A stretch of 64,000 nucleotides of DNA from Oscillospiraceae bacterium (lineage in GTDB: Bacteria; Bacillota; Clostridia; Oscillospirales; Ruminococcaceae). Location of the stretch: contig JAQXHC010000041.1 in NCBI GenBank assembly GCA_029007035.1, forward strand, positions 124,001 through 188,000, written 5' to 3'. The translations under genes were made by a program, and so were the position numbers. Positions within the stretch are counted from its first letter, which is position 1. Each line of letters opens with the position of its first letter. The notes under the pieces are model-generated. The model worked only from the letters and a program-made list of their open reading frames with translations. It ran no database searches and was not told the DNA's origin. This document shows, piece by piece, positions 1 through 64,000 of this stretch.

Positions 1-1548
1 AGTCCTATAATCTATCGTGCAACAGAGCAGTGGTTCTGCTCGGTTAACGGATTCAAGGACGAGGCTGTAAAGGCTATTGAGAACGTTAAATGGATTCCGG
101 AATGGGGCGAGGACAGAATTAAAGGCATGGTTCGCGACAGAAGCGACTGGTGTATTTCACGTCAGAGAACATGGGGCGTTCCTATTCCTATTGTTTACTG
201 CAAAGACTGCGGTAAACCGATAGTCAACGATGAGACAATCAAGGCAATTGCCGAACTGTTCCGCCGTGAAGGTTCGGACGCATGGTGGACGAGAGAGGCT
301 ACCGAGTTTATTCCGGATACTGTCAGATGCGAATGCGGCTGCGGCGAATTCACAAAGGAATACGACATCATGGATGTCTGGTTCGACAGCGGTGTTTCTC
401 ATTCTGCCGTTATGGAACAGCATGATGGTCTAACGTGGCCTGCTGACCTTTATCTTGAGGGTGCAGACCAGTACAGAGGATGGTTCCAGTCATCGCTTCT
501 TACCTCCGTTGTATATAAAGGTACAGCTCCGTATAAGGCTGTCTGCACTCACGGCTGGGTAGTTGACGGTGAAGGAAAGACCATGCACAAATCGCTTGGC
601 AACGGCATTGCTCCCAGCGAAATTACTGACGCTTACGGAGCAGATATTCTGCGTCTTTGGGTAGCTTCATCCGACTACCATTCGGACATCAGAATCTCAC
701 AGCCGATTCTCCGCCAGCTTTCAGACGCCTATAAAAAAATAAGAAATACAGCCAGATATATCCTTGGAAACCTCGGCAACGGAAGCGTATTTAACCCCGA
801 TACCGATTGTGTTCCATATGATAAGCTTACAGAGCTTGACAAATGGGCGCTTATGCGTCTGGATGCTGTAATTGAAAAGGCTAAAAGCGGCTACGAGTCC
901 TTTGATTTCCATATTGCATTCCACGCAATTCACAATTTCTGCGTAATTGATATGTCTAATTTCTACCTTGACATCATCAAGGACAGACTTTACTGTGAAA
1001 AGGAAGATTCAGAGCTGAGACGCGCCGCTCAGACAGCGATGTATAAGATCCTCAGTGCGATTGCAAGACTTGCCGCTCCGATTATTTCGTTTACCGCCGA
1101 GGAAATCTGGCAGTATATGCCTCATTCTTCCGATGATGATACTGAAAGCATTTTCCTCAATCAGATGCCCGAAAAGAGCGGTATAGAGCCGGGTGCTGAC
1201 TTCGTAGAAAAGTGGAGCTTTATCTATGCGACCCGTGAGACCGTTAACAAGCTGCTTGAGGAAAAGAGAAACGAAAAGGTTATCGGAAAGTCCCTCGAAG
1301 CTGCAATCGTTATTAGCTGCGGCGATGATGATTCCTATAATAAGTACAGCTCACTTGCAGGTCATCTTGCGGAAATCCTTATTGTATCTGACGTTAAGGT
1401 TGTTCGCGGAGGCGACGGCGAGACTGTCTTTGAAGTCGTTAAGGCAGAGGGAGAAAAATGCGAACGCTGCTGGAGATATTCACCGTCTGTCGGAAGCAGT
1501 TCCGAGCATCCGACGCTATGCGGCAGATGCGCATCTGTGGTTGAATAA
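1..1548 (+). CDS. ileS: Isoleucyl-tRNA synthetase, C-terminal part (5' end outside window)
   Basis: Charges tRNA-Ile with isoleucine in the cytoplasm. The reading frame is open from base 1, so only about the last 515 codons are present. Visible landmarks are the catalytic-core stretch DWCISRQRTWGVPIP, the WFDSG motif, and the KMSKS-type loop in the form GKTMHKSLGN, where His replaces the usual Ser. These are followed by the anticodon-binding helical domain. The C-terminus carries a four-cysteine zinc knuckle (CERCW near the end, then CGRC), typical of bacterial IleRS. lspA follows 70 bases later in the same direction. That gap contains an 8-bp hairpin at 1565-1592 without a T-run. The ileS-lspA-rluD order is common in Firmicutes. 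The identification is very secure. Confidence 0.97.
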   Translation, partial: SPIIYRATEQWFCSVNGFKDEAVKAIENVKWIPEWGEDRIKGMVRDRSDWCISRQRTWGVPIPIVYCKDCGKPIVNDETIKAIAELFRREGSDAWWTREATEFIPDTVRCECGCGEFTKEYDIMDVWFDSGVSHSAVMEQHDGLTWPADLYLEGADQYRGWFQSSLLTSVVYKGTAPYKAVCTHGWVVDGEGKTMHKSLGNGIAPSEITDAYGADILRLWVASSDYHSDIRISQPILRQLSDAYKKIRNTARYILGNLGNGSVFNPDTDCVPYDKLTELDKWALMRLDAVIEKAKSGYESFDFHIAFHAIHNFCVIDMSNFYLDIIKDRLYCEKEDSELRRAAQTAMYKILSAIARLAAPIISFTAEEIWQYMPHSSDDDTESIFLNQMPEKSGIEPGADFVEKWSFIYATRETVNKLLEEKRNEKVIGKSLEAAIVISCGDDDSYNKYSSLAGHLAEILIVSDVKVVRGGDGETVFEVVKAEGEKCERCWRYSPSVGSSSEHPTLCGRCASVVE

Positions 1549-1618
1549 TTATAACTATATTGCTATTGCCTGTTGCTGCGGCGGCAGGCAATCTGTTCTG
1601 TGAAAGGATAAAGAAATT

Positions 1619-2107
1619 ATGATGATTGCGCTGCTGACTGTCGGTATCGCCGTTCTTGTCGGAATCGACCAGCTTGTAAAATACTGGACGGTTATCAACC
1701 TGAAACCCGTTGGTACAATGGATTTTATCAAATTCGGCGATTTCAGAATTATCGATCTGACATATGTTGAAAACAGAGGAGCAATTTTCGGCAGCATGGC
1801 AGGGCATCAATGGTTTCTTATCGGATTTACCTCTGTGGTGATTCTTGCCTGCATAGCGGCTATGATTAAGTTCCGTAAACGTTCAAAGCTGCTGACTGCG
1901 GCAATTGCGCTGTTTATTGCAGGGGGAATAGGCAACCTGATCGACCGAATAAGGCTGAATTATGTTGTCGATATGTTTGAAATAAAGCTTTTCGATTTTG
2001 CGGTTTTCAATGTGGCGGATATCTGCGTAACCTGTGCGTTTGTTATGATGATCTTCTATATGTTTTTCGTTGAACCCATAATTGAAAAACAGAAAAAGTC
2101 GGAGTAA
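1619..2107 (+). CDS. lspA: Lipoprotein signal peptidase (signal peptidase II)
   Basis: Membrane aspartyl protease that removes the signal peptide from lipidated prolipoproteins. The 162-residue length is normal for the family. The protein has four hydrophobic helices and the conserved blocks VENRGAIFG, GGIGNLIDR, VVDMFE and FNVADICV. The Asp residues of VVD and NVAD are the catalytic pair known from the family. Two ATGs lie in tandem at 1619 and 1622, after an AAAGGA ribosome binding site. Its substrates in this window would include the lipobox proteins at 3854, 17990 and 32053. It sits between ileS and the pseudouridine synthase gene, which starts 5 bases after its stop. Confidence 0.96.
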   Translation: MMIALLTVGIAVLVGIDQLVKYWTVINLKPVGTMDFIKFGDFRIIDLTYVENRGAIFGSMAGHQWFLIGFTSVVILACIAAMIKFRKRSKLLTAAIALFIAGGIGNLIDRIRLNYVVDMFEIKLFDFAVFNVADICVTCAFVMMIFYMFFVEPIIEKQKKSE

Positions 2108-2112
2108 TCCCG

Positions 2113-3021
2113 ATGAGCGAGCTTATTACACTGACCTCCGAAACGGACGGAGAGCGAATTGATAAATATATTTCGGATAATATTGCGGAGCTTACACGTT
2201 CAGCAGCACAGTGTCTGATTGCCGACGGCAAAGTCACTGCCGACGGAAGAACCGTAAACAAGAACCATAAGCTCCGAAAGGGAAGCGTTGTTGCGGTTGA
2301 AATCCCCGAACCGCAGCCACTTGACGCAAAGCCTGAAAATATTCCGCTTGATATTGTCTATGAAGATTCTGATCTTCTTGTGGTAAACAAGCCAAAGGGA
2401 ATGGTAGTTCATCCTGCTCATGGAAATCCCGACGGAACGCTTGTAAACGCACTGTTGTTCCACTGCGGAGAAAGTCTTTCAGGGATAAACGGCATTATTC
2501 GTCCGGGAATTGTCCACCGGATTGATAAAAATACCAGCGGACTTCTGATCGTCGCTAAAAATGACAGATCACATCTTGCCCTTGCTGAACAAATTAAGGC
2601 GCACAGCTTTACACGCGAATATGAGGCTGTTGCCGTGGGTGCGTTCCGCGATAAGGACGGGACGATTGACGCTCCGATTGGCAGAAGCCGCACAGACAGG
2701 AAGAAAATGTGCGTGACTGCCGAGAACTCGCGTAATGCCGTGACCCACTATACAGTGATTCATCAGTACGGCGGCTTTGCACATCTGCGGCTCAGGCTCG
2801 AAACAGGGCGGACGCATCAAATCAGAGTCCATCTTTCGTATATTGGTCATCCTGTTTTAGGCGATGATGTTTACGGAAAGCCTTACAAGGGAATGGACGG
2901 ACAATGTCTGCATGCCCGGAAAATAGGATTCATTCACCCGACAAGCGGTGAATATATGGAATTTGTAAGCGAGCTGCCCGACTATTTCAAAGCTGTACTG
3001 GTGAAAATCGAAAAAATGTAG
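2113..3021 (+). CDS. RluA/RluD-family 23S rRNA pseudouridine synthase
   Basis: Converts specific uridines in structured RNA, probably 23S rRNA, to pseudouridine. The 302-residue protein begins with an S4-like RNA-binding domain (about residues 12-75, with the RLDKYI-like segment GERIDKYISDN). The synthase domain follows. The catalytic signature HRIDKNTSGLLIVAKND, with its Asp, is characteristic of the RluA group, and the RTHQIRVHLSYIGHPVLGD block is also intact. It lies 5 bases after lspA and 8 bases before the HAD phosphatase, so it is co-transcribed. In Firmicutes the gene downstream of lspA is usually called rluD or ylyB. The exact target position cannot be read from sequence. Confidence 0.93.
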   Translation: MSELITLTSETDGERIDKYISDNIAELTRSAAQCLIADGKVTADGRTVNKNHKLRKGSVVAVEIPEPQPLDAKPENIPLDIVYEDSDLLVVNKPKGMVVHPAHGNPDGTLVNALLFHCGESLSGINGIIRPGIVHRIDKNTSGLLIVAKNDRSHLALAEQIKAHSFTREYEAVAVGAFRDKDGTIDAPIGRSRTDRKKMCVTAENSRNAVTHYTVIHQYGGFAHLRLRLETGRTHQIRVHLSYIGHPVLGDDVYGKPYKGMDGQCLHARKIGFIHPTSGEYMEFVSELPDYFKAVLVKIEKM

Positions 3022-3029
3022 GAGGCTTC

Positions 3030-3857
3030 ATGTTTGAAGATATTTCAAAGGTCGTTCTTATAAGTGATATGGACGGCACGCTGCTCAATTCAGAGAAAAA
3101 AATTTCCGAAGCTGACCTCAGGGCGATTGACAGGTTCATGTCACTGGGCGGAAAATTCACCGTTGCAACAGGACGGACAGCTCAGTCGTTTGAGCAATAT
3201 CGTTCAATGCTGAAGCTTGAAATGCCCATTATTATGTATAACGGCGCAGCAATTTACGATTACAGTGAGGACAGGTTCTGCTATATGAAGCCGCTTCCCG
3301 ATACGGCAAAAACTATTGCCTGCGAGATTCTGGACACATTCCCCGAGGTCGGAGGAGAGGTCCTTAAATCCGACGGTACTTATGTTTTCAGGAATAACGA
3401 CTATCAGAAGCTTCACACCAAGCTGTGCAATATAGTACCGAATTATGCTGAGATAAAGGAGATTCCCGACGGCGAATGGCTGAAGGTTCTGTTTGCAATG
3501 TCGCCGGAGGATATTCCTCATGTCGAAATTTTTGCGAAAAAAAAGAACTACACCGGAGTAGATTTTGTGAAATCGTCGGAGATCTTTTACGAGATGCTTC
3601 CCGGCGGAATTACAAAGGGAACTGCTCTGGACGAGTATCGCAGGCTTGATGGAATGGATGGATATACCTTTGCGGCAATCGGCGATTTTGACAACGATAT
3701 TGATATGATTGCAAAAGCTGATCTGGGAGCCTGCCCTTCAAACGCACAGGAGGTTGTCATGAAAACAGCTGATATTGTTCTGAAAAATACAAATGACACA
3801 GGAGCTGTGGCGGAGCTTATTGAATATATAATCAAAAAATGCGGTGAAAACAAATGA
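3030..3857 (+). CDS. Cof-type HAD-IIB family phosphatase
   Basis: Cytoplasmic haloacid-dehalogenase phosphatase, presumably acting on small phosphorylated metabolites such as sugar phosphates or flavin. HAD motif I is DMDGTLLNS near the N-terminus (nucleophile and acid/base Asp). Motif II is VATGRT, the conserved Lys lies in the GGITKGTAL stretch, and motif IV is GDFDNDIDM near residue 215. The C2B cap lies between motifs II and III. The 275-residue length is typical for Cof/YidA proteins. The TGA stop overlaps the ATG of the next gene, so the two are translationally coupled. The substrate is unknown. Confidence 0.92.
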   Translation: MFEDISKVVLISDMDGTLLNSEKKISEADLRAIDRFMSLGGKFTVATGRTAQSFEQYRSMLKLEMPIIMYNGAAIYDYSEDRFCYMKPLPDTAKTIACEILDTFPEVGGEVLKSDGTYVFRNNDYQKLHTKLCNIVPNYAEIKEIPDGEWLKVLFAMSPEDIPHVEIFAKKKNYTGVDFVKSSEIFYEMLPGGITKGTALDEYRRLDGMDGYTFAAIGDFDNDIDMIAKADLGACPSNAQEVVMKTADIVLKNTNDTGAVAELIEYIIKKCGENK

Positions 3858-4363
3858 GAAAATTTTTAGCGATTCTGCTGTGCTGTGCGGCAGTCTGCTG
3901 TCCGATGTGGAGCTGTAAGGATAAATCCGGACAATCCCAGACGGAAAGCTCGGTTCAGCTTGAATGCAAACGCGTAGGTCAGCCGAAATACGGGTATATT
4001 GATATTCCTGTCTACTGGAAAGGCTATGTTGACGAGGCTGTATCTGATGCGGATGTAATACAGTTCAGCGACGCGAACGGCACGAATATCATCACAATGA
4101 AATACTACACCGATACAGACGCTCAGACTTTGACGCTCAATATGTGGGGAATGCTTGAAAGCTCGGTAAATGAGCTGACTTCGGCAATCGTTGAGATTGA
4201 CGGGATTAAGACATATCAGCTTTATGGAACAGTTCCCGAAATCGGTAAGATCATGGCGATGTGGATTCTCGACGGCAGCGACGGACTGACTCACTGCATA
4301 ACGATTGAGGGTACGCAGCGTGAGGTTTTTGACCTTGCTGACACCTTTAATACCGACAAGTGA
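3854..4363 (+). CDS. Small secreted lipoprotein of unknown function
   Basis: I do not recognise the family. The 169-residue product has a basic start, a cysteine-rich hydrophobic signal segment (about residues 4-20) and a plausible lipobox ending at the Cys of MWSC. This fits a lipoprotein tethered to the outer face of the membrane. The mature part is a compact, mainly beta-looking domain (PVYWKGYVD, ITMKYYTD, MWILDGSDGLTHCITIEG). It resembles the small lipid-anchored domains common beside housekeeping genes in Ruminococcus, and no catalytic motif is visible. It overlaps the HAD phosphatase gene by 4 bases. The transketolase gene follows after 30 bases with its own strong ribosome binding site. 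Confidence 0.75.
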   Translation: MRKFLAILLCCAAVCCPMWSCKDKSGQSQTESSVQLECKRVGQPKYGYIDIPVYWKGYVDEAVSDADVIQFSDANGTNIITMKYYTDTDAQTLTLNMWGMLESSVNELTSAIVEIDGIKTYQLYGTVPEIGKIMAMWILDGSDGLTHCITIEGTQREVFDLADTFNTDK

Positions 4364-4393
4364 TTCTATTTTAAAATAAATACGGAGGTTATT

Positions 4394-5233
4394 ATGGACG
4401 CTAAAATGAAAAGGGATCTGCAAAAGACTGCCTGCAAGGTGAGAATGGGTGTTATAGAGGGCACATATAACGCCAAATCGGGACATCCCGGCGGCTCGCT
4501 TTCTATTGCCGATACGCTGACGTATCTTTACTTTGCAAAGCTGAACATCGATCCGAAAAATCCTGAAATGCCGGACAGAGACCGTTTTGTGCTCTCTAAG
4601 GGACACACGGCTCCTGCGCTCTATGCAACTCTTGCCCGGAGGGGGTATTTCACAGAGGATGAGCTGAAATCGCTTCGTCATATCGGCGCGATGCTTCAGG
4701 GGCATCCATGCATTCACACTCCCGGAATCGATATGTCCAGCGGCTCGCTCGGACAGGGAATCTCTGCTGCCTGCGGAATGGCTCTTGCCGGCAAAATTGA
4801 CGGAAAAAAATATAAGGTTTATTCGATCCTCGGCGACGGAGAAATCGAGGAGGGACAGGTCTGGGAAGCTGCAATGTTCGCGGCGCATTACAAGCTTGAT
4901 AACCTTGTGGCGATCGTAGATAACAACGGACTTCAGATTGACGGCAAAATTACCGATGTATGCTCTCCGGAACCTATCACCGACAAATTCGCGGCTTTCG
5001 GCTGGCACGTAATTACTATGAACGCTCACGATTTTGACGACATTGAGCGTGCTTTCAATGAAGCTGATACGGTAAAGGACAAGCCTGTTGCTATTATCCA
5101 GAAGAGTGTCAAGGGTAAGGGCGTATCATTTATGGAAGATCAGGTTTCATGGCACGGTTCCGCACCGAATAAGGAGCAGTATGATACGGCAATGGCTGAG
5201 CTTAAAAAGCAGCTGAATGAATTGGAGGACTGA
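4394..5233 (+). CDS. Transketolase, N-terminal (TPP-binding) subunit
   Basis: First half of a split transketolase of the non-oxidative pentose phosphate pathway. The 279-residue protein carries the thiamine diphosphate motif, GDGEIEEGQVWEA running into VDNNGLQIDG. It also has the substrate-end motifs SGHPGGSLS and LSKGHTAPALYA and the loop SSGSLGQGISAACGMA. ATG at 4394 follows GGAGG. The partner subunit begins 4 bases after the stop. Two-gene transketolases of this kind are usual in Clostridia and archaea; the two chains assemble to form the active site at their interface. Confidence 0.95.
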   Translation: MDAKMKRDLQKTACKVRMGVIEGTYNAKSGHPGGSLSIADTLTYLYFAKLNIDPKNPEMPDRDRFVLSKGHTAPALYATLARRGYFTEDELKSLRHIGAMLQGHPCIHTPGIDMSSGSLGQGISAACGMALAGKIDGKKYKVYSILGDGEIEEGQVWEAAMFAAHYKLDNLVAIVDNNGLQIDGKITDVCSPEPITDKFAAFGWHVITMNAHDFDDIERAFNEADTVKDKPVAIIQKSVKGKGVSFMEDQVSWHGSAPNKEQYDTAMAELKKQLNELED

Positions 5234-5237
5234 TAAT

Positions 5238-6182
5238 ATGGCAGATGTAATTAAAAAAGCTACCAGAGAGAGCTATGGCGAGGCTTTAAGAGACCTTGCC
5301 AACGAATATAAAGACCTTGTTGTCCTCGATGCGGATCTTGCCGCCGCTACAAAAACAGGCATTTTCAAGAAAGCTTATCCCGAGCGTTTCTTCGACTGCG
5401 GAATCGCAGAGGCTAACATGATGGGCGTTGCAGCAGGACTTGCAGCCTGCGGAAAGATTCCCTTTGCGAGCACATTTGCGATGTTTGCGGCAGGAAGAGC
5501 TTTTGAAATTGTGAGAAATTCAATCGGTTATCCTCATCTTAACGTAAAAATCGGTGCTACTCATGCAGGAATATCTGTCGGAGAGGACGGAGCTACTCAT
5601 CAGTGCAACGAGGATATCGCTCTCATGCGTACAATTCCGGGCATGACGATTATCAATCCCTGCGATGACGTAGAGGCGAAAGCCGCCGTTAAAGCTGTGC
5701 TTGACTTCAATGGTCCTGTTTATATGCGTTTCGGACGTCTCGCAGTTCCGGTTATCAACGATGCTGATACGTATAGATTCGAGCTTGGCAAGGGCGTAAT
5801 AATGCGTGACGGAAGTGATGTAACTATCGTTGCTACGGGACTTATGGTTAACGAGGCTCTTGAAGCCGCAAAGACTCTCGAAGCTGATGGAATTTCCGCT
5901 CGCGTGGTGAATATTCACACGATCAAGCCGCTTGATAAGGAGCTTATCTGTAAGTGTGCAAAAGAAACAGGATTAATCGTTACAGCGGAGGAACACAGCG
6001 TTATCGGAGGACTCGGTTCGGCAGTCGCGGAGACAGTTACGGAATGCTGTCCGGTTCCTGTTGTGAAAATCGGTGTCAACGACGAGTTCGGATATTCCGG
6101 TCCTGCTGTTGAGCTTCTGAAACAGTTTGGTCTGTCGGCGGAAAACATTGCTGACACTGTTAAAAAGGCTCTTAATAAATAA
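5238..6182 (+). CDS. Transketolase, C-terminal (PYR and C) subunit
   Basis: Second half of the split transketolase, 314 residues. It contains the pyrimidine-binding domain (FFDCGIAEANMMGVAAGLA, with the Glu that activates the TPP aminopyrimidine; THAGISVGEDGATHQ) and the C-terminal domain (VVNIHTIKPLD, EEHSVIGGLGSAV). The open frame extends back to an ATG at 5217 inside the upstream gene. I choose ATG 5238 because GGAGGA at 5224-5229 is correctly spaced for it and the conserved protein begins there. A strong terminator follows 6 bases after the stop, so this ends the operon. Confidence 0.95.
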   Translation: MADVIKKATRESYGEALRDLANEYKDLVVLDADLAAATKTGIFKKAYPERFFDCGIAEANMMGVAAGLAACGKIPFASTFAMFAAGRAFEIVRNSIGYPHLNVKIGATHAGISVGEDGATHQCNEDIALMRTIPGMTIINPCDDVEAKAAVKAVLDFNGPVYMRFGRLAVPVINDADTYRFELGKGVIMRDGSDVTIVATGLMVNEALEAAKTLEADGISARVVNIHTIKPLDKELICKCAKETGLIVTAEEHSVIGGLGSAVAETVTECCPVPVVKIGVNDEFGYSGPAVELLKQFGLSAENIADTVKKALNK

Positions 6183-6188
6183 CAGATT

Positions 6189-6215
6189 CGGACAGCTTCG
6201 GCTGTCCGTTTTTTT
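6189..6215 (+). terminator. Rho-independent terminator after the transketolase genes
   Basis: Perfect 8-bp stem (6189-6196 with 6201-6208) closed by a stable TTCG tetraloop and followed directly by seven T residues. It begins 6 bases after the stop codon of the transketolase C-subunit gene. This is as clear an intrinsic terminator as can be read by eye. Confidence 0.95.
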
Positions 6216-6223
6216 CGGTAATA

Positions 6224-6252
6224 TTGACATTTGTTTTATGGAATGATATAAT
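6224..6252 (+). promoter_or_regulatory. Sigma-A promoter for hpt
   Basis: TTGACA at 6224-6229 and TATAAT at 6247-6252, spaced by exactly 17 bases, so both boxes match consensus fully. It lies just after the transketolase terminator. Transcription would begin near 6259, leaving a leader of about 125 bases before the hpt start. Confidence 0.9.
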
Positions 6253-6258
6253 CAATTT

Positions 6259-6384
6259 ATAAATTATTGAGTATAGGTATGCTATCAGGATTAGTATAAG
6301 ACGCAGTTTGATCGGTGATTTCCAAAGTATGTCAGTCTGATTGCGCGGAGACAGATAGTATTTGAATAAAACGGAGGTAATCTC
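6259..6384 (+). promoter_or_regulatory. Long, possibly structured 5' leader of hpt
   Basis: About 125 untranslated bases between the predicted start point and the GTG of hpt. TGCTATC near 6288 can pair with GATAGTA near 6353 (one G-U pair), enclosing about 60 bases. That closed domain ends about ten bases before the GGAGGT ribosome binding site (6373-6378). I could not match it to the purine riboswitch consensus or another class I know. A regulatory role is inference. Confidence 0.4.
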
Positions 6385-6930
6385 GTGAATACGGACAGCT
6401 ACAGCAAAAAAATCAAGCGGATTATTTTCACTGAATCCGAAATAAAAAGCCGCATTGCAGAGACGGGAGAGCGCATTGCCATGGAATATGAGGGAAAGCC
6501 GCTGCTGATTATCGGCATTCTCAACGGTTCGTTTATTTTCATGTCTGACTTATGCAGAGCAATTCCGATTCCGTGTGAGGTGGCATTTATGCGGACGCAG
6601 AGCTATTTCGGTGGCACGGTTTCCAGCGGAAGCGTGGATATCCTTATGGATGTTGATCAGGACTTATCGCAGTATAACGTGATTATCGCCGAGGATATAA
6701 TCGACACGGGGCGTACCCTTGCAGAGGTTGTCAGATTTCTGAGGGCGCGTAATCCAAAATCACTGAAGATAATCACGCTTCTCGACAAGCCTGAGAGACG
6801 CGTAACCGAGCTGAACGCTGATATATCGCTGTTCACGATACCTGATGTTTTCGTAGTCGGCTACGGTCTTGACTGCGGTGAGCTTTACCGGAATCTTCCG
6901 TATATTGCGGAATACAATGTGGAGGAGTGA
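6385..6930 (+). CDS. hpt: Hypoxanthine phosphoribosyltransferase
   Basis: Purine salvage enzyme that joins hypoxanthine or guanine to PRPP to give IMP or GMP in the cytoplasm. The 181-residue length is normal. The PRPP-binding loop reads VIIAEDIIDTGRTL, and LLIIGILNGSFIFMSDL and the C-terminal VVGYGLDC match the bacterial HPRT family. Translation starts at a GTG, chosen because GGAGGT at 6373-6378 lies 6 bases upstream. The gene is driven by a consensus promoter and is followed after only 6 bases by a large dockerin protein gene, an odd partner for a salvage enzyme. Confidence 0.96.
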   Translation: MNTDSYSKKIKRIIFTESEIKSRIAETGERIAMEYEGKPLLIIGILNGSFIFMSDLCRAIPIPCEVAFMRTQSYFGGTVSSGSVDILMDVDQDLSQYNVIIAEDIIDTGRTLAEVVRFLRARNPKSLKIITLLDKPERRVTELNADISLFTIPDVFVVGYGLDCGELYRNLPYIAEYNVEE

Positions 6931-6936
6931 TCTGAA

Positions 6937-9903
6937 ATGAGTATAGCAAAACGAATTGTCGGGATTATTTCGTCGGTCTGCTGTGCGGTCAATTTAGTTG
7001 TTCCGGGACTTACATCGTATGCAGTATCGGACAGTTTAACAGATTGCGGACTCAATTATACCGAACAGACGGGGTATGATTTCAACAATTTCGACTGCGG
7101 ATATTCTTCTGCAGAGTGGATAAATGCTGCTCCGGGAAAAAATTGGAGCGTCAATCCAACCACATTTACGCTTCTTCTCATTGGTATCGGAGAATATTCA
7201 AGTGCTCTGAACAGCTCAGGTACCGATTTCGACCTCGATGACGCTTTTTTCGGGAGTCTCGAAGCTTCACTGAAAAATGCACGTTCCAACGGAGTAACGG
7301 TCGGAATCAGACTCCGTTACGATGCGAACGGTTATGAAAATCCCGAGCCTGCAACTTTTGAAAAGGTGCTCAATCATATTGACCAGCTCGGTGCAAGCGG
7401 ACTCCTCGACAAATATGAGGACACTATAACCTACGTAGAATCCGGACTTGTGGGTTCATGGGGCGAGCAGTGGGGAGGAAAATACACTTCCCTTGAGTGT
7501 AAGGCGCAGATTCTTGAGCGATTTCTTGAAATAACGCCTGATACGATTTCGGTATCTGTGAGAACGCCTAATACAGTCAGAACGTGGCTGTCGATGTACT
7601 GCAATATTGAGACTACAGCGGCGGATATGAGCTGTACGATCTCTGATCCCGTGTTTGCAAAGAGATATTCCCGAATCGGACTTTATAACGACGGATATAT
7701 GGGTTCGGACAGTGATCTTGGAACATATTCAAACCGTGTAGGCGAGACAGCATGGCTTTCGGGAGCGGCGATGTACGGAGGCGAATTTTCGGGAAATGAC
7801 GAATGGAGACTGAAATACACGACATGGCAGCCTGCAAACGCCCTCCCCGAGATGTATTATACAGGACTATCGCATATAAACTGCAATATTTACCGCGGCA
7901 AAACGGCTTCCGGCAAGTATTCGACCCGTGAGGAGGCTCAGAAACGACTTGATGAAATCGGTCTTCTTTACGAGTCATCAGGTCTCGGAAATTATGACTT
8001 TGGCGGTGAAATCGCTGAAAATGACGGAAGCTATGTCGCCTCGTGGAAGTGGATGGGATATGATGATTTCGTATTCGACAGTGAGCTTGACGCTCTATGC
8101 GGCGTAGAATGTGATAACAGCGCGTTTTACGGTGAAACGGTATGGCAGTTCATTCGTGCGCATCTTGGTTATCGGTACGTAATCCGCTCTGCTGAAATGA
8201 CCGGTTCCGCTGATCCGGGAGAGAAACTGAATCTGCGCTTCGATATGGAAAATACCGGATTTGCTGACGCTCCAAAGGACAAGGAAGCAGAACTGATCCT
8301 CACCGACGGTGTGACAAGATTTACATATGATACCGGAATCAATCCGAGAAATTGGAAATCAGGTGAAAAAACTTCTGAAAATATTTCGGTAACGCTCCCT
8401 GAAACCTTAACCGGCGGCGATTGGGACGTTTATCTGAGAATTTCAAATTTAAACGATGACTCTGCCGATGATTCTCTTTTCTGTACTCAGCTTGCAAATA
8501 AGGATATTATTTACAGCAGTGAGCTTGGAGCGAATTACATAGGCAAAATTACTGTTTCGGGCAAAAAAACGGAGCAGCTTCCCGAAGCCGGAAATAAGCG
8601 CGCATCAGGGTATTATCCTGCTGAGACGGCAATCAATGTGGGTGACAGTGACTGCGTTTCGCTTCTGGACAGGGTGTACACCTTTGAAGAGTCGGATCAC
8701 TGCGGATTCACTTTTCTCTATAAAGCCGATGGGATTGAAAGCGGCAGCGTCCGCCTTGGCAACTGGTATCTGTCAGCAAGTCACGAAAATAACGGTTATT
8801 CAAGTGCGTATACGACCTATGGTCTGAACACAATGAATCTTACGCTGGAAGAAAACGGTTACTATCTGCTGAATATCCCGTTTTTCGGCTGTGTCTTCAA
8901 TATGGATATTTCGTCCACGGCAGGGCAGACACGTATTAATGCGCTGAATATCAATGATCCGCGCAACTACTGGAGCGATGATACTTATACGATAGTCGGA
9001 GAAAACAGCAGTTTTACAATTATGCCAATAGGCTTTGCGGAAGGTTCACCATCCGGCTACAGCGTAACATATCATCTTCCCGACGGAGATGTGGTATTTT
9101 CGGGGGATTACGGTTTAAAGGACGTGAGCAGTCAGTCAATAACAAACAAAAAGGCAGTTACAGCTCTGTCGCTTCTTGACAGGGAATATCCCGGGTCATA
9201 CGTTGATGTCAGTGGTATAACTCGTGTTTTCAAGGGATTTACCACAAAAGAAAATGATGAAAGCTGCATTATCAGCGAAAGTTTTATTGCAATCGGCGAT
9301 ATTGAACTTTATCCTTATTATGAGATTGATAAGTCTGCTTCAAATTTCAATTCTGTAACCAGTAAACTTAACGGAATTACTGATTCACAGGGCATCAGGT
9401 ATATCCTCGACGAGTCAACCATGACTGCTTCGGCAGGCGACGGCTCGGCTTGGGAGAATAACAGCGGATTAGGCACACAGTCGGTAAGCAGTATTGTAAT
9501 TCCTGCGTTTGTTGTCAGTGACGGAAAAAAATACGCAGTTACTTCGGTTGCCGAAAATGCCTTTGCATCTGACGTTAATCTGAAAAATGCCGTTCTTCCG
9601 AATACTGTTTCCATAATCGGCGAAAATGCTTTTTACATAGGGACGGAGCTTAGTATTTATTCCGACAGTTCGGCTTTGAAAAACGGTTCGGCGTCGGACT
9701 TCGCGATAACTGAGATGACATCGAAAACCGTTCCCGGAGATGTCAATTTTGATTCTCTTGTAAATGCTGCCGACCTTGTTGCAATGCAGAAATATATTCT
9801 CGGGCGGAATACTGTTATAAATACACCTGCCGCCGATCTTGACGGAAGCGGATGTGTTAATTCAATTGATACCGCTTTGCTGAGAAGAACTATATTTGAA
9901 TGA
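6937..9903 (+). CDS. Large secreted DUF4874/DUF4832-like protein with LRR module and C-terminal dockerin
   Basis: A 988-residue secreted protein with a signal peptide (about residues 1-30). The first half (about 40-480) resembles the DUF4874-DUF4832 pair, a TIM-barrel-like module found in secreted proteins of fibre degraders (GVTVGIRLRYDANGYENPEP, VESGLVGSWGEQWGG, MYYTGLSHINCNIY). Beta-rich modules follow. Around 880-915 there is one BspA-type leucine-rich unit (VTSVAENAFASDVNLKNAVLPNTV). The C-terminus (about 927-988) is a type I dockerin with two calcium loops, GDVNFDSLVNAADL and ADLDGSGCVNSIDTA. It should dock onto a cellulosomal scaffoldin cohesin. No catalytic residues can be assigned. 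A ribosome binding site lies within the end of hpt. Confidence 0.85.
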   Translation: MSIAKRIVGIISSVCCAVNLVVPGLTSYAVSDSLTDCGLNYTEQTGYDFNNFDCGYSSAEWINAAPGKNWSVNPTTFTLLLIGIGEYSSALNSSGTDFDLDDAFFGSLEASLKNARSNGVTVGIRLRYDANGYENPEPATFEKVLNHIDQLGASGLLDKYEDTITYVESGLVGSWGEQWGGKYTSLECKAQILERFLEITPDTISVSVRTPNTVRTWLSMYCNIETTAADMSCTISDPVFAKRYSRIGLYNDGYMGSDSDLGTYSNRVGETAWLSGAAMYGGEFSGNDEWRLKYTTWQPANALPEMYYTGLSHINCNIYRGKTASGKYSTREEAQKRLDEIGLLYESSGLGNYDFGGEIAENDGSYVASWKWMGYDDFVFDSELDALCGVECDNSAFYGETVWQFIRAHLGYRYVIRSAEMTGSADPGEKLNLRFDMENTGFADAPKDKEAELILTDGVTRFTYDTGINPRNWKSGEKTSENISVTLPETLTGGDWDVYLRISNLNDDSADDSLFCTQLANKDIIYSSELGANYIGKITVSGKKTEQLPEAGNKRASGYYPAETAINVGDSDCVSLLDRVYTFEESDHCGFTFLYKADGIESGSVRLGNWYLSASHENNGYSSAYTTYGLNTMNLTLEENGYYLLNIPFFGCVFNMDISSTAGQTRINALNINDPRNYWSDDTYTIVGENSSFTIMPIGFAEGSPSGYSVTYHLPDGDVVFSGDYGLKDVSSQSITNKKAVTALSLLDREYPGSYVDVSGITRVFKGFTTKENDESCIISESFIAIGDIELYPYYEIDKSASNFNSVTSKLNGITDSQGIRYILDESTMTASAGDGSAWENNSGLGTQSVSSIVIPAFVVSDGKKYAVTSVAENAFASDVNLKNAVLPNTVSIIGENAFYIGTELSIYSDSSALKNGSASDFAITEMTSKTVPGDVNFDSLVNAADLVAMQKYILGRNTVINTPAADLDGSGCVNSIDTALLRRTIFE

Positions 9904-9906
9904 TAA

Positions 9907-9963
9907 AGGCAATACCGTGCAAAGACCGCATAACGGCTTTGTACGGTATTACCCTAATTTTTT
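9907..9963 (+). terminator. Terminator-like imperfect palindrome after the dockerin gene
   Basis: A long inverted repeat (about 9911-9924 with 9937-9950, nearly perfect) followed by CCTAATTTTTT. It lies 8 bases after the dockerin gene stop and overlaps the end of the convergent DMT gene. It begins with AGGCAATACCG (9907-9917), a sequence shared with two other intergenic hairpins in this window. Confidence 0.65.
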
Positions 9964-10835
9964 CTGACACTGTCATGATTTAACAAAACAATTGCCGCAA
10001 TTATCATCGCAATTCCGATAAGTTTAAACATTTCGTGATTTTCGCGGAAGAGCGTCATTCCGATAACCGCGCCCACAAGAGGCTCAACAGCGGCAAGAAT
10101 TGCAGCTCTGCCCGATTCAAGATTTCTGAGTCCCCATGTATACAGGAAATACGGAATAACTGTGCAGATAAAGCCTATTCCCAGGCACCATGGAATAAGA
10201 ATCGGTTTATCTGAAATAAGCGCAGCGATTTTGTTAATGCGGCATATCGGAATAAGTCCTGCCGCTGCAAAAATAAACGTATAGGCGGTGACTGTCCGGG
10301 TATCATAGCGTTCAAGAGCTAATCTGCCGAAAATTGTATACATTGCGTAGAACAGTCCGGAGGCCAGTCCCGTTATCAGAATCAGCGGAGTAACTTTGTA
10401 GCCTGAGCCGAAAATTCCGGCAACAAGAGTACAGCCGATAAATGCAGTAATCAGCGATATTATTTTAATCGGAGTAATCTTTTCTCTGAAAAAAATTGCA
10501 GACAAAAGCGTTACGAACACGGGAGAGGTGTAAAGCAAAACCACAGCAACCGAAGCCTGCGAGTGAATCATTGTGTAGAAATAGAAGCAATTGAACAGCA
10601 CGATGCTGATAATTCCCATTCCTGCAAAAATCCATAGGTCGGAAAGCTTGATAATTAATCTCTCTTTGTCTCCGACAGCGAGGACGGCGGAAAAGAATAC
10701 AGCTGCAATAACAGTACGGACGGCGGCAATCTGAATCGAATCCAGTCCGGCATCGGAAAGTGTGCGGATAAATATGCAGATAATTCCCCACAGTGTGCCT
10801 GCCGCGATGACTGCTGCGGAGGCTTGTTTACTCAT
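9954..10835 (-). CDS. EamA/DMT-superfamily transporter
   Basis: Ten-helix inner-membrane permease of the drug/metabolite transporter superfamily, 293 residues. It is built from two EamA repeats; the second (LILITGLASGLFYAMYTIFGRLAL onwards in outline) ends in GAVIGMTLFRENHEMFKLIGIAMI, a typical EamA tail. The open frame runs further upstream, but I choose ATG at 10835 because it overlaps the stop of the upstream membrane gene (ATGAGTAA), giving translational coupling. The substrate is unknown; amino acids or metabolites are usual for the family. Confidence 0.88.
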   Translation of the reverse strand: MSKQASAAVIAAGTLWGIICIFIRTLSDAGLDSIQIAAVRTVIAAVFFSAVLAVGDKERLIIKLSDLWIFAGMGIISIVLFNCFYFYTMIHSQASVAVVLLYTSPVFVTLLSAIFFREKITPIKIISLITAFIGCTLVAGIFGSGYKVTPLILITGLASGLFYAMYTIFGRLALERYDTRTVTAYTFIFAAAGLIPICRINKIAALISDKPILIPWCLGIGFICTVIPYFLYTWGLRNLESGRAAILAAVEPLVGAVIGMTLFRENHEMFKLIGIAMIIAAIVLLNHDSVRKN

Positions 10836-11334
10836 TGCCGGAAGCGCCCCTTTCTTTGCGGTATGCAACTGTGTATGCCGCAAAAAAGCAAATCATAGGA
10901 ATCGGAACGAGCATGAGCATGAGGAAAATCTGCCCCTGATTCAGCGCAGAAACTGACGCGTCGGAATTTATAAGGTTATAGATCTGTAAAAAGAATCCGT
11001 TAATCAGCTTGTGCCAGCGATAAAAATCAAAGCTGCCCGTACTGTGTGAAATATAAAGAAGAATCCAGCTTACCAGCGGCGGAAGAGACAGAATTCCCCC
11101 TTGTGCTGCAATAACAGTACGGCTGATTTTTTTTCCGCTGATACGTTCGTTTCGTCTGTCTCCGTAAGCCGAGCGGACGGCATAGCTTGCAATAAAGCAG
11201 ATCAGAATGCCGCTTGTACAGACAGCACAGATTACACGAATGACGGTCAAAGATGAAGATGCAAGCGTCAGACCGATAAACAGCGAAAGAATATCGGCGG
11301 CGGCGAGATAGCCGAGTGATTTTAAAATTTTCAT
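10828..11334 (-). CDS. Four-helix membrane protein of unknown function
   Basis: I do not recognise this 168-residue protein. It has four clear hydrophobic segments (about residues 10-30, 36-55, 78-98 and 135-155) joined by short basic loops, for example RSAYGDRRNERISGKK. It ends in a charged cytoplasmic-looking tail. It lies upstream of the DMT transporter gene with an 8-base stop/start overlap, so the two are translated together and may cooperate. No conserved motif suggests a reaction. Confidence 0.65.
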   Translation of the reverse strand: MKILKSLGYLAAADILSLFIGLTLASSSLTVIRVICAVCTSGILICFIASYAVRSAYGDRRNERISGKKISRTVIAAQGGILSLPPLVSWILLYISHSTGSFDFYRWHKLINGFFLQIYNLINSDASVSALNQGQIFLMLMLVPIPMICFFAAYTVAYRKERGASGNE

Positions 11335-11425
11335 AAAAAACCTTTCTCTGCGGTGAATATTTTTTCCGTGTGTGCAGACAATAGTTTAAAGGCAGATAAT
11401 TATGCCTGAACGGAGGGCGAAAAGT

Positions 11426-11569
11426 ATGACAATGGCAGATGAAAATGTATTTGAGAATGAGGACGTAAAAATCTATACGCCGAAAAATTCAGCGGGAGAC
11501 AGCCGCAGCGGAGTCTCCGAAAATGATTGTGAAGAAGTGAAGATCTATCCGGGAAGAATTATTTCCTGA
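11426..11569 (+). CDS. Candidate 47-residue acidic small protein
   Basis: A short open frame running against its neighbours. ATG at 11426 is preceded by CGGAGGG (11411-11417) at good spacing. The product is acidic and soluble-looking, with an internal imperfect repeat: EDVKIYTPKNS near residue 12 and EEVKIYPGRII near residue 36. Its stop overlaps the 3' end of the convergent znuB gene by 11 bases. I know no family for it. The ribosome binding site and the internal repeat argue for a real gene, but its short length keeps confidence moderate. Confidence 0.5.
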   Translation: MTMADENVFENEDVKIYTPKNSAGDSRSGVSENDCEEVKIYPGRIIS

Positions 11570-12383
11570 AATGACCGACAGCCGAGAAAATCAGGAAGAA
11601 AAACACATTTACGATTACAATGCTCGCTCCGGGAGCCGTATTGAGCATCAGGGCAATAAACATTCCGATAAGGAAGCTTACCGCCGATACCGCTCCCGCA
11701 GTAAGCACAACTCCGCGAAAGCTTTTACATACTCTCATTGCAGTTACAGTCGGGAAAACGATAAGGCTTGAAATAAGCAGTGAACCCATCATCATCATGC
11801 CGAGAACAACTGTAATCGCCGTGAGTACGGCAATTATCATCTTATATCCGCCTGCGTTTACTCCTGTAGCTTTTGCAAAGCTTTCATCAAAGGTTACCGA
11901 GAAAATCCTGTTATAGAGCAGAAGAAATGCCGCGATAACAATAACCGACATAACGACCGACAGGATAACATCTTCGCGGCTCATGGCAAGAATACTTCCG
12001 AACATATAGTGGCTCACGTCATTGGTCAGACCTGCTTTTGACGAGACGAGAATACCAATAGCAAGAGCAGTCGTAGAAAACAGCGCAATAGCCGAATCAC
12101 CGCTCAGTATACTGCTTTCGCTGAGACGCAGAAGTATGAATGCCGCGATTATCACTACCGGCAGAGCGACTTTGAGGGGTGCAAGGTTCATAACTGCCGC
12201 AACTGAAAGCGCGCCGTAGCCGATATGAGAAAGTCCGTCCCCGATCATCGAGTATTTTTTCAGTACAAGGGTAACCCCCAGCAGCGAGGCGCATATCGTT
12301 ACGCAAAGTCCTCCGATAAGTGCCGGAATCAGTATTGAGCTGAGAAATTCGCTTGTGAACATAAGCTTCAGATTATCAAACAT
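11559..12383 (-). CDS. znuB: Zinc (or manganese) ABC transporter permease
   Basis: Membrane subunit of a metal uptake ABC transporter, 274 residues with about eight helices. It fits the ABC-3 family (FLSSILIPALIGGLCVTICASLLG at the start in outline; the conserved stretch YSMIGDGLSHIGYGALSVA in the first cytoplasmic loop; TVVLGMMMMGSLLISSLIVFP). It follows the ATPase gene by 5 bases and is the last gene of the zur-znuA-znuC-znuB operon. Zinc is favoured over manganese because of the histidine-rich loop in the binding protein and the Fur-type regulator. Confidence 0.92.
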   Translation of the reverse strand: MFDNLKLMFTSEFLSSILIPALIGGLCVTICASLLGVTLVLKKYSMIGDGLSHIGYGALSVAAVMNLAPLKVALPVVIIAAFILLRLSESSILSGDSAIALFSTTALAIGILVSSKAGLTNDVSHYMFGSILAMSREDVILSVVMSVIVIAAFLLLYNRIFSVTFDESFAKATGVNAGGYKMIIAVLTAITVVLGMMMMGSLLISSLIVFPTVTAMRVCKSFRGVVLTAGAVSAVSFLIGMFIALMLNTAPGASIVIVNVFFFLIFSAVGHFRK

Positions 12384-12388
12384 AATTA

Positions 12389-13093
12389 TTAGTCTCCGGA
12401 ATTTTTAATGTTAAGGTGTGATGCTTCATATTCCCCGGGTGTACCGCAGAAGCTCTCGCTGCAGCTACAAAGGCAAAGAATACGGTTGGAATATTTAAGT
12501 GCATTTGAAACATCATGAGTAACCATTATTATAGTCATTTTGTCCTTTTTGTTCAGCTCGTCAATGAGACCGTACATATCGTTCATGGCGGAAGGGTCAA
12601 GACCGGTAACCGGCTCATCGAGAAGCAGCATCTTTTTAGCCGCACACATTGCCCTTGCGAGGAGCATTCTCTGTTGCTGACCGCCCGAAAGTTCACGGCA
12701 GCTCTTGTCGGCAAGCTCGGTGATTCCAAGCCGTTTCATAGCATCGTCGGCGGTTTTCTTTTCGGCTGCGGAGTAGAACGGACGCAATCCTCTGCGACCG
12801 AGACAGCCGGATATTACGATTTCCCTTACTGTTGCCGGGAAGCCTTTCTGCATATCAGTGTGCTGTGGCAGATATCCGATGTCTCTGTAGGTGAGCTTGT
12901 CCGCAAAGACTATATTTCCCGAATCAAGAGGTTTTATCCCGAGCAAGCATTTTACAAGGGTACTTTTTCCCGAGCCGTTTTCTCCGAGAATGCAAAGATA
13001 ATCGCCCTCATTAACATTAAAGGAAAGTCCTTCCAGAACAGGATTTCCGTCATAGCTTGCCGAAAGTCCGCTGCATTTTATTATACTTTTCAA
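12389..13093 (-). CDS. znuC: Zinc (or manganese) ABC transporter ATP-binding protein
   Basis: Cytoplasmic ATPase that powers the metal importer, 234 residues. Walker A is GENGSGKSTL, the Q-loop sits in GYLPQHTD, the ABC signature is LSGGQQQRMLLARAM, Walker B is KMLLLDEPVTGLD, and the switch His lies in IIMVTHDVSNAL. The ATG overlaps the stop of the binding-protein gene by 4 bases. The C-terminus has a short cysteine-rich stretch (CLCSCSESFCG), which is unusual for the family. Confidence 0.93.
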   Translation of the reverse strand: MKSIIKCSGLSASYDGNPVLEGLSFNVNEGDYLCILGENGSGKSTLVKCLLGIKPLDSGNIVFADKLTYRDIGYLPQHTDMQKGFPATVREIVISGCLGRRGLRPFYSAAEKKTADDAMKRLGITELADKSCRELSGGQQQRMLLARAMCAAKKMLLLDEPVTGLDPSAMNDMYGLIDELNKKDKMTIIMVTHDVSNALKYSNRILCLCSCSESFCGTPGEYEASHLNIKNSGD

Positions 13094-14085
13094 TATAAAG
13101 CCTCCCTGAGATTATTAAGGTTCTGCCGCATCAAATCGACGTATGTCGCACCGCTTTCAAATTCATCCGGGGTTACGTTGTGACAGGAATGAAGCGGAAG
13201 CATCTTTGCGCCTGTAGCATAACAGAGCTTTTCAGCCAGTTTTTTTGTGGAAAATTCAAGGTAGAATATAGTGTCGAGGTCATGTTCGAGAATTTCCCTG
13301 ATGAGATAAGCCATTGTGTAGACTCCCGGCTCGGATTCGGAACTGCATCCGCTGAACGCAGCAAGGTATTCAAGGTTATAGTCGGCGGTCAAGTAACGGA
13401 ATGGAAATCTGTCGCCGATTACAATTAAGTCTGACGGCGCATTTTCTGCCATTTCCGTAAATTCGTCGTCAAGTCCGCTGAGCTGTGATACGTATTCTGA
13501 CGAGTTCTGAACGAAATCCTCTGCAAGCTGAGGAAAGACCTTGCCCAGCTGCTCCGATATACCGTTTACACACTTTATGGCATTCCTTGGAGATGTCCAT
13601 ATATGTTCATCATATTCTTCGGATTCTTCATCATGGTCGTGTTCATCCTCATTCTCATCATCTTCGTCGCCTTCATGATGATGGTGTTCGTGACCATCGG
13701 GGGAAGCACCCTTTACCTCTTCCTCATACAGAGGGTCAACAAAGTCGAAAAGCCGTATTACCGTCATTTCTGAGGTGTTAAGTGAATTGAGAATCTTGTC
13801 TGCCCATACCTCGCCCTCGCCGCCGATATAGACGAAAACATCGCATTCCTGTATTTTCAGAATATCGAGAGGAGCAGGTTCGTAGGAATGTGCCTCAGCT
13901 CCCGGACAAAGCAGCATGGAAATATCGGCATTATCTCCTGTTACTGCACGGACAAAGTCATATGGCGGAAATGCGGTTGTTACAATCGAAATTCTGTCAT
14001 CTTCGGGTTCTGCCGAAGCCGCGCAGCCTGAACAGGGCAGCAGAATGATTATCGCACAGATTATGCAGGAAAGTATCTTTTTCAT
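13090..14085 (-). CDS. znuA: Zinc-binding lipoprotein of the ABC importer, with His/Asp/Glu-rich loop
   Basis: Extracellular cluster A-I metal-binding protein, 331 residues. A signal segment (about 1-20) ends at Cys21, a probable lipid attachment site. The conserved family motif around GAEAHSYEPAP supplies a His ligand. Between about residues 131 and 161 there is a low-complexity loop rich in His, Asp and Glu, containing HEHHHHEGDED and EHDHDEE, typical of zinc-specific ZnuA/AdcA proteins. Start 14085 is chosen because ATG overlaps the TGA of zur (ATGA); the frame extends 10 codons further upstream. The sequence also fits a manganese binder, but the loop favours zinc. Confidence 0.92.
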   Translation of the reverse strand: MKKILSCIICAIIILLPCSGCAASAEPEDDRISIVTTAFPPYDFVRAVTGDNADISMLLCPGAEAHSYEPAPLDILKIQECDVFVYIGGEGEVWADKILNSLNTSEMTVIRLFDFVDPLYEEEVKGASPDGHEHHHHEGDEDDENEDEHDHDEESEEYDEHIWTSPRNAIKCVNGISEQLGKVFPQLAEDFVQNSSEYVSQLSGLDDEFTEMAENAPSDLIVIGDRFPFRYLTADYNLEYLAAFSGCSSESEPGVYTMAYLIREILEHDLDTIFYLEFSTKKLAEKLCYATGAKMLPLHSCHNVTPDEFESGATYVDLMRQNLNNLREALY

Positions 14086-14504
14086 TCGGCGCCGCCTTTG
14101 CTGCAATTGGAGCATTTTCCGTAGAATACAGTCTGTGACGAGTCTACGTTAAAGCCATGGTGCTCGAGAATGTGTCTGTTTATGCCGGAAAGAAAGTCAC
14201 AGTCGAAGTGTATCAGTTTTCCGCAGCGGACGCATTTAAGATGATAATGCTCATGGCAGCCGCTGTCAGCTCCGATGTATTGATAGCACGCTCCTGATTT
14301 CCCATCGAGGACGTATCGGCGTACAACTCCGTTTTCCACGAGTTTATCAAGCTGACGGTAAATCGTAGCCATGCCCATTGGAGTACCTGCGTTTGTCAGA
14401 AACGCGCTGATTTCCTGAACGCTTGTATGTCTTTCCTTGTTATTTATAAGAAAATCGAGAAGATTTTCCTTTTGTCGGGTATTATATCCGGAATCACGTT
14501 TCAT
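14082..14504 (-). CDS. zur: Fur-family metal-responsive repressor, probably Zur
   Basis: Winged-helix DNA-binding regulator, 140 residues, first gene of the zinc uptake operon. The N-terminal domain (about 1-75) has the Fur helix-turn-helix (TSVQEISAFLTNAGTPMGMATIYRQLDKLVENGVV). The C-terminal part has the metal and dimerisation features HEHYHLKCVRCGKLIHFDC and a final CSNC pair forming the structural zinc site. ATG at 14504 is chosen because GGAGGT lies 5 bases upstream and the operator palindrome ends just before it; the frame runs further upstream through the operator. Autoregulation is very likely. Zur rather than Fur is inferred from the downstream genes. Confidence 0.9.
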   Translation of the reverse strand: MKRDSGYNTRQKENLLDFLINNKERHTSVQEISAFLTNAGTPMGMATIYRQLDKLVENGVVRRYVLDGKSGACYQYIGADSGCHEHYHLKCVRCGKLIHFDCDFLSGINRHILEHHGFNVDSSQTVFYGKCSNCSKGGAE

Positions 14505-14515
14505 TTTGACCTCCG

Positions 14516-14542
14516 TGAAATTGAAAATGATTTTCAATTTCA
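14516..14542 (-). promoter_or_regulatory. 27-bp perfect palindrome: Zur/Fur operator
   Basis: A perfect 13-1-13 inverted repeat centred on 14529, with core TGAAAATGATTTTCA, the classic Fur-family 7-1-7 box. It lies directly downstream of the -10 element and just upstream of the zur ribosome binding site. A metal-bound repressor here would block transcription of zur-znuA-znuC-znuB. Confidence 0.88.
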
Positions 14543-14571
14543 ATTTTAACATATAATATAGCATTTGTCAA
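14543..14571 (-). promoter_or_regulatory. Sigma-A promoter of the zur-znu operon
   Basis: On the minus strand, TTGACA occupies 14571-14566 and TAAAAT occupies 14548-14543, with 17 bases between them. The -10 box touches the start of the palindrome at 14542. Confidence 0.85.
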
Positions 14572-14627
14572 GAGGTGTATTTTTATTATTTGCGGTTTTA
14601 GGGATTTATTCGTCAGTTATTTCTCTG

Positions 14628-14669
14628 ACAAACAGCAGGCTCCCCATTGTCGGGGAGCCTGCTGTTTGT
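14628..14669 (-). terminator. Strong 18-bp hairpin between the ABC exporter and zur promoter
   Basis: Perfect 18-bp stem (14628-14645 with 14652-14669) and a 6-base loop. It lies 55 bases beyond the stop of the ABC permease gene and 57 bases upstream of the zur -35 box. Neither side has a good T-run, so it is terminator-like rather than a textbook intrinsic terminator. Confidence 0.55.
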
Positions 14670-14723
14670 GTGTTGTATATTAAGGAGAGCAGCCGAAGCT
14701 GCGGAATCAGTTGTTTTATCGCC

Positions 14724-16103
14724 TTAAACCTCACGGCGGGTGAAGCCGTCCCAGGCAGTGAGCAGGAATACCAGCATATGCACTGCGATTACACCCAGCG
14801 CAAAAGGCAGCGAGTGATGCGAGAACATTGAAGTTCCCTCAATAATTGATTCAATATCAGTGTTTGCGAAAATGAGATATCTCGCCCAGTCAAGGTTGAA
14901 CGCCATTTTCATAAGCTGAACAATTGTGCTGCCGGAGAGCATTGCGAAAATCGAAACGCCGATAGCCAGCGATGAACTTCTTACAAGCGAAGAAATTGCA
15001 AATGCAAGAGTAGACATAACAATCACGTTGACGCTCTTGAACAGGTACTTGCGGAGAATAAACAGGAAACCGTTCATTTCGGTAATAGTACCATTTTCAA
15101 TTTTGATATACGGAATATCTGCCAGTGACGCTCCGAAGAACAGCATCGAAAGAATTGCTGAAAGAATGTACATGAAAGCCATCATCAGGAATCCAAGTGT
15201 AATTGTCATGATGTACTTGGACATAAGGATTTTCCAGCGCTTTACGGGATTGATAAGCAGGAATTTAACCGTACCGTTTGAGAATTCCGAAGCGACTGTA
15301 CCGCCCGCAACAATGATAAGAAGCATACCAATAACGCTTACAAGAGAAGCTGATGTTCCGAATACAGACCAGAAATTGATGTAGTCGGTGACGAAAATGT
15401 TGCTGCATTCCGAGATGTTTACTTCAATGTCGTTTTCAAGCTGATAGTTCAGAAGTTTAAGCTTTTCTTCGGCGGCAGCTTTTTCAACAGCGACTTCTTC
15501 AGATATATCACCCATTTCGTCAAATCCGGCAATTGAAATGCGCTGTTCACTTGCTTGTGAAACCGTGTTGTAGGGGTATTCGATCGAATCCGAATATGAT
15601 TCGGGAAGGGCGATTTCATTTTTCAGACAGTAATCGTAGAGCCAGTAATAAGCTTCGGACATTCCTGCCGCTTTTAATACATCAATTTTGTACTGACAGT
15701 AGGATTTCCAATCGCCGTCTTTTATCATTTTTTCCAGTTTGCTGCGCTCGGCATCGGACATATCATACTTTGTTTCGTTTTCTTCATGAGAGAAAAGGTC
15801 GGAAGCGGCTTCGTATTTCCAGCTATCGGGGGTGATGCCGTTGTCTGTAAGAAAGCTGTATTTTTCAACATCAAGCTCATAGCCTTCGTATTTCATTTCC
15901 TTAGCCTGCCCGATTTCATAACTGTAATCGGAGCTTCCGCTGTAGTAGTTGACCATGTCCTTTTCAATTGTATTCTGTGCGAATTTGGAAAGTCCGATAA
16001 GTCCGATTACGAAAAGCGCGATCAACACAAAAATAATTTTTGTGGAGAGCTTTTTCATTACCTTTATATACTCGTTATGAACGAGTTTCGGCATTTTAAC
16101 CAA
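14724..16103 (-). CDS. ABC transporter permease (ABC-2 type) with large extracellular insert
   Basis: Membrane subunit, 459 residues, of an export-type ABC system similar in layout to bacitracin or lantibiotic resistance transporters. One helix lies near the N-terminus (LSTKIIFVLIALFVIGLIGL). A soluble, probably extracellular region of about 200 residues follows, and then five hydrophobic helices cluster in the C-terminal half. The start appears to be TTG at 16103: GGGAGGT lies 7 bases upstream and the codon overlaps the stop of the ATPase gene (TTGGTTAA). The first ATG, at 16094, is poorly spaced. The exported substrate is unknown. Confidence 0.8.
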   Translation of the reverse strand: MVKMPKLVHNEYIKVMKKLSTKIIFVLIALFVIGLIGLSKFAQNTIEKDMVNYYSGSSDYSYEIGQAKEMKYEGYELDVEKYSFLTDNGITPDSWKYEAASDLFSHEENETKYDMSDAERSKLEKMIKDGDWKSYCQYKIDVLKAAGMSEAYYWLYDYCLKNEIALPESYSDSIEYPYNTVSQASEQRISIAGFDEMGDISEEVAVEKAAAEEKLKLLNYQLENDIEVNISECSNIFVTDYINFWSVFGTSASLVSVIGMLLIIVAGGTVASEFSNGTVKFLLINPVKRWKILMSKYIMTITLGFLMMAFMYILSAILSMLFFGASLADIPYIKIENGTITEMNGFLFILRKYLFKSVNVIVMSTLAFAISSLVRSSSLAIGVSIFAMLSGSTIVQLMKMAFNLDWARYLIFANTDIESIIEGTSMFSHHSLPFALGVIAVHMLVFLLTAWDGFTRREV

Positions 16104-17070
16104 TTTGCGTACCTCCCGACTGTGTAAGTTCAATAAATACATCCTCGAGCTTCTTATTTTCGAGTATCGAAACGGTATAGAGCTTTATTCCCGAAGAAAT
16201 CAGCATACTATTGATTTCTGCCGCTCTTTCATGTGAATTTTCAGTTGCGAGCGCAAGCTCAAAATGAGTTTCGTCTTTTATTTCCGTTTCGGCATCGGTG
16301 ATGAGTGAAACAGCCTTTTCCGGGTCGTCAACCTCATAGATGAATTCAACCTTGCCGCTGCTTCCGACGTTTGTAAGCTCGTCAATAGTATAAACACCGA
16401 GCATTTTTCCGTTGCTGATAATTCCAACGCGGTCGCACATAAGCTCCATTTCCGCCATGAGATGACTTGATACGAGGACGCATATTTTTTCCTCGTGAGC
16501 AAGGCGCTTGAGTATATCACGCAGTTCCTTGATTCCGGCAGGGTCGAGTCCGTTTGTCGGTTCGTCGAGTACGAGCAGTTTAGGATGATGGAGAATAGCC
16601 TGAGCAACGCCGAGACGTTGTCTCATTCCAAGAGAATAACGCCTGATTTTCTCATTGATACGGTTAGAAAGTCCGACCAGCTTAACTACCTCGTCAATAC
16701 GTTCCTTAGTCACTCCATCGCGGATTCGTGCATATTGTTCAAGGTTTTCGCGTCCTGTCATGTACTTGTACATTTCCGGATTTTCTACGATTCCACCAAT
16801 GCCTGCAAGAGCCTGTTCATAGTGCTTTCTGATATCGAAGCCTCCGACGTAAATATCTCCCTCGTCAAGGGAAAGCAGACCTACGATAATCTTGATAGTC
16901 GTGGTTTTACCCGCACCGTTAGGTCCGAGGAATCCAAAAACCTCACCCTCATATGCTTCGAAGCTGATGTCATGGAGAATCTGACGTCTGCCGAGAGTTT
17001 TATTCAGATTCTTGATTTGAAGCGCAGCCTTTGGAGTATCGGCAGCTGCGTTAATTTTAGTATTTTCCAT
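16096..17070 (-). CDS. ABC transporter ATP-binding protein (BcrA-like)
   Basis: Cytoplasmic ATPase, 324 residues. Walker A is GPNGAGKTTTIKI, the signature is YSLGMRQRLGVAQAI, Walker B is LLVLDEPTNGLDPAG, and the switch region is VLVSSHLMAEMEL. The C-terminal 90 residues form the extra domain usual in CcmA/BcrA-type exporter ATPases. It overlaps the genes on both sides (TAATG with the upstream gene; 8 bases with the permease), so the three are one translational unit. Likely roles are antimicrobial peptide export or immunity, or another envelope function. Confidence 0.9.
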   Translation of the reverse strand: MENTKINAAADTPKAALQIKNLNKTLGRRQILHDISFEAYEGEVFGFLGPNGAGKTTTIKIIVGLLSLDEGDIYVGGFDIRKHYEQALAGIGGIVENPEMYKYMTGRENLEQYARIRDGVTKERIDEVVKLVGLSNRINEKIRRYSLGMRQRLGVAQAILHHPKLLVLDEPTNGLDPAGIKELRDILKRLAHEEKICVLVSSHLMAEMELMCDRVGIISNGKMLGVYTIDELTNVGSSGKVEFIYEVDDPEKAVSLITDAETEIKDETHFELALATENSHERAAEINSMLISSGIKLYTVSILENKKLEDVFIELTQSGGTQIG

Positions 17071-17747
17071 TATTCAGATGCCTCCTCTCCGGATTCTTCG
17101 CCATCGCTGAGCAATACCGACTGGGAGTTCCATCCATAGCTTTCGCAGCCTGTGATTTTCCACATTCCGGAAACACGTTCCAGATAGAAAGTGCATTCGC
17201 TTTCTATATTGCTCTTATAAAGACCGTTGCCTTCGTTGTAAACGTTATCATAACCTCCTGGAGATATGTATGCGCATTCGGAAGTTCCGCTGACGATAAT
17301 ATCGATGGTACAGTTTACTTTTGCACCGTTCGGACCATCCTGACCTACTTTTATATTACGGACGGACATTGACATATCAGTGATATAGTCTTCATACTCG
17401 TCATTGACAAGCTCTTTTATGCTGTTGCGGAAGTCGCCGATTTCGTTGCCGTAGAAGTTTAAGGGCATACTGTCGGCGGATGTCCAGTATTTGTCGGTGA
17501 AATCAGAGAAACCGCTGATGATTTTCTGTTTGTCCTCAGGGGAGTAGTTGACGCTGCTGTTCTGATATTTCTGAGGAGTAACACTCCACTGTGACAATTC
17601 CGAAGCGTAGTCGGAGATGTTTTTTTCAATGTCGTTTTTTTCCTTTTTGAAGCGGCGGTTATCGGCGATAATGACGAAAACCATAACGATAATCAGAACC
17701 GCACCGAGCAGGAGTCCTCGATTGATTTTTTTGATTTTGAGTTTCAT
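17070..17747 (-). CDS. Single-pass membrane protein encoded with an ABC exporter
   Basis: I do not recognise this 225-residue protein. A basic start and one transmembrane helix (about residues 10-30) are followed by a short coiled-coil-like segment. An extracellular domain of about 170 residues comes next, with a beta-rich end (VNCTIDIIVSGTSECAYISPGG, ECTFYLERVSGMWKITGCESYGW) resembling the NTF2-like or SnoaL-like outer domains of some wall-associated proteins. It is the first gene of a three-gene operon with the ABC ATPase and permease, so it is probably an accessory or sensing subunit of that exporter. Confidence 0.7.
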   Translation of the reverse strand: MKLKIKKINRGLLLGAVLIIVMVFVIIADNRRFKKEKNDIEKNISDYASELSQWSVTPQKYQNSSVNYSPEDKQKIISGFSDFTDKYWTSADSMPLNFYGNEIGDFRNSIKELVNDEYEDYITDMSMSVRNIKVGQDGPNGAKVNCTIDIIVSGTSECAYISPGGYDNVYNEGNGLYKSNIESECTFYLERVSGMWKITGCESYGWNSQSVLLSDGEESGEEASE

Positions 17748-17805
17748 TGCAGTAATCCTTTCTATGCATTGTCTTAACTGTACTGTTTCAATTAGGACAC
17801 CTTCT

Positions 17806-17833
17806 ATTATACACAGAAAAAAAGTTTTGTCAA
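17806..17833 (-). promoter_or_regulatory. Promoter of the ABC exporter operon
   Basis: On the minus strand, TTGACA at 17833-17828 and TATAAT at 17811-17806 are spaced by 16 bases. They lie about 60 bases upstream of the first gene. Confidence 0.8.
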
Positions 17834-17926
17834 TAGGTTTTTAGAATTTTTTAGAAATTTTTTTGTTCAGTTGTCAGTGAAAAGTCTTACCTATTATTGA
17901 AAACTGAATATGTTCTGATATAAAAC

Positions 17927-17956
17927 TTGACAAAATCGCATCGGATAATATATAAT
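17927..17956 (+). promoter_or_regulatory. Promoter of the sugar ABC uptake operon
   Basis: TTGACA at 17927-17932 and TATAAT at 17951-17956, with an 18-base spacer. It lies about 35 bases upstream of the binding-protein start, so the leader is short. The region 17834-17926 between the two divergent promoters shows nothing else. Confidence 0.8.
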
Positions 17957-17989
17957 TAAAGTGTATATTATTGGAGGGGGATTGAGTGT

Positions 17990-19306
17990 ATGTGCAGACA
18001 TCTTATTCCCAAAGCAGCGGCATTGTGCTGCTGTACCGCTTTGCTGGCCTCATGCGGCAGGGCGGAAACAAGCGCCGCAGTCAGACCCGACGGAAACCTC
18101 GACGAATGCACTCTCCGCTTTTCATGGTGGGGAGGCGACGACCGTCATGAGGCAACCTTAGAGGCTATCGAACTGTGGAACGAGCTGCACCCCGAAATCA
18201 GAATAATTCCGGAATACGGCGGTTGGGACGGCTGGACGGAAAAAATCAACTCCCAGATAAGCGGCGGAAATGCCCCCGACGTTATGCAGGTCAACTATGA
18301 CTGGCTCGTTACTCTCTCACGGGACGGCACAGGTTTCTACGACCTTGGAGACCTCGGAAATTATCTTGATTTATCGGGATTCGACAGCGAAACTCTTTCA
18401 TTCGGAATGATAAATGATCGTCTGAACGCTGTAACAGTATCCATGAGCGGCAGAGGCTTATTTTACAATTCGCAGGTCTATGACAGGGTCGGAGCGGAAT
18501 ATCCGGCTACATGGCAGGAGCTTCTCAGCCTTGGAAATACGTTCAGCAATTATGGCTGCTACCCGATTGATCTCGACATTCAGTCGGGAGGTACAGCGTG
18601 GTATCTTGCGGTTGTTTACGTTCAGCAGCAGACAGGAAAGACCTTCATAACAATGGACGGCGAGCTCGGTTTCGACATATCGGACATCAAAATGGCTCTC
18701 GACTTTTATAAGAGTCTTGAGGACAATCACGTTATACGTACCGTTCGTCAGCGCAGTGACGAGGACGGAAGCAGCGCACTTTATCAGTCAGCTGAATTTA
18801 TCGGCGGAAATGTTGGAGGAGTATTTGAATGGGGCAGCGCTATAGGAAAGTATGAAGCGGTGCTTGACGAAAATGTCCTCGAATGCGGACCATATCTCAC
18901 TGACGGAAACGGTAATTCCTCCGGCTGGATGATCAAGCCGTCGCTTATGTACGCAATTTCCAGCAGTTGTGCCTACCCCGACGAGGCGGCAGCATTTATG
19001 AATTTCCTGCTTAATGATTCCGGATGTGCTGAAATTCTCGGTACATCAAGGGGTATTCCCGCATCGTCATACGCGAGGGATGAGCTTGAAAAAAGCGGTC
19101 ACATCGACGGTCTGAGCAAGCAGAGTACGGATATGCTGCTTGAACTGGATACGATAACTGTCAGTCCTTATATGGAACTGTCACGAATGAAGGACTTCTA
19201 CAACACAGCCATCGAACAGATTTCCTATGGCAATACCGATACGGAGACCGCGGCTTCTGAGATGTATGAATCAATCAAAAACTATCTGGAGAAGCTGAAA
19301 TCATGA
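17990..19306 (+). CDS. Extracellular solute-binding lipoprotein (sugar, family 1)
   Basis: Lipid-anchored receptor of a carbohydrate ABC importer, 438 residues. The signal sequence ends in the lipobox LLASC at Cys21. The mature part begins with the strand TLRFSWWGGDDRHEATLEAIELW, which is characteristic of family 1 sugar-binding proteins. It continues with SGGNAPDVMQVNYDWL, another hallmark, and PDEAAAFMNFLLN near the C-terminus. ATG 17990 follows GGAGGGGG. The stop overlaps the first permease gene by 4 bases. The GH105 enzyme at the end of the operon suggests oligosaccharides from pectin or other uronic-acid glycans, but this is inference. Confidence 0.92.
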   Translation: MCRHLIPKAAALCCCTALLASCGRAETSAAVRPDGNLDECTLRFSWWGGDDRHEATLEAIELWNELHPEIRIIPEYGGWDGWTEKINSQISGGNAPDVMQVNYDWLVTLSRDGTGFYDLGDLGNYLDLSGFDSETLSFGMINDRLNAVTVSMSGRGLFYNSQVYDRVGAEYPATWQELLSLGNTFSNYGCYPIDLDIQSGGTAWYLAVVYVQQQTGKTFITMDGELGFDISDIKMALDFYKSLEDNHVIRTVRQRSDEDGSSALYQSAEFIGGNVGGVFEWGSAIGKYEAVLDENVLECGPYLTDGNGNSSGWMIKPSLMYAISSSCAYPDEAAAFMNFLLNDSGCAEILGTSRGIPASSYARDELEKSGHIDGLSKQSTDMLLELDTITVSPYMELSRMKDFYNTAIEQISYGNTDTETAASEMYESIKNYLEKLKS

Positions 19307-20193
19307 AAAAAAACTATAGCAATCCCGTCGGCGTGAGCAAATATACGGGGCTGCTGCTGACATCGCCTTTTATAATTGGATTCCTGGTATTTATTCTGTG
19401 TCCGTTTATAATGTCCTTTTTGCTTGGGCTGACTGATTACGACTACAGCGGCTCGCCGGATTTTATCGGTTTCGGAAATTTCAGAGAGATGTTTTCAAAT
19501 TCTGAATTCAGAAATTCGGCTCTTGTAACACTGAAATATGCCGCCATTCTTGTTCCGCTGAAACTTATCGTATCGCTTTTCACGGCTTTGCTGCTCAGTC
19601 TGGAAATAAAGGGAATCGGATTCTTCCGTACGGCTTTTTACGTGCCGTCGATACTGGGGGCTAATCTGTCAGTCGTAATAATGTGGCAGTATCTTTTCAC
19701 GGGCGGCGGACTGGTAAATCAGCTTCTGGAGCTGATCGGATTTTCGCCTGTGAGCTGGTACGGCGAGCCGTCAAATGCAATGGCTATAATCGTACTGCTC
19801 CGTCTCTGGGAGTTCGGCTCGACTATGATAATCTTTCTGAACGCACTGAAAGAGATTCCCACAGAGCTTTACGATGCTGCAAAGGTCGACGGCTGCGGAA
19901 AAATCGGGTCTTTTTTTGCAATCACACTTCCTATGCTGAAAAAAACAATTTTTATCAATCTGATTCTGCAGATCATTGCGGCAGTGCAGGAATTTAACGC
20001 TCCATATATGCTCACCAAGGGCGGACCTTTGAAGAGTACTTATACTATGGGGATGTACATTTATGACGAAATGTTTGTCTATAATAACGTCGGATATGCA
20101 AATGCAGTCTCATGGGTAATGTTTGCGGCGCTTGCAGTGATAATCGCGGCAATGTATGCTGTTTCAGGAAAAGCGGGGAGGTCGGTCAGATGA
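19303..20193 (+). CDS. Sugar ABC transporter permease, MalF/UgpA type
   Basis: First membrane subunit, 296 residues, six helices. The opening GLLLTSPFIIGFLVFILCPFI is typical of the family. The cytoplasmic EAA loop reads EIPTELYDAAKVDGCGKIGSFFAITLPML and contacts the ATPase. GGPLKSTYTMGMYIYDEMF is the characteristic C-terminal stretch. It overlaps the binding-protein gene and the second permease gene by 4 bases each. Confidence 0.93.
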   Translation: MKKNYSNPVGVSKYTGLLLTSPFIIGFLVFILCPFIMSFLLGLTDYDYSGSPDFIGFGNFREMFSNSEFRNSALVTLKYAAILVPLKLIVSLFTALLLSLEIKGIGFFRTAFYVPSILGANLSVVIMWQYLFTGGGLVNQLLELIGFSPVSWYGEPSNAMAIIVLLRLWEFGSTMIIFLNALKEIPTELYDAAKVDGCGKIGSFFAITLPMLKKTIFINLILQIIAAVQEFNAPYMLTKGGPLKSTYTMGMYIYDEMFVYNNVGYANAVSWVMFAALAVIIAAMYAVSGKAGRSVR

Positions 20194-21023
20194 AAAAACT
20201 CCCTGTATATATATTCATGGCGGCTGTTTCGCTGGTGATGCTGTATCCGCTGGTGTGGCTCATCGGAGCGTCATTCAAGTCGAATGAAGAAATATTCACA
20301 TCAGTCGGCTTTATTCCGAAAAGCTTCGACTTTGCTCCATACCTGAATGGCTGGCGGACTGCGACTCCCTATACAATGGGACATTACTTTATAAATACGT
20401 TTAAAATAATAATACCGAAAACTGTTTTTGCGGTATTATCGTCGGTGCTTGTTGCATACGGCTTTGCAAGGTTTGATTTCCCGTTTAAAAGGCTGCTTTT
20501 TGCGCTTCTTATGGGAGGAATGCTCCTGCCGCAGATTGTAACGATAATGCCGACATACCTGATGTGGAGTTTTATTGACTCCGACTTGCTGAACACCTAT
20601 ATTCCGCTTACTCTCCCGTCACTTTTCGCCTGTGAGGGTATGTTCGTGTTCATGCTGACGCAGTTTTTCAGGGATATTCCGAAGGAATTCGACGAAGCTG
20701 CTAAAATCGACGGCTGCGGTACGTTGAGAACCTTATTCTTTGTGCTTGTGCCGTGTATAAGACCAGCGGTCATTTCAATTGCTGTATTCACGTTTTTGTG
20801 GACGATGAACGATTTTCTGAACCCGATGATTTTCGTGCAGCAGGTTAAGGACTATCCGCTTTCTCTTGCACTTCGGCTTTCCTCCGACAGCACGGGACAG
20901 GGATATGAACAGAATAAAATTATAGCGATGTCGGTAATCGGACTCATACCGTCAATAGCCGTGTTCGCACTCGCTCAGAAAAGCTTTGTCGGCGGAATCA
21001 CAGCCGGAGGTCTTATAGAATGA
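20190..21023 (+). CDS. Sugar ABC transporter permease, MalG/UgpE type
   Basis: Second membrane subunit, 277 residues. The start MKKLPVYIFMAAVSLVMLYPLVWLIGASFK in outline is a family hallmark, and the EAA loop reads IPKEFDEAAKIDGCGTLRTLFFVLVPCIRPA. The long frame begins earlier, but ATG 20190 overlaps the TGA of the previous gene and has GGGGAGG upstream. No ATP-binding subunit is encoded in the operon. In many Firmicutes such CUT1 importers share an MsmK-type ATPase encoded elsewhere. Confidence 0.93.
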   Translation: MKKLPVYIFMAAVSLVMLYPLVWLIGASFKSNEEIFTSVGFIPKSFDFAPYLNGWRTATPYTMGHYFINTFKIIIPKTVFAVLSSVLVAYGFARFDFPFKRLLFALLMGGMLLPQIVTIMPTYLMWSFIDSDLLNTYIPLTLPSLFACEGMFVFMLTQFFRDIPKEFDEAAKIDGCGTLRTLFFVLVPCIRPAVISIAVFTFLWTMNDFLNPMIFVQQVKDYPLSLALRLSSDSTGQGYEQNKIIAMSVIGLIPSIAVFALAQKSFVGGITAGGLIE

Positions 21024-22159
21024 TACAAACTCTCAAACATCAAAAAATAGTCAATTCCTATATTGAAAAGCTTATTCTGCCTTCCAGACCGGAGTCTCCG
21101 CTATGGAACAGGGAAAGTATTATTTACGGAAAACCAGCACGGTGGAACTATATAGACGGCTGCATGATAAAGGCTCTGCTGATGCTTTATTATTGCTGCG
21201 GAGACGATCGGCTTCTTGATTTTTCTGTCGGGTTCACTGACTTTTATGTCACTGAAAACGGCGATATACCGACGCTTAATCCGCTCGATTATAATCTTGA
21301 CAACATCAATGGATGTAAAAACCTGCTGACTCTATATAAGCTTACCGGTATGAAAAAATACATGGCTGCTGCCGAAAAAACGGTTAATACCCAGCTTGCA
21401 GGGCAGCCACGGCTCAGATGCGGAAGTTTCACGCATAAGGCGATTTATCCATCGCAGATCTGGCTTGACGGTGCGTATATGGTTCTGCCGTTTATGACGG
21501 AATACGCGTCAATGACCGGCGATACCGATATGACAGAGGACGTACTGATGCAGCTTCAAAATATCCGCAGGATTATGCTCGATTCAGAAACGGGACTTTA
21601 TTATCACGGCTATAACGAATCGGGAGAGCAGCAATGGGCTGACCCGGCAACAGGACTTTCGGGAGAATTCTGGCTTCGGGCTATGGGCTGGCTTTGTGCC
21701 GGACTTGCGGATATATGTGAGTTAAGCGACGAAAACGGTGAGCTTTTCAGGTTCAGCCGTGATATGCTGACAGAGCTTCTGGATTCGCTTTCTTCCTGTA
21801 TAACAGACGGAGATATGCTGCTCCAGCTGCCTGCGCGCAGTGAACTCAGCGGCAATTATCCCGAAACGAGCGGAACGCTTTTAACCGCATATTCTGCATT
21901 GAAAGCCTGTCGGCTCGGCATAGGTAGCGAGAAAACAAAAACAGACGGAATGAGGCTTCTGGCAGCGGTTTTCAGCAAATATATCAGTTATGAAAATGAA
22001 ATTCCCGTTCTCGGGAATATCTGCCTTATGGCGGGACTCGGTGGCTCGCAGCAGCGCAGCGGAACAGCTGAATACTATCTCAGCGAAAAAATCGTCAGCA
22101 ATGACGCAAAGGGAATTGCTCCGCTGCTTATGGCTTGCTCCGAGATTTGCAGAATTTGA
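21020..22159 (+). CDS. GH105 (GH88-like) unsaturated uronyl hydrolase
   Basis: Cytoplasmic glycosidase, 379 residues, no signal peptide. The (alpha/alpha)6-barrel family motifs are RWNYIDGCMIKALLMLY near the N-terminus, YPSQIWLDGAYMVLPFMTEYA (the Asp of WLDGAYM is the likely catalytic residue), GLYYHGYNESG, and LSGEFWLRAMGWLCAGLADI. Relatives of the YteR type remove unsaturated galacturonyl residues from rhamnogalacturonan fragments made by lyases. It is translationally coupled to the importer genes, so it presumably processes the imported oligosaccharide. Exact specificity cannot be read. Confidence 0.9.
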   Translation: MIQTLKHQKIVNSYIEKLILPSRPESPLWNRESIIYGKPARWNYIDGCMIKALLMLYYCCGDDRLLDFSVGFTDFYVTENGDIPTLNPLDYNLDNINGCKNLLTLYKLTGMKKYMAAAEKTVNTQLAGQPRLRCGSFTHKAIYPSQIWLDGAYMVLPFMTEYASMTGDTDMTEDVLMQLQNIRRIMLDSETGLYYHGYNESGEQQWADPATGLSGEFWLRAMGWLCAGLADICELSDENGELFRFSRDMLTELLDSLSSCITDGDMLLQLPARSELSGNYPETSGTLLTAYSALKACRLGIGSEKTKTDGMRLLAAVFSKYISYENEIPVLGNICLMAGLGGSQQRSGTAEYYLSEKIVSNDAKGIAPLLMACSEICRI

Positions 22160-22160
22160 T

Positions 22161-22213
22161 AAAAAATGCACCTCTGTACCGGCTTTTGGTACAGAGGTGC
22201 TGCTTTTATTTTT
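22161..22213. terminator. Bidirectional terminator between GH105 and the ECF operon
   Basis: Perfect 13-bp stem (22168-22180 with 22188-22200), 7-base loop, A-run on the left and T-rich tract on the right. It can end the + strand sugar operon and the - strand ECF operon. Confidence 0.9.
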
Positions 22214-22904
22214 ACTTACCTGCCTGACGCTCAATAAGAACGGACGCTCTGCTGAGCTTCCGACCGAAGCTGTCGGAAATTAGAAACAGAAAAATCACAT
22301 TAGACACTGCGTAAACTGCAGTAAACGGAAGCGATGAAATTACTGCCGCTTTGTAAAGTTCGGGACTGAAGCTGCCGTTATACCAGATAACAGTCCAGAC
22401 ATCGGCAACAAGGGAATAAAATACACCTGACATCGCTCCGTAAACAAGCAGTATCAGTTTGCTTCTTTTCAGCGGATATGACAGAATTCCTGCAATGAAG
22501 CCGATAAGTCCCCATGCAAGCATCTGGAAAGGAGTCCATGCACCGTGTCCGAAATATATGTTGGAAATCAATGCAGTCAGCGCGCCTGTCAGGAATCCAC
22601 CCTGCGCGGTGAGGTACATTCCGCTTATTATGACCATTGCAGTAACCGGTTTAAATGCAGGTATCGGTGCAAAAATGAAACGTCCTGCAACTGAAAGTGC
22701 AGTCATAACGGCAAGGAGAACCGCATATCTGGACGATACTCTCCTCCGCTCAAATGACATCGCAAATCCTGCACACGACACAGCTGCAATGATCAGAGAA
22801 GAAAGTGTATAGCTTTTTTTGCTCAGAAGTACGGCACACAATATACAGACTGTTCCGCATAACGGGGCTGCTGCGGCTTTCCGGAACGATTTTAATTCAG
22901 ACAT
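22212..22904 (-). CDS. ECF transporter substrate-binding (S) component, probably corrinoid
   Basis: Integral membrane vitamin-binding subunit, 230 residues, with about six helices in an ECF S-component pattern (KPVTAMVIISGMYLTAQGGFLTGALTALISNIYFGHGAWTPFQMLAWGLIGFIAG in outline). This belongs to the PF12822-like group that includes candidate cobalamin S-components. ATG 22904 overlaps the stop of the ATPase gene and follows GGAGGG; an upstream in-frame TTG at 22922 is less likely. It is the last gene of an operon with EcfA, EcfT, two intrinsic-factor-like proteins and a cobalamin-riboswitch-like leader, which is why I favour a corrinoid as substrate. Confidence 0.82.
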   Translation of the reverse strand: MSELKSFRKAAAAPLCGTVCILCAVLLSKKSYTLSSLIIAAVSCAGFAMSFERRRVSSRYAVLLAVMTALSVAGRFIFAPIPAFKPVTAMVIISGMYLTAQGGFLTGALTALISNIYFGHGAWTPFQMLAWGLIGFIAGILSYPLKRSKLILLVYGAMSGVFYSLVADVWTVIWYNGSFSPELYKAAVISSLPFTAVYAVSNVIFLFLISDSFGRKLSRASVLIERQAGK

Positions 22905-24522
22905 TTCCGCGCCCTCCGACAATCGGGTTCCGGCGGCAAAGCTCCGAAAGCTGAGCCGCAGTTACCGCGCCCGAGCAGATCCCTCTTGACATTTTTGCTG
23001 CCTCTGTGGTATAAAAAATTCCTTCTGCAAACAGCTCGCGCGGTGTCATGACTGACATAACCGAACCATCAAAAAAAATTCCGCATCTGTCTGCACATTC
23101 AGCAGCAAGCTCAGTGTCATGGGTTACGATTATTACGGTTGTGCCATTGCCGATAAGACTTTTAATTATTTCAGTGACGCGGCTTCTGAAAAATCCGTCA
23201 AGACCTTTTGTGGGTTCATCGAGGAGGATTATCTGCTTGTTCCGGCTGAGCAGAACGGCAAGACCGAGCAGCTGAGCCTGACCTCCGCTCAGGTCAAACG
23301 GGTGCATATCAGTCAGCTCCGAAAAGTCGTAGATATCTGAAAAATCTGCACCGTCAAGCACTTCGCCGACCGTATCGCCGAGGAACAGACATCTCACATC
23401 CTGCGGCAGGATTCCTACATTATCTGTGGATTTTTTCAAAGATCTTCCGAAAATTTCGATTTTTCCGCAGTATGGCTTAACTATACCGGAAATAACCGAA
23501 AGGAGAGTACTTTTACCGCTTCCGTTGCCGCCGAGAACAGCAAAGCATTCGCCTTTTTTTACTTCGAGGTCGGCGTGGCTTATAATATCTCTGCCTTTTC
23601 CGCTGTAAGCAAAGCATACATTGTTCAGCCTGAGAGCCGTTTCGTCCGAACGGATTCCGGGCGTTTCAGCGATGGATTTCCCCTCCAGACCGAAAGATGT
23701 GCGAAGCATATTCCTGCTCTCGCTGAGTCTGAGCGGAGGTGAAATATTTCCGGTTTGTTCCGCGCAGTTATTCCAAATTTGCAGTCCGCAGGGCATTGAT
23801 GAGCCCAGACTCGGACTCATGCACATTTTTTTCACTGCGGCTTTCGGAAAATCAAATGCACCGACTTTTCCGTTTTCGAGGAAAAGGACTCTGTCCGCAA
23901 CTGAAAGCAGTTCCGAAAAGCGGTGCTCCGCGATGATAACAGTTATTGAAAGCTCTCGTGTGAGCCGGTAAAGTGTACGGATAAATTCTCCCGAAGCGAT
24001 AGGGTCGAGCTGCGCCGTGGGTTCATCAAGCAGCAGCAGCTTAGGGTACATTGCCACTGCTGAAGCAAGATTAAGCAGTTGAAGCTGACCGCCCGAAAGG
24101 GTCGAAAGCTCTGCGTCAAGGATGTCGGAAAGACTGAAGAATACAGAGATTTCTGCAATTCTGCGGTGTATTTCGTTTTGCGGAAGTCCAAGACTTTCAC
24201 AGCCGAATGCAAGCTCGCTTCGCACTCGGTCGGTTACTGTCTGATTTTCGGGACGCTGCATAACATAGCCGATTTCCGATGCACTTTGCTTGCTCGGAAC
24301 CGACGAAATATCCATTCCGTCGAAAAACAGGCAGCCGCTTCGGATGCCATTCGGGGCAAGCTCGGGTTTCATGCTTTTCAAAAGCGTAGTTTTTCCGCAC
24401 GCCGTCGCTCCGCAAAGTAGGATCAGCTCGCCTTCGTTTACTGAAAAGCTTACATTATCAAGTATTTTATGTCCGCCGAGGGTATATGAAAAGGAAAATC
24501 CATCGGACTTAATCAGCTCCAT
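22897..24522 (-). CDS. ECF transporter ATPase with two fused ABC domains
   Basis: A 541-residue protein combining EcfA1- and EcfA2-like domains in one chain. Domain 1 (about 1-230) has Walker A CGATACGKTTLL, signature LSGGQLQLLNLASAV and Walker B KLLLLDEPTAQLD. Domain 2 (about 290-520) has GGNGSGKSTLL, signature DLSGGQAQLLGLAVLL and Walker B IILLDEPTKGLDG. The linker of about 60 residues is serine-rich. It energises the EcfT/S-component complex. Its start overlaps the EcfT gene by 14 bases and its stop overlaps the S-component gene by 8. Confidence 0.93.
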   Translation of the reverse strand: MELIKSDGFSFSYTLGGHKILDNVSFSVNEGELILLCGATACGKTTLLKSMKPELAPNGIRSGCLFFDGMDISSVPSKQSASEIGYVMQRPENQTVTDRVRSELAFGCESLGLPQNEIHRRIAEISVFFSLSDILDAELSTLSGGQLQLLNLASAVAMYPKLLLLDEPTAQLDPIASGEFIRTLYRLTRELSITVIIAEHRFSELLSVADRVLFLENGKVGAFDFPKAAVKKMCMSPSLGSSMPCGLQIWNNCAEQTGNISPPLRLSESRNMLRTSFGLEGKSIAETPGIRSDETALRLNNVCFAYSGKGRDIISHADLEVKKGECFAVLGGNGSGKSTLLSVISGIVKPYCGKIEIFGRSLKKSTDNVGILPQDVRCLFLGDTVGEVLDGADFSDIYDFSELTDMHPFDLSGGQAQLLGLAVLLSRNKQIILLDEPTKGLDGFFRSRVTEIIKSLIGNGTTVIIVTHDTELAAECADRCGIFFDGSVMSVMTPRELFAEGIFYTTEAAKMSRGICSGAVTAAQLSELCRRNPIVGGRGNV

Positions 24523-25381
24523 TCCGGCAAGCCTCCTTTTTTTTATGATTTATAATTAGGTCCGAGATAACCGGCAGCAGAAAGGTCACGGATACCGAGA
24601 CAGATAAAACAATCACAGTTTCAGAACAATCGGGAAATTTAATAATCGGATAGAACGAAACCTCTGCAGAATCACTGTAAACCGTGGTAAGAAAAATAAA
24701 TACCGCACTTACGGCAATGAAAAGAGCGTCTTTCCGACGAAAACGGAAACGGCTGTAAGAGGTTCGTCCTCCAAGCTCAAAGCCTCGTGCGCTCATTGAG
24801 TCAGCGGCAGACATTCCGTCCTCGATCGTCCTTGTTACAAGAGCTGAAAAAATACGCATTTTCCGTTTTATTCGGCTCATTAGAGTGATATTGTCTCCGT
24901 TGGAATTGTCGGGATTACAGTCGCTGAGCTGTCTGCTCTGCCGCAGAAGCTTTGGTACAAATCCGACGGTCATCATCAGAATTGCCGTAATTCTCGGGGA
25001 CAGCCTGCCTGTCAGACAAAAAAGCCGCTCGCTTGTCATTGAAGCAGACAAAGCCCTGCACCAGATAATCCCGGCAAGCAGGCGCAAAGAACTGTCCAGT
25101 CCGAAGAATACAGCCTCCAGAGTGACCGCTTTGCCATTAATGAAAATCAGAGGAGTCGCCCCTTTCCGGACAAACAGCGGATTGAGAGCTGCCATGAGTA
25201 CAAACAGGGCAAAATAGCCCAGAAGCTCTCTCCTAATCGTTTTCTCATTCTTTAGTCTCAGCAGAACCAGTGCTGCTCCTATCAGTGATATACCGACATA
25301 TATCGGGTGATTGACAAGCATTAGACCTGCGAGCATTGATGAAAAAAATACCAGCTCGGTTATCGGGTGAAAATTATTCAT
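24509..25381 (-). CDS. ECF transporter transmembrane coupling protein
   Basis: EcfT scaffold subunit linking the ATPases to the S-component, 290 residues with about five to six helices. Membrane segments are followed by a long cytoplasmic coupling region that has the family motifs around GLDSSLRLLAGIIWCRALSASM and DGMSAADSMSARGFELGGRT; the last corresponds to the conserved EcfT Ala-Arg-Gly motif. ATG 25381 overlaps the stop of the upstream intrinsic-factor-like gene (ATGAATAA). The open frame extends further upstream but has no supporting ribosome binding site. Confidence 0.9.
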   Translation of the reverse strand: MNNFHPITELVFFSSMLAGLMLVNHPIYVGISLIGAALVLLRLKNEKTIRRELLGYFALFVLMAALNPLFVRKGATPLIFINGKAVTLEAVFFGLDSSLRLLAGIIWCRALSASMTSERLFCLTGRLSPRITAILMMTVGFVPKLLRQSRQLSDCNPDNSNGDNITLMSRIKRKMRIFSALVTRTIEDGMSAADSMSARGFELGGRTSYSRFRFRRKDALFIAVSAVFIFLTTVYSDSAEVSFYPIIKFPDCSETVIVLSVSVSVTFLLPVISDLIINHKKKEACRNGAD

Positions 25382-27176
25382 CTTCAATGTCCTTTCCGAT
25401 ATTTCGGGTATAAATAAATTCGACACGGTCACCGTCGCTCAGCTCATAGTTTCCGCAGCCGACCGACGGAAATTCCCCGTTTACCATATACATCCACCCC
25501 GACATCTCACCAAAATCAAATTCGTAGAGTCCGTCGATTCCTTTGATATAAGCATCACTGCCAGTTAACCCGTCATAGTCGATAGAGATTTTATGATATG
25601 CGAGAACGCGCTCCAGAGCCGAAAAAGCCGTGTCACCGTCAATCAGTACGTATTCCGTTTCGGGAATTATTATTCTGCCGCTTTCTGCATTTTCAGCATT
25701 AACTTCGAGGGTGAAGGTGAGACTATCAGGCTGAACGTCGTCGATGTGACGGCGGTAGTATTCCTCGGGTGTCTGAATGTTAATCCACATTATCGTGCCG
25801 ATACAGACGGCGCTCAAAGCTCCGCCTGCAGCCGCTTTTTTGATGCTGAGCTGTTTTCGTGCCGCAAGGTAAATCAAAGTTACGCCATAAGTTACGGCAA
25901 TCATCGCTGCTGCGGCATATTTCCACATCGGGGCGTTGTTACCGCTTTCGTCTGCGGTGAAAATAACCGATTCAGTATTTGTTTCGGTTACCGCCGAAGT
26001 TATGGTCTCAACGGAATTCTGGGTGCTGCTTCGGGAAGACACAGCGGTTTTCGTTTCCGAAGCAGTTGTAATGCTGTTAGCAATTGCGGTTATGGTTTCA
26101 GCAGCAGCCGTTTCGGTCTGTGAATTGGCGGTTACGGCTTCGGTCGCAGAAGTATCCGCAGGTACTGTTGCTGTTACATCGGTGTGGACGGTGGTTACGG
26201 CTGATTCTGTCGGATTGACCGGAGCTTCGGAGACAGACTGAGGCTGAGTCGGTATCATTGACGGAGTACCGAATTGATATGGAATATAAAAGCTTCCGCA
26301 GTTAAGCGATGTTATTGCCATAAATGCCTGAACCGTTGCGGTGGAGTTGGATTTTCCGCCATGAATATGGGAAAATCCTCCGTCGGAATTTCTAAAGCTC
26401 ATGAGTGCATCTGCAGCTGTATTTCCGTTTTTGATAAATCGGCTGTCAGAGAAAATATCGATGCCGAGAGCGGTGAGTGCAATAATAACCTGAGAGCAGC
26501 TTTCGGAACTTTCAGCGCCAAAACTTTTCCAGCCGCCGTTGTCAAGCTGCGATACGGAAAGTCTGTTCAAAGCAGTTTCAACCGCATGATCATAGCCGCT
26601 GATTCCGGAAAGGGCACATAATGCCATTGAAGTTACATCGGGGTCGGAAACATTTCCGCTCAAGGCCCAGCCGCCGTCGTCCAGCTGCCTGGAAACAATA
26701 TCATCTGCGGCTTTGCGGGTATCGCCGCAGCCCGAAAGCTTCATCAGAATCAGTCCGTATATTTCGCTCATAATGCCGAGTCTGCCGTAAGTTTCGTCAA
26801 GAACAGCAGACGCGTTATCCGTAAATTCGCCCGTCATGATACGCGAAATGGCAATTCTCTGGCGTTCCGTGGCGTTGCCGGCGTCAGATTTCCTGTCGAG
26901 AGCTGCAAGGTATGAGGAAAAGTCGTATTCTCCGCTTCGTGCAAAGGAACAGGCATACCAGTCAGCCTCACTTGTACCTGCTTTTTGAGTAATATAGCCG
27001 TTTATGAAGCTCTGAATATCGGCGCTGTCTGCTTCTGACAGTCTGTACTCTGTAATTTTATCGGCTTCGGTTTTGAAATCAAAGCTCTCTGTGTACACAG
27101 TGACGGTAATTCCCGAAAAAAGAGCGAGAATTACCGCCATTGCCGTACATACAATCCGTATGCTCAGTTTATTCAT
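25374..27176 (-). CDS. Membrane-anchored intrinsic-factor-like protein: squalene-cyclase-type repeats plus DUF4430
   Basis: A 600-residue protein with an N-terminal signal/anchor (about 8-28). Helical repeats of the prenyltransferase/squalene-cyclase type (about 50-295) include QLDDGGWA, QLDNGGWK and RNSDGGFS. A Thr/Ser/Ala linker (about 310-405) follows, then two transmembrane helices (417-438, 447-467) joined by a basic turn. The C-terminal domain (485-592) is DUF4430-like, with GWMYMVNGEFPSVGCGNYELSDGDRVEFIYT. An alpha6/alpha6 barrel plus this beta domain is the architecture of eukaryotic intrinsic factor and transcobalamin. Both halves should face outward, tethered by the helical hairpin. 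It is in an operon with ECF transporter genes. Corrinoid capture is inference from fold and context. Confidence 0.85.
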   Translation of the reverse strand: MNKLSIRIVCTAMAVILALFSGITVTVYTESFDFKTEADKITEYRLSEADSADIQSFINGYITQKAGTSEADWYACSFARSGEYDFSSYLAALDRKSDAGNATERQRIAISRIMTGEFTDNASAVLDETYGRLGIMSEIYGLILMKLSGCGDTRKAADDIVSRQLDDGGWALSGNVSDPDVTSMALCALSGISGYDHAVETALNRLSVSQLDNGGWKSFGAESSESCSQVIIALTALGIDIFSDSRFIKNGNTAADALMSFRNSDGGFSHIHGGKSNSTATVQAFMAITSLNCGSFYIPYQFGTPSMIPTQPQSVSEAPVNPTESAVTTVHTDVTATVPADTSATEAVTANSQTETAAAETITAIANSITTASETKTAVSSRSSTQNSVETITSAVTETNTESVIFTADESGNNAPMWKYAAAAMIAVTYGVTLIYLAARKQLSIKKAAAGGALSAVCIGTIMWINIQTPEEYYRRHIDDVQPDSLTFTLEVNAENAESGRIIIPETEYVLIDGDTAFSALERVLAYHKISIDYDGLTGSDAYIKGIDGLYEFDFGEMSGWMYMVNGEFPSVGCGNYELSDGDRVEFIYTRNIGKDIEDE

Positions 27177-28087
27177 TTGTTTTTCTCAGCCATAAATTCC
27201 TCAAATGTGAATTTTTCTGTGCTTGTTGAGGCGGCAGCATAATATGCAAGTATATTTGAAGCGTCGACCGCGTCAATACAACCGCTGCCGTCGGTGTCGG
27301 CTGAGACGGAAATCAGCGTTCCTGCACCTGTTCCAAGATCAGCGTATGTCTTAAGAATTTCCGATGCGTCCTTTGCGTCAATAACCGTATCACAGTTGAC
27401 ATCACCGACAGTCCGAATCGGTTCGGATCGCAGCACGAGGGGAATTCCTGAGTCTGAATATTTCTCATAGAAAATATCTCCGGAATCCGGATTTTTAACA
27501 GTCACGCTTCCGTTTTCATCTGTCAGGTACGTCTCTCCGCCGCAGTATACCGTCATTCCGACAACAGGATTCACAGTTGTGATCGGATTCCATTCCGGAT
27601 CATAGGATATATCGCTGCTTGAAAATGTAAGTGTATTTCCGTCTGCGGTCATTTCTGGGAACTGCATACCGACTCCGTAAGGGTCGCCGTAGAAAAGCAC
27701 AAGCTCGTCTCCGTCACTGATCCCGAATTCTGCCGCTGTTACTGACGGTTCAATACCGTTCACTCTGTAAAGCCAGCCGTCCCAGCCGCCGAAGCTTGCG
27801 GCAGTATCGCCGTTGACAGCTGTGATATAGCCGTCGCTGAGTCCGGTGATTTCGAATCCGTCGTCGATTCTGTCTGCAAATTCAAGCACGTCCGAAGCCG
27901 AAACATCATTTCCCTTAGCCGGATAATAAACGTCCTTGTCGCAGAAACATTTATTGATTCCTTCAATGCGTACAGAAACCCTGACATAGCCAATTCCGTC
28001 AGCGGCAGCGGAATTCATTGGCAGACAGGCGGTAAGCATTGAAGCTCCGACGAGTGAAATCAGCATTTTTTTTGTTGTTTTTTTCAT
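27173..28087 (-). CDS. Secreted DUF4430-domain protein with dockerin
   Basis: First gene of the ECF operon, 304 residues. The signal segment is at 1-29. LTAC at 18-21 could also be a lipobox, so lipid anchoring is possible. A DUF4430 domain (about 33-136) contains GGWDGWLYRVNG and FGISDGDELVLFYGDP, matching the beta domain of the next gene's product and of transcobalamin-type proteins. A beta linker domain follows (140-225). A type I dockerin (227-288) has loops GDVNCDTVIDAKDA and ADTDGSGCIDAVDA. It should therefore attach to a cohesin on the cell-surface scaffold. It overlaps the next gene by 4 bases. The role inferred is cellulosome-tethered corrinoid capture; other small ligands remain possible. 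Confidence 0.85.
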   Translation of the reverse strand: MKKTTKKMLISLVGASMLTACLPMNSAAADGIGYVRVSVRIEGINKCFCDKDVYYPAKGNDVSASDVLEFADRIDDGFEITGLSDGYITAVNGDTAASFGGWDGWLYRVNGIEPSVTAAEFGISDGDELVLFYGDPYGVGMQFPEMTADGNTLTFSSSDISYDPEWNPITTVNPVVGMTVYCGGETYLTDENGSVTVKNPDSGDIFYEKYSDSGIPLVLRSEPIRTVGDVNCDTVIDAKDASEILKTYADLGTGAGTLISVSADTDGSGCIDAVDASNILAYYAAASTSTEKFTFEEFMAEKNK

Positions 28088-28300
28088 AATAAAAACTCCC
28101 TTGCATAGATTTCAGCAATAATCAGAGCTATAACCAAATGCAAAAGAGTTTGATTGAACTTTTAATTTGCCGTAAATACATATATTGTAAACGTCAGATT
28201 GATTCGGAGTTTACTATAATTACGGCTTAAAACGGTCACTCTTCATACACCCAAAAGTGTTATAGCAGAAACTATATACCGATTCCGTTTTTTAAACGGG

Positions 28301-28386
28301 AATACACGGGCGATCCGACTTGTGCGTTAAACGCAGATACGGTAATGGCTGTTGCGGCAGATTCTCACTGCGCTTCTCCCGTATTA
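28301..28386 (-). ncRNA. Cobalamin riboswitch-like leader
   Basis: Minus-strand leader RNA starting about ten bases after the promoter. Reading 5'-3' it has GGGAGAAG, then a hairpin GCAGTGAGAATCTGC (the G-GTGA-AATC pattern of cobalamin riboswitches) and CGCAACAGCCATTACCGT. It then has AAGTCGGATCGCCCG, which resembles the B12 box. Outer ends AATACGGG (28385-28378) and CCCGTGTATT (28310-28301) can pair as P1. A further hairpin follows at about 28282-28300. The match is by eye to the known consensus and looks like a compact variant. The downstream ECF/intrinsic-factor-like genes support it. Confidence 0.75.
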
Positions 28387-28396
28387 TTCGCTTTAT

Positions 28397-28425
28397 ATTA
28401 TATCATGGAAGCTCAGGTTTGTCAA
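28397..28425 (-). promoter_or_regulatory. Promoter of the riboswitch-led ECF operon
   Basis: On the minus strand, TTGACA at 28425-28420 and TATAAT at 28402-28397 with a 17-base spacer, a full consensus match. The transcript would have a leader of about 300 bases before the first start codon at 28087. After the riboswitch core, 28088-28300 holds further short hairpins and the ribosome binding site GGGAG but no gene. Confidence 0.9.
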
Positions 28426-28449
28426 TGCTTTCATTTTTGTGTAAGGCTA

Positions 28450-28478
28450 TTGCTAAATCGTGTAAAATATGTTATTAT
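28450..28478 (+). promoter_or_regulatory. Promoter of the ABC-F gene
   Basis: TTGCTA at 28450-28455 and TATTAT at 28473-28478 with a 17-base spacer, about 30 bases upstream of the ABC-F start codon. It is divergent from the riboswitch promoter. Confidence 0.65.
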
Positions 28479-28508
28479 ATATCTATAATTACGAAAAGGA
28501 ACGATAAT

Positions 28509-30437
28509 ATGCTTTTAAGCTTAACTAACATAAATAAATTCTATAACGGGAATCAGGTGCTGAACAATGTGTCACTGACGGTTGATGAAAGTGACAGAAT
28601 CGGACTTGTGGGCAATAACGGGTGCGGAAAATCAACATTGCTGAAGATAATCACGGGCAGCGTTGAGCCTGACCGATTCACCGAACGGGACGGAATAATC
28701 TCAAAAGCGGCAAAGACCTCGATCGGATACCTTGAACAAATGGGTGGACTCAACAGTGAAAATACTGTTATCGACGAGATGCGGAGTGTGTTTGAATCTG
28801 AATATCGTGCTATAGACCGTCTGAGAGAAATAGAATCGGAAATTGAAAACGGAGATAACTCGTCTGCCGATGAGTATCAGCAGCTTTCCTCGTGGCTGGA
28901 AGCCAACGACGGATATAATACCGATGTAAAAATCCGTATGGTACTGAACGGAATGGGTTTTACTGAAAACGAGCTTAGCCGTAAAGTTTCGGGATTCAGC
29001 GGAGGCGAAAAAACCCGTCTTTGCATATCGCGTCTGCTTCTTGAAGAACCGAATCTGCTTATTCTCGACGAGCCGACAAACCATCTTGATTTCAAGACAG
29101 TGATGTGGCTTGAGGATTATCTTCGCACATACAAGGGCGCTGTGCTGATAGTCTCCCACGACCGTTATTTTTTAGATCGTCTGTGTACTTCTATATGCGA
29201 GCTTGAACGCGGAATACTGAAACGCTATCGCGGAAACTACTCCGCATTTGTCCGCCAGCGTGAAGAAAACGATGCACGTCAGGAAAAGGAATATGAGCTT
29301 CAGCAGAAGCAGATAGCCAAGCTTGAGGATTACGTTGCAAAAAATATTGTGCGCGCCACGACTTCAAAACGTGCACAGAGCCGTCAGAAGCAGCTTGAAA
29401 AAATCGAACGTATTGAAAAGCCGTTTCACGATACAAAATCAGCGAAGATACGCTTTACCTATGCCGCCGAACCGCCTATCGATGTGCTGAAGGTCAAAAA
29501 TATTGATATATCCGTAGGTGAAGGCAGTGCAAGGAAAACGCTTATCGACGAGCTGAGCTTTGATGTCCGCAGAGGCGAAAAAGTTGGAATTATCGGTGAT
29601 AATGGTATCGGAAAATCAACATTGCTCCGTATCATTCAGGAGCAGATTCCGCATAAGGGCATAGTCCGCTGGAACAGCAATGTAAAAATATCGTATTTCG
29701 AACAGGAGAGTACCAATCTCAACAAAGAGCTTACCGTTATGGAGGAGCTTCATAGCCGTTATCCGCTGCTTTCTGACTTTGAGGTAAGAAGCCTGCTCGC
29801 ACAGGTGCGTCTGGTGGGCGAAAATGTATTCAAGGAAACGGGTGTTATCAGCGGAGGCGAGCGTGCCAAGCTGTGTTTTGCGATAATGATGCAGGAGCAC
29901 GGAAATGTACTCATACTTGATGAGCCTACAAACCATCTTGACCTTTCCACGAAGGAAGCTATTGAGGAGGCTTTACAGGCATATACGGGAACGGTAATTT
30001 TCGTATCCCATGACCGCTATCTGCTCAGCAGGATCGCCGACCGTCTTATCGAACTGAAGGACGGATCCTACAGATGCCACAGCTTCGGATTTGAAAAGTA
30101 CCTTGATCTGCTCCGCGATGAACAGGCTGCGGAGAGGCGTGCCGCCGATGCAGAAAAATTTGCAAAGGCTGCCGCAGCTTCAAGAGACAAATCTGTCAGA
30201 GCATACCGCAATAAACAGCAGAGAAGCGCCGATGCTGCACGAAAAAACGAGATGAAAGCTCTCGAAAAGGAGATCGACGGTCTGCAGGCGCGTATTGACG
30301 CTCTCAGCGAGGAAATCACTCATGAGGACGTATGTGCAGATTATGAATTGCTGAACAGTAAATGCACTGAAATTGAGGAGCTGAAATGTAAAATAGACAG
30401 GGACTTTGAAAGACTAATAGAGCTCGACGAGGGCTGA
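28509..30437 (+). CDS. ABC-F family ribosome-associated ATPase
   Basis: Soluble twin-ABC protein without membrane domain, 642 residues, of the group that acts on the ribosome (translation factor or antibiotic-protection type). ABC1 has GNNGCGKSTLL, SGFSGGEKTRLCISRLL and LLILDEPTNHLDF. The inter-domain linker is basic and helical (VRATTSKRAQSRQKQLEKIER in outline). ABC2 has GDNGIGKSTLL, SGGERAKLCFAIMM and VLILDEPTNHLDL. The C-terminus has a coiled coil (about 555-635). ATG 28509 is chosen because the family N-terminus starts there; the frame upstream of it is antisense to the riboswitch and promoter. Housekeeping and resistance roles cannot be separated here. Confidence 0.92.
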   Translation: MLLSLTNINKFYNGNQVLNNVSLTVDESDRIGLVGNNGCGKSTLLKIITGSVEPDRFTERDGIISKAAKTSIGYLEQMGGLNSENTVIDEMRSVFESEYRAIDRLREIESEIENGDNSSADEYQQLSSWLEANDGYNTDVKIRMVLNGMGFTENELSRKVSGFSGGEKTRLCISRLLLEEPNLLILDEPTNHLDFKTVMWLEDYLRTYKGAVLIVSHDRYFLDRLCTSICELERGILKRYRGNYSAFVRQREENDARQEKEYELQQKQIAKLEDYVAKNIVRATTSKRAQSRQKQLEKIERIEKPFHDTKSAKIRFTYAAEPPIDVLKVKNIDISVGEGSARKTLIDELSFDVRRGEKVGIIGDNGIGKSTLLRIIQEQIPHKGIVRWNSNVKISYFEQESTNLNKELTVMEELHSRYPLLSDFEVRSLLAQVRLVGENVFKETGVISGGERAKLCFAIMMQEHGNVLILDEPTNHLDLSTKEAIEEALQAYTGTVIFVSHDRYLLSRIADRLIELKDGSYRCHSFGFEKYLDLLRDEQAAERRAADAEKFAKAAAASRDKSVRAYRNKQQRSADAARKNEMKALEKEIDGLQARIDALSEEITHEDVCADYELLNSKCTEIEELKCKIDRDFERLIELDEG

Positions 30438-30541
30438 ACATTAAGCAATTGAGAATCTGTCCATATAGACGTGTGTACACGCCTGTGTGGACAGGTTCAA
30501 AATTTATTATTACGATTGTATGCACAAATTGTCAAATCCGC

Positions 30542-30570
30542 TTTACTTTTTTAAGCTGCTGTGATATAAT
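30542..30570 (+). promoter_or_regulatory. Promoter of ddh
   Basis: TATAAT at 30565-30570 preceded by TGTGA (extended -10), with TTTACT at 30542-30547 as a weaker -35 at 17-base spacing. A loose hairpin at about 30453-30498 may end the ABC-F transcript. Confidence 0.65.
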
Positions 30571-30628
30571 ATAAAACGGTACCGGACAATGGAGTCCGGA
30601 TACCTATATCAGAACGGAGGAATTTTAC

Positions 30629-31618
30629 ATGAGTAAAATCAGAATTGCAATCGCAGGCTATGGCAACCTTGGCAGAGGCGTAGAGCTTGCAGTAAAACAG
30701 AATCCCGACACAGAGCTTGTCTGTGTTTTCACAAGACGTGATCCCTCGTCGGTCAAGCTCCTTACAGAAGGAGTTAAGGTAATGAATATCAGCGACGCGG
30801 CTTCAATGAAAGACAGCGTTGACGTACTGATTATCTGCGGCGGAAGCGCAACAGATCTTCCCGAACAGACTCCGGAGCTTGCAAAAATGTTTAATGTTAT
30901 CGACAGCTTTGACACTCACAAGAGGATTCCGGAGCATTTTGCAAATGTTGACAAGGCAGCAAAGGAAAACGGTCATCTTGCAATGATTTCTCTTGGCTGG
31001 GATCCGGGACTTTTCTCACTGAACAGACTTTATGCCGAATCGATTCTCCCGAACGGAAAGAGCTATACTTTCTGGGGAAAGGGCGTAAGTCAGGGACATT
31101 CCGATGCTATCAGACGCGTTGAGGGTGTCAAGAGAGGAATTCAGTATACCGTTCCGGTTGAGGAGGCTATGGATGCTGTGCGTTCGGGCAGTCAGCCTGA
31201 GCTTACAACTCGTCAGAAACACACAAGAGAGTGCTTCATCGTTCCCGAAGATGGTGCGGACCTCGCAAAAATCGAGGCTGAAATCAAGGGCATGAAGAAT
31301 TATTTCGACGAGTATGATACAACCGTAAACTTTATTACCGAGGAAGAATTTGATGCAGTACATAACAAGATGCCGCACGGAGGCTTTGTTATGAGAAGCG
31401 GTATGACCGGCGACGGTGAAAAGACTCATCAGATGATTGAATATTCGCTCAGACTTGAATCAAACCCCGAATTTACCGGAAGTGTTCTCGTATGCTTTGC
31501 AAGAGCACTCAGCCGCATGAGAGCCGAGGGAGCCACAGGCTGCAAGACAGCTTTCGATGTTGCACCGGCATATCTTTCACCCCTCTCCGGTGAGGAACTG
31601 AGAGCTTCGATGCTTTAA
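30629..31618 (+). CDS. ddh: meso-diaminopimelate D-dehydrogenase
   Basis: NADP-dependent enzyme that makes meso-diaminopimelate from tetrahydrodipicolinate in one step, for lysine and peptidoglycan. The 329-residue length is typical. The N-terminal Rossmann motif is IAIAGYGNLGRGVE. It is followed by VCVFTRRDP, the substrate-region blocks MISLGWDPGLFSLNR and FWGKGVSQGHSDAIRRVEGVK, and the C-terminal GGFVMRSG. GGAGG lies 9 bases upstream of ATG. Its presence implies the dehydrogenase variant of the lysine pathway, known in some Clostridia and Bacteroides. Confidence 0.95.
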   Translation: MSKIRIAIAGYGNLGRGVELAVKQNPDTELVCVFTRRDPSSVKLLTEGVKVMNISDAASMKDSVDVLIICGGSATDLPEQTPELAKMFNVIDSFDTHKRIPEHFANVDKAAKENGHLAMISLGWDPGLFSLNRLYAESILPNGKSYTFWGKGVSQGHSDAIRRVEGVKRGIQYTVPVEEAMDAVRSGSQPELTTRQKHTRECFIVPEDGADLAKIEAEIKGMKNYFDEYDTTVNFITEEEFDAVHNKMPHGGFVMRSGMTGDGEKTHQMIEYSLRLESNPEFTGSVLVCFARALSRMRAEGATGCKTAFDVAPAYLSPLSGEELRASML

Positions 31619-31633
31619 TCATTTCCGGGAAAC

Positions 31634-31675
31634 AGCCGCTTTTGATTACTTTCGTCAAAGGCGGCTTTGTTTCGG
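31634..31675 (+). terminator. Probable terminator after ddh
   Basis: A 12-bp stem with one G-U pair (31634-31645 with 31655-31666), 9-base loop, then TTGTTTCGGTTT, a weak T-tract. It begins 15 bases after the ddh stop. Confidence 0.65.
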
Positions 31676-31703
31676 TTTATCAGCTGAATACAGAGGTGAT
31701 GTG

Positions 31704-32039
31704 ATGAATACCGGTACATTTGTATGTTTGTTAATGCTGTTCTTTGTTTTTTTAACAGTCAGGAATCAGCGTCAGAACTATATTGCCGCAAAAAATATAA
31801 GAAAAAAAGGAGACAGATCACACATGATTGAACTTGCAAAGAACTTTATCGGAAAGGAATGTCTTATTTACACTTTTAACGGTTCACAGGTTGAAGGAGT
31901 TATAAAGGATATTTCGGGAAATGCACTTCTTGTTGAGAACAAGGGGAATACTGAAGTCCTGAATCTTGATTTCGTTATAAGAATCCGCGAATATCCGCGC
32001 AATAAAAAAGGAAAAAAGAAGTCGGTCGTTATTGACTGA
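31704..32039 (+). CDS. Small membrane-anchored Sm-like (DUF6897-type) protein
   Basis: A 111-residue protein with one N-terminal hydrophobic helix (about 4-20) and then a basic turn (NIRKKGDRSH). A compact beta domain of about 60 residues (FIGKECLIYTFNGSQVEGVIKDISGNALLVEN in outline) has the strand pattern of Sm/LSM-like or DUF6897 proteins. It ends in a lysine-rich tail. Start ATG 31704 follows AGAGGTG; a GTG one codon earlier is possible. It is followed after 13 bases by the barnase-like gene and may share its transcript. Function unknown. Confidence 0.7.
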   Translation: MNTGTFVCLLMLFFVFLTVRNQRQNYIAAKNIRKKGDRSHMIELAKNFIGKECLIYTFNGSQVEGVIKDISGNALLVENKGNTEVLNLDFVIRIREYPRNKKGKKKSVVID

Positions 32040-32052
32040 TCGGAGAATGACA

Positions 32053-32682
32053 ATGAAAAGAATTGTTATATTGCTGGTGACAGCAGTCTGCATGATATTT
32101 TCGTCAGGCTGCGGAAATACTGACATTGAAATCGGCGAACCGTCCTATGAAAGCCTATGCTCAGAATTATCTGCTGATACGGAGCAGACCGAAGCAGCCG
32201 AAGCCGATGAGTCCGAGAGCTCTGAAGATAATGAAATCGAATCACTGCCGGACAAGAATTATACCGAAGCCAGCGAGAACAACGCTGACACGTCACTGTC
32301 CGAGGATGACGAAGACACAGGAGACCCTGATATCGATGAGCATGGCTCATACACATCCAAGGAGGACGTCGCTCTTTATATCCATATTTACGGCAGGCTG
32401 CCTGAGAACTTTATAACCAAAAAGGAGGCTGAGGCTCTCGGCTGGACCGGAGGCAGTCTCGAACCATACGCGCCTGGGAAGTGTATCGGAGGAAGCCGTT
32501 TCGGCAATTATGAGGGGCTTCTTCCCGAGAAAAACGGCAGGAGCTACACAGAATGCGACATTGACACTCTTGGTGCTTCAAAGCGTGGAGCAAAGCGGAT
32601 CGTATTCTCCAATGACGGATTGATTTACTATACCGCTGATCATTATGAGTCCTTTGAACTGCTTTACGGGGGTGAAGAATAA
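32053..32682 (+). CDS. Barnase-family guanyl-specific ribonuclease with lipobox and acidic tether
   Basis: Extracellular RNase toxin, 209 residues. The signal peptide ends in SSGC (Cys20), a lipobox, so it is probably lipid-anchored. A strongly acidic, Glu/Asp/Ser-rich linker (about 25-103) precedes the barnase domain (about 105-209), which aligns clearly: YGRLPENFITKKEAEALGW, PGKCIGGSRFGNYEGLLP, RSYTECDID, and TADHYESF. Catalytic Glu (E167), Arg pair (R178, R182), His (H197) and the Lys of ITKKEA are kept. The usual Arg of the guanine-binding SNREG loop is Tyr here (GNYEG). The next gene encodes barstar, overlapping in TAATG. ATG 32053 has CGGAG upstream. Confidence 0.93.
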   Translation: MKRIVILLVTAVCMIFSSGCGNTDIEIGEPSYESLCSELSADTEQTEAAEADESESSEDNEIESLPDKNYTEASENNADTSLSEDDEDTGDPDIDEHGSYTSKEDVALYIHIYGRLPENFITKKEAEALGWTGGSLEPYAPGKCIGGSRFGNYEGLLPEKNGRSYTECDIDTLGASKRGAKRIVFSNDGLIYYTADHYESFELLYGGEE

Positions 32683-32951
32683 TGAAACGATGTCTGATTG
32701 ACGGAAATGAAATTAAGTCAAAAGCACAGCTTCATGATAAGCTTGCGTATTCGCTCGGATTTCCGGAATGGTACGGCGGAAACTTTGACGCGTTTCATGA
32801 CTGCCTTTCCGATATTAAGGAGGAGACAGTCATAACAGTGATTAATTATTCCGAGCTTTCAGCTAATATTGGGAAAAACGCGCAACTCCTGATAAAAGTG
32901 ATATGTGACTGCGCAAAGGAAAACGAAAATATAAAACTGAACAAATATTGA
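32682..32951 (+). CDS. Barstar-family ribonuclease inhibitor
   Basis: Cytoplasmic immunity protein, 89 residues, that would block the barnase-like enzyme encoded just upstream. It aligns end to end with barstar: IDGNEIKSKAQLHDKLAYSLGFPEWYGGNFDAFHDCLSDI. The two key interface Asp residues (barstar D35 and D39) correspond to D36 and D40. Barstar Y29 is Trp (W30), W38 is His, and E76 is Asp. ATG at 32682 overlaps the toxin stop codon, ensuring coupled synthesis. It ends about 75 bases before a terminator. Confidence 0.93.
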   Translation: MKRCLIDGNEIKSKAQLHDKLAYSLGFPEWYGGNFDAFHDCLSDIKEETVITVINYSELSANIGKNAQLLIKVICDCAKENENIKLNKY

Positions 32952-33025
32952 TTTTATGACAAATTTCCGGATTTGGCAATGTTCATATAATACTCAGGAG
33001 TCAACTGACAGAGCAGTAAAATTAA

Positions 33026-33063
33026 GGCAGCACCGCAAATTAAACGGTGCTGCCGATTTTTTT
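33026..33063. terminator. Terminator between barstar and the CE2 esterase gene
   Basis: Perfect 10-bp stem (33026-33035 with 33045-33054), 9-base loop, then a T-run at 33057-33063. It serves the + strand barnase-barstar operon. The convergent esterase gene ends inside the T-run. Confidence 0.85.
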
Positions 33064-34795
33064 ATCCTATCTTAACAAGCTTGATGCTGTAAAGTGTTAC
33101 ATTGTATGAATCTGTGCCGCCGACCTGAAATACAATTTCTGCACTGTTGTCGGTTACAGGAGATTCAAACTCCGCTTCGTAATGGGATTTTTCGCCCGTT
33201 CCTGTAAAAATATCAGAAAAGTAAATATTTTCCGGGTTGGAGCAGCTTCTGATAAGTATCGGAATTTCCTCACCTGCGGTTGTAGAACAGTCGAAAGAGA
33301 AAGTGTATTTGCCGTTTTGCTTTATTCCGATGTTGGAAATACGTCCCTCAATTGCGTCATCACCAGTGCCGCCGGAGACCATGTTTATCCAGAATGATTT
33401 GTCATAGTCGGAAATATATTCCGCTGCATTTCCGCCCTTATCCGGGTCTTTATAGAGACTGTACTCCGCATCTGCCGCAACATCCAGACCGAGCTGGTCG
33501 GATTCCATTCCAAGAGCCTGACAAATCTTATCTGCGAGGACGTATGCGCTGTTTTGCTGAGTTACCGCATTCGGATGCCAGTCAGAGCCAAGCCCTGCCG
33601 TCATATCCTGAACCGCTGACATATAGCTCATAATGCGTTCATAGCCTGTTTCTTCAGTGAATGCCGAAACAGCGTCGTCGATCAGCGGACAGAGATCGGT
33701 GCAGCCCATTGTACCGAGAGTGCAGATGATATAAGCGTCGGGATTACACTCGTGAACCTGTTTGAGAAATTCGGTGTATCCTTTGGTGAAGTCTCCGCCT
33801 CGGGCGTCGATATCCTTTGAAACATAGCTTGAATCATTGGTGCCGAGGTTTATAACAACAACATCGTTCTTATGCGAGCTGAAGTCCCACTCGCAGGATG
33901 CAAATTCACCTGTTTTGCCGACGTATTCGTAATATGGGGGAACGAGACTGTCGGTATTGATGCTTCCGTCGTTGGAGTAGCCGGAGATTATTCCGTGACC
34001 GCTGTAGCAGACCGCACTGTAATCAGCATCGAGCTTTTCAGCAGTGAGATACGCATATGACTTCATGAAATTTTCCGTTGTTGTTTTGAACGACTCATAC
34101 TGTGAAGCGCCTTCTACTCCGTAAGCGCAGGTAATCGAGTCACCGATAAACTCAATATTAAGGTTCTTTTTCGGAACAGGCGCAACCGGAATAGCTGAGT
34201 CCGAGGTTACGGTGACGCTCTTAATACCGATAGGACCGTTGTTGGCTTCCGAAAGGTGAATAACCTTGACGGAGGCTTTTCTTTTTTCTGTACCGCTGAA
34301 AAGCTCAACAGTACGTGACTTGGTGCTTATTGTATCATCGAGAATGATCTCGCCGTCAACGATTACAGCAAATCTCGGCCGGTAATCTTCGGAAGCGTCA
34401 ATTCCCTGATTGCCTGCGAGGGTTACTGATGCCGATGTTCCGCTGACGGTAAATTCAGCAGCTGAACCACTCTGTACGAGCCAGGTAACATCGTCGGTAC
34501 GGCAGGTTCTTCCGATAAGCTTTACATATTCCTCTGTTGCGGAATAGTCTGCGGTACTGATTTCACCCGTTGATGCGGTTATAAGCTTTCTTGCTGCGCA
34601 CAAATCGAAGATATTGACGATCCCGTCGTTATTTACATCGTCCTTTTCGTTCAGTGTGCCGACGCCGAGAAGCGAATCCCGCAGATGAACTGTGTCGCTG
34701 ACCGTAAACGATGCTGCCCTTGAGGGAATAATCGCAGCAGAACCCACGATGATAACAGAAGCCGAAATGATTGAAAGCGCTCTTTTAATCTTCAT
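33062..34795 (-). CDS. Dockerin-bearing CE2-type carbohydrate esterase
   Basis: Secreted cellulosomal deacetylase of plant or host glycans, 577 residues. The signal peptide is at about 1-28. An N-terminal dockerin-like segment (about 30-72) has only one canonical calcium loop, DVNNDGIVNIFDL. A beta-sandwich domain (about 85-200) and an SGNH esterase domain (about 212-425) follow: IEFIGDSITCAYG with Ser220, VVINLGTNDSS, and GSDWHPNA with His407. This two-domain order fits family CE2 acetyl-xylan-type esterases. The last 140 residues resemble a carbohydrate-binding beta-sandwich (CBM). It starts under a poorly defined promoter with a leader of about 140 bases. Confidence 0.88.
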   Translation of the reverse strand: MKIKRALSIISASVIIVGSAAIIPSRAASFTVSDTVHLRDSLLGVGTLNEKDDVNNDGIVNIFDLCAARKLITASTGEISTADYSATEEYVKLIGRTCRTDDVTWLVQSGSAAEFTVSGTSASVTLAGNQGIDASEDYRPRFAVIVDGEIILDDTISTKSRTVELFSGTEKRKASVKVIHLSEANNGPIGIKSVTVTSDSAIPVAPVPKKNLNIEFIGDSITCAYGVEGASQYESFKTTTENFMKSYAYLTAEKLDADYSAVCYSGHGIISGYSNDGSINTDSLVPPYYEYVGKTGEFASCEWDFSSHKNDVVVINLGTNDSSYVSKDIDARGGDFTKGYTEFLKQVHECNPDAYIICTLGTMGCTDLCPLIDDAVSAFTEETGYERIMSYMSAVQDMTAGLGSDWHPNAVTQQNSAYVLADKICQALGMESDQLGLDVAADAEYSLYKDPDKGGNAAEYISDYDKSFWINMVSGGTGDDAIEGRISNIGIKQNGKYTFSFDCSTTAGEEIPILIRSCSNPENIYFSDIFTGTGEKSHYEAEFESPVTDNSAEIVFQVGGTDSYNVTLYSIKLVKIG

Positions 34796-35106
34796 GATAA
34801 AACTCCTTTATTCATACTCTCCTCTATTTCAAATCGCACAACATCTTCATTCACAACTGAATTTTCTATGCGTTACCCTCCCTTGACTTACGACAGTAAG
34901 CCTGCGGTCGTGCGCCCTGATAAAATCCAGTTCAGCACGAATCTATTGTACACTTTGGGATAGAGGGGAGTATATTTTCGATATCAATTAAACCAATTAT
35001 ACAATATAATTATGAATATTTCAAGATATTTTTGGCAGATATGGGTTATTTATCAACAGAATTTTTAATAGAATATATAAGATTACCGTATAACCGGAGG
35101 AAAAAT
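34796..35106. promoter_or_regulatory. Divergent intergenic region: esterase leader and flippase upstream region
   Basis: On the minus strand, TACAAT at 34950-34945 is a plausible -10 box for the esterase gene without a clear -35, giving a leader of about 140 bases. That leader contains a short hairpin (CTTAC/GTAAG, about 34880-34895) inside GC-richer sequence. On the + side, 34980-35100 is AT-rich with several possible -10 boxes (for example TACAATATAAT near 35000) and the flippase ribosome binding site GGAGG at 35097. No known riboswitch was recognised. Confidence 0.4.
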
Positions 35107-36606
35107 ATGAACATAATCAAGAATAAAATCGCGCGGGACACGGCAATGCTGACGATAATGCAGCTTTTCCTTGACTCGGCATCGCTGCTGCTGAATGTTT
35201 TTATAACACGCAGACTGGGAACTTCGGCAATCGGAGTTCTCTCACTGACAGGTTCTTTTCTTGCACTGGCAGGGACAATTTCGAATGGAAATGCATTTTT
35301 GTGTACCAGCCGTCTGATTTCGGAGGAGCTTGGCAGGAGAAAAGGAAATCCCGAACGTGTACTTTTCAGCGGAATAATGATGTGCATGATTCTGAGTATT
35401 ACTGTTTCGGCGGCATTGTATGGCTTTTCTGACTATATCGGACTGCGCTTTTTCAAGAGTTCAGAGATGAGCCGTGCGGTTTCTCTGATGCCTTTCGCAC
35501 TGATTCCGGGAGCAGCGGCGGCTTGTTTTAAGGGATATTTCAATGCGCGGAGAAAATCTTCGGTGACGGCGGCTGCGGACGTGATGGAATTTGCAGTTCG
35601 TTCGTTGGTTATAGTTATAGGCGCGCTCCGTTTTAAAACAGAACTTTCCGACGGAGCAGTCTGTTCGCTTATGATAAGCAGCATTATTGCAGGCAGCTGT
35701 TTTTCTCTCGTTTATTTTATAATAATGTTTCTGCGGTTCCGGAACAAAAGCAGGAGCAAAGCGTCCGTTTCGTTTGGAAGATATGTGTCTCTTGCATTTC
35801 CGATAATGGTCGGAGGAATAATGACCTCTGCTCTCAGCAGTACCAACGATGCACTTATACCGATAACGCTCCGTCAGTACGGAAGCTCGGTATCCGAAGC
35901 GTTCAGCAGCTTCGGAATTTTTGAGGCAATAGTGATTCCGGCGATATTCTTCCCTTCGGTGGTTCTCTGCTCAATGTCGGGGATAATCGTCAGCGAATCC
36001 GCACGCGCGTCATCCTCGGGAAATCATGAGCGGATTAAGAGTATTACCGGAAAACTCATTGACGGGACACTGATTTTCTCGATACTCGCTGCGGCTATGC
36101 TCATGCGGTTCGGCGGAGTAATCGGAGCGGTTATGGGAGGCGGCAGCGAGGCAGGTCACATAATTACGATTATCGCTCCTGTTGTACCTTTTATCTATCT
36201 TGAAATCGTTCTTGAGGCATTGATCAAGGGCATGGGAATGCAGGGCTTTTCATCGCTGAACTACCTTGCGGAATATGCCATAAGAATTTCAGTTGTATTG
36301 ATCTTTGTTCCGAGAATCGGATTTTACGGTATAGTTGCATCATATTATGCAAGTAATGTATTAGGCAACTGTTCGCGTCTGATGAAGCTTCTGAAACACA
36401 CGGGAGTAAGGCTCAATCCGTTCCGTTCAATTATAGTTCCTGTTGCAGGCTCTGTTCTTACTATGGGTGCGGCAGATTGTTTTGCACGTATTTTTAGAAT
36501 TAATGCAGGCTCGCTTATCGGATGTATTATAATCGCATTAATCTGGGTATCGGGTTATATCTGGGCTTACCGGCATTTTAGTAATACGGAAGTCAAGACA
36601 GCATGA
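35107..36606 (+). CDS. MATE/polysaccharide flippase-like (SpoVB-type) membrane protein
   Basis: Polytopic membrane protein, 499 residues and about 13-14 helices, of the MOP flippase superfamily. It resembles the SpoVB/MurJ-side oligosaccharidyl-lipid flippases (NVFITRRLGTSAIGVLSLTGSF near the start; ALSSTNDALIPITLRQYG; the C-terminal helix ends with AYRHF). ATG 35107 is chosen because GGAGG lies 5 bases upstream; the frame extends into the intergenic region. It stands alone between the esterase and a DUF1836 gene, so the lipid-linked substrate is unknown. Confidence 0.82.
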   Translation: MNIIKNKIARDTAMLTIMQLFLDSASLLLNVFITRRLGTSAIGVLSLTGSFLALAGTISNGNAFLCTSRLISEELGRRKGNPERVLFSGIMMCMILSITVSAALYGFSDYIGLRFFKSSEMSRAVSLMPFALIPGAAAACFKGYFNARRKSSVTAAADVMEFAVRSLVIVIGALRFKTELSDGAVCSLMISSIIAGSCFSLVYFIIMFLRFRNKSRSKASVSFGRYVSLAFPIMVGGIMTSALSSTNDALIPITLRQYGSSVSEAFSSFGIFEAIVIPAIFFPSVVLCSMSGIIVSESARASSSGNHERIKSITGKLIDGTLIFSILAAAMLMRFGGVIGAVMGGGSEAGHIITIIAPVVPFIYLEIVLEALIKGMGMQGFSSLNYLAEYAIRISVVLIFVPRIGFYGIVASYYASNVLGNCSRLMKLLKHTGVRLNPFRSIIVPVAGSVLTMGAADCFARIFRINAGSLIGCIIIALIWVSGYIWAYRHFSNTEVKTA

Positions 36607-36696
36607 AATATTGAGAAAATAAATAATATATGAAGATTTAGCAAGATAAATTCCAAAAAATGTATAAAAACGGCTGAAACTGACGCAAGACAGTGC

Positions 36697-36725
36697 TTGA
36701 AGTTCATCTGAACTTGTGATATAAT
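36697..36725 (+). promoter_or_regulatory. Promoter with operator-like palindrome upstream of the DUF1836 gene
   Basis: TTGAAG at 36697-36702 and TATAAT at 36720-36725 are spaced by 17 bases. A 7-2-7 perfect inverted repeat (AAGTTCA-TC-TGAACTT, 36700-36715) overlaps the -35 box and fills most of the spacer. A protein bound there would compete with RNA polymerase. Confidence 0.75.
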
Positions 36726-36755
36726 CATATTATCACATGAGAGGAGCGAACGACA

Positions 36756-37331
36756 ATGGAAAGGTTAGTACCGGGTACAACAATTAAATTTGCCGAACAG
36801 GCACGACAATCCGCATTTTCTCTTATTTCTCCGGTTCTTGAAGCAACGGGAGGTCTTACTCTTTCTCAGCTTTCTAAGCTGACCGGACTTGAGGGCTCTA
36901 CGATTCAGAACTGGATAAAAAGAGGCTGGGTTTCGTCTACAAAGGGGAAAAAATATTCCGAACAGCAGATACTGCGAATACTTCTTATAAATATGCTGAG
37001 GGGTGCGATGAAGCTTGACGATATTGCAAGACTTATGGTCTATGTAAACGGCGATGTTGAAGACACCTCGGATGACATTATTGAGGAGCAGACATTATAT
37101 GATATACTGTGCAGGATTATTTTTACCGCCGAGGATGTAGGGGCATTCGATTCCACATCTGTGAGAAAACTGATTGAAACGGAGCTTGCATACTCTGCAC
37201 ACAGCGTCCGTTCTGATATTGAAAAGCTGAAAAGGGCTATGTTTGTAATGATAATGGCTTATCGGAGCGCATATCTCAAACAGGAAATGGATTCGGAGCT
37301 TGAAGTGATACTAAAGGGGAATCAAACATGA
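36756..37331 (+). CDS. DUF1836 family helix-turn-helix protein
   Basis: Putative transcription regulator, 191 residues. The N-terminal half resembles MerR-like winged helices (TLSQLSKLTGLEGSTIQNWIKRGWV, then GKKYSEQQILRILLINMLR), which is the DUF1836 pattern. The C-terminal half is helical and acidic. It lies downstream of a promoter carrying a 7-2-7 palindrome, so self-regulation is plausible. Its stop overlaps the start of a glycine-zipper membrane protein gene (ATGA), and that is followed by an SPFH gene, so it may control this small membrane operon. Confidence 0.85.
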   Translation: MERLVPGTTIKFAEQARQSAFSLISPVLEATGGLTLSQLSKLTGLEGSTIQNWIKRGWVSSTKGKKYSEQQILRILLINMLRGAMKLDDIARLMVYVNGDVEDTSDDIIEEQTLYDILCRIIFTAEDVGAFDSTSVRKLIETELAYSAHSVRSDIEKLKRAMFVMIMAYRSAYLKQEMDSELEVILKGNQT

Positions 37332-37528
37332 AAAGAGGCAGAATAATACCGCTCTGTATAACGGCAGGACTTGTTAACGGAGTTGTTTTCGGAATGCTTT
37401 TGGGCGGTCTGTGTTTCGGCAGTGCGTCCCTTGGATTGCTGCCGGGAGCTTTTTTCGGTGCGGCAGGGGGGCTTGCATTGGGTTACACATCAAGAAATGA
37501 TTACGACAGGTCAAAAAATATACGCTGA
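37328..37528 (+). CDS. Small glycine-zipper membrane protein
   Basis: A 66-residue protein with a basic start, two hydrophobic segments rich in spaced glycines (GLVNGVVFGMLLGG and LLPGAFFGAAGGLALG) and a basic/polar tail (YTSRNDYDRSKNIR). Glycine-zipper pairs of this kind form tight helix packing or oligomers in membranes. It is translationally coupled to the DUF1836 gene and 20 bases upstream of the SPFH protein gene. I do not know the family. Partnership with the SPFH scaffold is inference from gene order. Confidence 0.7.
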   Translation: MKRGRIIPLCITAGLVNGVVFGMLLGGLCFGSASLGLLPGAFFGAAGGLALGYTSRNDYDRSKNIR

Positions 37529-37548
37529 ATTTGTTTAAGGAGAAGAAA

Positions 37549-38478
37549 ATGGCAAGATTTGAAGAGCTTAACCCCAACGGAACAGTTAAGCATAATTTTA
37601 AATGGGTAAAATGGGTGGTTGCAGGAGCAGCAGCAATAATATTATGTGCGAGCACATTTACTGTAGTTCCTGCTGGCTGTACGGGTGTTGTAATTACTTT
37701 GGGAAAGGTCTCATCCTCATCGCTTCAGGAGGGCTTTCACCTGAAGATACCGTTTGTACAGGATGTTGAAATTATGTCAAATAAGATTCAGGTTTACGAA
37801 ACACCTGCTTCTGCGGTATCAAAGGATATGCAGACCGTCAGCAGCACGATAGCCGTAAACTACCGTATCAGCACAGACAAAAGCCCGGATATATACAAAA
37901 ATGTCGGAGTTGATTATCAGACTGTTATTGTAACTCCTGTTGTCCAGGAATGTATGAAGTCGGTTACTGCCAAGTATACTGCCGAGGAGCTTATAACCGA
38001 GCGTGCCAAGGTCGGCGAAGAAGTTAAGACCGATCTTGATGCAAAGCTTAACGGCTATGGAATTTATATAGAGAAGTTCAATATAGTAAACTTCGATTTT
38101 TCGGCTGAATTCAACAGCGCAATTGAAGCCAAGCAGGTCGCCGAGCAGAATCTGATCAAGACCAAGACCGAGCAGGAGCAGGCAATTGAAATTGCCAATG
38201 CAGAAGCAAAGAAAAAAGTCATCGCAGCTGAGGCAGAGGCTGAAGCGATACTGGCCGAAGCTCAGGCTCAGGCGGACGCAAACAAGCTCATCAGCGATTC
38301 TATTACCGATAAGGTACTCTATTATGAGCAGATCGAAAAGTGGGACGGCGCACTTCCGAAGGTATCGGACGGCTCTGACGGACTGCTTGTAAACATAGAT
38401 ATTGATGATATCGACAATACACCGGCATCGGCTGAGCCTGCAACACAGGCAGCAACGGCTGCACAGACGGAGGATTAG
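37549..38478 (+). CDS. SPFH/prohibitin-like membrane scaffold protein
   Basis: Band 7 family protein, 309 residues. A single membrane helix (about 19-40) is followed by the SPFH domain (about 45-225: VVPAGCTGVVITLGKVSSSSLQEGFHLKIPFVQDV in outline; VNYRISTDKSPDIYKNVG). A long alanine/glutamate coiled coil (about 200-260; AEAKKKVIAAEAEAEAILAEAQAQAD in outline) is typical of prohibitin and flotillin oligomers. ATG 37549 is chosen with AAGGAG just upstream. The last codons contain a second GGAGG that serves a 23-codon frame starting 3 bases after the stop. Confidence 0.92.
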   Translation: MARFEELNPNGTVKHNFKWVKWVVAGAAAIILCASTFTVVPAGCTGVVITLGKVSSSSLQEGFHLKIPFVQDVEIMSNKIQVYETPASAVSKDMQTVSSTIAVNYRISTDKSPDIYKNVGVDYQTVIVTPVVQECMKSVTAKYTAEELITERAKVGEEVKTDLDAKLNGYGIYIEKFNIVNFDFSAEFNSAIEAKQVAEQNLIKTKTEQEQAIEIANAEAKKKVIAAEAEAEAILAEAQAQADANKLISDSITDKVLYYEQIEKWDGALPKVSDGSDGLLVNIDIDDIDNTPASAEPATQAATAAQTED

Positions 38479-38480
38479 GA

Positions 38481-38552
38481 ATGAGTAAAATATCAGCACT
38501 TGCAGAATTTATAATTGAATTTATAATTGAAGCAGCTTTTGAGCTCATCTGA
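38481..38552 (+). CDS. Candidate 23-residue amphipathic peptide gene
   Basis: ATG at 38481 follows GGAGG (38469-38473) by 7 bases, and the stop lies at 38550-38552. The peptide begins MSKISALAEFIIEFIIEAAF and ends in ELI. Its acidic and hydrophobic residues alternate with an EFII repeat, so it would form a strongly amphipathic or membrane-binding helix. It sits 2 bases after the SPFH stop and is followed by a hairpin. The Shine-Dalgarno quality and position favour real translation. Its function is unknown. Confidence 0.55.
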   Translation: MSKISALAEFIIEFIIEAAFELI

Positions 38553-38558
38553 CCATGA

Positions 38559-38590
38559 TTTGATTTTGGGGAAAATCAAAATATATTTTA
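38559..38590 (+). terminator. Possible terminator of the SPFH operon
   Basis: A 9-bp AT-rich stem (38559-38567 with 38572-38580) and GGGG loop, followed by ATATATTTTA. The T-tract is weak. Another perfect 9-bp hairpin lies at 38614-38644. Confidence 0.5.
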
Positions 38591-38686
38591 ATCAGTGATT
38601 CATTACATACAATACTGCGTATTTTTGTCATGCAGATACGCAGTCAAAGGCAGAAGCTGTTAATTGCGGCGGTGATGCCTAAAGCA

Positions 38687-38718
38687 ACAGCCGCAGCTGT
38701 GGGGACAGCTGCGGCTGT
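38687..38718 (-). terminator. GC-rich hairpin ending the polysaccharide deacetylase gene
   Basis: Perfect 14-bp stem (38687-38700 with 38705-38718) and 4-base loop, starting 3 bases beyond the stop on the minus strand. The tail TGCTTTAGG is only weakly T-rich. Confidence 0.6.
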
Positions 38719-38721
38719 AAA

Positions 38722-39462
38722 TCAGACGGTAAAGCCCTGTGCTCTGAAATCGTCGATAACATCGCCGAGTATCTGTGCATTTGTGGACGACACCGAGTGG
38801 AGCAGGAGGATTTCTCCGCCGTGTGCCGATTTGGAAAGTTTATCAAGTCCAATATTGGGGTCGGGCTGATTATCGGTAATCCAGTCGACATAGGCAAAGC
38901 TCCAGAACAGCGTGGCATATCCGCATTTGTTGGCAGCAGCAAGAGTCTGCTCGGAGTATTCTCCGCATGGGCACCGGAAAAATTTCATCTCATAGCCGTA
39001 TTCATCAAGAACGTAGTTATGGAGCGACATTATTTCCTCTTCAGCCTCGCTTTCGGAAAGCTTAGGCAGACTTGCATGAGTCATACCGTGATTTCCGATG
39101 ATATGACCCTCGTCGATCATACGCTGTACAAGCTCATGCTCGCTTTTGGCGTAGTCGCCTGTCAGAAAGAAAATCGCAGTGACGTTCTTTTCTTTAAGCG
39201 TATCGAGAATCTGTGCGGTATAGCCATTTTCATAGCCCTGGTCAAATGTTATGATAATCCGGTTTTCGTCATCCGATAGAGCGCAGGCATCAAAATCGCA
39301 ATATCGCTGACCGAAGCTTACTGCATCGCACGGCTGATTCTTTTCGTTCACAGCCGTTCCCTGACCATACCCGATAAGAGTATTGTCATAGGCATACACA
39401 GAAGCGCACGGCATTGCCGCGGCAAAAATTGCAGCCGCAGCGGCAGGTGCTATAAATTTCAT
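38722..39462 (-). CDS. Secreted polysaccharide deacetylase (PdaA-like, NodB domain)
   Basis: Cell-wall N-deacetylase, 246 residues. The signal peptide is at about 1-24. The NodB domain shows motif 1 as IITFDQGYENG (TFDQGY, as in PdaA-type proteins), motif 2 as GNHGMTHASLPKL with the two metal His residues, motif 3 as FFRCPCGEYSE, and motif 5 as EILLLHSVSSTNA. These resemble the Bacillus PdaA group acting on muramic acid, sometimes linked to spore cortex lactam formation. Whether this organism sporulates cannot be judged here. The region 39463-39640 upstream holds no gene. Confidence 0.9.
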   Translation of the reverse strand: MKFIAPAAAAAIFAAAMPCASVYAYDNTLIGYGQGTAVNEKNQPCDAVSFGQRYCDFDACALSDDENRIIITFDQGYENGYTAQILDTLKEKNVTAIFFLTGDYAKSEHELVQRMIDEGHIIGNHGMTHASLPKLSESEAEEEIMSLHNYVLDEYGYEMKFFRCPCGEYSEQTLAAANKCGYATLFWSFAYVDWITDNQPDPNIGLDKLSKSAHGGEILLLHSVSSTNAQILGDVIDDFRAQGFTV

Positions 39463-39630
39463 AAGCTGTTATAGATCCTTTGGTTTAATTGCGGCGGCTT
39501 GCTGCCTCCGCATAAGTATTATAGCCGTTAACGAAAACAATATTTGAGGAATATAATAGCATTCGGAACAAAACTAAGGGCAAGGCAATACAGCTGCATG
39601 ATCTTGTCGGAAGGGGTGATTGAAAATTGC

Positions 39631-39666
39631 TGAAAATCAAAACGGCGGCAATATCCTGCCGCCGTT
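39631..39666 (-). terminator. Terminator after ireB
   Basis: Perfect 10-bp stem (39641-39650 with 39657-39666), 6-base loop and TTTTGATTTT on the minus strand. It lies about 75 bases beyond the ireB stop. Confidence 0.75.
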
Positions 39667-39739
39667 GAAAAAATGTGAAATTCGTTGATAAATAATCCGC
39701 AGCTGCCGTTCATGTCCGAACGGTCGGCATCAGAATTAA

Positions 39740-39985
39740 TCAGGAATTGAGATATGAGCGCACAAGAACCTGAAGCAGCTCATCACGGTCGATATGGCGG
39801 ATAAGGCTTCTTGCATTGTTATATGTGGTTATGTAGGTCGGATCTTCCGACAAAATATAACCGACAATCTGATTGATTGGATTATAACCCTTTTGAGTCA
39901 GGGCATCATAGATTATGGTGAGATTTTTTTTCAGCTCAGCCTCTTTGTCCTCGTTGACTGAAAATGTCATGGTTTTATCAAACAT
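39740..39985 (-). CDS. IreB family regulatory phosphoprotein
   Basis: Small cytoplasmic protein, 81 residues (former DUF965). [57 protein letters not shown] and [12 protein letters not shown] in outline match the family throughout. In Enterococcus, IreB is phosphorylated by the IreK kinase and affects cephalosporin tolerance; this role is known for the relative and not shown here. ATG 39985 is chosen because GGAGG lies 8 bases upstream; the frame extends 10 codons further. Confidence 0.93.
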
Positions 39986-40034
39986 AGTAACGGCCTCCTG
40001 CTTAGTAAATTGCAACGTATAGCTATATGTTTAT

Positions 40035-40063
40035 ATTATAGCGCAAATCGATTCGTTTTTCAA
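40035..40063 (-). promoter_or_regulatory. Promoter of ireB
   Basis: On the minus strand, TTGAAA at 40063-40058 and TATAAT at 40040-40035, spaced by 17 bases, about 50 bases upstream of the start codon. Confidence 0.85.
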
Positions 40064-40138
40064 GCAAATAAGAAAATTTTCACGATTTGACTGTATTTAA
40101 CGTTTGTTTTTATGAGAAATGCACAATGGAAATATGTA

Positions 40139-40158
40139 GCCCGATAAATGTATCGGGC
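40139..40158 (-). terminator. Short hairpin after the DUF1540 gene
   Basis: Perfect 8-bp stem (40139-40146 with 40151-40158) with a 4-base loop, 10 bases past the DUF1540 stop. No strong T-run follows, so termination is only probable. Confidence 0.5.
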
Positions 40159-40167
40159 AGGAAATTA

Positions 40168-40350
40168 TCAGCCGCAGCAGCCGGTTCTCTTAACGAACGA
40201 GTTGCAGTCGGTGCATTCGGGAACAGTGGGGTTTTCCTCATGAGTTCCAACGTTGATGCAGTTGAGCGAGCAGTAGTTCTCGGTCACCATGTTGTGCTGG
40301 CACTGAGAAACGGTACATTTAATGTGGTCGTTCTTAGTCTTGTTTTCCAT
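40168..40350 (-). CDS. DUF1540 cysteine-rich small protein
   Basis: A 60-residue protein with eight or so cysteines arranged as in DUF1540 (IKCTVSQCQHNM, NYCSLNCINVGTH, CTDCNSF, and a final GCCG). The spacing suggests two small metal-binding knuckles, probably zinc or iron. The family is widespread in Clostridia and of unknown function; relatives are often strongly expressed or spore-associated. It stands alone under its own promoter region (40351-40480), which has no sharp -10 box. Confidence 0.88.
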   Translation of the reverse strand: MENKTKNDHIKCTVSQCQHNMVTENYCSLNCINVGTHEENPTVPECTDCNSFVKRTGCCG

Positions 40351-40556
40351 AATTAAACACTCCTGTTTATTTATTTGGAATCGTCATGCAATTCCGGAAT
40401 GTGAATGAGCTGTGCGGAATTTGGTCCGCACTGCCTTGTAAGTAGTATGTACAATAAACTTCAAAATATGCACATACCCGTAATTTGCAAAATACTCAGC
40501 TTTTAACTTTCTTTATTACAGAATGTATACAAAACGGCAAAATTTTAAAAAAATGA

Positions 40557-40585
40557 TTGACTTTAATGGTTTAATATGATATTAT
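40557..40585 (+). promoter_or_regulatory. Promoter upstream of the repeat-tailed membrane protein
   Basis: TTGACT at 40557-40562 and TATTAT at 40580-40585 with a 17-base spacer. The leader of about 110 bases contains a small AGGCAAT...ATTGCCT hairpin (40604-40628) and the ribosome binding site AGGAGG just before the start. Confidence 0.75.
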
Positions 40586-40700
40586 TATAAAAAAGTGTAT
40601 TAAAGGCAATTATTATGCGGTATTGCCTGAACTCTTTTAAACGCCCCGGTGCGGAGGCACTTTCATATTATTATAAAAAGGATTATAGGAGGAATTTAAT

Positions 40701-42614
40701 ATGAGCGATTATTTGAATAACGACGATATGCAGCCGGAACTTGATTCCGTAAGCGGCGTCGAAAAAGCACCTAAGAAGAAAAAGGGAGTTATTATTGCCG
40801 GTGTAAGTGCCGGTGTGGTTGCTGCCGCAGCAGGCGGAGGAATTATCGCCTATAACTGCTCCGATTTCGTGAAGAACAAGGTCAAGCTTGCCACAAGCGA
40901 ACCGGAGGAGTATTACGCATGGGTTGTGGAAAATACTTCCGACGAGCTGTCAAAGACCGTTTCAGAGACTTATGAAAAGTACCTTTCAAGAATGGATAAG
41001 GGTTCAAAGTCGGTCATTGAGCTTAAATATGAGCCGAGCGATGATGCCAAGAGCGTTCTGACCGATGAATTAGGTGATGATTCAAGCGATGAAACTAAAG
41101 AACTCCTCGACGTTATCGACGGCATTGATTCAATCAGTATCGGCATGGACGCTTCCGTTAAGGACACAAATCAGTCAGCAGCTGCTTATGCTTCCATAAA
41201 CGATGAAAAGCTGATTTCTCTTGAATATGCTGCCAATGTTTCGGATATGGTCTATTTTGCAAGAATTCCCGAACTTTCGGAAAAATGGATCGGCTTTGAT
41301 GCAGGAGACATTCTCAAAGAGGAAATGGATGCCGGAACCAGCAAGATCACGGATATAGTTATGGAATATGCTCAGGATCCAGGAAAACTTCTTTCTTCCG
41401 AAGATCTTGCAACTCTCGTAAAGAGATATGTTGATCCCCTTGCATCGTTTACTGATGAAGTGGGCGTTGAGAAAAAGGACGAGATAGACATCGGCGATAT
41501 TACAGTAGACTGCTCTGTTATTACACTTGAGCTTGATGAAAAGACCTGCTATAAGCTTGGCAGAGATTATCTCAAGACTCTCAAGGGAGACAAAATAATT
41601 GAGAAGATTGTAACCGACAAACTCGGTGATGTAACCGAAATGGATTCCGATGAGTATAAGGAAAATATCCAGGAGCTTATCGACGATTTTGATGACATGA
41701 TTGAGGAAGGCGATTTCAGCAAAGAAACCGTTGAACTTGAAATTTATGTTGATAACAAGGGTAAGATCTGCGGCTTCGGTATGGACGAGGATGAGGGTGA
41801 ATTCTTCTTCGCATACGGCAGAGACGGCAAACAGCTTGCAGTTGAGTGTGTATTCAAGGCTGACGAGGACGAAGGAATGAACTTTGAACTCAATCTTGAA
41901 ACAGACGGCAAGAAGTACAATGGCGAAATGGAAATTTCCATTAAAGATTACGACGATACATATGAAGCTTCCGTTGAGATCAGCGATTATGAGGTCGTAG
42001 ACAAGGAAAAAGGCTATTTCAATGCAGGAATCAAGGTCGTTATTCCGGATGTTGACCCGATCAGTGTTGACTTCAAGTCCGATGGCAAGAAGCAGGATAT
42101 TTTCTATGATATTGAAATTGAAGATACCGACTATGGTACAGTAACTCTCAGCCTTGCTTTTGACGAGAGCGGTTCTGTTGATGTTCCCTCCGCTGACGAT
42201 GCGTTCATGATTACTGAGGATTCCAATTTTGAAGATTATGCAACTCTTGACGACATTGAGAATTTCATTTATGACCTTGCCGTTAAGCTCGGATTCTCAG
42301 ATGAAACATCTGATATGCTTGCAATCTATGTTACCGATGAAATCGAATATGAAATGAACGGTTCAGACGATTATTACGATGACTGGGATTATGACGACTA
42401 TGATTATGACTACGACGACTGGGATTATGACGATTACGATTATGACTATGACTATGACTACGACGACTGGGACTATGACGATTACGATTATGACTACGAC
42501 GACTGGGATTATGACGACTATGATTATGACTACGACGACTGGGACTATGACGACTATGACTACGATGACTGGGACTATAATGACTCCGATTATGAGGACT
42601 ACAATTGGGAATAA
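40701..42614 (+). CDS. Membrane-anchored acidic protein with Asp/Tyr/Trp tandem-repeat tail
   Basis: A 637-residue protein of unknown function. A short cytoplasmic N-terminus ends in KKKKG, followed by one transmembrane helix (about 30-52; GVSAGVVAAAAGGGIIAY). A large extracellular region (about 53-555) of repeating beta-strand pattern with very high Asp/Glu content follows. It may contain two related halves (VEKKDEIDIGDITVDCSVITLELDEKT; then ISDYEVVDKEKGYFN). The last 77 residues are a repeat of DWDYDDYDYDYD type. The many Asp side chains suggest calcium or other cation binding, or adhesion. No enzyme motif is visible. It is expressed alone between two terminators. Confidence 0.75.
   Translation: MSDYLNNDDMQPELDSVSGVEKAPKKKKGVIIAGVSAGVVAAAAGGGIIAYNCSDFVKNKVKLATSEPEEYYAWVVENTSDELSKTVSETYEKYLSRMDKGSKSVIELKYEPSDDAKSVLTDELGDDSSDETKELLDVIDGIDSISIGMDASVKDTNQSAAAYASINDEKLISLEYAANVSDMVYFARIPELSEKWIGFDAGDILKEEMDAGTSKITDIVMEYAQDPGKLLSSEDLATLVKRYVDPLASFTDEVGVEKKDEIDIGDITVDCSVITLELDEKTCYKLGRDYLKTLKGDKIIEKIVTDKLGDVTEMDSDEYKENIQELIDDFDDMIEEGDFSKETVELEIYVDNKGKICGFGMDEDEGEFFFAYGRDGKQLAVECVFKADEDEGMNFELNLETDGKKYNGEMEISIKDYDDTYEASVEISDYEVVDKEKGYFNAGIKVVIPDVDPISVDFKSDGKKQDIFYDIEIEDTDYGTVTLSLAFDESGSVDVPSADDAFMITEDSNFEDYATLDDIENFIYDLAVKLGFSDETSDMLAIYVTDEIEYEMNGSDDYYDDWDYDDYDYDYDDWDYDDYDYDYDYDYDDWDYDDYDYDYDDWDYDDYDYDYDDWDYDDYDYDDWDYNDSDYEDYNWE
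42381..42566 (+). repeat. In-frame tandem repeat encoding DWDYDDYDYDYD units
   Basis: Five consecutive units of 36, 48, 36, 36 and 30 bases encode repeats of 12, 16, 12, 12 and 10 residues, each opening with Asp-Trp-Asp-Tyr. A degenerate sixth unit continues to the stop. All length changes are multiples of 3, so the frame is kept. Copy number should be prone to slippage. Confidence 0.93.
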
Positions 42615-42632
42615 TCATTCCGTAACAGTTTC

Positions 42633-42670
42633 AAAAAAAATGACTTCGCCGATGTGCGAAGTCATTTTTT
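42633..42670. terminator. Bidirectional terminator
   Basis: 15-bp stem (42635-42649 with 42656-42670) with A-run on the left and T-run on the right, between the repeat-tailed gene and the convergent DUF308 gene. Confidence 0.9.
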
Positions 42671-42687
42671 ATCTCTAAACAGGTTAC

Positions 42688-43239
42688 TCAGTCATCAACA
42701 TGGTAGTCGTTAACATCAATAACCGAATCTGTTTCGCTGTGCTTTTTCGCAGTGGGAATAAAGCCGGGAATCAGACGGATTATTCCGCAGAAAATCAGAA
42801 TTCCTGCGATAATACGTTTAACAAGGTCGTTGAATTCGCTGTGGTTGACAATCAGAATAATACTGAGAACCGCGAGCAGAATTCCGATAATGAGCTGTGC
42901 CACTGCTCTGCCTGAACCGAGCTTTTCGGTAATTGCAGAAACAATAAGCCGCGAGCCGTTTACAAAGAGTATCAGTGCAAGGACAAGAGGAATTCCGAAT
43001 CCGATAATCCTTGGTATGAGGATTATTAGTATTCCGATGATTATGCCTGAAATTCCTCTTCCTGTTTCAATTGGATTCCCGGCAGCGACAATAAGCATGA
43101 ACAGGCTGAACAGAATTACTGCCACGCCTGCTGCAGTAATAAGAAATGAGAGGATTCCGGGAAGTATCATTACTGCAATTCCTGCGATAATAAGCAGAAT
43201 TGATGTAAAGATGTTTTCGTTTATCTTGATATTTTTCAT
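42688..43239 (-). CDS. DUF308 (HdeD-like) membrane protein
   Basis: A 183-residue membrane protein with six short helices in three hairpin pairs, as in HdeD/DUF308 proteins (SILLIIAGIAVMILPGILSFLITAAGVAVILFSLFMLIV in outline; GISGIIIGILIILIPRIIGFGIPLVLALILFVNGSRLI). The tail is soluble and acidic. Bacterial relatives are linked to acid stress or are uncharacterised. It is the last gene before a bidirectional terminator, 31 bases downstream of the transglutaminase gene. Confidence 0.82.
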   Translation of the reverse strand: MKNIKINENIFTSILLIIAGIAVMILPGILSFLITAAGVAVILFSLFMLIVAAGNPIETGRGISGIIIGILIILIPRIIGFGIPLVLALILFVNGSRLIVSAITEKLGSGRAVAQLIIGILLAVLSIILIVNHSEFNDLVKRIIAGILIFCGIIRLIPGFIPTAKKHSETDSVIDVNDYHVDD

Positions 43240-43270
43240 TTTGACTCCTTTATGCTGATTTTTGAAACAA

Positions 43271-45982
43271 TTAAATAATCACGATAATGTATTTCAGATA
43301 GATTTTTTTGAATGGATTTGCTTTTTCATAGATTTTATTGCTGAGATTCCGGACAAAGCTGTATGAGCAGTTAAGCTGCTCTTTTGACGGAACAGCATTT
43401 CCGAAGCCAACTGAAAGGGCGGTCTCAACAAACAACGTAAATTCTCCGCTCCGAGCATATTCGGGAACGAGTATCTTTTCCGCCGCTGCGGCAAAGTCCA
43501 TATAGGATAATCTGCCCTTGACGATGCCGAGGATTTTCAGCAGCTTTTCCGAGAATTCATACATTTCGATTATACGTTTATGTGTTTTGCCTTTTCGGAG
43601 CAGCTTGTCTCTGTGCCGCAGAATAAGAACCCGTCTCAGCAGAATTGCTCCGATTACCAGGACAATGCACACTGCAGCAATCAAGGCATTGGCAGCAGGC
43701 TTTGGAATTATACCTTTATGGTCGACATCGGAAGCATCGCCTTTGCTTCCGTGAGCGCCGGACGGGGAGGTGGTTGATGCTGAGGTAACGGTACGGTTAT
43801 CGGTAGTTGCACGGGTCGAGCGTGTGCGGTGTGTGTCGGTGGAATTATCTGTTGAAACCGACGAAACGGCAGTTGTCTCGGTTTGAGGCGATGAAGTGCT
43901 TTCGGGGGAAGTACTTGTCCCTGTATTGATCGACGAGTCTGAGTAACCTGCGGTGAATTCGAACGGAATCCAGCCGTAGCCGTCGAGGTAAACCTCTGCC
44001 CATGCGTGACTACGTGAATCAGCGACTTTAATGGTATAGCTGCCGTCAGAATTTTTAGATGAGGTGTTGAAATCGTCTCCGACGACGATATATCCTGTGG
44101 CATAGCGTGCGGGAATACCTGCCATTCGTGCAAGAATCACGCCTGCGGTAGCGTAATGGGTACAGTATCCTTTATGATTTTCGAGGAGAAAATAGTTAAC
44201 GAAATCACGGTTGGAGGGAGTTTTTCCCGGACTGAGAGAATACTGCGTCATTGAATTTATCCGTTCCTTTAAAGCGTAAAGAACTTCCAGCCGAGCCGAC
44301 GCTGTATCGGCACTTTCGGCGACTCCGAGAATATCACCGTATATGTCTTTTACTTCGTTAAGCTCTTTGGTATCGGGAACACGCAGATAATTTTCGTAAA
44401 CAAAGCTGCGGTAATCCTCTTCAATCATTATTGCAAGTGCAGCAGCTCCGCTGTTATATATGTTGTCGGGAGTAACGGCTGAGTTATCAAAAAAGGTATC
44501 GACGGAAAAGTAAGTGTCATAATCGTAGCGGTCGTTATTCTCGCAGTATTTTTCGGTATCGGCTCGGCGGTCACTGTCGGTGATTCTGGAGGAATCAAGG
44601 AGCATCCGGTTCTCTTCGTCCAGAATTGCCGCGGCAGCTTCAGCTGATACTTCCGCAAATTTATATGAATATGACGATTCGCCGCTTTTTTTCGAGCTTA
44701 CGGTATTATCAAGACTGTAGCTCATACCGCCGAAATCGGAGGTGCCGTAAGGAGTGTAGCAGCGATTCTTTTTGTGCTTGTTCTCGATCCAGACAGTGAT
44801 ATATCCGCTGAAATCGTCGGTTGTCTGGGAAAAAGTGCCGGGGAAGTCCTGAGGATAGATTTTGTAATCCTTAAAGCTGCTGAACAGCGCGTCTGCTTTG
44901 TCATAGCTTTCTGCACTCAGTGAGAACCACTCGTTGTTATTATACAGACCGCCCGAGTAATTTTTCAGATAAACCGCACCGCTGCATTTTTTATCAAATG
45001 TAACAGAGAGGTCGGTTGTGTTGCGATAGCTAAGCCTGTCCATATCTCCAAGCTTATGGGATTCATAATCGAATGTGAATCCGAAAGCTTCGGTAATTGC
45101 GGAAATACTTGAAGCGAGGTCATCCATTGTAAAGGAATTGACAGCGTTTTTAATATTTGTTCTTTTCTGATTCAGGTCGTCGCTGCGTTTGTAGCCTGTG
45201 GCTTTCATTATTCCAAGCGCGAACGACGTGACGATCAGAACTGAGAAAATAACAATTATCGCGCATTTTTCAGTAACCTTCAGTCTCATATGCCGCTTCG
45301 GGAAAAAGAGATTGTATTTCCTTACGAATCCTCCGTCACCGCCGTAATATTCACCCATATCAATGCTGCACATAGCGAGTACGGCGAACCAGAATGCGAC
45401 AGTAAGAATACCCCAGAAAATCGGGATATGGATACCGTTGTAAAGTCCGATCTCGATTATCGGGAACGTAACGGCAAAAATGGGAATAGGGTTAGGACGG
45501 GCAATCGTAAATGTGTAAATTACCAATGCGAGAAGCCAGATGCAGAATATGAAAAGAATCGTTGTGCATTGCCGTTCGTGCGCTGTTTCGAGAAATTTAT
45601 AATACTTTATTTCGGTATGGTTTGCATCGGAATATATAACGTTATAGACATATTTGAAGCCTTTTATGATCTGGTCGGAATATCGGTAAACTGCAACGGC
45701 AAAAACGATAAAGGTAGTTCCCACGAGGGCAAAGGTGCGCTTGCCTATAAGGGCGAATACAGAATAGATTATTGAAAAAATGATTGCTGCTGCCAGGACA
45801 TAGGATTCCTCAAATCGAAATCGGAACATCTCGAGAAATGCCATGATAACTGTTGTAAAGCCTGTGGCGGCAATTAGTACAGATTCGGCGAGGCGGAAAT
45901 CGTGTTTTTTCTTTTTAACGGACATCGTTATGCTGTCACAGACGACGATTCCGCTGTAATTGTTGTTATCCTTTTTCTTCAT
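43271..45982 (-). CDS. TgpA-type membrane transglutaminase-like protein
   Basis: A 903-residue membrane protein. About six N-terminal helices (40-270) are followed by a large extracellular region. The transglutaminase/protease-like core (about 590-670) has the Cys-His-Asp triad in HKGYCTHYATAGVILARMAGIPARY and VADSRSHAWAEVYLDGYGWIPFE. A Ser/Thr-rich linker, one more helix (about 775-795) and a cytoplasmic DUF4129-like tail complete it. With the adjacent DUF58 and MoxR genes it forms the common MoxR-DUF58-TgpA cluster; such clusters are thought to help mature or assemble envelope proteins. Confidence 0.9.
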   Translation of the reverse strand: MKKKDNNNYSGIVVCDSITMSVKKKKHDFRLAESVLIAATGFTTVIMAFLEMFRFRFEESYVLAAAIIFSIIYSVFALIGKRTFALVGTTFIVFAVAVYRYSDQIIKGFKYVYNVIYSDANHTEIKYYKFLETAHERQCTTILFIFCIWLLALVIYTFTIARPNPIPIFAVTFPIIEIGLYNGIHIPIFWGILTVAFWFAVLAMCSIDMGEYYGGDGGFVRKYNLFFPKRHMRLKVTEKCAIIVIFSVLIVTSFALGIMKATGYKRSDDLNQKRTNIKNAVNSFTMDDLASSISAITEAFGFTFDYESHKLGDMDRLSYRNTTDLSVTFDKKCSGAVYLKNYSGGLYNNNEWFSLSAESYDKADALFSSFKDYKIYPQDFPGTFSQTTDDFSGYITVWIENKHKKNRCYTPYGTSDFGGMSYSLDNTVSSKKSGESSYSYKFAEVSAEAAAAILDEENRMLLDSSRITDSDRRADTEKYCENNDRYDYDTYFSVDTFFDNSAVTPDNIYNSGAAALAIMIEEDYRSFVYENYLRVPDTKELNEVKDIYGDILGVAESADTASARLEVLYALKERINSMTQYSLSPGKTPSNRDFVNYFLLENHKGYCTHYATAGVILARMAGIPARYATGYIVVGDDFNTSSKNSDGSYTIKVADSRSHAWAEVYLDGYGWIPFEFTAGYSDSSINTGTSTSPESTSSPQTETTAVSSVSTDNSTDTHRTRSTRATTDNRTVTSASTTSPSGAHGSKGDASDVDHKGIIPKPAANALIAAVCIVLVIGAILLRRVLILRHRDKLLRKGKTHKRIIEMYEFSEKLLKILGIVKGRLSYMDFAAAAEKILVPEYARSGEFTLFVETALSVGFGNAVPSKEQLNCSYSFVRNLSNKIYEKANPFKKIYLKYIIVII

Positions 45983-45992
45983 AGTTATATCC

Positions 45993-47180
45993 TTATAGCT
46001 CGATTGCCCTTATCGACGCCGAAATTCTTCCCACTGCAACGGGAATCACGTTCACTGACGACTGGTCTTTATTGATAAATGAATCATAATCATTTACAGC
46101 AACGGCTATGTTTTTTATATCTGCATCAATATTGTCGCCCACTGCCGAAAACAGAGCGTCACTTACAGTAGATGTGATAAAGGTAAATGAGGTCAGCGGG
46201 CGTTCCTGCGGTTCGTCAAGATAAATACTCGGTTCGTCGGCGTAAAGCGATTCATCAAGTGATAAAATCAGCTCGCATATTGCGGCGGAAAGGGCATCGG
46301 GACCGTCTATTTCGCGTGCTGCAAATTTTTTTTCGGTATTGCTGTAATAAACGATTGAATGGATCCGCTCATTCTCAATAAACAGGCGCGAAACAGATAC
46401 GCATAGCTCAATCATCGTGTCATACAGAGTGAGACTCAGTTCCGATTTTTCGTGACAGCACAGGTCAAGAAAAATCACCGCAGGTGAGTCCACGGGACAG
46501 CTGTATTCCTTGACTATAAAATCATCTTTTTTTGAGCTAAGTTTCCAGTGGATTCGGTTGAGTCTGTCTCCAGGATTGTATTCCCGCAGATCGAAAACCT
46601 CTGACGGGTCATCACCGCTGTGATGCTCGGAGAAAACGAGCCCCTCTGATTCTATACAGTCGGTATTGGTGACGATACCGTCAATATTCTGTCCCTCAGG
46701 AACAACAACTATATTTTCGGTTATATTTTTTCCGATTCTCATGCGGAAAATTCTTAGCGGGTCGTAAATGCTGATATATGCACAGCGGATTTTAAGCCTG
46801 CCGCAGAATCCGGAGCTTAGCCGAAATGTGACCCGCTGCACGTTTTTTGACTGAATGGGGAAGTGAAGCTCAATATTGTTGGTACAGCCGTTAAAAATGT
46901 TGCTGTATTCGATAATAGCCTCCGCCTTACCAACAGGGAAAAAACTCCTGTTCTCCACACAAAGCTGTATGTTGAATTCCTCGTTTTTGGCGACACATTG
47001 GCTTTTTACGGCAAATTTAACACTGCTTCTGAGTTTGACTGAAAGAAGACTGAAAAACATAATTACCGGCAGGGAGATCATGACAATGAGCAGGATAAGC
47101 GAAAAATCCCATATATACAGAATGTAAAACACAGCTGATATGATTATCAGCACGAGGAAGATTAATTTCATCAGAATCAT
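45993..47180 (-). CDS. DUF58 domain membrane protein
   Basis: A 395-residue protein with two N-terminal helices (about 4-22 and 26-46) and then a soluble part with the DUF58 signature: EGLVFSEHHSGDDPSEVFDLREYNPGDRLNRIHWKLSSKKDDFIVKEY in outline, followed by a vWA-like fold (PAVIFLDLCCHEKSELSLTLYDTMIE). It is the partner of MoxR ATPases and is encoded between moxR and the transglutaminase gene with gaps of 7 and 10 bases. The role of this cluster in Firmicutes is not settled. Confidence 0.92.
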   Translation of the reverse strand: MILMKLIFLVLIIISAVFYILYIWDFSLILLIVMISLPVIMFFSLLSVKLRSSVKFAVKSQCVAKNEEFNIQLCVENRSFFPVGKAEAIIEYSNIFNGCTNNIELHFPIQSKNVQRVTFRLSSGFCGRLKIRCAYISIYDPLRIFRMRIGKNITENIVVVPEGQNIDGIVTNTDCIESEGLVFSEHHSGDDPSEVFDLREYNPGDRLNRIHWKLSSKKDDFIVKEYSCPVDSPAVIFLDLCCHEKSELSLTLYDTMIELCVSVSRLFIENERIHSIVYYSNTEKKFAAREIDGPDALSAAICELILSLDESLYADEPSIYLDEPQERPLTSFTFITSTVSDALFSAVGDNIDADIKNIAVAVNDYDSFINKDQSSVNVIPVAVGRISASIRAIEL

Positions 47181-47187
47181 AGCATGA

Positions 47188-48147
47188 TTACCTTCTGCCG
47201 GCGGAAATTTTAGGTGCAGGCACTGTTTTGATTATTTCGTCAATTATTTCGGATGCGGATTTCTCTGAAAGCCGAGCCTTGGAGCTGAGGATTACACGAT
47301 GCTCGAAAACATCGCGGCATATATAGGTGATATCGTCGGGAATGACGTAATCACGTCCCATAGCCATTGCAATACCCTTTGAAATATTCATGAGAGCCAG
47401 CGTGCCGCGGGGACTTACGCCGAGACGCAGCATGGGATTATTTCTCGTTGCGGCGGCGAGAGCGACGATATATTCGCTGATTTTGTCGTCAACATAAACA
47501 TTTGAAACAGCTTCCTGAATTTCGAGGATAATATCGGCGTCGGCGGCTTTTTTGACACTGTCAAGGGGATTTGCGGTGTGGCGTGCTTTCAGTATTGATA
47601 TTTCGTCAGCGGCGGATGGATATCCTATGCTAAGCTTGAGCATGAAACGGTCAAGCTGTGAATCAGGAAGATTATGAGTTCCTGCCGAGCCGATTGGATT
47701 CTGAGTTGCAATAACTGTGTATGGCGAAGGGAGTTTATATGTCACGCCATCGACAGTTATGCGCTTTTCTTCCATAAGCTCAAGGAGTGCGGACTGGGTT
47801 TTGCTTGATGTACGGTTGATTTCATCGGCAAGGAAGAGATTGCAGAATGCCACGCCGGGTCGGAATTCAAAAGTTCCTTTCTGCTTGTTGTATATGTTGA
47901 AGCCTGTAACGTCGGCGGGGAGCACGTCGGGAGTAAACTGCATACGGTTGTGTTCAAGGGAAAGAGCTTTTGAAAAAGCGAGAGCAAGGGTAGTTTTGCC
48001 GACTCCCGGAATGTCCTCAATGAGAATATGACCCTTGCACAGTATTGCAAGCAGTACTTTAATTACAACGGTATCCTTTCCTACAACGGCTTTTCGTACT
48101 TCGTTAATAATTTTGTTTATATAATTCTGATAATAAGCAGTATTCAT
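47188..48147 (-). CDS. MoxR family AAA ATPase
   Basis: A 319-residue chaperone-like AAA+ ATPase. Walker A is EDIPGVGKTTLA, Walker B is LFLADEINRTSSKTQSALLE, sensor 1 is VIATQNPIGSAGTHNLPDSQLDRFMLKL, and the MoxR lid contains LRLGVSPRGTLALMNISKG. ATG 48147 is chosen because AAGGAG lies just upstream; the frame extends 20 codons further. It is first in the MoxR-DUF58-TgpA operon, presumably remodelling the complex from the cytoplasmic side. Confidence 0.94.
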   Translation of the reverse strand: MNTAYYQNYINKIINEVRKAVVGKDTVVIKVLLAILCKGHILIEDIPGVGKTTLALAFSKALSLEHNRMQFTPDVLPADVTGFNIYNKQKGTFEFRPGVAFCNLFLADEINRTSSKTQSALLELMEEKRITVDGVTYKLPSPYTVIATQNPIGSAGTHNLPDSQLDRFMLKLSIGYPSAADEISILKARHTANPLDSVKKAADADIILEIQEAVSNVYVDDKISEYIVALAAATRNNPMLRLGVSPRGTLALMNISKGIAMAMGRDYVIPDDITYICRDVFEHRVILSSKARLSEKSASEIIDEIIKTVPAPKISAGRR

Positions 48148-48178
48148 TTCAGTCTCCTTAGTTATATAATATGATTGT

Positions 48179-48207
48179 ATTATATCATATTTTTTTACAT
48201 TTTGCAA
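48179..48207 (-). promoter_or_regulatory. Promoter of the MoxR operon
   Basis: On the minus strand, TTGCAA at 48207-48202 and TATAAT at 48184-48179, spaced by 17 bases, about 30 bases upstream of the start codon. Confidence 0.82.
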
Positions 48208-48351
48208 TAGAATAACTATAATTTGCCGGATTGTAATTTCTTTCGGTATAACGAAAAAGAATCCTCAGGATTTTTTCAAGGTATTTACTGTCATTTTTCT
48301 GTTCAGCTGTAGAAATAAGATCATATCATTGGGGGCTTTCATTTTTTTCTA

Positions 48352-48380
48352 TTGAATTTTGCTTTTTTTTATGTTATAAT
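48352..48380 (+). promoter_or_regulatory. Promoter of the GH13 gene
   Basis: TTGAAT at 48352-48357 and TATAAT at 48375-48380, 17-base spacer. It leaves a leader of about 250 bases (48388-48636) in which I see no gene, no clear terminator and no recognised riboswitch. Confidence 0.75.
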
Positions 48381-48636
48381 AACATGACATATGCAGACTT
48401 GCGGTCGAAAAAGAATCTTTCGGACGGACATCCGTATACTGTCACATATAATAATTTATATACATAATTATCTGTCGTCTGTCTCAGCAGCAATGACGAA
48501 TCGACCTTTTTTTCGGCAATATATCAACAAACGCTGTCGGGTAAATAACTGAAATGTACCCGTGCCCTGTGAATATGGAAGTACCATTCCTGCCGGAGAG
48601 AAAAATTATATTTATACGATTGGAGCAATCAATGAA

Positions 48637-50220
48637 ATGAAATGGTATGAAAACGCAATAATTTATCACATCTATCCGCTCGGTTTTTGCGGAGCACCTA
48701 AATTCAACGACGGCGGCGAGGTCGTTTACCGTCTTGATAAGGTACTTGAATGGATTGATCACTTCAAGGAGATGAACGTTGACGCAATTTATTTCGGACC
48801 TGTTTTTGAATCCGTTGAGCATGGATATGACACAACTGACTACAAGAAAATTGACCGCAGACTCGGAGATAACAGTTCGTTCAAGCGTATCTGCGATACA
48901 CTCCATGAAAACGGAATAAAGGTTATTCTCGACGGTGTTTTCAATCACGTCGGACGTAAATTTCCTCAGTTTGTGGATATTCAGGAGAAGGGACAGGCAT
49001 CCGGATACTGCGACTGGTTTCAGAATCTGAATTTCGGCGGTTCGAGTCCATGCGGTGATAATTTCTGGTATGAGGGCTGGAACGGTCACTACAATCTTGT
49101 AAAGCTGAATCTGCGCAATGTCGGTGTCTGTGATCATCTTATCGATGCCGTGAATTATTGGATCGAGGAATTTAAAATTGACGGAATAAGATTTGATGCC
49201 GCTGACTGCATAGACTTTGATTTTTTCAAGAGAATCCGCAGCTTCTGCAAGGGAAAGAATCCTGATTTCTGGCTCATGGGCGAGATAATTCACGGCGATT
49301 ATTCACGTTGGGCAAATCCTGAAATGCTCGACAGCACTACAAATTATGAGTGCTATAAAGGTCTTTATTCCTCCCATAATGATAAAAACTATTTTGAGAT
49401 TGACTACTCGATTAACCGTCAGTCAGGAAATTACGGTATATACAAGGGTATCAAGCTTTATAACTTCGTTGATAATCACGACGTTAACCGCCTTGCAAGT
49501 ACCGTAAACAATCAGGCTTATCTTCCGCTGATTTATACGATGCTTTATACAATGCCCGGTATTCCGTCGATATATTACGGAAGCGAGTATGGCATTCAGG
49601 GAAGAAAAGAGAATAATTCTGATGATAATCTTCGCCCGTGTCTTTATCTTGCCGACATGGATCGCGAGAATACGGCTCTTTACCGCCATATTGTCAAGCT
49701 TGGACGTATTTACCGCGCTTATCCCGCGCTTCGCACAGGTGAATATCATACAATTATTATCCGGAATCAGCAGATTCTCTACAGCAAGGAGCAGGGGGGA
49801 CAGACTATTTATGTTGCACTCAACCTCAGCGACTGCGAATTTGACCTCAGCTTCGGCACGCACCTGCCTGCTCTCGTTGATGTTATAGGAGCAAAACAGC
49901 TAAGCGTCGAGAACGGCAGCGCTTATATCAAAATGCCGCCATTTTCATCCATGATTATCGTTTCTGACGACATCGTAAATAATGAGCCGGAAACCGATGA
50001 ACAGTCTGTTGAGGACAAGGAGACTGAAATTATTGTCGGAGCGAAATATCGTCATTTCAAGGGCGGTGAATACGAGGTTGTATCTCTTGCACGTCACAGT
50101 GAAACTCTTGAAGAACTTGTTATTTATAAGTCACTTTCCGACGGTCAGGTGTGGGCAAGACCAAAATCAATGTTCGTCGGCAAAGCCGGAAATGTACGCA
50201 GATTTAAAATAGAAAATTAA
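48637..50220 (+). CDS. Cytoplasmic GH13 alpha-amylase-family enzyme fused to DUF1653
   Basis: A 527-residue protein with no signal peptide. The GH13 barrel starts at WYENAIIYHIYPLGFCGAP. Region I is DGVFNHVG. Region II is GIRFDAADCIDF (nucleophile Asp), region III LMGEIIHGDY (acid Glu) and region IV NFVDNHDVNRLAS (Asp). A beta domain follows. The C-terminal 60 residues match DUF1653 (GAKYRHFKGGEYEVVSLARH, then QVWARPKSMFVG), normally a stand-alone small protein. Likely substrates are maltodextrins inside the cell. The start is uncertain: ATG 48637 begins the conserved domain, but the GGAG upstream is 13 bases away. A GTG at 48562 is a weaker alternative. Confidence 0.88.
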   Translation: MKWYENAIIYHIYPLGFCGAPKFNDGGEVVYRLDKVLEWIDHFKEMNVDAIYFGPVFESVEHGYDTTDYKKIDRRLGDNSSFKRICDTLHENGIKVILDGVFNHVGRKFPQFVDIQEKGQASGYCDWFQNLNFGGSSPCGDNFWYEGWNGHYNLVKLNLRNVGVCDHLIDAVNYWIEEFKIDGIRFDAADCIDFDFFKRIRSFCKGKNPDFWLMGEIIHGDYSRWANPEMLDSTTNYECYKGLYSSHNDKNYFEIDYSINRQSGNYGIYKGIKLYNFVDNHDVNRLASTVNNQAYLPLIYTMLYTMPGIPSIYYGSEYGIQGRKENNSDDNLRPCLYLADMDRENTALYRHIVKLGRIYRAYPALRTGEYHTIIIRNQQILYSKEQGGQTIYVALNLSDCEFDLSFGTHLPALVDVIGAKQLSVENGSAYIKMPPFSSMIIVSDDIVNNEPETDEQSVEDKETEIIVGAKYRHFKGGEYEVVSLARHSETLEELVIYKSLSDGQVWARPKSMFVGKAGNVRRFKIEN

Positions 50221-50243
50221 TTCCTTTCATTGTTATCACACGG

Positions 50244-50284
50244 AAAAATCCCTCCGCCCTGTTAATGGGCAGGAGGGATTTTTT
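50244..50284. terminator. Bidirectional terminator between GH13 and LCP genes
   Basis: A stem of about 16 bp with one bulge (AAAATCCCTCC and GCCC pairing with GGGC and GGAGGGATTTT), A-run left and T-run right. It lies 24 bases past the GH13 stop and faces the convergent LCP gene end. Confidence 0.88.
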
Positions 50285-50306
50285 AATGGAGAGATAATAT
50301 ATGGTA

Positions 50307-51827
50307 TTAGTCGCTGAATACTTCTTCTTCGAGGAGTTTATAATTCTCGTCGAAATCGACAACGAGTACAGAGCCGCAGTCCTTATTTGCTCCGCTGTAT
50401 GTTCCATCGGAGGGAATCCGAATCTGCTCAATGTTGTATCCGATACAGAAAGGCAGTCTCAGCGAGAGAAGATACAGTTCGGATGTTGTCATATTGGTGG
50501 TTATGTTCGGAACAGCCTTGTCTGTAATTTCTTTTATACCGCTGATTCGTATGGATTTGAGTTTACCTGCGATCTGAGTCAGGACATTTCTCTGACGCTC
50601 GGTGCGTTCAAAATCAGCGTTGCCGACGTGTCGGATTCTTGCATATGAAAGTGCCTGCTTACCGTTAAGGTGAATTTTTCCTCCTTCGCTGAGCAGATCG
50701 GAATCGACGGCATCGCCCATAAGCTCGTTGACCTCCGCCTGGAGGATCGTGTTGATTTCCTTTGCTTCTGAGTCGGATACCTCAATTTCAATACCGCCCA
50801 CAGCATCTACAATTGCCGCGAAAGAACTGAAGTTGACAGAGATATAGTCATCAATACGTACACCGAAATTATTTTCTATAGTCTGCATCAGCAGATCAAT
50901 TCCGCCATAGGAATAGGAGTTGGTGAGTTTATCCCATCCGCGTCCCGGAATTTCAACATAAGAGTCGCGCATCAGTGAAGTGAGTGTGATTTCCTTGGTT
51001 TTGCTGTTGATTGAGAGCAGAATCATTGTGTCGGAGCGCCCGCGTTCGTCTGTGCTTCTTCCGTCAGTACCGACGAGCAGGATGCTCGTAACATAGCTTT
51101 CGGAGAGAGCGGATGAAGAATGACTGTAGCTCTCACTTTCAACATAGTTTAGCTTTTTGATAACCGAAAGCGACGCACAGGAGTAAAGTCCGAACGGAAT
51201 CGCGATAATGATCAGCAGAATGATAAGCAGTTTTAAAACAAAGGGAAATTTCTTCCTGCGTTTTTGTTTTTTCTTTTTCTTTACAGGCTGATTCTGCGGT
51301 CTGCCGGCGTTATTTTTCGGCGGCTTTCGATTAGGCTGACCCTGATGCGGCTGCGGACGGTTTCCGTCTGACTGACGGTAATATCCGTTCTGCCCGCTTC
51401 TGTTAGGCGGAGGAGTGTTGCCGTTTCCCCTCATGTTAATAGGACTTTCGTTGTCATAGTAGCTGTTTCGCGACTGCGGCTGCCCTTGACTATATCCTGT
51501 CTGCCGGGGATATCCGTTGTTTTGCGGATTCTGACCGTAGCTCTGCTGACGAGGATTTCCGTTATTCTGTGGATTCTGACCATAGCTCTGCTGACGAGGA
51601 TATCCGTTATTCTGCGGATTCTGACCGTAGCTCTGCTGCCGAGGATATCCGTTATTCTGTGGATTCTGACCGTAACCTTGCTGATGTGGATAGCCGTTAT
51701 TCTGCGGATTTGGTCTTTTTACGGGGCGTGAAAATTCCGCCGTATTTTGATTATCGGAGGGGCGGGAGAAAAACTGCGTTTCCTCATTGTCTGTATTTCT
51801 GTAATTGCCGTTATGTTTATCTGACAT
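50307..51827 (-). CDS. LytR-CpsA-Psr (LCP) cell-wall ligase with repeat-rich cytoplasmic N-terminus
   Basis: A 506-residue membrane protein that probably attaches anionic polymers or glycans to peptidoglycan. The N-terminal 180 residues are disordered, rich in Asn, Gln, Gly, Pro and Tyr. They include five 15-residue repeats (residues 40-114) and a lysine-rich stretch (KKKKKQKRRKK). One helix follows (about 190-215), then the extracellular LCP domain (about 240-470): SILLVGTDGRSTDERGRSDTMILLSIN in outline, LTSLMRDSYVEIPGRGWDKLTNSYSYGG, and SYARIRHVGNADFERTERQRNVL with the conserved Arg residues that bind the lipid pyrophosphate. Transcribed toward the terminator at 50244. Confidence 0.92.
   Translation of the reverse strand: MSDKHNGNYRNTDNEETQFFSRPSDNQNTAEFSRPVKRPNPQNNGYPHQQGYGQNPQNNGYPRQQSYGQNPQNNGYPRQQSYGQNPQNNGNPRQQSYGQNPQNNGYPRQTGYSQGQPQSRNSYYDNESPINMRGNGNTPPPNRSGQNGYYRQSDGNRPQPHQGQPNRKPPKNNAGRPQNQPVKKKKKQKRRKKFPFVLKLLIILLIIIAIPFGLYSCASLSVIKKLNYVESESYSHSSSALSESYVTSILLVGTDGRSTDERGRSDTMILLSINSKTKEITLTSLMRDSYVEIPGRGWDKLTNSYSYGGIDLLMQTIENNFGVRIDDYISVNFSSFAAIVDAVGGIEIEVSDSEAKEINTILQAEVNELMGDAVDSDLLSEGGKIHLNGKQALSYARIRHVGNADFERTERQRNVLTQIAGKLKSIRISGIKEITDKAVPNITTNMTTSELYLLSLRLPFCIGYNIEQIRIPSDGTYSGANKDCGSVLVVDFDENYKLLEEEVFSD
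51486..51710 (-). repeat. Five 45-bp tandem repeats in the LCP gene
   Basis: Exactly 225 bases encode five units of NPQNNGYPRQQSYGQ type (variants NPQNNGYPHQQGYGQ, NPQNNGNPRQQSYGQ, NPQNNGYPRQTGYSQ). The repeat is in frame and lies in the cytoplasmic tail before the membrane helix. The near identity at DNA level suggests recent expansion. Confidence 0.93.
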
Positions 51828-51884
51828 TGCAGTCTCCTTTCAGTAAACGCGAAAGGGTGCAAGAACAACCCTGCACCCACTCAG

Positions 51885-54440
51885 TTATAGCTTTTTCAGG
51901 CTTACAGCGAAAGCGGTAAGCGCCGTACAGATAAGGTTATATATGATAAGAGCAGTAGCCGATGTGTATATATAATCAAATGACTTTGAAAGAATCAGAA
52001 GCATACACAGTCCGAAGCCGAGCAGAATTGAGACCGTCTGAAAAATGAGTCCCATAATTGTGGCAGAATGAACGACTTTTGTACCGATAATCAGCTGAGC
52101 AAGTGACGAGAACTTACCGGTACACGCCATGGACGAGCTAAGTCGGACGACTTTGCTTGTTTCGGCATCGAAATCGCTGTGCAGCTTTTTCGGAACGATT
52201 CTGAGCATTTCCTCGGGTACTCCAAAGAGCGACGAGAGCTTCCGGAGAGATACACAAGGGTCAACACTTTTGATTATAACGCATATTTTATTTTTGCAAA
52301 GACGTCTGAACCATGTTTTAACGTCTTTATCGGCGGTCATATCAACGATGAACATTGCAGCGAGGTTTCCGGAAATGGAGAGATAAAGCGCTTCCTGGGA
52401 ATTGGCAGCGTACTCATCCTCCTTTGTTTTTGTCGGAATACCCTCAATGTTATGACTTGTCATAAGCTCACGGCTGCCGAAGAGAACACGCTTATTGTTA
52501 ATCCAGCCGCAGAGTCCGAGAGATTCCTCATACGAGAAATTTTCAATATTATAGAGCAATTCTTCCTTGCCGGCAATAACATCACTGAAAAGCTGCTGCA
52601 TTATGCTGTCGGCGTGATATGTCAGACTTGCAGCTTCAAGAAGAGCCTCATCGATTTTTGTATTTGAGAAAACCTTGATTCCGCTGAGCTTTACTGAGTT
52701 TGCCGGAAAAAGCTTGTCGGCATTTATCAGAATAGAATTTGTGTCGTAAAAATCGTCAACGCTCTGATAGCCAAGCATTATTCCCTTGTTGCGTATAGTT
52801 TTGTGAGAAACATTTTCAAGAGGAAGATTTGAAACAAGGGGAATTGCAATACATGACGCAGCACAGAGAAGCATTGTATATATCGAGAATCCGAACGCTG
52901 CGGATTCTGTTCCGACGAGAGTTCCCTGACGGGCAAATGTAACGAAAACTGCGATCAGAGCAGAGAAAATCAGACATAGCGGAGAAGCTTTGCGGCAGAA
53001 TTTGTCGGTCATATCCGAGGAATAGGTATACCGCAGAAAATCTGTGAGAAAGTCTGTTTTTCGCATTGAGGCGAGAATCGGGAAGTCCCCGAGAGTTCCT
53101 CTTGTCAGCAGCTCGGCGCGTTCCTCGTCACGGACGTATGATATGCCGTGACGGTCAAAATTTTTAGATACAAAGTTGAAATTGCGTGCCGCGCGTTTTA
53201 TAATCAGCAGCTTGCCCAGTGCGTTTATCAGCAGTGCAGTAACTCCAACAGGCATATATATGTGGATGTAATTCTGCAATACAAGTTCCGGAACGAGCAG
53301 AGCCGGAATAATCGCCGCAATGCATGAAACGATCGTGACGGCGGTCATAGAGTCACTGTCGGCACGGAAAGTGAACAGCTTTTTCAGTCCGTTCGTAATC
53401 ACCGAGGTCGAAGCCGCAGCGGAGACAACTCCTATAAGCAGGTGAAGAAGGAGATAGGTCTTAGTATTGCTTTTGCTTAAAAGACTTATAACGGGAATGT
53501 CAAACTGGTTGGTAATTGTGATATAAAGGCTTAAAACCGTCATCATCGTGAGAATGACGACTCTTGCGGTGATTGAGCTTTTCAGCTCGTAAATATCCCG
53601 TCCGACATCTTCAACGTCACCGTAATAGTTAAAATCTACGATGCGTTTTGTACGCTTTTTCTTTGCGCGTGATGATACGTATTCGTCCGTATCCTGAGTA
53701 ATGTGAACGTCAAGCTCGGAAGCGTCGAAATCGTAGCTTTCGCTGAGGTTAATGCTTGTTTTTTCAGCTCTCGGCGCAGGCTCAATAGGCTTTGACGCTT
53801 CGACGGCAGCAGGAGAGGGAACAATATCTGTTATATGTTTTTTTCCCTCCGGACTGTTAGCCTCGTCGATTATCTGGTCACGGGAGCGATTTTTGCGCTT
53901 GACTTTGGGCGGCGAGTACATATATTCGCCGTCCGGCCGTTCCTTTTTATATGTGAAGCTCAGGCTGTCGCGCCTGCGTTTTCTGCTTTTCTTGATGCTT
54001 TCGATTTCCTTTGCACGGGTTGAATCAGTCATGCGGCGGATTTTCGGGGTATGGTCTGCTCCGAATGTGTTTCTTACCTCTGCGCTGTCGTAGCCTGCGG
54101 TCTGCTGAGCCTGTGAAGCTGCACGGATCTCGCTCATTGCCTCAGAATTTACAAACGAAACCTTAGACCGTGAAAGATCTGAGGGTTTAACGTCATTTGC
54201 AGGATTCGGGCGGCGGAGTGTACCGTCTGAAAGTCCTGAATTACCGTGTTTTCTTAGCGTTGTCTGTGCGTTGATGCTGTTGGCGGCGACCTCTTCATAT
54301 ACAGCAGGAGTACTCAGCTTTTCTGCTGAATTGAGCAGTTTTTCGGTTTCAAGCCTGCTTTCATTTGTTTTTTCCGGAGCGTCTTTTTCGGGAGAATATT
54401 CGTTCAGAATATCTTCCAGTGACAATTTTGAATCAGCCAA
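51885..54440 (-). CDS. P-type ATPase-like membrane protein lacking the catalytic motif
   Basis: An 851-residue protein. The first 280 residues are charged and disordered-looking. Then come membrane helices (about 290-410), a soluble segment, a helix pair (about 485-540), a soluble domain (about 545-790) and a final helix pair (about 795-850), which is the helix order of heavy-metal P-type ATPases. The stretch SCIAIPLVSNLPLENVSHK then GIMLGYQSVDDFYDTNSILI occupies the place of the CPC helix and DKTGTLT site. Asp566 is kept, but KTGT is replaced by TNSI, and no GDGxND hinge is present. It is therefore probably inactive as a pump. It lies 11 bases downstream of rlmB. I know no named family. Confidence 0.75.
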   Translation of the reverse strand: MADSKLSLEDILNEYSPEKDAPEKTNESRLETEKLLNSAEKLSTPAVYEEVAANSINAQTTLRKHGNSGLSDGTLRRPNPANDVKPSDLSRSKVSFVNSEAMSEIRAASQAQQTAGYDSAEVRNTFGADHTPKIRRMTDSTRAKEIESIKKSRKRRRDSLSFTYKKERPDGEYMYSPPKVKRKNRSRDQIIDEANSPEGKKHITDIVPSPAAVEASKPIEPAPRAEKTSINLSESYDFDASELDVHITQDTDEYVSSRAKKKRTKRIVDFNYYGDVEDVGRDIYELKSSITARVVILTMMTVLSLYITITNQFDIPVISLLSKSNTKTYLLLHLLIGVVSAAASTSVITNGLKKLFTFRADSDSMTAVTIVSCIAAIIPALLVPELVLQNYIHIYMPVGVTALLINALGKLLIIKRAARNFNFVSKNFDRHGISYVRDEERAELLTRGTLGDFPILASMRKTDFLTDFLRYTYSSDMTDKFCRKASPLCLIFSALIAVFVTFARQGTLVGTESAAFGFSIYTMLLCAASCIAIPLVSNLPLENVSHKTIRNKGIMLGYQSVDDFYDTNSILINADKLFPANSVKLSGIKVFSNTKIDEALLEAASLTYHADSIMQQLFSDVIAGKEELLYNIENFSYEESLGLCGWINNKRVLFGSRELMTSHNIEGIPTKTKEDEYAANSQEALYLSISGNLAAMFIVDMTADKDVKTWFRRLCKNKICVIIKSVDPCVSLRKLSSLFGVPEEMLRIVPKKLHSDFDAETSKVVRLSSSMACTGKFSSLAQLIIGTKVVHSATIMGLIFQTVSILLGFGLCMLLILSKSFDYIYTSATALIIYNLICTALTAFAVSLKKL

Positions 54441-54451
54441 ACTGCCACCTC

Positions 54452-55213
54452 CTAACGGGAGCGCTCACTGCGCTGACGGAGAACCTCATACATGAAGATA
54501 CCGGCAGCGACCGATGCATTAAGCGATGTAATTTTTCCGAGCATGGGAAGCTTTATCATAAAATCGCATTTTTCGCGGATAAGTCGGCTTATTCCAAAGC
54601 CCTCCGAGCCGATTACCAGTGCGATACCGCCTGTGAAATCGGTTTCGCAGTAATTGCTTCCCGAAGCGTCGGTCCCGTAAATCCATACTCCGTTTTTCTT
54701 CAGCATATCGATGCACGCCGCAAGATTTGGAACTCTTGCCACGGGGACGTAGCTTGCCGCACCTGCGGATGTTTTGAAAACGGTGGAATTAAGCGATGCG
54801 CTTCGTCTTTTGGGTATAATGACTCCGTCCGCACCGGAGGTTTCAGCGGTACGGATAATAGCTCCGAGGTTATGCGGGTCCTCGATTTCATCGCAGATGA
54901 TGATGAAAGGGCTTGTCCCTTTTCTGGCAGATACGGCAAGAATATCCTCAGCCGTGACATATCCGGCGCAGGCTCCCTCAGCAGCGACTCCCTGATGGGA
55001 AGCCCCGTCCGAAAGCTGAGTGAGCTTTTCCTCGCGTACTTCCTTGACTACAACGCCCTTTTCCTTTGCAAGTTTTTTAATCAGGTTCAGACTTCCGCCC
55101 GAGCCGTTTATGTAAATCGTATCGAGGGGCGTATCTGACTTAAGCGCCTCAATAACGGGATTTCTGCCGACGATGATGTTTCGGCTGAAATCATTGCTGT
55201 TCATTTTTTCCAT
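54452..55213 (-). CDS. rlmB: TrmH/RlmB-family 23S rRNA (guanosine-2'-O)-methyltransferase
   Basis: SPOUT-class RNA methyltransferase, 253 residues. An N-terminal substrate-binding domain (IIVGRNPVIEALKS onward, about 10-90) precedes the knotted domain. The SAM motifs are IICDEIEDPHNLGAIIRTAETSGADGVIIP in outline, VIGSEGFGISRLI, and KITSLNASVAAGIFMYE. ATG 55213 begins a normal N-terminus. An in-frame TTG at 55231 has AAGGAG 7 bases upstream and is a credible alternative start. A leader of about 200 bases precedes it, containing a structured repeat-like element. Confidence 0.93.
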   Translation of the reverse strand: MEKMNSNDFSRNIIVGRNPVIEALKSDTPLDTIYINGSGGSLNLIKKLAKEKGVVVKEVREEKLTQLSDGASHQGVAAEGACAGYVTAEDILAVSARKGTSPFIIICDEIEDPHNLGAIIRTAETSGADGVIIPKRRSASLNSTVFKTSAGAASYVPVARVPNLAACIDMLKKNGVWIYGTDASGSNYCETDFTGGIALVIGSEGFGISRLIREKCDFMIKLPMLGKITSLNASVAAGIFMYEVLRQRSERSR

Positions 55214-55270
55214 ATCTTTTTGTGGAGGCAAGCCTCCGCTCCTTATTGTTCTTTTTGTCTATTTAATTTG

Positions 55271-55426
55271 AGGCAACACTGAAAAGAGCACAACGCCCGG
55301 TTTTGTACCAAATCTGCTCCTGTATTTTCAACCTTATCGCAGTCAGTATGCCTTGGGTGCCTTTTATGCGATCTGCCGGAAAATCCGGCTTTGCATCTCA
55401 GGCACAAGCTCTGCGCGGTATTGCCT
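55271..55426 (-). repeat. Candidate MITE-like structured element in the rlmB leader
   Basis: A 156-base segment bounded by imperfect inverted ends (AGGCAACACT at 55271; GGTATTGCCT at 55417-55426). On the minus strand it can fold into nested stems: GTGCCT with AGGCAC, ATGC with GCAT, GCCGGA with TCCGGC, plus AGAGC with GCTCT near the ends. The terminal AGGCAATACCG is shared with hairpins at 9907 and 40617. It carries no open frame of note. No clear target-site duplication is visible. Confidence 0.5.
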
Positions 55427-55439
55427 TGAGAATATTTCT

Positions 55440-55468
55440 ATTATACCATATCGAATTAAAAAAAACAA
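55440..55468 (-). promoter_or_regulatory. Promoter of rlmB
   Basis: On the minus strand, TTGTTT at 55468-55463 and TATAAT at 55445-55440 with a 17-base spacer. The transcript would start within a few bases of the structured element. Confidence 0.7.
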
Positions 55469-55510
55469 GTGCCTGCCTGAATTTGGCAGTGAATTATGAC
55501 AATAATTATT

Positions 55511-56377
55511 CTATGTTGCGTTTATCTCTATGACCGTCAGCTCAGGACGGTTGAAGATTCGCGGAATAACACACATTCTCATAGGAATTGCGAGTCCTCG
55601 GCTTATAATCTGAACTGTTCCGTTCTCGTTGAATAAACCGTTTGTACGGTCGGGAAAAATGCCCTGATCCGGAGCGTAAGTTCCTTGTTCAAGTACGAAA
55701 GGCAGTCTCCACTGACCTGCATGAGCATGACCGGAAAGTATCAGATCGAAGCCATGACCGGTCACAGATCCGATTCCTTCGGGTTGGTGTAAGAGCAGAA
55801 TATTGTAGGAATCAGGATTTACCTTCTCAATACATGAATCAAGCTGGGTTTTGTATTTAGTCGATTTGGGCTTTTTTGCATAAATATCAGTCATTCCCAG
55901 AACATTAACACGCTGTCCGTCAATTTCATATTCTGCGCAGTCGCCCTCAAGTACGTTTATTCCGAGGGAACGTACCTGACTGACAAAGCTGCCAAGGTCA
56001 TCGCGCGATTGCTCGTGATTGCCCTCAGCATAGCAGCATGGGTATTTTTCGGCAGTATATTTCATGACGGTAAGAGCATTATCAGTGCCGCCGTACTGAT
56101 CCACAACATCTCCGCCGAACAGTACGAGGTCAGGCTCTGCTTTTTCGATTTCACGGATCAGCTGAGTCTGCTCCGGACCGCCGTAAATACAGTTATGGAG
56201 GTCGGATATGAAAACGATTTTCAGTCCGTTCTCAAGCTTATCCGACTTCAGTACGTAATTTTCGGTTTTAAGGGAAAATCCCCACATATAGAGGTCTAAA
56301 GTCAGCAGCAGAGAAATTCCGCCTGCAATAACTCTCCGCTTTTTCCGGCGGAGAGTAAGCTGTTTTTTTTCAGACAT
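55511..56377 (-). CDS. Membrane-associated metallophosphoesterase (YkuE/YaeI-like)
   Basis: A 288-residue protein with one N-terminal membrane segment (about 17-37) and a calcineurin-type phosphoesterase domain. The metal motifs are ISDLHNCIYG, FGGDVVDQYGG, EGNHEQSRDD, LLLHQPEG and LSGHAHAGQWRLP. Relatives such as YkuE or LpxH-like enzymes act on phospholipid or lipid-linked pyrophosphates at the membrane face. ATG 56377 overlaps the stop of the acyl carrier protein gene (ATGTCTGA). It is the last gene of the MBOAT operon, so it may recycle a product of that pathway. Confidence 0.9.
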   Translation of the reverse strand: MSEKKQLTLRRKKRRVIAGGISLLLTLDLYMWGFSLKTENYVLKSDKLENGLKIVFISDLHNCIYGGPEQTQLIREIEKAEPDLVLFGGDVVDQYGGTDNALTVMKYTAEKYPCCYAEGNHEQSRDDLGSFVSQVRSLGINVLEGDCAEYEIDGQRVNVLGMTDIYAKKPKSTKYKTQLDSCIEKVNPDSYNILLLHQPEGIGSVTGHGFDLILSGHAHAGQWRLPFVLEQGTYAPDQGIFPDRTNGLFNENGTVQIISRGLAIPMRMCVIPRIFNRPELTVIEINAT

Positions 56378-56618
56378 TTTTTCCTCTTTCACAGATTATA
56401 TCAAGCATTTCGCCGACATTTTTCATGCCCGAAACCTCTTTCATTCTGAATCGCAGTCCGAATTCATTTTCAACCGCACCAACAAGGTTGATATGCTCAA
56501 TGCTGTCCCAGTCCTCGATGTCAGCTGAGGTCGTTGAAGGAGTAATTACGATTGAATCGTCGTCGAAAACGTCTCTGAAAACGTTGGTAAGCCTGTTCAT
56601 AATTTCATTTTTGTTCAT
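56370..56618 (-). CDS. Acyl carrier protein of the FkbH/MBOAT operon
   Basis: An 82-residue carrier protein. The phosphopantetheine attachment Ser lies in DWDSIEHINLVGAVE (DSxxH variant of the DSL motif). The helix pattern is that of ACPs, with FGLRFRMKEVSGMKNVGEMLDII at the end. ATG 56618 is chosen with AGGAG upstream; the frame runs much further upstream but only as a shadow of the FkbH gene, which it overlaps by 14 bases. It is separate from fatty-acid ACP by context and presumably carries the group made by the FkbH-like protein. Confidence 0.9.
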   Translation of the reverse strand: MNKNEIMNRLTNVFRDVFDDDSIVITPSTTSADIEDWDSIEHINLVGAVENEFGLRFRMKEVSGMKNVGEMLDIICERGKNV

Positions 56619-58407
56619 TTTTTTCTCCTGTTCTGACTTCAATTGATTTATTCTTATTTTTGTATCCGTCCAGGTCAAGACTCCAGACTGAGTCTCCGTT
56701 ATCTGACTTCTCATCAAGCCTGAAACCGAACGAGCCGAAAAGCTCTGATACCATATTATTCTTCGCGGTTTTGAAATAGTATCCGATAATCCGTTTAATG
56801 CCTCTTTCTCGGCACTTTTCGGCAAGAGAGTCAAGCATTGCAAGCTCCATTCCGCGCTTGAGAATGCGGCAGCTCATAAGCCACAGTTCAATATGAAGCG
56901 TATCGCCCTCACAGCGTCCGATTACGACTGAGACAATACCGTTGTCACCGAATTTATCTGAAAGTCTGCCGCAGAGACGAATATGAGTGTCACTTTCTGC
57001 GATTTTCTCCATTTCTTTTTCGGTATACCGGCGAGTGGTCAGATTGAACTGATTGCTTTTGTTGGTCAGTTGTGTGATCCTTCCCAGCGCAAGTGGAGTG
57101 AAATCGCTGATTTCCGCTCTCATTTCAAGGCTGAGCAGGTATTCCGAATAGTCAGAATACCGTTTGCGGACTGCGGCGCGTTTTGCGTTTGCAGCATACA
57201 TTTCGCTTCGTTTAAGGTCATCGGCGGAAAGTGAGGTGATTTCAAAGTATCCGCTCCGGCTGAGCCTGTACATTGCCTCCTGAACCGAGGTCAGGTTAAT
57301 TACGGCGGTTTCGGGCAGCTGAGCTTTGATAATCTCACATTCGGCAGGATTGTCGTCTATGAAAACAAAGCTTTCCGTAAGGAGATTAAGCTCTTCGGCG
57401 GCAGATTCGATGTTTCTGTCTTTGCTGTCCCAGTTTGCCTTGATGCTGGCAAAATCATCGGGTTTCAGAATGCAGTCGGGGTGATTAAGTCCAAGAAGTG
57501 CGTTCTCCTCGTCGTTTTTGGAACAGACTGCAAGGAGTACACCATAGTTTTTATATTCTTTTACGAAGCTCTGAAACTCGGTGAATGACTGACCTACGGC
57601 GGTCTCATGTCCGATTTCAATGCCTTCTTGACCGTCATCGCCGATAACTCCGCCCCACAGGGTGTTATCAAGGTCAAGGTCGAGAACCTTTTTGTTCCTG
57701 CCGCAGATTGATTTTATTATGCAGGCAGCGCTGTAAGCGAGATCGGGAATTACATCGAGACTCATAGCGTATTTATAGAGATACCATGCTTCCGCGTCAT
57801 GCCATTTTTCAAGTCCGATGCAGGCGGAAAGGTAGCTGATGTCATTTATATAGAAACCGTTAATCTTTCTTGCGTAATCCGACATCATTACGTTCAGACG
57901 CGAGATAAAGGCGGATTTGCCATAATATCCCCAGCCGTCATAATTGCCGGACTGGCGGCACAGCGGAAGCTCAAAATTATTCTGAATTATAGGACAGGCA
58001 AACTTCTGTGCAATGCTCGTCCAGACCTGCTTGAACAGATCAAACTGAGCTTCGAGCCGTTCGTTTATCTGCTCCGGAGATTCGTCTGTGCGGTCGGGGA
58101 GCATAGTCAGATTCCGCGAAGTTGTGTGTATAAAAACAATATCGGGCGAGAACGAATCAAGCTTTTCCGAGCCGAAAACAGCATCCTCGTAAAACTTGTT
58201 ATAATCCGAGATGTAGAATTCCGGCTCAATGCCAGAATCAAGGAGAAAAAGCTCCAGCATTAACACAATGTCATCACAGGTCGAGCCGCCGAGAACGGCT
58301 ATTCTGCGTTTTATTCTTACCGAGCCGTCGGCGAGCAGTTCACGTCTGAGCTTTTTTCGGTTTTTGCGCAATAATTTTCCGTCAAATGGGTATAAGATCC
58401 TGTTCAT
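56605..58407 (-). CDS. FkbH-like HAD-IIIC / acyltransferase protein
   Basis: A 600-residue cytoplasmic protein. An N-terminal SGNH-like domain (about 30-220) is followed by a HAD-IIIC phosphatase domain with DLDLDNTLWGGVIGDDG (nucleophile Asp), CSKNDEENA and VFIDDNPAECE (about 240-400). A C-terminal GNAT-like domain (about 440-590) contains LTNKSNQFNLTTRRYTEKEM. FkbH homologues dephosphorylate 1,3-bisphosphoglycerate and load a glyceryl group onto an acyl carrier protein. The next gene is exactly such an ACP. This suggests that a glyceryl-type unit is made for the membrane acyltransferase encoded upstream. Confidence 0.9.
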   Translation of the reverse strand: MNRILYPFDGKLLRKNRKKLRRELLADGSVRIKRRIAVLGGSTCDDIVLMLELFLLDSGIEPEFYISDYNKFYEDAVFGSEKLDSFSPDIVFIHTTSRNLTMLPDRTDESPEQINERLEAQFDLFKQVWTSIAQKFACPIIQNNFELPLCRQSGNYDGWGYYGKSAFISRLNVMMSDYARKINGFYINDISYLSACIGLEKWHDAEAWYLYKYAMSLDVIPDLAYSAACIIKSICGRNKKVLDLDLDNTLWGGVIGDDGQEGIEIGHETAVGQSFTEFQSFVKEYKNYGVLLAVCSKNDEENALLGLNHPDCILKPDDFASIKANWDSKDRNIESAAEELNLLTESFVFIDDNPAECEIIKAQLPETAVINLTSVQEAMYRLSRSGYFEITSLSADDLKRSEMYAANAKRAAVRKRYSDYSEYLLSLEMRAEISDFTPLALGRITQLTNKSNQFNLTTRRYTEKEMEKIAESDTHIRLCGRLSDKFGDNGIVSVVIGRCEGDTLHIELWLMSCRILKRGMELAMLDSLAEKCRERGIKRIIGYYFKTAKNNMVSELFGSFGFRLDEKSDNGDSVWSLDLDGYKNKNKSIEVRTGEKNEQK

Positions 58408-58416
58408 GGCGACTCC

Positions 58417-59835
58417 TTAACGTGTTCTGTTGACTTCAAGATAATCGTGGTTTACGCCCACAGCCGAGAAAGTACACATTGAGAAAAGCAGATCGGTTGC
58501 TCCGACATCCTTACAGAACTGAACAGCATTCAGGTCGAAATAACGCAAATCGCAGAGATAGATGTTCTCAAACGAGCTTGTCAGTACAGGAAGCAGGGCA
58601 TTGCCGTAGCTGTCCTTGAAGATGACCAGTGTACGTCCGTTTTTGCAGCTTGTGCTGACATGAGTGATCTGTTCATCACCGCCGAATACCATATAGTAGC
58701 TTGAATTGGACATATTAGCCGGATTGAGGAGCAGACTGCAGTTCTCGGTCGGATTTTGGAAAGATGTATTATATCGGGTAACATTTACTTCGGTTTTAGG
58801 CTCATAGTAGATGAACTGCTCGGGATTGTTCAGCAGAGCGGAGCTTTTCGTATATCCGTAAAGCGTACCTACATAGCCTTCAAGAGTAATTTCATTGTAG
58901 CTGCTTATGGGAGCAAAGTCCACTCCTGCCACACGGGCAAATTCCTCGGCTGCATAGAAAGCTCCGAGAGGCTGCCAGTGATGATCTGTACGGCTGTAAA
59001 TTTTTTCCTTTTTGTGGAAAAGCAGTGCAGTGTAAGCATCGACCGGAGTAACGTTCACAAGAGCGGAGTTGATGTTGTCAATATTGTCTTTTTCGCTGGC
59101 TGTGAGGTTCTGGTAATTTTCGGGCAGATAGTACGAAACGGGAGTCGGACAGACCATTGAATAAACGTTGACGTTATCGCCGAGATCACGTTTGTATGCG
59201 TTGAGCGATTCAGCGTATTCGATCCCGTTTTTCTTGCCGCCGCCAAAGAGCATTATGCCTCTGTTATCGACAATTACAATACCGTCGGAGATTTCTCCGT
59301 TAGCCTCGGGATTTTTGTTGTCCGGAATAGTTGTAGAGGTAACAGCGGCAGTAGTTGTTTCGGTTACAGCTGTGGTGACTTCGGCTGCATCTGTTTGATG
59401 CGCTTCGGTTGTTGAAACGGTAGTTGCCGGTTCGGTAGGAGGAACTGCTGCCGTATCGTCGTCATCTTCATTGCTGTAGGTTTTTCCGATTATAATAATT
59501 CCGTCATCGCCGTACGACATACCTTTGAGCGGAAGAATATGCGACGAAATAAAAGCTTTTATTTCGCTGCGGTTATGAACCGTATCGTCGTAGTAATCAG
59601 CGATCGCGGAGGTGTATTCGCCTTTAAAATACGACGAAAGAGAAAACTTTGGAAATTTTGTAAGATTGCGGTTTTCTTCATTGGAGACGGTTTCTCGCTT
59701 AAAAAAGAGCAGATAGACGAAACCAAAAATGAAGACAAGTGATATGACGAGAATATTAACAGCGGCAAGAATCCGCGTGATTTTTCTTCTGCGGCGCTTT
59801 TCGTCAAAGCTGAGCTTATCGGTATTTTCAGACAT
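58417..59835 (-). CDS. DHHW/AlgX-like acetyltransferase-associated membrane protein
   Basis: A 472-residue protein with one N-terminal transmembrane helix (about 22-45) and an extracellular SGNH-like domain of the DHHW/AlgJ-AlgX type. The key block SRTDHHWQPLGAFYAAEEFAR (in outline) gives the family its name, and TLVIFKDSYGNALLPVL carries the probable nucleophile Ser. Between about 125 and 175 there is a Thr/Val/Ala-rich linker (TTAVTETTTAAVT). It follows the MBOAT gene and precedes FkbH. MBOAT-DHHW pairs transfer acyl groups onto extracellular polysaccharides. Confidence 0.9.
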   Translation of the reverse strand: MSENTDKLSFDEKRRRRKITRILAAVNILVISLVFIFGFVYLLFFKRETVSNEENRNLTKFPKFSLSSYFKGEYTSAIADYYDDTVHNRSEIKAFISSHILPLKGMSYGDDGIIIIGKTYSNEDDDDTAAVPPTEPATTVSTTEAHQTDAAEVTTAVTETTTAAVTSTTIPDNKNPEANGEISDGIVIVDNRGIMLFGGGKKNGIEYAESLNAYKRDLGDNVNVYSMVCPTPVSYYLPENYQNLTASEKDNIDNINSALVNVTPVDAYTALLFHKKEKIYSRTDHHWQPLGAFYAAEEFARVAGVDFAPISSYNEITLEGYVGTLYGYTKSSALLNNPEQFIYYEPKTEVNVTRYNTSFQNPTENCSLLLNPANMSNSSYYMVFGGDEQITHVSTSCKNGRTLVIFKDSYGNALLPVLTSSFENIYLCDLRYFDLNAVQFCKDVGATDLLFSMCTFSAVGVNHDYLEVNRTR

Positions 59836-59869
59836 TTTCAGGACCTCGGTGAATATGGATTTTTAATTA

Positions 59870-61270
59870 TCAGAAACGGAAATAAAGGAACGGATTTGTG
59901 GTCGCGTCAACAAGCATAATACTGCTCAGAATCAGCAGAACTGCGCAGGCAAGCGTTCCGGCAGCTGAAGCTGCGGACTTCAGGGCAAACGATTTGTCCC
60001 CGAGCTTTTTTATACCCTCTAAAATCGGGAAACAGCAGACTACGGCTGCAATCAGCAGATAAACATTGTTAACGACTGAAATTTTATCCGACATCGAGAT
60101 AAATCCGTTTCCGCCGAAGCCAAAGCAGGCTTTGAAGAACCGTCCGAGTTTTCCGAGATCCTCGAAATAAAAGATTCCGAAGCCGAGTATAATAACAAGC
60201 TTGCTGTAAATATGCCTGATTACAATGGGGATTTTCTTCATCCGTTTTTTTCCTATGAGCATTTCTGCAAAGACGAATAAACCGTAATAAAGTCCCCATA
60301 TTATGAAGTTCCAGCTTGCGCCGTGCCAGATTCCTGTGCAAAGCCATACCAGAAAGAGTCCGCCATATTTTCTGCGCTTTCCGAAAATCGGGATATACAG
60401 CAGATAATCGCGGAAAAATGTGCTGAGTGAAATATGCCACCTCTGCCAGAATTCCGTAATGTCCCTGCACATAAACGGGTGGCGGAAGTTCTCGTCAAAA
60501 TGGAAGCCGAAAACGCGTCCGAGACCGATAGCAATGTCGGAATAACCGGAAAAATCAAAGTAAATCTGCATTCCGTAGACAGCTGCGCCGTACCATGCGC
60601 CGATAACCGAGGAGCTTCCGATATTGTCAAGAATATTCGATGCGATTTCGCTGAGCTGATTGGCAATCAGAACTTTTTTCGACAGACCGAGGATTATTCT
60701 GCTCAGACCGTTTGAAAGGTCGCTGACCGATGTGCGGCGGTTTTCGATTTCCTTTTCGATAGTACTGTAGCGGACGATCGGACCGGCAACGAGCTGTGGG
60801 AACAGTGACAGATACAGCAGGAAATTTTTGAAGCTTTTCTGCGGCTGAACCTTTTCCCAGCTGCAGTCGATTATGTATGATATGGTCTGGAACGTGTAAA
60901 AGCTGATTCCGATAGGCAGGGAGATGTCGGGCACAGGCAGGCTGGCATGAAAAAAGGTGTTGATATTTTCTGCAATAAAGCCGCTGTATTTGAATATGCC
61001 GAGCATGAGCAGATCATAAAAGACGGCAATGAAAGCTGAAAAGCTTCCAAGAAAACGCCCTTTGAACCTGCCAATGAGGAGACCGCATCCGTAGTTTACC
61101 GCTGCACTTAAAAGCATAAGGAAAACATACATCGGCTCGCCCCAGGCATAAAAAATCAACGAGAAAATAACAAGCACCGTGTTTTTGTGTTTAATTTTAC
61201 CTGCCGCCGCATAGGAGATTATGCACAGAGGCAGAAAGAGATAGAGAAAGAAAAGCCGAGAGAAAACCAT
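59870..61270 (-). CDS. MBOAT-family membrane O-acyltransferase
   Basis: Polytopic membrane enzyme, 466 residues, of the AlgI/DltB type. It moves an acyl group across the membrane to a surface polymer. Characteristic parts are LFLPLCIISYAAAG near the start, LPIGISFYTFQTISYIID, FRHPFMCRDITEFWQRWHISLSTFFRDYLLYIP (conserved in MBOATs), and WLCTGIWHGASWNFIIWG with the catalytic His. It is first in an operon of five genes (MBOAT, DHHW, FkbH, ACP, phosphoesterase). Its promoter region is AT-rich and not clear: TTGACA lies at 61433-61428 but has a poor -10 box. Confidence 0.92.
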   Translation of the reverse strand: MVFSRLFFLYLFLPLCIISYAAAGKIKHKNTVLVIFSLIFYAWGEPMYVFLMLLSAAVNYGCGLLIGRFKGRFLGSFSAFIAVFYDLLMLGIFKYSGFIAENINTFFHASLPVPDISLPIGISFYTFQTISYIIDCSWEKVQPQKSFKNFLLYLSLFPQLVAGPIVRYSTIEKEIENRRTSVSDLSNGLSRIILGLSKKVLIANQLSEIASNILDNIGSSSVIGAWYGAAVYGMQIYFDFSGYSDIAIGLGRVFGFHFDENFRHPFMCRDITEFWQRWHISLSTFFRDYLLYIPIFGKRRKYGGLFLVWLCTGIWHGASWNFIIWGLYYGLFVFAEMLIGKKRMKKIPIVIRHIYSKLVIILGFGIFYFEDLGKLGRFFKACFGFGGNGFISMSDKISVVNNVYLLIAAVVCCFPILEGIKKLGDKSFALKSAASAAGTLACAVLLILSSIMLVDATTNPFLYFRF

Positions 61271-61690
61271 TTTGATACCGCCTTAATTTTGTTCTTTGTT
61301 CTTGTTTGCTGAGTTAATTTATCTTTATCTTACAGCAGCTATTTTGTTTATATTTATATCTTTTTGTTTAACGGATTAAAAATATACAGCCGCAAGAAAG
61401 CAAGGCGGTAGCAATAAAAAATACAGTTGTCAAGTTTTTACAGATTTAAGCAATATATAATATGTAAAATGTACATAATGCAGTGAAAATAAAAAGAAAA
61501 TACATTTTACAAGAGGTATATTGTAAAATCTATATTGTTTACTATTTCATTATACACCAATAGAAATTTAATTGCAATAGAAAAAAATCAACTTTTGCTG
61601 AAAAAACGCTTAAAAGCAAAATTTCGGCGTATGTTACAAAAATTAAATATAATACTCGGTGTTTTTTATGAATTTTTGTTCGGAGACAGT
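61271..61690. other. AT-rich intergenic region with inverted and direct TGTAAAAT repeats
   Basis: About 420 bases without a credible gene. It holds an 11-bp perfect inverted repeat, TGTAAAATGTA (61463-61473) and TACATTTTACA (61501-61511), and a third partial copy TGTAAAAT at 61522-61529. A minus-strand TTGACA lies at 61433-61428. It is the upstream region of the MBOAT operon. Regulatory meaning is inference. Confidence 0.45.
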
Positions 61691-61732
61691 AAAAAATCCG
61701 CACACTTGTTCTTATAACAAATGTGCGGATTT
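61691..61732 (-). terminator. Terminator of the dnaG-rpoD operon
   Basis: A 16- to 17-bp stem with one mismatch (61694-61710 with 61716-61732), 5-base loop and a T-run on the minus strand (61696-61691). It lies about 30 bases beyond the rpoD stop. Confidence 0.9.
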
Positions 61733-61762
61733 GCTTATATGGAATATGTATCCGAGCTTTAA

Positions 61763-62845
61763 TCAGTCAAGAAAATCCTTGACCTTTTTGCTTCTGCTCG
61801 GATGACGGAGCTTTCTGAGCGCCTTGGCTTCAATCTGTCTGATACGCTCGCGGGTCACGTCAAAACGCTGACCGACCTCCTCAAGAGTGCGTGACTTGCC
61901 GTCCTCAAGACCAAAACGGAGCTTGAGTACTTTTGCTTCGCGGTCAGTAAGAGTCGCAAGCACTTCGTTAAGCTGCTCCTTCAGGAGGGTATGGGATGCG
62001 GCTTCAGCAGGAGCGGGAGCATCGTCATCCGGGATAAAGTCACCGAGGTGGCTGTCTTCTTCCTCACCAATTGGAGTTTCAAGAGATACGGGGTCCTGTG
62101 CAATTCGCATGATCTCGCGAACCTTGTCCACGGGCATTTCAAGCTTTTCTGCAATTTCTTCGGGGCTGGGGTCGTGACCGTTTTCGTGCAGGAGCTGGCT
62201 TGAAATTTTTTTAACCTTAGTGATAGTCTCAACCATGTGTACAGGGATACGAATAGTTCTTGCCTGGTCGGCAATAGCGCGTGTTATTGCCTGACGAATC
62301 CACCATGTGGCATAGGTTGAGAACTTGAATCCTTTAGTGTAGTCGAATTTTTCAACAGCCTTGATAAGACCGAGGTTACCCTCCTGAATGAGGTCGAGGA
62401 ACTGCATACCGCGTCCGACATATTTCTTGGCAATGCTTACCACGAGTCGGAGATTGGCTTCGGACAGTCTTTTTCTCGCATATGGATCTCCTGTTGCCAT
62501 TCGCTGGGCAAGCTCAATTTCCTCTTCAGGAGTGAGCAGAGGAACACGTCCGATTTCCTTTAAATAGATTTTAACCGGGTCATCGATTGCGATTCCCTCG
62601 GTAGACAAAGCCATTTCGAGATCGTCGGTCATAGTGGAATCGAGACCTATTTTGAGGTCGTTGTCAATGTTCATGTCCTCAATGATTTCTATGTTCAGAC
62701 TTTCGCAGTTGTCGTAGAAGGAGTTAAGCTGCTCCACATCGAAATCAAGGTCTTCAAGAGCGTCGGTAATTTCTTTTGTGGTGAGTTTTCCTGTGGATTT
62801 ACCCTGCTCAAGCAGAGTATCAACTGTAGTTTTTTTGTTTTCCAT
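61763..62845 (-). CDS. rpoD: Primary sigma factor (sigma-70/sigma-A)
   Basis: Main RNA polymerase sigma factor, 360 residues, short region 1.1 as usual in Firmicutes. Region 1.2 contains [16 protein letters not shown]. Region 2 reads [57 protein letters not shown] in outline and recognises the -10 box. Region 3 has [10 protein letters not shown]. Region 4 has [39 protein letters not shown], which recognises the -35 box. The TTGACA/TATAAT promoters found across the window fit this factor. It follows dnaG by 12 bases, the common macromolecular-synthesis arrangement. Confidence 0.98.
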
Positions 62846-62857
62846 AGAATTATCCTC

Positions 62858-64000
62858 CTATTTTTTGCCCTTGGATCTGAAAAGATCCAGAAGCTCGTCG
62901 TTGCTTATTTCATTTTCCCCGTCGGATTTCGGCTTGTAACTTTTCAGTACATTCACGCAGTCGGAAAAAACCTCAGGGTTTATATCAAAATCCTTGTTAT
63001 TAGCCGTTATACCGATTATTTTACCCATTTCTTCGGCAGAAAACTCATCGGCAAGCAGCGAAATCGTAAATTTTTCGCAGTTTTTCATTTTGTCCAGAAG
63101 AGCAGAGTAGACTTTTTTGTTGAAAGCTGTCACAAAAATGTCCGGCGGAGCTTTATTTTCAATTTCGGAATAGTCCTCGGTATTGCGCATCAGATAGCAG
63201 ATTATATTCTCTTCCGCCTTGGATTCTCTGCGTAATTTTGCTCCTTCGGGATTTACTCCGTCGCGGATATACGTTGCAGCAGCTTTGATATTCCGCCATT
63301 CCTGTTTTTTTTCAAACTGCTTGTTTTTTTTCAGAATACTGTCGATATGCGTTTTAAGGACCTGAACAGGAATATCACATTTCGACGCGGTCCGGGATAT
63401 ATAAACCTCACGCTCCAGCGGCGATTCAATTCCCGCAAGCACTGAAGAAGTCCGTTTCAGCAGCTCAACTCTACCTGCTTCTGTTGAAAGGTCAAGTCCG
63501 TTTTCGCATTTGTCAAGCATGAAATCGTTGGCGTCGGAAGAACCGTCAAGGAGCATACGAAACCGGATTGCACCGAATTTTTTTATGTATTCGTCAGGGT
63601 CCTTTGCACCCTCCATTCGGATGATCCTGGTTTTGAGACCTACCTCCGAAAAGTGGTTAATTGCCTTTCTCGTTGCGTTCTGACCGGCATTATCGCTGTC
63701 ATAGGCAATTATAACTTCATCGGCATAGTGGCTGATAAGACGTGCTTGTTCAGGCGTTATTGCGGTTCCCAGCGTTGCGACCACGTTGTCGAAGCCTGCC
63801 TGATTCACAGCGATTACGTCCATATAGCCTTCGCATAGTATAATCCGCTTTGTTCCGGCATTTTTTGCGAAGTTCATCGAGAACAGATTGTTACCCTTGT
63901 CAAATACCGGCGTTTTGGCTGTATTGAGGTATTTCGGCTGCGAGCTGTCAAGAACCCTTCCGCCAAATCCGATTATGTTTCCGCGGAGATCGACAATTGG
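62858..64000 (-). CDS. dnaG: DNA primase, C-terminal part (5' end outside window)
   Basis: Makes RNA primers at the replication fork. The frame is open to the window edge (the first residues seen are PIVDLRGNIIGFGGRVLD), so the N-terminal zinc domain is missing. The TOPRIM motif region reads RIILCEGYMDVIAVNQAGFDNVVATLGTAIT, then ADEVIIAYDSDNAGQ with the metal-binding Asp pair. The helicase-interacting C-terminal region follows. An internal ATG at 63877 is not the real start. It is immediately upstream of rpoD. Confidence 0.97.
   Translation of the reverse strand, partial: PIVDLRGNIIGFGGRVLDSSQPKYLNTAKTPVFDKGNNLFSMNFAKNAGTKRIILCEGYMDVIAVNQAGFDNVVATLGTAITPEQARLISHYADEVIIAYDSDNAGQNATRKAINHFSEVGLKTRIIRMEGAKDPDEYIKKFGAIRFRMLLDGSSDANDFMLDKCENGLDLSTEAGRVELLKRTSSVLAGIESPLEREVYISRTASKCDIPVQVLKTHIDSILKKNKQFEKKQEWRNIKAAATYIRDGVNPEGAKLRRESKAEENIICYLMRNTEDYSEIENKAPPDIFVTAFNKKVYSALLDKMKNCEKFTISLLADEFSAEEMGKIIGITANNKDFDINPEVFSDCVNVLKSYKPKSDGENEISNDELLDLFRSKGKK

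Follow-up and report, generated by a model that had tools for sequence, protein, structure and literature searches.

Which compound is taken up by the operon that occupies positions 28425 to 22168, on the minus strand, of this 64,000-nucleotide stretch of DNA (hereafter called the window), and what holds its secreted component at the cell surface? A preliminary description, made from the sequence alone, had listed one promoter, a cobalamin-riboswitch-like leader and five overlapping genes, and had proposed that surface proteins hand cobalamin over to an ECF transporter. Our analyses confirmed this layout (Table 1), in which the genes for P1, P2, EcfT, EcfA-EcfA' and the S-component each share a few bases with the next one, and a terminator closes the operon. 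We consider it quite probable that this is a scavenging operon for corrinoids (vitamin B12 and its relatives), with capture by P1 and P2 followed by ECF import, and this combination of capture and import is well supported. In the promoter, TG precedes the second hexamer; the window holds two matches to the exact consensus, one of which is the operon promoter, for an expectation of 0.00 (100 shuffles).

Table 1. Positions of the operon features in the window, in the order of transcription
Feature	Coordinates	Strand	Details
Sigma-70/sigma-A type promoter TTGACA-N17-TATAAT, extended TG	28397..28425	-	exact consensus, 12/12
Cobalamin (AdoCbl-type) riboswitch aptamer	28266..28404	-	RF01482 below gathering; hold-out covariance model
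Hairpin whose predicted stem pairs the ribosome-binding site AAGGGAG 5' of P1	28093..28151	-	minimum-energy leader fold, z -3.5
P1, secreted: signal sequence (by eye), SLBB/DUF4430 head, Ig-like domain, dockerin	27173..28087	-	304 aa
P1 SLBB domain, residues 31-138, transcobalamin beta-domain fold	27674..27997	-	
P1 dockerin, residues 228-303, closest to ScaH dockerin	27179..27406	-	Pfam + PDB
P2, membrane-anchored toroid + SLBB protein	25374..27176	-	600 aa
P2 alpha/alpha toroid, residues 30-303	26268..27089	-	predicted structure
P2 transmembrane hairpin, residues 417-464, separating the SLBB domain from the linker	25785..25928	-	
P2 SLBB/DUF4430 domain, residues 485-592	25401..25724	-	
EcfT (CbiQ-like), one ARG motif	24509..25381	-	ATG 25381; GTG 25432 possible start
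EcfA-EcfA' fused double ATPase	22897..24522	-	541 aa
CbrT-like S-component	22212..22922	-	236 aa
Terminator-like hairpin, operon end, common to converging gene	22168..22200	-	

No Rfam family reached its gathering score in the window. The AdoCbl family RF01482 matches positions 28404-28266, its 38.9 bits falling short of the cut-off of 50 (E 1e-5 for a search over 481 bases), and a covariance model built from 16 relatives, with this window left out (model R2), gave a single match in the 64 kb up to E 10, with 73 bits and E ~5e-19, these E-values being rough. The leader thus harbours a whole-aptamer covariance match in Rfam clan CL00101 that misses the family's curated gathering score, and in view of the two matches this miss turned out to be a threshold effect; the curated score is reached by 6 of 17 relatives' complete operons. 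The riboswitch assignment of the preliminary description therefore stands. None of the terminator-like sites listed falls in the leader, and the hairpin predicted to pair the ribosome-binding site is likely to represent a translational on/off platform. When adenosylcobalamin is scarce, the riboswitch would free the P1 ribosome-binding site and the operon would be translated.

Cobalamin riboswitches, DUF4430/toroid genes and ECF genes show conserved linkage, an arrangement seen in many gut Clostridia. The four core genes are present in 64 of 80 loci and a riboswitch in 59 of the 80, a test set that includes at least four training genomes of the model used, R1 (L134, L143, L160 and L189). In five of these 59 loci the riboswitch falls outside the interval from -450 to +700 relative to the start assigned to the operon. 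No riboswitch was seen in the 21 others, 7 of which have fewer than 250 bases upstream, the Rfam search having been run on all but 8 of the 29 loci without a model match. Two leader stretches (L081 and L082), which belong to partial matches, gave no riboswitch.

The DUF4430 signature (Pfam PF14478, cut-off 23.8) is exceeded in both P1 (30.7 bits, 4.3e-7) and P2 (71.9 bits, 5.9e-20), and the squalene-cyclase-like repeats of P2, which remain under the Pfam cut-offs by sequence, are clear in its predicted structure, in agreement with what had been read from the DNA. The structure nearest to the beta-grasp fold of these SLBB/DUF4430 domains is the transcobalamin beta domain. The likeness of both proteins to transcobalamin and intrinsic factor, also part of the preliminary description, was borne out by Foldseek searches with predicted structures. 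For P1 the beta domain of these carriers ranks first, with a best row at 2.2e-3, so that none passes E 0.001, and with a middling model confidence (mean pLDDT 65). For P2 the same carriers come first, toroid and beta domain being found in one chain; the alignment spans 339 residues with an rmsd of 8.7, and the toroid alone scores higher against terpene cyclases. The cyclases lead the VIA list for P2, but the rows concerned extend over no more than the toroid, and Foldseek gives precedence to the two-domain B12 carriers; we therefore set aside the idea that P2 is a terpene-cyclase enzyme. Sequence profiles of P2 or of the SLBB domains did not reach transcobalamin in the PDB, and the Pfam matches of P2 at E<=1 include no animal carrier family; the predicted link of P1 and P2 to transcobalamin is thus structural. 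P2 appears to combine the alpha toroid and beta-grasp domain of intrinsic factor, transcobalamin and haptocorrin, and P1 their beta domain. Unlike these animal proteins, P2 sits in the membrane, and its two domains are separated by a linker of ~110 residues and a hairpin; the hand-over would be to an ECF transporter.

The closest solved relative of the S-component is ECF-CbrT, the B12 transporter of Lactobacillus delbrueckii (6FNP, E 8.6e-8; profile 1.3e-15), which shares with the system described here the S-component family, EcfT and two ATPases (PMC5997447). The present S-component differs from CbrT by a ~60-residue N-terminal extension that comprises two extra hydrophobic segments. The L. 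delbrueckii protein relies on a single ECF module that also serves other S-components, whereas EcfT and the fused EcfAA' are dedicated here, and the available part of that report mentions no extracellular capture proteins such as P1 and P2 (PMC5997447). Walker A, LSGGQ and DEP motifs are intact in both EcfA-EcfA' halves. The identification of EcfT, though it agrees with the earlier assignment, is weak (Pfam CbiQ E 0.11 and NCBIfam CbiQ E 1.7e-4, both under the cut-offs).

This CbiQ-like character of EcfT would fit an importer of cobalt or another small ligand, with the SLBB and toroid proteins recognising a ligand that is not a corrinoid, and the SLBB superfamily is indeed predicted to bind varied ligands (PMC1796856). 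Moreover, SLBB proteins encoded outside the operon (L281, L282, L283 and L285), which we had considered as further B12 receptors, have a B12 riboswitch in 0 of 4 cases. Nevertheless, we regard a small-ligand importer as very improbable, given the CbrT-like S-component, the conserved cobalamin riboswitch, the first rank of B12 carriers for both P1 and P2, and the lack of any CbiM/CbiN family among the Pfam matches of the five proteins. ECF systems under the control of B12 riboswitches can also serve precursors. A second alternative is that the operon takes up a precursor (cobinamide or cobyrinate) or a lower-ligand base instead of whole cobamides. We find this unlikely: the animal carriers of the transcobalamin fold bind whole corrinoids, the S-component is closest to CbrT, in a comparison set without an alpha-ribazole transporter, and no corrin pathway marker was found in the bacterium's own genome. 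CbrT itself takes both cobalamin and cobinamide (PMC5997447), which leaves some room for precursors.

According to the corrinoid-import reading, extracellular P1 would bind a corrinoid via its transcobalamin-type beta domain, and membrane-anchored P2 would close on it with its toroid and second beta domain, in the manner of intrinsic factor and transcobalamin. P2 would then deliver the corrinoid to the CbrT-like S-component, with import powered by ATP via EcfT and EcfA-EcfA'. As for the end of P1, the sortase-type signal of most relatives examined gives way here to a dockerin that may well engage a sortase-anchored ScaE-type cohesin.

The core of the earlier proposal, bacterial cobalamin scavenging by surface proteins that serve an ECF transporter, is thus supported by structure, riboswitch, linkage and S-component, but it is not the first of its kind. 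Burroughs et al. (2007) reported surface proteins with toroid and SLBB domains whose operons also contain CbiO/CbiQ genes, and predicted B12 scavenging, so that the general idea is already known (PMC1796856). Their operons likewise feature signal peptides, a toroid-SLBB fusion, a second paralogous extracellular SLBB protein, an ABC ATPase and CbiQ-like genes; riboswitch control, the CbrT-like S-component and the membrane hairpin appear to go beyond that description, as do the dockerin/cohesin tethers, the word 'dockerin' being absent from the article (PMC1796856). Burroughs et al. also proposed that animals obtained their B12 carriers from such bacterial stock (PMC1796856), to which the present system belongs. 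Our literature searches turned up no test of extracellular B12 capture by Gram-positive gut bacteria, although these operons are present in many gut Clostridia. BtuG/DUF4465 proteins have folds that differ from those of P1 and P2. In Bacteroides they similarly catch B12 at the surface for a membrane transporter (PMC6143338, PMC13398666), but BtuG, unlike P1 and P2, is an outer-membrane lipoprotein working with BtuB (PMC6143338). The presence of a dockerin on a capture protein looks like a new aspect.

This dockerin, the most unusual part of the operon, was overlooked in the preliminary description. Dockerins are plugs that normally fix enzymes to the cellulose-degrading machine. That of P1 scores 19.2 bits with Pfam, under the cut-off of 22.9, and matches the ScaH dockerin 8ajy_B in the PDB at E 6.5e-10; its two calcium-loop repeats match those of dockerins. 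Of the genome's 47 further dockerin loci, 11 are close to it. In this gut bacterium, a degrader of fibre, the capture head thus seems to be coupled to the cellulosome anchoring system. In Ruminococcus flavefaciens, ScaE is the cell-wall cohesin that anchors the cellulosome (PMC5301203); the ScaH-like dockerin and a genomic ScaE-type cohesin with a sortase-like tail are common to both bacteria, the cargo here being a putative vitamin-binding head. The candidate docking partner (G000 C15) matches the ScaE cohesin 2zf9 at E 6.4e-16 and carries such a tail. Pfam detected only six cohesin matches in the genome, and a ScaE-type query yielded one further, better cohesin.

Whether the P1 dockerin plugs into a sortase-anchored ScaE-type cohesin, and hence shares the cellulosome anchor, is in our view evenly balanced. 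The solved dockerins closest to it belong to ScaE-binding groups (2/4), and the protein adjoining the genome's own ScaE-like gene displays the same DAKDAS signature and Ala-Lys pair as P1. However, the Gly-Arg recognition pair of the ScaE-binding dockerins of R. flavefaciens FD-1 is replaced by Ala-Lys and Ala-Val in P1, and residues 18-21 form a lipobox-like LTAC motif, from which P1 might be anchored to the membrane by lipid. This motif lowers the likelihood of ScaE docking and raises that of another arrangement of the same corrinoid importer, in which P1 attaches to another part of the cellulosome, is a membrane lipoprotein linked to the cellulosome by its dockerin, or is released as a free corrinoid binder. 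Dockerin types also vary by lineage, since the operon gene of one relative (L168) carries a dockerin closest to Doc8 and a group-I dockerin, and that of another (L284) is alike. We hold such a non-ScaE arrangement to be possible, if on the doubtful side, as the lipobox is missing from five other dockerin forms that we aligned, and the sortase-type ends of most relatives suggest wall retention.

Those ends were found in 51 of 67 relatives (37 by strict and 14 by relaxed criteria), in which a sortase signal takes the place of the dockerin, and two genomes of the genus carry a ScaE-type cohesin on the same operon gene. A dockerin was counted only if its match lay in the C-terminal half with an E-value below 1e-4; N-terminal dockerin-like matches in sortase-type P1 proteins (E ~3e-4 to 0.9) appeared by eye to be EF-hand loops within SLBB and were left uncounted. 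For cellulosome-making ruminococci, we tentatively suggest, with somewhat less than even confidence, that the surface complex which degrades fibre also acts as a B12 antenna. Corrinoid-binding heads of the transcobalamin type, attached through dockerins and in certain species joined to ScaE-type cohesins or incorporated into a scaffoldin anchored by sortase, would supply an ECF transporter under riboswitch control, and the kind of tether that this head bears (sortase signal, dockerin, cohesin-dockerin and others) would have changed at least twice. Our tree was built quickly and raised long-branch warnings (L064 placed next to L198). Should the dockerin reading hold, cellulosomes would also be platforms for nutrient capture, with the ScaE wall anchor serving vitamins as well as enzymes.

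CbiC is present in 10 of 12 genomes with sortase-type operons, indicating that B12 scavenging reaches beyond auxotrophs, against 0 of 3 with the dockerin form. Too few lineages underlie the latter contrast for an association between the dockerin form and lack of CbiC to be retained, and the absence of CbiC from the bacterium's own genome is weak by itself because this genome is 87% complete. R. flavefaciens FD-1 has the sortase form, which opens the question to testing in a cultured strain.

On the minus strand, an exact-consensus promoter is followed by an aptamer leader, a hairpin at the ribosome-binding site and five genes, each overlapping its successor, coding for P1 (a secreted protein with SLBB/DUF4430, Ig-like and dockerin domains), P2 (a membrane-anchored protein with a toroid and SLBB), EcfT, a fused EcfA-EcfA' and an S-component; a terminator-like hairpin comes last. 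The window's other exact promoter lies at 6224-6252 (+). The operon probably codes for a corrinoid capture and ECF import system, a function predicted from the evidence below.

Features flanking the operon genes
Feature	Coordinates	Strand	Evidence
Promoter, exact consensus	28425-28397	-	exact TTGACA-N17-TATAAT matches in window: 2, expected 0.00
Cobalamin-type aptamer in leader	28404-28266	-	RF01482, below gathering
59-nt hairpin pairing the ribosome-binding site before P1	28151-28093	-	predicted fold
Terminator-like hairpin, operon end	22200-22168	-	terminator search of window

According to the accessible text of Burroughs et al. 2007 (PMC1796856), this kind of system had already been predicted. 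The preliminary description knew of no characterised system of this combination; in the literature searched (without most subscription papers and without preprints), no experiments on an operon of this type were found. The new part is the proposed coupling to the cellulosome and the exchange of tethers; a dockerin-borne B12 head was not found in the same literature.

The best solved relative of the S-component is 6FNP chain A, both in a PDB sequence search (E 8.6e-8) and in a profile search (1.3e-15; runner-up 7.8e-4). This is the structure of ECF-CbrT, described in the available parts of its report as importing cobalamin and cobinamide (PMC5997447). The S-component harbours some 60 extra N-terminal residues including two hydrophobic segments, an extension with counterparts in the 12 relatives aligned. 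Both halves of EcfA-EcfA' contain Walker A, LSGGQ and Walker B motifs, and EcfT, whose family scores are weak, has one ARG motif.

The leader had been called cobalamin-riboswitch-like, and this reading was borne out. At gathering score, Rfam gave zero matches in the window; AdoCbl (RF01482) reached 38.9 bits (E 1e-5) when 481 bases were searched. For a non-circular test, we trained covariance model R2 on 16 relatives' leaders, window excluded; up to E 10, its single match in the 64 kb (73 bits, E roughly 5e-19) fell where it was expected, and on the expected strand. Among 17 complete-operon relatives (L050-L066), six have cobalamin-clan matches at gathering and the remaining 11 have sense-strand matches below it, some individually weak since E ranges from 2e-5 to 0.4; two stretches from partial matches had no clan match in an Rfam search below gathering. 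Because the terminator search listed no terminator-like site in the leader, control by the riboswitch would be translational.

P2 matches, some partial, were found in 26 of 60 related genomes. A scan of 84,980 species genomes yielded at least 573 confirmed relatives, the best 80 of which were kept as loci, including Ruminococcus flavefaciens FD-1 (L169), Y1 (L151) and MA2007 (L152). In these 80, P2, EcfT and EcfA-EcfA' occur together in 72 and with the S-component in 64, and 59 gave a cobalamin riboswitch match, confirming the linkage of DUF4430-type proteins, ECF genes and riboswitch that had been proposed as a check. Covariance model R1 accounts for 51 of the 59 (53 matches, all sense strand), and Rfam adds 8, from 21 searched of the 29 loci without R1 match. 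In 54 loci the riboswitch falls between -450 and +700 bases relative to the assigned start of the operon, and in 5 it falls outside this range; of the 21 loci where none was found, 7 have <250 bases upstream. Two loci (L178:9754-9823 and L179:9650-9782) have an extra match between P2 and EcfT of the same operon. The only match in the window's genome to RF00174, a cobalamin riboswitch family (L049:2948-3170, contig G000:C37), comes right after a response-regulator gene of the same strand; beyond it, this strand of the 4.1-kb contig has no ORF of ≥80 aa.

In the window's genome (87% complete), a 798-aa frame holds a B12-binding domain and is of a length fitting methionine synthase. This genome has no CbiC match, nor do the further dockerin-form genomes searched, G030 (99% complete) and G038 (98%); among sortase-type operon genomes, CbiC is present in 10 of the 12 searched.

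Of the 80 loci, 67 have a P1-like gene ahead of P2; no gene was found there in 11, and 2 have an unrelated one. By our own motif rules, the 67 C-terminal ends comprise 37 strict and 14 relaxed sortase signals, 9 other hydrophobic ends, 3 dockerins and 4 of no recognised type. Overall, dockerin forms are those of the window, L058, L130, L131, L064, L168, L284 and the P1 homologues L223 and L224 (genus of L064). Inspection of 12 P1 homologues from other parts of the order showed dockerins (3, one being L064 again), sortase signals (3), transmembrane ends (2) or SLH-like ends (4); by eye, the C-terminal parts of L230, L231, L232 and L233 resemble SLH repeats, which would add another type of wall tether to those of this head. 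In a quickly built tree of 83 P2 proteins, which carries long-branch warnings, six dockerin rows need 3 changes (shuffled mean 5.9), at least two of which well-supported branches make necessary. Sortase-type SLBB heads (P1 of L050-L063) harbour an EF-hand-like loop, D-x-D-x-D-G-x-L-T-x-N-D-A, possibly calcium-binding, which the window's type lacks.

In a PDB search, the window's P1 dockerin is nearest that of ScaH (6.5e-10), followed by a group-2 dockerin (0.0015), cellulose-binding protein entries (0.003), presumably CttA, and a group-I dockerin (0.044). Searches of the window's genome gave 50 dockerin and 5 sortase matches, and the P1 dockerin is of a symmetrical subclass common to 11 of the 47 other dockerin loci. 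A 309-aa frame of this genome codes for a ScaE-like protein (6.4e-16 to the ScaE cohesin structure 2zf9) ending in PHTG, a hydrophobic stretch and RKKED; its neighbour is a protein with a dockerin that bears the same DAKDAS signature as P1's. As described in the accessible sections of PMC5301203, ScaE of R. flavefaciens FD-1 is linked to the wall by sortase and bound by group-2 and group-4 dockerins, ScaH and CttA included, and FD-1 dockerins also occur on non-enzymes (serpins, peptidases, LRR proteins). The FD-1 Gly-Arg recognition pair is replaced by Ala-Lys/Ala-Val in P1, which counts against ScaE docking, and P1 might instead be anchored through a lipobox; a lipobox-like LTAC occupies residues 18-21 (28025-28036) in a signal-like stretch and is absent from five other aligned dockerin forms. 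On balance, we give a ScaE-type anchor even chances of being the partner of the P1 dockerin.

At L168, the protein in the P1 position joins a ScaE-type cohesin (1.3e-20 to 2zf9) to SLBB-Ig and to a dockerin whose closest match is Doc8 (2.3e-16), with a group-I dockerin at 2.4e-7. G397 has the same protein (83% identity) with operon and riboswitch; among 125 genus genomes, the only full-length matches were in G397 and G330 (100%, presumably L168's own genome). P2 of the G397 operon reads as two overlapping frames (L284:5918-7777), through either a sequencing error or a real split. A 1869-aa frame (L281:2498-8105, G010:C56), without a B12 riboswitch match found at its locus, is an SLBB head inside a scaffoldin, with an N-terminal dockerin, an SLBB-Ig unit, a pair each of ScaE-type cohesins and C-type lectin domains, and an LPDTG end. 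At L282:8587-11161, L283:3368-5276 and L285:2100-4002, where no riboswitch was found, SLBB-Ig units adjoin dockerins in proteins outside the operon; leucine-rich repeats occur in two of these proteins, and one has two SLBB-Ig units.
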